11,175 nt of DNA from assembly GCA_023647555.1 (NCBI GenBank), contig JALRLY010000211.1, forward strand, positions 1 to 11,175, written 5' to 3'. This DNA is from Pancytospora philotis (taxonomy: Eukaryota; Microsporidia). Position numbers and translations under genes: made by a program. The notes below the pieces were generated by a model that was not told the DNA's origin, made no database searches, and was given only the letters and a program-made list of their open reading frames with translations. Shown in pieces: positions 1 to 11,175 of the stretch (the first letter of the stretch is position 1; each line of letters opens with the position of its first letter).

Positions 1-83
1 TCATCCCGCAGAGCTGTCGCGCTAGCTTACCGGCACCGCTAGAGCGCTGATGAGCCAATGCATCATATTGCCGCACGGCACCG

Positions 84-95
84 GTAAAATTTTAC
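84..95. promoter_or_regulatory. AT-rich palindrome upstream of the first gene
   Basis: A perfect 12-bp palindrome, GTAAAATTTTAC, lies 18 nt before the ATG at 114. Similar A-run/T-run blocks followed by AC precede RPN1 (AAAAATTTT, minus strand, 6283-6291) and the AN1 gene (10595-10604). I infer a core promoter or transcription-start element of the AT-rich kind found just upstream of microsporidian genes. It also supports 114 as the start of the first gene. The evidence is sequence resemblance only. Confidence 0.35.
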
Positions 96-113
96 TTTCG
101 TAGAGTGGCAGGA

Positions 114-1172
114 ATGAGAGATTGGCGCAGAGATATAGATCATAGCTCGCATTGTAGACTGTACGGCGGGTTGGAGGACCGCTATCGCTACGCCATAGCT
201 CCTCGATCATTCTCTGTTTCAGGGACCGAGGCGGCCCTCAGCAACAGCAAAACTGCTTCGTACCGTGAGCATCTGTTGTCACTGTATATGCAGCCTCTGT
301 TGTATCTGTTCTCTGGCTGGCACCACTCGGCGATGCGCGCCCCTTATTATAATTGCGTGGCCTGCCTGCCCTTTATCGGACCGATGTCTCGTGCGCTGCT
401 TTTCCCTACGCTCGGAGTGATCGCCGACCTGCTCGCGAACGAGATGCTGACGCGCATGTACAAATCGAGCAACGCCCCAGATATCATCTACCTGCTCTTC
501 CTCCCCAGCTTCCTCTTCTTCGCGAGCCAGGCCTTCATGCTGCTCTCGCGTGATTGGTTCATAAGCACGAACGATCTGATTGCTGGGCTGGCGTGCGCCA
601 GCCTGTACGTATACCCCTTCGTGTCCTCGCAGACGCTCGACTACGTCTACTCCACGGAGCTGCGGCTCGCGATCGACGCCGCCGGCGTGGTGTTCGCGTC
701 CGCGTTGATAGAGATCCTCGTTGGGCGGAAGAGCAAGGTCGAGCGCAACATCATATGCATGGCGGTGCTGCTCACCGCGCTGTCTGCCCTGTACATCCCC
801 AGTGAGCTCTTCACCCACCGCACCTTTGGGATGACGATCGTAACACTCGTGCTGCGCGTCTGCGTCTACATCTTCGGCCACATCCTCGTGATCGCGTACT
901 CGCCCGCCAAAATTTTGTATATCGGCAGCACTCTCGTGCTCATGTACGCGATCCTGCACTTCAGCTGGCAGATTCCGTACGAGACCGCCCGCCAGCTTAA
1001 GTACCTCGAAGCGAATTCCGGCGCGGCCTCGCTGCTCTTCGGCCTGCTCCTCCTGGATGTAGTTTTCAAATACATGACGCTGGCGCAGGTGGACCTGGAC
1101 ATAATTTACGTATTCCTGTGCATGCAGCTGGTCCTCTACCTCATCCTGAAAGGCCTGAGGGTTCTCTCGTAG
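114..1172 (+). CDS. Polytopic membrane protein, probable GPI-transamidase subunit PIG-U/GAB1-like
   Basis: The predicted protein has 352 residues. After a hydrophilic N-terminal stretch of about 55 residues there are roughly nine hydrophobic segments reaching the C-terminus. The order and spacing of several blocks resemble PIG-U/GAB1, the multi-pass ER subunit of the complex that attaches GPI anchors: a PLLYLF/GWHHS block, an LPFIGP...VIADLL block like PIG-U's PLIIYLF...MITDAL, a FLPSFLF...NDLIAG block, and a C-terminal LLFGLLLLDVVFKY...DIIYVFLCMQ block like PIG-U's VLGPILHHLWIY...FFYAITLTFN. It is shorter than human PIG-U (435) and yeast Gab1 (394). No catalytic motif is expected. Frame-open GTG 105 precedes ATG 114, the first Met, which I chose. 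Met 288 is an alternative that would remove the hydrophilic leader. The comparison is from remembered family patterns, so another polytopic ER protein remains possible. Confidence 0.5.
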   Translation: MRDWRRDIDHSSHCRLYGGLEDRYRYAIAPRSFSVSGTEAALSNSKTASYREHLLSLYMQPLLYLFSGWHHSAMRAPYYNCVACLPFIGPMSRALLFPTLGVIADLLANEMLTRMYKSSNAPDIIYLLFLPSFLFFASQAFMLLSRDWFISTNDLIAGLACASLYVYPFVSSQTLDYVYSTELRLAIDAAGVVFASALIEILVGRKSKVERNIICMAVLLTALSALYIPSELFTHRTFGMTIVTLVLRVCVYIFGHILVIAYSPAKILYIGSTLVLMYAILHFSWQIPYETARQLKYLEANSGAASLLFGLLLLDVVFKYMTLAQVDLDIIYVFLCMQLVLYLILKGLRVLS

Positions 1173-2046
1173 CCCGCCGTCGCGGCGCGGCTCTGCAACA
1201 TAAAATAGGAAGGCGATGCACAGCTGACAGTGCGCAGCGCGGTATTTATCTTGGTAAATTCATTAATCGATGCTGTTGTATTTTACTCTTGGGCTGCGCG
1301 CTTTCCGGGCAGGCGCCCGGTACTAGGGCGACCTCTGCCGCATTCTCAGACAGCAGGTGCAAAACGAGCCAGCCAGCTACCACGCATTTGCCGCCAATAA
1401 TGGTGGCAGTTGGCGCGCTTTCATAAGCCAACTCTTATAGCGAAAGAAAGGAATGCAACCATGGGTCGGGTCGTACAATTTAATGATATTTTCCGAAGCT
1501 GACGTATCGTGAGCAAGTTTATGGGGCTATAAGCGCATATCTTTATATAGATTTTATGCTTTAACAAGCTTATGCACTTATCTTTGATGCAATAAATTTA
1601 ACAATACTGCGCGAACAAATAAAAATTAGTTACTACCAGGCACGTATAGCTTGAATATGGTATTTGTTGAAAGAGCTTATATAAGAAAAACAGGGCTGGA
1701 TGGAACAATTAGCTAACCTATTATGAGTAGGTTCTATGATTCTGTCAATATTAGCGCAAAGTAAAGCTAATTTTTTATCAAATTTAATGAATGAATCGAG
1801 ATACACTCTTCACTTTATGTGTTCGATTCGACATAATACTGTACTAAGCACTTTACCAAAAGCACGTGTTCAGCGCAATAGAGCGTTTAGCTACTGTGTT
1901 ATAACATGTACGTGAATAATCATGCTAGCAGATGGGCAAAACTTCTGTGCCAACCGTGCCGCCTCATCGCTTCTACGCACTGTCTACAAACGCACTTGCC
2001 GCCGCTTGCTGATTAATTTGCCACTGCAAAGGCCGCCAAATAAACA
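1173..2046. other. 874-bp intergenic region, mostly AT-rich
   Basis: I see no convincing gene here. The first 260 bp are still fairly GC-rich and start with a short GC stem-loop (1175-1187) just after the stop codon. From about 1430 to 1920 the sequence is AT-rich with frequent stops in all frames. It holds small inverted repeats: AACCTA/TAGGTT with a 7-nt loop (1715-1733), TATGT/ACATA with a 10-nt loop (1816-1835), and CTTATATAAG (1676-1685). I looked for tRNA A/B boxes and for U1, U2, U5 and U6 signatures and found none that hold. The promoter of the DHHC-like gene presumably lies at the right end. Confidence 0.6.
1175..1187 (+). repeat. GC stem-loop after the first gene's stop codon
   Basis: CGCCG-tcg-CGGCG forms a 5-bp perfect stem with a 3-nt loop, starting 2 nt after the TAG at 1170-1172. 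It would sit in the 3' untranslated region. No AATAAA follows closely; the nearest similar string is CATAAAA about 20 nt further on. It may be chance. Confidence 0.3.
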
Positions 2047-2988
2047 ATGAACATCGCCCTCGACTTCCTCAAGCACTGCTGCAAGCTGATAATATGCGGC
2101 ATATACCCCATGCTCGACCTGTACGGCTATTTCGTGTTCTGCGGGATCTTCTGCTTCGAGGGCTCGCTTGTCAATACCGCGGGCGCCACCATCTTCTTCG
2201 CCATATACTGCTTCATCACAATGATCAAGATCGTGCTCTACCTCGAGCTCTTCATCCTCAAGGGCCAGACCACGGCGGAGTTCTTCCCGCAGATCGACGA
2301 GAGCAACGACGCGCGCCCGCTCGACAACATCAACCCGTTCGTCGCCGAGCAGCTGATGAACAAGACCTCGGCCTTCACGCACCTCTGCAAACACTGCAAG
2401 ACGTACAAGCCGCCGCGCACGCACCACTGCTCCGTGCTGAACCGCTGCTACCTCAAGTACGACCACTACAACTACATCTTCGATAGCGCCATCGGGTTCC
2501 ACAACTACAAGACGTACTACCAGCTGCTCGTGGTCAGCATGGTGGCCTCGCTCTTTTTCATCATCGTGATCGCGCTCGAGGTGGCGATCCCGCCCAATCC
2601 AGCGCGCGTCACCACGGTGAACTACATTGTGAGCATCGCGCTCTTCTTTATATCTGCCTGTTACAACGGCCAGCAGCTTCTGCTCCATACGCGGCTGATC
2701 TGCAACAATGAGACCTCTGTCGAGCACAGCGCCATCAACGCCTACCAGCGAGGCGACCGCAGCTGGGCGCACACCTTCCAGGAGGGCCCGATATGCTCCG
2801 ACAGCCCGCTCACCGACCGGCATAAGCTCAATCCCTACTACCTGGGCTGCCGGAACAACTGGCGCGAGGTGTTCGGGCCGAGTCCGATTGGCTGGTTCAC
2901 GACCACGTTCACCTCGCTCGGCTCCGGCGCGGCGTTTAAGACGAATGATGCGCAGGGCAACGAAGATATTATCTACGATATTCTATAG
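2047..2988 (+). CDS. DHHC-family four-pass membrane protein with degenerate (DHYN) active site
   Basis: The 313-residue protein has the architecture of protein S-acyltransferases. Two hydrophobic segments (about 5-35 and 40-72) are followed by a cytosolic Cys-rich domain (114-153) and two more hydrophobic segments (about 158-180 and 192-212). A TTxE-type motif (NETSVE, 221-226) and a PaCCT-like block (NPYYLGCRNNWREVFG, 262-277) come next. The Cys-rich domain begins canonically with C114, C117, K121-P-P-R124, H126-H127-C128 and C134. The catalytic tetrapeptide, however, reads D139-H140-Y141-N142, so the acyl-accepting Cys is Asn. Two further consensus Cys are L131 and A148. DHYC is tolerated in some yeast enzymes, but loss of the Cys is not. 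It therefore looks like a pseudo-acyltransferase, perhaps a scaffold or partner subunit. ATG 2047 places the first membrane segment normally. No CCC motif precedes it. Confidence 0.88.
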   Translation: MNIALDFLKHCCKLIICGIYPMLDLYGYFVFCGIFCFEGSLVNTAGATIFFAIYCFITMIKIVLYLELFILKGQTTAEFFPQIDESNDARPLDNINPFVAEQLMNKTSAFTHLCKHCKTYKPPRTHHCSVLNRCYLKYDHYNYIFDSAIGFHNYKTYYQLLVVSMVASLFFIIVIALEVAIPPNPARVTTVNYIVSIALFFISACYNGQQLLLHTRLICNNETSVEHSAINAYQRGDRSWAHTFQEGPICSDSPLTDRHKLNPYYLGCRNNWREVFGPSPIGWFTTTFTSLGSGAAFKTNDAQGNEDIIYDIL

Positions 2989-3272
2989 GGCCGCATGCAG
3001 CCTATGCTTATCTGTTGTACATGGCATCTGCCCACACGCATCACTGCTGCTTTATTCAAGCAAGCAGCCGTGGATATGTGACTGCCAGTTGTACCTGTCA
3101 TTTGCTGCCGCTTACCGTCTCAGTAAATTGTTATAAACTCTGATTTATCGGTGCCAGGTGTTTGGCACATGTGTTGCTAGAATCCTACTTCATAAATTGA
3201 TCAAGCGTTGCAAACACTACCACCGCGTCTAGACCAGCGCCACAGCATAAAACTACGCCAGCAGTCCAGCGC

Positions 3273-3659
3273 ATGCATAAAGTTACATACGGGTCGGGAC
3301 CGAAGACGATAAATGTGCACATGACGTTGGATGATAGCGGTCCCGCTTCCTTCGACGGGTGTTTCGCGCTTGTATTCCACGGCACTCTCCCGCGCCCCTT
3401 CGTTCAAAGAGACACCAGGGTGTTCTGCTCGGTGAAGCTGGACGCATACACCAATACAGTGGAGAGCATCGAGTGCGCGGAAGGCGTGCGCTTCAGCGAC
3501 CTAAAGAGACACATCCCGACGATCTTCGACACCGCCCACATCAGAAGAATCAACAACAAGGCGCTGTATCAGAAGCATAAGGAGCTGGCACTCCAACTGG
3601 CCAGCAGCGTTATCGGGGTAGAGCGGGCTGAGGAGCTCCTTGCGCGACACAATAAATGA
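3273..3659 (+). CDS. Small conserved-looking protein of unknown function
   Basis: This 128-residue ORF is not one I recognise. It has no signal peptide or membrane segment. The middle (about 27-62) looks like alternating beta strands (FALVFHG, VFCSVKLDAY, VESIECAEG). The C-terminal third (about 74-128) is helical and charged (LKRHIPTIF, ALYQKHKELALQLASSVIG, ERAEELLARH). Codons are GC-rich at third positions like the neighbours, and no long competing ORF covers it on the other strand, so I believe it is a gene. The start could be Met1 (3273) or Met17 (3321), and neither has a CCC motif. Its last codons AAT-AAA-TGA contain a polyadenylation hexamer. It converges on RPN1 with 97 bp between stops. 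Confidence 0.7.
   Translation: MHKVTYGSGPKTINVHMTLDDSGPASFDGCFALVFHGTLPRPFVQRDTRVFCSVKLDAYTNTVESIECAEGVRFSDLKRHIPTIFDTAHIRRINNKALYQKHKELALQLASSVIGVERAEELLARHNK
3652..3657 (+). terminator. AATAAA poly(A) signal overlapping the stop of the small gene
   Basis: AATAAA forms the final Asn-Lys codons, immediately followed by TGA. Poly(A) signals overlapping coding ends are typical of microsporidian genes with very short 3' untranslated regions. The RPN1 gene facing it has the same arrangement. Confidence 0.5.
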
Positions 3660-3756
3660 CTTACCGCCCGCGCATTTCTACTCTTGTGGCGCTGCTAAAC
3701 ACAAGCGCACCACTCAAGCCGAAAGGCAAACGAGCACAGCACTAACCAGACAAATA

Positions 3757-6273
3757 TTATTTATTCTTCTTGACAAGGACATCCTCTACATACGCCGTGC
3801 AGATGGGGTCCTCCGCCTCTGCGCGCTCGCAGCTGTTCAGAACGATCGGCAGGTTGTGCACGATGGACGCGCTGATCCGGTTGGGCTTCCCGACAAGGCC
3901 GACCGTCTCGGCCGGCGTGCCTACCCTGACGATGCCCTCGTAGCCCGACACGTACTTCGGGCTGATGGCCCCGGTGATGAGGTACATCAGATAAGGATGC
4001 TCCTTCAGCATGCCCGACTCGAGGAAGACAAATACCGTAGAGATCAGGCTGGCCGCGCTCTTGTGCAGAATGAGCTGGTTGTCGTAGCAAAGAGGCGAGA
4101 GGGTGAAGAGCCCCTTGCCGAGGTTCACCAGGCCCTGCGCAACGATGAGGGCCAGCGAGGCCTTGGAGTCGTTGTATACGTTGCAGAAGTTCGAATCGAG
4201 GATCTTGAGGACCCTGGAGGAGCAAGAGCCCGCACCGACCAGTCCCAGCCCAATCAGCGAGTTGATGCTAGCTTCGCCGCTGTTCACAGAGCGCTCGAGG
4301 ATGTCCACCACATCTACCTTAGGATTGGACGGGTTGAGGATCCCCAGGCAAATGGGCACAATATTCTTGAGATGCGGTGAGTCCAGGAGCAGCGAGGAGG
4401 TTGAGATCCGCTCCAGCAGGTGGGACGACATGGAATCGCCCATGCATACGATGCACGAGGCAATAAGACCGAGCGACTCGAGCAATGCATCGATCTCGCC
4501 CACGAAGGACATTGACAGTATTTTGTCCACGACAGAGACATTCGACGAGCCGATGTGCATGAAGCCGAGCGCAAGGACCTGGGCGTGCCGGTCGAGCCGC
4601 TTGAAAAGCCCAGCACCGACGCTGTCAGATGCAGCGGCCGAAGCATCGGTGGCCTGCGCATCAACGGTGCTGCTGCCAAGCGCATCATCCACCGCAACAT
4701 CGAGTCTGAGGTTGTAGAAGAAAAGAGAAAGGCCGAGGATTGCAAAGTTGCTGAAGGGCGTCTCCTTGCAAAGCTGCTCGTAGACATCCAGACAGGACGC
4801 AAGGATCTCCATATCGCCAGGGAATACGGCACCGAGCACGTAGATCGCAAAGTGGCCCACATTGTTATCAGCAATGGAAAGCAGCGGGAACACCAAATCG
4901 TAGATCTCCTGATCGCCCGTCCCAGTGTAGAGCACGGCAATGCCGAGCAGCGCAGCAAGGATCTCCCTGCTGTCGCCGGAGTGGACAAAAATCGACAGCA
5001 GATTGAGGATAGAGCCATCGGCATCGCGCTGCCTGCAAGAGGCCAGCGCAAGCGCAAGGACAGTTGCTATGTCGGGCTGGTTGCTGATCTGCTCGGCATA
5101 CGCACCGTAGATGAACGGCAGATTGAACGCAGAGATCAGCCCGGCCGATGCCACCGTGGCAATGCTCTTGTTTATTCTCAGCTGCTCGCAATATTCCTTT
5201 TTGATCTTGAAATCACCGTCCTGTGGGAAGAACACGGGATCGCGGCAGTACGCAAAGTGCACAAAGGCGTTCGCCATCGCAAGCACATCGATCCGGTCCT
5301 TGTTCAGGCCCTTGAACATGTACTCGAGCTTCTTCGGCTGCTCCACCTCCAGCGCGCTCGCCACGCCGCTGAACACCTCGTGCATGTGGCCGTTGCTGAG
5401 TATGCGCTCCTCGTCGTCGTCGCCGCGGTAGTAGATGGAGTTCCGCGCAAGGATGTAAAGCAGTTGCTGCTTCATCTGCGGATCCTCCATCCCGCGCGCA
5501 TAGGCCTTGGCCTCCTCTATCCGCCCGCTCCGGATCAGCGCCACCAGGCACTGGCTCGGATCGTACGCCTTTATGCGCAGCACCAGATCGGTCAGCTCGT
5601 AGAACCGCGACAGCTCCTCCAAGTACAGAATGATCCGCTGGCGGTTGTCATCATCGGCCAGCTCCACAAGCAGGTCAAAATACTGCATGCGCGCGGGGCG
5701 CGCCGGCGCAGACTGCACGGGGCTGGCGCCCTCCTTCTCCGCCGACTCCTCCGACGCGGTTATCGACTTGATAAGCTGCGCGAAGCGCACAACAGCATTC
5801 GTGCAGACAGGCGGGGCGCGGGAAACCTCGATGAGAAAATCAATGGCCTCCACCTCGCTGTTGCACCCGACCAGGAAGCGCACGATCGGCTCCACGAGCA
5901 CCTCGTACTCGACCGCCGCCTCCTTCCCTGTCTCCACATCGAGAATATTCGACACGAGCTTCAGAACGTACTGGTGGCCCCACTCAGAAAGCGCGGTCAC
6001 GTTACCGCAGAGCCGGTGCTGCAGACACTCAATGCTGTCATCCAGCACGCACATCGCAGACAGCAGATCGTGCAGGTAGCTTTTGTTGTCGCCCTCGACC
6101 ACCTCGAGGCAGCGCCGGATCTCGGTCTCCGCATCGAGCAGCTCCTGCGTCTTCGCAGCGACCTTGCCCTGCGTGGACTTGATCTCCTTGTGCAGCAGCT
6201 CGAGCGCCATGCGCTGCATCTCGGGGTCGCTCTCCCGGAGCCGCGCTATAATCGTGCTAAGATCGGCCTCCAT
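3757..6273 (-). CDS. RPN1: 26S proteasome regulatory subunit RPN1 (PSMD2)
   Basis: The 838-residue protein is the large non-ATPase base subunit of the 19S particle. This subunit docks ubiquitin receptors and substrates and contacts the Rpt ATPase ring. An N-terminal helical region (about 1-340, with KGLNKDRIDVLAMANAFVHF near its end) leads into the proteasome/cyclosome repeat toroid (about 350-740). Repeat cores are visible as ALLGIAVLYTGTGDQ, FAIYVLGAVFPGD, ALGFMHIGSSN and LIGLGLVGAGSCSSRVLKIL, the last very close to the conserved GLGLxGAGTNNARL. The block GKGLFTLSPLCYDNQL and the C-terminal tail with GxPAETVGLVGKP...NCERAE match the RPN1 C-terminal domain. It is somewhat shorter than human (908) and yeast (993) RPN1, a usual microsporidian trimming. 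The ATG lies 4 nt downstream of a CCC motif. The gene ends AAG-AAT-AAA-TAA and converges on the small + strand gene. An acidic-poor, Ala/Ser-rich insert sits at about 535-555. Confidence 0.95.
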   Translation of the reverse strand: MEADLSTIIARLRESDPEMQRMALELLHKEIKSTQGKVAAKTQELLDAETEIRRCLEVVEGDNKSYLHDLLSAMCVLDDSIECLQHRLCGNVTALSEWGHQYVLKLVSNILDVETGKEAAVEYEVLVEPIVRFLVGCNSEVEAIDFLIEVSRAPPVCTNAVVRFAQLIKSITASEESAEKEGASPVQSAPARPARMQYFDLLVELADDDNRQRIILYLEELSRFYELTDLVLRIKAYDPSQCLVALIRSGRIEEAKAYARGMEDPQMKQQLLYILARNSIYYRGDDDEERILSNGHMHEVFSGVASALEVEQPKKLEYMFKGLNKDRIDVLAMANAFVHFAYCRDPVFFPQDGDFKIKKEYCEQLRINKSIATVASAGLISAFNLPFIYGAYAEQISNQPDIATVLALALASCRQRDADGSILNLLSIFVHSGDSREILAALLGIAVLYTGTGDQEIYDLVFPLLSIADNNVGHFAIYVLGAVFPGDMEILASCLDVYEQLCKETPFSNFAILGLSLFFYNLRLDVAVDDALGSSTVDAQATDASAAASDSVGAGLFKRLDRHAQVLALGFMHIGSSNVSVVDKILSMSFVGEIDALLESLGLIASCIVCMGDSMSSHLLERISTSSLLLDSPHLKNIVPICLGILNPSNPKVDVVDILERSVNSGEASINSLIGLGLVGAGSCSSRVLKILDSNFCNVYNDSKASLALIVAQGLVNLGKGLFTLSPLCYDNQLILHKSAASLISTVFVFLESGMLKEHPYLMYLITGAISPKYVSGYEGIVRVGTPAETVGLVGKPNRISASIVHNLPIVLNSCERAEAEDPICTAYVEDVLVKKNK
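3758..3763 (-). terminator. AATAAA poly(A) signal overlapping the RPN1 stop codon
   Basis: On the minus strand the gene ends AAT-AAA-TAA, so the hexamer overlaps the last two sense codons of RPN1. The hexamer is followed directly by the stop. This mirrors the convergent neighbour and implies an extremely short 3' untranslated region, or a second signal further on that I do not see. Confidence 0.5.
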
Positions 6274-6277
6274 ACTA

Positions 6278-6291
6278 GGGTCAAAAATTTT
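6278..6291 (-). promoter_or_regulatory. AT-rich block plus CCC motif upstream of RPN1
   Basis: Read on the minus strand, AAAATTTTTGACCCTAGT runs directly into the ATG at 6273, with CCC ending 4 nt before it. An AT block followed by a CCC run just ahead of the start codon is a transcription/start signal described across microsporidia. It fixes the RPN1 start and supports the taxonomic inference. Confidence 0.6.
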
Positions 6292-6468
6292 GTTTGTGTA
6301 TCGCAGGCCGGGCCAGAACAGTCACTGTTGGGGTGCGGGTGTCATTCGGCTGGGGGTGTTTCGCCGTTTGGGCATGGATGGCTATGCAATGGTGGAGTGT
6401 TACCGTTTGAACTATCGACAGCTTGGGCAGTTTCAGCCCTTTATTTAGAACAGGCAGCATGCGTAAAT

Positions 6469-6708
6469 ATGAAAACTAAGCAGTGTCTGCGCGCATGCAT
6501 CTCGGTACTTTTTCTGATTGTATGCACGTGTGTGCTAATTGGCTCCGAGCCTAACACGTATAGACGCGCATCCTTTGCAAATGAGCGGTTTTTGCTGCGC
6601 ATTGGTAGGTACTTGTATGCCGGTGTGGTTCGTGTGATCCATTCGCTGCAGAGATACGGGAAAGGTGATGCCCATTATGGCACAGACGCTTTCAATGGCT
6701 ATCAGTAG
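6469..6708 (+). CDS. Possible small secreted or membrane-anchored protein (79 aa)
   Basis: This ORF of 79 residues begins with a basic N-terminus (MKTKQCLR), then a hydrophobic stretch (about 9-25, ACISVLFLIVCTCVLIG). A hydrophilic tail follows, with basic and aromatic residues. That is the shape of a signal peptide or single signal anchor. It occupies the gap between two minus-strand genes and overlaps neither. Third-position composition is intermediate between the strongly GC-rich neighbours and the gaps. No CCC motif sits at the ATG, although a CCCTTTAT string resembling the B56 leader lies about 30 nt upstream (6437-6444). The same frame is also open leftward through the antisense of RPN1, so part of the openness may be accidental. 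I recognise no family. Confidence 0.35.
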   Translation: MKTKQCLRACISVLFLIVCTCVLIGSEPNTYRRASFANERFLLRIGRYLYAGVVRVIHSLQRYGKGDAHYGTDAFNGYQ

Positions 6709-6916
6709 GGTGCCTTACCTTATATAATACAGCGCAGCCTATGAATATCAAGAGAATTGCCAGCATCTGATAGTTAGAATTAAAAAAGCAGTACAATTTC
6801 AAATTAAACCGTTTGCCTTAGAATTGGTAATGAAAACTGCAACCATATTTAAATTTCTCAATTTTTTAATACTTTTCTGCGTCTACAAACCCAGCGGATC
6901 AAGCAAGAAGATCTGC
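6709..6916. other. AT-rich spacer downstream of the lipase gene
   Basis: This 208-bp spacer includes long A/T runs around 6780-6870. A + strand ATG at 6830 starts with the same nine bases as the ORF at 6469 (ATGAAAACT). The frame then runs into the antisense of the lipase, and I do not call it. The lipase 3' end lies here on the minus strand. I see no exact AATAAA for it close to the stop, only TATTAAA-like strings. Confidence 0.5.
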
Positions 6917-8509
6917 CTATTGTACGTCCTCGCCATACTCCTTCAGCGACTCTTTATACGCGCTCAGCAGCTTATGGATCAGATGGTCGAAGGGCGCCTT
7001 GCGCGAGCATATGATGCTCTCAAAAAATGTGTAGTCCACGGCCTTGTACATGTACTCCGACTTGCCGTCCTCGCCGAAGTTCTTGATGTGCATCAGCATG
7101 CCGGGCGTGTACAGCTTGGTGTACCTGTCGGTGGACTTGAGGTGCTGCATGATCTCCTCGATGTTCTTGTACAGCACCATCTTGTCCATGAAGAAGATAT
7201 TGAGACTGCTGATGGAAATGCACAGGTACTTCAGCTCGAGCACGGAGCCGAAGCAGAGCCGCGGCACGAGGTCGTGGCCGTAGTTGTAGATCTTGATGCC
7301 CGGGAACTCCTTGCTGGCGATGGACGCGGACACGACCGGCGGGCAGCTGAAGGCCGTCACGCTGGCGCACGCGGTCCACTCCGGCTCGCGCTCCAGCATG
7401 ATCAGGTACACCAGCACAGCCACGGCCGCGCCGAGCGAGTGCCCGGCGAGCACCAGCTGCTTCACGCCCCGTCTGTCCATCTCGCTCCGCAGCACGCCCC
7501 AGTGCTGGTCCATGAAGGCCGTGCCCAGGTCGCGGATCCCGCGGTGCGCGTACCCGTCCTGGAAGTGCGCGTAGTCGCAGCTGAGGTCGTGGATGGTCTC
7601 GATCCCCGACGTCGTGCCCTTGAAGCTGACGACGAGCCGCCCCTTCGAGAAGAACGCGATGTACGAGATGGAGCTGTCGTCCCCGCGGAAATCCTCGAAG
7701 AGATCCGCCTCCTCGATGTCGAGCCGGTCCAGAATCGCCTTCTTCCTGTTGTCGCGGATGTTCACCGTGTCGCGCCGCTTCTCGAGGCCCCACGTGAAGA
7801 GCGAGTTGGCGAACGCCGCGGCCGCGTACTGCAGCATCTCCACGGCGCTCTCAAGGTCCGCGGCCGCGAGCTTCCCGTAGCTCGCCCTGCAGAACGGCTG
7901 CCCGCAGCTCGCGCCGTCGCAGTCGGGGATCCGGCACTCGCCGTAGATGTAGTTGTAGTAGTGCTCGGCCGAGACGTGCCCGAAGATCCAGCGCATGTGG
8001 CATGTGAAGGTCCCGCGCTGCGTCGTCTGCAGCAGGTTGTACACAATGCGGTACATGTGCGCGGTCTTCTGCGCAAACAGGAACGCGAAGAGGTCCTTCT
8101 TGGGCTTCTTGTACGGCACGATCCCCGTGGCCGGATTGCTCTTGCCGAAAATGCCGAAGCTGCCCGTGAGCTCCCCGACCTTCGGCGGCTCCCGCTCGTA
8201 GCAGTCGGCGCGGTCCAGATACTCGGCCGGCCTGAGCTCGAACGTCTCGGTCGTCCGCGCGCCGTCCTCCGTCTCGAGGAACATCCGCAGCGGGACCTTG
8301 GCCACCCCCACGCACTTCTGCTTCTCGTTGCGCAGGATCACGAACAGCTCGTTAAAAAGCATATCGTGGAGATCGGGCAGCAGCAGATCGAAGGAATGCT
8401 CGAAGGGGAACGCAGCGCCGTTGTAGGAGTAGTGCAAGGACACGGGCTCCTCGGGCTGCGTCGACAGCGAGAACTCCGCCCGGAGTATTCGGCCCGTGTT
8501 GTACCCCAT
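6917..8509 (-). CDS. Class 3 lipase, diacylglycerol-lipase-like, with N-terminal C2-like domain
   Basis: The 530-residue protein is an alpha/beta hydrolase of the lipase_3 family, expected to cleave di- or triacylglycerols. The nucleophile elbow is GHSLGAAVAVLV with Ser358. The acid is Asp413 in YGHDLVPRL, a DAGL-like motif, and the base is His509 or His512 near the C-terminus. Upstream, RLVVSFKGTTSGIETIHDLSCD matches the strand and oxyanion region of DAG lipases. Residues about 1-85 resemble the second half of a C2 domain (FDLLLPDLHDML...LFVILRN...VGVAKVPL), suggesting membrane recruitment. There are no membrane segments or signal peptide, unlike animal DAGLs. Between the two domains is a Cys cluster, C192-x4-C-x4-C-x4-C207. 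The frame opens earlier (TTG 8542), but the first ATG is 8509, with CCCC 2 nt before it. It follows the B56 gene on the same strand after 248 bp. Confidence 0.88.
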   Translation of the reverse strand: MGYNTGRILRAEFSLSTQPEEPVSLHYSYNGAAFPFEHSFDLLLPDLHDMLFNELFVILRNEKQKCVGVAKVPLRMFLETEDGARTTETFELRPAEYLDRADCYEREPPKVGELTGSFGIFGKSNPATGIVPYKKPKKDLFAFLFAQKTAHMYRIVYNLLQTTQRGTFTCHMRWIFGHVSAEHYYNYIYGECRIPDCDGASCGQPFCRASYGKLAAADLESAVEMLQYAAAAFANSLFTWGLEKRRDTVNIRDNRKKAILDRLDIEEADLFEDFRGDDSSISYIAFFSKGRLVVSFKGTTSGIETIHDLSCDYAHFQDGYAHRGIRDLGTAFMDQHWGVLRSEMDRRGVKQLVLAGHSLGAAVAVLVYLIMLEREPEWTACASVTAFSCPPVVSASIASKEFPGIKIYNYGHDLVPRLCFGSVLELKYLCISISSLNIFFMDKMVLYKNIEEIMQHLKSTDRYTKLYTPGMLMHIKNFGEDGKSEYMYKAVDYTFFESIICSRKAPFDHLIHKLLSAYKESLKEYGEDVQ

Positions 8510-8511
8510 GT

Positions 8512-8515
8512 GGGG
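8512..8515 (-). promoter_or_regulatory. CCCC motif just upstream of the lipase ATG
   Basis: On the minus strand the leader reads CAGCCCCAC followed by ATG, so CCCC ends 2 nt before the start. This microsporidian-type signal selects ATG 8509 over the longer non-ATG extension. Upstream there is no clear TATA block, only CAATAAATG about 80 nt away. Confidence 0.5.
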
Positions 8516-8707
8516 CTGCTGCCGCGGCGGAACTTGAGACAAGCGCAGTTGTTTGGGCTTGGACGGCTGAGCTGTAAACGAAGATGCGTGGGAGCATTTA
8601 TTGAAGTGAGCATGCGAGCGGTATTAAATGCACCACTGGATGCACATAAAGGCACTGTCCTGTTGGTTATGGGCAGTGCGTTAGAATAAATCTAGAAAGC
8701 CGCTAGT

Positions 8708-8713
8708 TTTATT
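8708..8713 (-). terminator. AATAAA poly(A) signal of the B56 gene
   Basis: On the minus strand AATAAA lies about 45 nt after the B56 stop codon (8758-8760) and follows two small stem-loops. It is the only exact hexamer in the 248-bp gap to the lipase ATG in that orientation, apart from the one at about 8597-8602 near the lipase leader. Confidence 0.5.
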
Positions 8714-8724
8714 AATTTACACTG

Positions 8725-8755
8725 ATAAACTACGGTTTATACTAGGCGCACCTAG
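8725..8755 (-). repeat. Two adjacent stem-loops in the B56 3' region
   Basis: Just after the B56 stop, CTAGG/CCTAG with a 4-nt loop (8742-8755) is followed after one base by ATAAAC/GTTTAT with a 4-nt loop (8725-8740). Both stems are perfect. Each precedes the AATAAA at 8708-8713, so both would be in the transcript's 3' untranslated region. They may act in 3' end formation or mRNA stability; that is inference. Confidence 0.45.
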
Positions 8756-8757
8756 CA

Positions 8758-9879
8758 TTACTTTGAATGCATGGTATCAGAGGCCTTGCCCTGCTTTTCC
8801 TGGTTGTAGCGGACCAGGCAGCTTTCGAAGAGCTCGCAGTTCTCGTTCATAACCATCCGCAGCGCCGCCAACGCCTGGCAGCGCTGCTCCGCACGCCAGA
8901 ACTTGCGGCCCAGATTGTACAGGCTGGCGAAGCAGCGCGGGAGGATCCCTGGGAGATGCGCTAGGATATAGGATCTGGAGGCCGGGCTCTCTAGCACGAA
9001 TATGGCGCGCTCGATAACTACGTGATTCGCGCTCGAAAGAGCTGTTTGCAACAGCGCGGCCACCAGCGCCTCAATGCCGGTTCCTTGTTTGAGCTGCCCA
9101 TGCAGCTCGATGATTTTGGCGGTCTCGGCGAGGGCCCAGCACTGCGCAGGTGTCCCGAGAAGCAGAAACCGCTTGTTGAAATGGCGCAGCGTACCGATGA
9201 GGCATTCGGGATCCCTCCGGGAGTAAAGAAGCACCGCAACGGCAGCAGAAGGAGCGCTGATGGCGAAGATGACCGGAAGGACGAACTGGCTGTAGAAGTC
9301 GCTGCCCTCGCTGCCGGGCTTCAAGGCTGAGGTCAGAATGAATACAAACCTGGCCAGATGCACGCCGGTTCCCTGGAAATTATCTCTAACTGCAGCGTGT
9401 GCGCGCTCGTTCTTCTCTCTGAGCGATACGAGTTCATTTCTAGCGATGCTCAGCAGTGCTGTGTGTGTCTGCGGGTACCTGCGGCAGATCGCCTCGATGA
9501 CCGCAAGCGCAGCATCGGCACGTTCGTGCGCATCACTTGCCAAAAGAGACACCAGTGCTGCTAATACGCGTTCGTCGAAGCGCTGCGTGAAGTCATTGTA
9601 GCTCCAGCGCATTTGCATGATTGCTGTGCTGGTATCTGCGAGTACACGGACCAGGCGGTGGGTTGAAAATGCACCGATACCATTCCGTATGCTAATAGCG
9701 CCGGAGCTTACCTCTACTTCTTCTGCTACGCCAATTTTCTTCTTCGCAGCAGAGTTAAGGTCATCTGATCCAGCCCGGCATAGATACTCGATAGCCTCTT
9801 GCTCATCAAGCGCGTGGCTTATGCTTATGGTATCGGTATCAGGGAACCCCGGCGCTTTGCCTCGTCTGTCGGAGAGCAT
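8758..9879 (-). CDS. RTS1: Protein phosphatase 2A regulatory subunit, B56 (B') family, divergent
   Basis: The 373-residue, mostly helical protein matches the HEAT-like repeat fold of B56 subunits, which bind the PP2A A-C core and select substrates. The best matching part is the C-terminal half. FVLPVIFAIS corresponds to the B56 VLLPLHK block, and LGTPAQCWALAETAKIIEL to the repeat before the VxERAL motif. Residues 288-292 (VIERA) begin VIERAIFVLESPASRSYI, followed by LPGILPRCFASLYNLGRKFWRAEQR. That is close to the B56 [20 protein letters not shown] signature. The end, MNENCELFESCLVRYNQEK, matches the MNQKLFDDCTQQF region. It is shorter than usual (about 450-750), lacking long N- and C-terminal extensions. 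The region where B56 proteins carry HRIYGKF reads IEAICRRY (128-135). The ATG follows CCCC by 3 nt. The symbol is the fungal B56 name and assumes a single family member. Confidence 0.75.
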   Translation of the reverse strand: MLSDRRGKAPGFPDTDTISISHALDEQEAIEYLCRAGSDDLNSAAKKKIGVAEEVEVSSGAISIRNGIGAFSTHRLVRVLADTSTAIMQMRWSYNDFTQRFDERVLAALVSLLASDAHERADAALAVIEAICRRYPQTHTALLSIARNELVSLREKNERAHAAVRDNFQGTGVHLARFVFILTSALKPGSEGSDFYSQFVLPVIFAISAPSAAVAVLLYSRRDPECLIGTLRHFNKRFLLLGTPAQCWALAETAKIIELHGQLKQGTGIEALVAALLQTALSSANHVVIERAIFVLESPASRSYILAHLPGILPRCFASLYNLGRKFWRAEQRCQALAALRMVMNENCELFESCLVRYNQEKQGKASDTMHSK

Positions 9880-9882
9880 AAA

Positions 9883-9886
9883 GGGG
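9883..9886 (-). promoter_or_regulatory. CCCC motif just upstream of the B56 ATG
   Basis: On the minus strand the leader is GCTGCCCCTTT followed directly by ATG 9879. The run ends 3 nt before the start codon, the same arrangement as at the lipase, RPN1 and AN1 genes, and supports this start. Confidence 0.55.
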
Positions 9887-9939
9887 CAGCCTTTTGCCGT
9901 ATTCTGCGCATGCAGATAGAGTACTATTCATGCATGTGT

Positions 9940-9961
9940 GCATCTATGCAGTCATAGATGC
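9940..9961. repeat. Perfect 9-bp stem-loop upstream of the B56 gene
   Basis: GCATCTATG-cagt-CATAGATGC is a perfect inverted repeat with a 4-nt loop, about 60-80 nt ahead of the B56 ATG on the minus strand. It could be a protein-binding palindrome, a 5' leader hairpin or part of a small RNA. Confidence 0.5.
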
Positions 9962-10080
9962 TTTGCACTGTTATTATTTCGACGGTACTCGGGTTGCCCA
10001 CAATGCGTGTGACTGGCAGCCAATCCACGTTTTGATATTATTCCTGTCAACTGCTAACAGACGCTGCTTATAGTTGTGTA

Positions 10081-10111
10081 GAATGCCACTGTGCTGCACA
10101 GTGTTTCATTC
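10081..10111. repeat. Two-part 12-bp stem-loop
   Basis: An inner stem CACTGTG/CACAGTG (10087-10093 with 10097-10103) closes a 3-nt CTG loop. An outer stem GAATG/CATTC (10081-10085 with 10107-10111) is separated from it by an asymmetric internal loop (1 nt against 3 nt). All twelve pairs are Watson-Crick. Confidence 0.5.
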
Positions 10112-10128
10112 AGATACGCTAAAAATGC

Positions 10129-10143
10129 ATAAATAAAATTTAA
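10129..10143 (+). promoter_or_regulatory. TATA-like block resembling the AN1 promoter
   Basis: ATAAATAAAATTTAA closely resembles the TATAAATAAAAAATTTA block ahead of the AN1 gene (10588-10604). It lies about 30 nt before ATG 10172. It could be a promoter for the small ORF or RNA there, or it could be an AATAAA signal (10132-10137). No gene ending nearby on the + strand explains the latter. Confidence 0.3.
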
Positions 10144-10171
10144 CTTGACAGAGAAATACCAAAGGCAGCGG

Positions 10172-10312
10172 ATGGTGAGCAGCGAGCTAGTGAGAAGTTT
10201 GCACGGCTGGGCGGTTATGACTGAGCATCAAGAAAAGCTACCAGCATGCACTGTACAGCTACAGCGATCATTTTTGCCGGCACGGCGGGCAGTCCCCTTT
10301 TGCATGCTGTAA
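10172..10312 (+). CDS. Possible very small ORF (46 aa), doubtful
   Basis: This 46-residue frame begins MVSSELVRSLHG and ends PFCML, with no recognisable domain, signal peptide or membrane segment. The only reason to list it is the AN1-promoter-like AT block about 30 nt upstream. The same DNA also forms a plausible branched RNA fold (10242-10309), which is an alternative use of the region. No CCC motif precedes the ATG. Confidence 0.15.
   Translation: MVSSELVRSLHGWAVMTEHQEKLPACTVQLQRSFLPARRAVPFCML
10242..10309 (+). ncRNA. Candidate structured RNA element with a three-way junction
   Basis: A perfect 9-bp outer stem (CAGCATGCA 10242-10250 with TGCATGCTG 10301-10309) encloses two hairpins. CTGTA-cagc-TACAG (10251-10264) abuts the outer stem directly, and GCCG-gca-CGGC (10276-10286) follows. 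All arms are perfect. The outer arms contain the self-complementary GCATGC, so part of the match is cheap. No known RNA family is recognised. Confidence 0.25.
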
Positions 10313-10320
10313 CGGTTTCT

Positions 10321-10475
10321 ATTGGTCTGACCCCTTAAAACAGCCCCTGCGCGAGCCCCTTTGCGCCCCGTGCAGACTGCGCGGCAGCCATTGGTGCGCC
10401 GCGCCTGACCAATCGCCGGACGGCGGCCTCCTGCGTGTTTGTTGTCTGCTGCGGCGTAAACAGCAAGCGGATTGG
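10321..10475. promoter_or_regulatory. Cluster of four CCAAT boxes upstream of the AN1 gene
   Basis: CCAAT pentamers occur at 10321-10325 (minus), 10390-10394 (minus), 10409-10413 (+) and 10471-10475 (minus), all as ACCAAT or GACCAAT variants. They lie 140-300 nt ahead of the AN1 ATG. In eukaryotes such boxes are bound by the HAP/NF-Y complex. The cluster may drive AN1, or B56 in the other direction. Confidence 0.4.
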
Positions 10476-10587
10476 TGTCTCATGTCCCAAACGCGTGTTG
10501 CAAACAACACCAAACAAGGGGGCGTAGGAGAAATTAATAGGAGCAAATTTGGTTTTACGAGTGTTACTAAATTTTTGGTGTGGCTAA

Positions 10588-10608
10588 TATAAATAAAAAA
10601 TTTACCCC
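10588..10608 (+). promoter_or_regulatory. TATA-like block plus CCCC motif upstream of the AN1 gene
   Basis: TATAAATA (10588-10595) is followed by an A/T run and then ACCCC (10604-10608), with ATG at 10617, 8 nt later. It is the most complete example in the window of the AT-block-plus-CCC start signal and fixes the AN1 start. Confidence 0.6.
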
Positions 10609-10616
10609 AAACACTC

Positions 10617-10970
10617 ATGCCTACGAGCAAAGAAACAATTAACAGCGACCAGCCCGGGGACGCGCCGGTGGACATGTGCCAAGCGAAGATGATGAAGATC
10701 GTCGCCAAGCGCAAGCTGATATCGGAGCCGGTCCAGCCGGTGAAGCAGAGCAAGATCGTGAAGGGCCACCAGCCGAACCCCGAGAAGTGCTCCTTCTGCG
10801 ACAAGAAGCTCAAGTTCACGAGCGCGTTCATGTGCCGCTGCGAGAACTTCTACTGCAATAGACACCGGTTCTTCGACCAGCACAACTGCACCTTCGACTA
10901 CAAGACGGAGGCCAGGAACAAGCTCAAGCAGGACAACCCGAAGGTTGTCGCGCGGAAGCTCGGCGAGTAG
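10617..10970 (+). CDS. AN1-type zinc-finger protein (ZFAND family)
   Basis: The 117-residue protein ends in a complete AN1 finger: C58-x2-C61-x11-C73-x-C75-x4-C80-x2-H83-x5-H89-x-C91, which binds two zinc ions. The family tail FDYKTEARNKLKQDNPKVVARKL follows (typical FDYK...GR..L.K.NP.V.A.KL). ZFAND5/6-type proteins usually pair this finger with an N-terminal A20 finger that binds ubiquitin. Here residues 1-50 are short, lysine-rich and have only C21, so the A20 finger is absent. The family is linked to stress responses and proteasome-bound substrate handling; a role with the proteasome here is inference. The start is supported by the TATA/CCCC block, and a poly(A) signal follows at 11005. 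Confidence 0.92.
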   Translation: MPTSKETINSDQPGDAPVDMCQAKMMKIVAKRKLISEPVQPVKQSKIVKGHQPNPEKCSFCDKKLKFTSAFMCRCENFYCNRHRFFDQHNCTFDYKTEARNKLKQDNPKVVARKLGE

Positions 10971-11004
10971 CCGCCGACGGACTGCATGTTTGTCGCTTGT
11001 ATTT

Positions 11005-11010
11005 AATAAA
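11005..11010 (+). terminator. AATAAA poly(A) signal of the AN1 gene
   Basis: AATAAA begins 35 nt after the TAG stop (10968-10970), within TTTAATAAAGG. It is the nearest exact hexamer. A second AATAAA at 11129-11134 is further away and may belong to something beyond the window. Confidence 0.6.
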
Positions 11011-11175
11011 GGAGAATTCGCCGATCCATCCCTTTTGCTCTCTGCGTTTTGTGCGTGTTTCTGATGGCGCGCGTGCCGGGCCGCTCGCGTTGGGTGGCTA
11101 GAAGCGCTGACGTGTTTTTAATTTATCAAATAAAATTGCTGAGGGGTGCTGCCGCGCTGTAGGAGCTGTTGCGGC

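What the first reader, a model, noticed from the sequence alone, without database searches (positions are those of the whole stretch)
2455..2510. DHHC protein with the catalytic cysteine and second zinc site lost (DHYN)
The sequence shows D139-H140-Y141-N142 where DHHC is expected, L131 and A148 where two further consensus Cys are expected, and intact C114, C117, H127 and C134. Family knowledge says the last Cys of DHHC carries the acyl group and that the domain folds around two zinc sites. The retained residues are those of one zinc site, while the lost ones are the catalytic Cys and the other site. The TTxE-type and PaCCT-like motifs are still well kept, so the protein is under constraint. 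I infer a pseudo-acyltransferase with a structural, partner or lipid-binding role.
Basis: partly seen in the sequence, partly recalled or inferred. Interest (0 to 1): 0.75.

Follow-up and report, generated by a model that had tools for sequence, protein, structure and literature searches.

The report
Palmitoyltransferase-like protein lacking catalytic cysteine
A microsporidian parasite carries an intact, conserved membrane protein of the protein-palmitoylating enzyme family whose active-site cysteine and second zinc site are gone, and relatives have lost the same cysteine more than once, which suggests the protein has a job beyond the usual chemistry.

Summary
ORF 2047-2988 (+, 313 aa) is a DHHC-family protein with a predicted four-helix fold (Pfam E 9.5e-21; nearest solved relative human DHHC20). 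It reads DHYN for DHHC and lacks three of four second-zinc ligands (L131, Y141, A148); all four first-zinc ligands remain. Among 47 orthologues two separate histories appear. (1) C131, with varying other second-zinc ligands, is lost in one 10-row clade, of which 7 keep the catalytic Cys. (2) The catalytic Cys is absent in 6 of 47: Asn in the window protein, P0002 and P0014; Ser in P0043, P0044 and P0052. That is four changes on the best tree; two separate losses are firm. P0014, P0043 and P0044 keep all second-zinc ligands. The Asp-His dyad stays in all six. The assembly holds three other DHHC genes, all canonical. Fly GABPI (DHHS, reported without transferase activity, a glycosyltransferase activator) is a precedent for a Cys-less member; active yeast DHYC enzymes are precedents for the Tyr. 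Most likely this is an acyl-CoA-binding pseudo-acyltransferase working as pilot or presenter; Cys-independent direct transfer is the main rival. New variant of a known kind.

The parts
2047..2988 (+). ORF of 313 aa, DHHC-family membrane protein (ZDHHC2/15/20-like) with DHYN motif
   Evidence: ORF; Pfam PF01529 E 9.5e-21; best solved relatives DHHC20; orthologues
2386..2448 (+). First zinc site, ligands C114, C117, H127, C134 retained (assigned by position against DHHC20)
   Evidence: codons; all four kept in 46 of 47 orthologues
2428..2430 (+). C128, the one remaining second-zinc ligand
   Evidence: lost in 5 of the 10 rows of the zinc-2-less clade
2437..2439 (+). L131 in place of a second-zinc Cys
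   Evidence: C131 lost in 11 of 47: the 10 rows of one clade plus P0054
2461..2472 (+). D139-H140-Y141-N142 in place of DHHC: dyad kept, second-zinc His replaced by Tyr, catalytic Cys replaced by Asn
   Evidence: comparison
2488..2490 (+). A148 in place of a second-zinc Cys
2707..2724 (+). NETSVE (221-226), TTxE-type motif
   Evidence: N221, E222, T223, E226 invariant in the 42 rows
2857..2877 (+). PaCCT-like core N271-W272-x-x-V275-F276-G277
   Evidence: aligned with NWRQVFG of DHHC20; N271, W272, F276 and G277 in at least 90% of the 42 rows

Best explanation
This is a DHHC-family membrane protein with a predicted four-helix fold, orthologous to one ZDHHC2/15/20-like gene of microsporidia, that can no longer form the usual acyl-enzyme thioester because the catalytic Cys is Asn. 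It most likely keeps an acyl-CoA-binding cavity and Asp-His pocket but works without the ping-pong chemistry, as a pilot, chaperone or substrate presenter for a partner membrane protein, while canonical DHHC paralogues carry out acylation. The second zinc site was lost earlier, in the ancestor of a clade, and is probably replaced by packing of Tyr141 and a small residue at 148. Shown: the sequence changes, their distribution, constraint, canonical paralogues. Predicted: the fold. Inferred: lack of transferase activity, acyl-CoA binding, partner role, order and direction of the changes.
Against: D139-H140 and K121, R124, H126 are kept in all six Cys-less orthologues, more than a pure scaffold would need. 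Seven of ten members of the same clade keep the Cys, so a purely non-catalytic role is not ancestral. P0001 keeps 30 of 32 columns invariant in canonical rows (0.94, canonical minimum 0.97) and shows more unique changes than P0003. Its model is less confident than that of the canonical orthologue P0035. No partner, localisation or expression data.
Confidence: 0.5

Rival explanations
1. A working S-acyltransferase with a different route: the Asp-His dyad activates the substrate thiol, which attacks bound acyl-CoA directly, without an acyl-enzyme. The Cys is then dispensable, which would explain repeated loss.
For: D139-H140 kept in 6 of 6 Cys-less orthologues, and K121, R124, H126 too. [quoted passage not shown] original paper not held). 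Erf2 with the first His mutated still autoacylates but cannot transfer, so that His may activate the substrate (PMC8059564, section 7 read).
Against: The Cys-to-Ser mutant of DHHC3 showed no activity (PMC9332573, passage), and the AkrA Cys-to-Ser construct did not rescue (PMC4825924, passage). GABPI keeps the DHH part with no reported activity, so dyad conservation is not proof of catalysis. [quoted passage not shown]
Confidence: 0.28
2. A surrogate nucleophile: C128, freed from the lost second zinc site, takes over as acyl carrier.
For: Both P0001 and P0002 keep C128 while Cys at 131 and 148 is lost; in P0004, P0005, P0007 and P0012 C128 is lost and C142 kept. Nearness of C128 to the active site is inferred from the DHHC20 zinc-2 ligand set (recalled).
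Against: P0052 lacks both C128 and C142. P0014, P0043 and P0044 keep all second-zinc ligands, so C128 is presumably not free there. P0003, P0034 and P0037 keep both. Distances could not be measured here.
Confidence: 0.08
3. Relaxed selection: the gene is decaying and the lost residues are early steps.
For: More unique changes than P0003 (40 to 21, p 0.020; with a second outgroup 40 to 23, p 0.043); P0002 likewise with one outgroup (41 to 23, p 0.033) but not with the second (43 to 31, p 0.20); 13 uncorrected tests. Two of 32 invariant columns changed. Cys-rich domain pLDDT lower than in P0035.
Against: Intact full-length ORF, GC3 0.88, conserved columns kept in both P0001 and P0002 over long branches, not significantly faster than P0004, P0005, P0007, P0012 or P0034. 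Lower pLDDT is not confined to the Cys-rich domain: residues 241-260 differ more.
Confidence: 0.1
4. Sequencing or assembly error.
For: No read data were available.
Against: Four separate codons are affected, and P0002 shares N142 and lacks Cys at 131 and 148.
Confidence: 0.02

Closest known systems
Human DHHC20 / zebrafish DHHC15 (ZDHHC2/15/20 subfamily)
   Same: Predicted four-helix fold, Cys-rich domain, TTxE and PaCCT segments; best sequence and fold matches.
   Different: DHHC20 has two zinc sites and the catalytic Cys; here one set of ligands and Asn.
Drosophila GABPI (CG17257)
   Same: DHHC-family protein whose catalytic Cys is naturally replaced (Ser); described as non-enzymatic and as activator, pilot or presenter (passages and section).
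   Different: Six-pass as described. Its sequence was not compared here, and no protein so named was listed. Whether the window protein has a partner is unknown.
Yeast Akr1, Akr2, Pfa5 (DHYC)
   Same: Tyr in place of the second His, as in 7 of the 10 zinc-2-less rows (P0052 has Phe; P0002 and P0005 keep His). CRD cysteines are missing from some DHHC enzymes of other species.
   Different: They keep the catalytic Cys and are active.
Yeast Swf1 and Pfa4 with the catalytic Cys mutated
   Same: Reported to keep part of their activity without the Cys (review passage).
   Different: Laboratory mutants, Cys to Arg; not compared with the window protein here.

Membership tests
DHHC domain family (Pfam PF01529) | Profile match above the curated cut-off | tested here: met
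   74.7 bits against 28.7
DHHC domain family (Pfam PF01529) | Four-helix membrane fold with Cys-rich domain between helices 2 and 3 | tested here: met
Canonical two-zinc Cys-rich domain (not required of every active member: some lack CRD cysteines) | Ligands of both zinc sites | tested here: not met
   Site 1 ligands kept; site 2 keeps only C128. Zinc content itself was not testable
Active DHHC S-acyltransferase (ping-pong) | Catalytic Cys of DHHC | tested here: not met
   N142
Active DHHC S-acyltransferase (ping-pong) | Asp-His dyad, TTxE and PaCCT segments | tested here: met
   D139-H140, NETSVE and NWREVFG kept; second Thr of TTxE is Ser
Active DHHC S-acyltransferase (ping-pong) | Autoacylation and transfer activity | not testable with these tools
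   needs biochemistry
GABPI-like non-enzymatic DHHC protein | Catalytic Cys replaced in a conserved full-length protein | tested here: met
GABPI-like non-enzymatic DHHC protein | Partner membrane protein whose activity or transport it supports | not testable with these tools
   no interaction data
GABPI-like non-enzymatic DHHC protein | Common descent with GABPI itself | not tested
   GABPI sequence was not compared

The most novel reading that the evidence does not exclude
Natural Cys-independent S-acyltransferases: in this microsporidian orthologue group the Asp-His dyad activates the substrate thiol for direct attack on bound acyl-CoA, so the catalytic Cys became dispensable and was lost repeatedly, in the window's clade on top of a one-zinc form of the domain.
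Probability: 0.27. Interest if true: 0.8.

Novelty: new variant of a known kind. Interest (0 to 1): 0.52.

Why it matters
In the held papers that I saw, the case for DHHC enzymes working without the motif Cys rests on laboratory mutants. Here is a natural series in one orthologue group: both ligand sets with Cys, one set with Cys, both sets without Cys, one set without Cys. It separates the structural role of the second zinc from catalysis and makes a Cys-independent or non-enzymatic DHHC role directly testable, in a group known (general knowledge) for small, reduced gene sets.

Tried and rejected
Rejected: one linked loss of zinc 2 and Cys (separates them). A private error in this assembly (N142 shared by P0002). 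A canonical copy of the same orthologue elsewhere in the assembly: the family search found four DHHC loci (counts there are lower bounds and the completeness of the assembly is not given); the other three are canonical but at 23-26% identity to the window protein over their best aligned stretches.

Led nowhere or incomplete: dN/dS was not computed, as the nearest orthologue is at 55% protein identity and I had no DNA for the relatives. No zinc-bound modelling tool; I had no model coordinates for distances. The NCBIfam scan of three window proteins gave no match. Acyl-protein thioesterase PF02230 gave no match in the own genome. An Erf4-like candidate scored 27.6 bits, under the cut-off 29.3; I read its locus and went no further. 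One-clade tests: the three Asn rows as one clade were not rejected (p-AU 0.11), nor P0001, P0002 and P0052 (p-AU 0.40). So two separate losses are firm: P0043/P0044, which sit with P0039 at 98/94 inside a 100/97 branch of 8 rows, against the others; four is the best-tree count. Tree counts do not show direction; loss rather than gain is inferred because the motif Cys is the family norm. The Zn2-less 10 rows have support 89/78 in the 47-row tree (not starred) and are one side of a 96/87 branch in the 42-row tree. P0052 and P0057 sit on long branches.

Literature: ten searches. Judged by titles and abstract starts, none listed a paper on microsporidian DHHC proteins without the Cys; I did not read the 17 papers or the 3. 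This covers only the held open library and those terms. Papers seen: sections PMC8059564 section 7 and PMC4192757 section 6; passages of PMC8107437, PMC9332573, PMC4825924, PMC6258472, PMC9374236, PMC9105814, PMC8331233 and PMC3796536; term look-ups without a hit in PMC5359973, PMC9739150 and PMC13411175. Rana 2018, Lee 2022, Gonzalez Montoro 2015 and Gottlieb 2015 were not held.

Rows left out before counting: of 25 proteins, P0016-P0025 (10, at E 3.6e-14 or weaker against 1.4e-68 or better for the 15 kept); of 59, P0016, P0017, P0019-P0021 and P0058-P0064 (12, at E 9.2e-27 or weaker against 1.5e-62 or better for the 47 kept). Of those 12 I fetched 8 (P0016, P0017, P0019, P0020, P0021, P0058, P0061, P0063) and all 8 read DHHC; the other 4 were not read. 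All 42 proteins were used. Nine of the 47 carry a species name (all microsporidia); the rest are placed there by similarity.

Full report
What was checked. The window ORF 2047-2988 on the plus strand codes for 313 residues and matches Pfam DHHC with 74.7 bits (cut-off 28.7). The eight distinct solved sequences matched at E up to 1 are all DHHC proteins, with DHHC20 best. The division of ligands into zinc site 1 (C114, C117, H127, C134) and site 2 (C128, 131, 141, 148) follows DHHC20 by alignment and my recollection of its structure paper, which is not held; the held review gives two zincs, each with three Cys and one His.

Relatives. Three protein searches gave 47 proteins that stand apart by score from the other DHHC proteins listed; nine carry species names and all nine are microsporidia (for example Encephalitozoon cuniculi, Pancytospora epiphaga, Enteropsectra breve). 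The table covers all 47. First-zinc ligands are complete in 46 of 47 (P0054 has lost C134). Second-zinc ligands are complete in 36 of 47. The catalytic Cys is kept in 41 of 47. The six without it are P0001 (the window, DHYN), P0002 (DHHN), P0014 (DHHN), P0043 and P0044 (DHHS) and P0052 (DHFS). D139 is kept in 46 and H140 in 47 of 47; K121 and R124 in 47 and H126 in 46 of 47; the exception at D139 and H126 is P0057, which keeps the Cys. That K121, R124 and H126 contact CoA is recalled; the held paper says only that a basic patch of the Cys-rich domain binds the CoA phosphates (PMC9105814, passage).

Two separate histories. On a tree built without columns 128, 131, 141, 142 and 148, ten rows that have lost C131 form one side of a branch (support 89/78 with 47 rows; 96/87 with 42 rows). 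Seven of these ten keep the catalytic Cys, six as DHYC and one (P0005) as DHHC. The state of the catalytic residue needs four changes on the best tree. P0014, P0043 and P0044 lack the Cys with second-zinc ligands complete. A single clade of all six Cys-less rows is rejected (p-AU 2.8e-5), but P0014 with P0001 and P0002 is not rejected (p 0.11), nor P0052 with them (p 0.40). Two independent losses are therefore firm and four are the best estimate. P0052 and P0057 have long branches. The tree count cannot show direction; loss is inferred.

Constraint. Among columns conserved in at least 90% of the 32 canonical rows, P0001 keeps 55 of 61 (0.90); canonical rows left out one at a time range from 0.84 to 1.00, median 0.98. 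Among columns invariant in the canonical rows it keeps 30 of 32 (0.94), below the canonical minimum of 0.97. P0001 and P0002 agree at 45 of 51 columns conserved elsewhere and at 120 of 250 variable ones; for P0001 and the Cys-keeping P0003 the numbers are 48 of 51 and 109 of 250. Relative-rate counts show P0001 with more unique changes than P0003 (40 to 21, p 0.020; with another outgroup 40 to 23, p 0.043) but not significantly more than P0004, P0005, P0007, P0012 or P0034. P0002 exceeds P0003 with one outgroup (p 0.033) and not with the other (p 0.20). P0014, P0043 and P0044 show no excess; P0052 clearly does (52 to 20 against P0012) (13 tests uncorrected). GC at third positions is 0.88 against 0.43 in the upstream intergenic stretch. 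I read this as a functional gene with mildly eased constraint; dN/dS could not be done.

The rest of the genome. The own assembly (3.68 Mb, 83 contigs, completeness not given) has four DHHC loci in this search. The other three have complete canonical motifs as read from their ORFs and share 23-26% identity with the window protein over their best aligned stretches. Ordinary ping-pong acylation can thus be carried out by them; that is inference.

Mechanism. The best reading is an acyl-CoA-binding pseudo-acyltransferase with a pilot or presenter role. The nearest precedent is Drosophila GABPI: Cys replaced by Ser, reported without palmitoyltransferase activity and required by a glycosyltransferase, possibly a substrate presenter. 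The rival is transfer without an acyl-enzyme: Swf1 and Pfa4 keep partial activity when the Cys is Arg, and in Erf2 the first His is needed for transfer rather than for autoacylation. Against it, the Cys-to-Ser mutant of DHHC3 showed no activity and that of AkrA did not rescue a deletion. Retention of the dyad in all six Cys-less rows fits both readings, since GABPI also keeps the DHH part. A surrogate role for C128 is possible only for P0001 and P0002 among the six, and P0052 speaks against it as a general rule. Repeated loss in a gene that is otherwise held fairly constant suggests a function separable from the Cys that also exists in the canonical orthologues; this is inference.

Novelty. 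Cys-less DHHC proteins (GABPI) and DHYC enzymes are known singly. In the searches listed under Tried and rejected I found no report of an orthologue group with repeated natural Cys loss, of a clade with one set of zinc ligands and the Cys mostly kept, or of Asn at that place; those searches cover only the open library and were judged by listings. I file it as a new variant of a known kind.

Noticed in passing
P0054 (protein), compared: An orthologue 85% identical to the canonical Anncaliia algerae protein P0045 has lost C131 and the first-zinc ligand C134 while keeping DHHC; either real or an error in that source.
   Followed up: no
P0057 (protein), compared: Divergent orthologue with SHHC (Asp of the dyad lost) and H126 replaced by Phe, but the Cys kept: the reverse of the window case.
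   Followed up: no
P0043 and P0044: Two related orthologues, in the same 8-row branch as the Vairimorpha necatrix protein P0032, carry natural DHHS with a complete set of zinc ligands.
   Followed up: partly
window 114-1172 +: 352-aa ORF, by eye rich in membrane helices, with no match in Pfam (E up to 0.1), NCBIfam or solved structures.
   Followed up: partly
L005 (G000:C61:26302-26571, minus): Erf4-like candidate just under the family cut-off (27.6 against 29.3 bits), a possible partner subunit for a DHHC protein of this genome.
   Followed up: partly
window 3757-6273 -, 6917-8509 -, 8758-9879 -, 10617-10970 +: Neighbouring genes by Pfam: proteasome Rpn1/Rpn2-type subunit, class 3 lipase, B56-type phosphatase subunit, AN1 zinc finger.
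   Followed up: no
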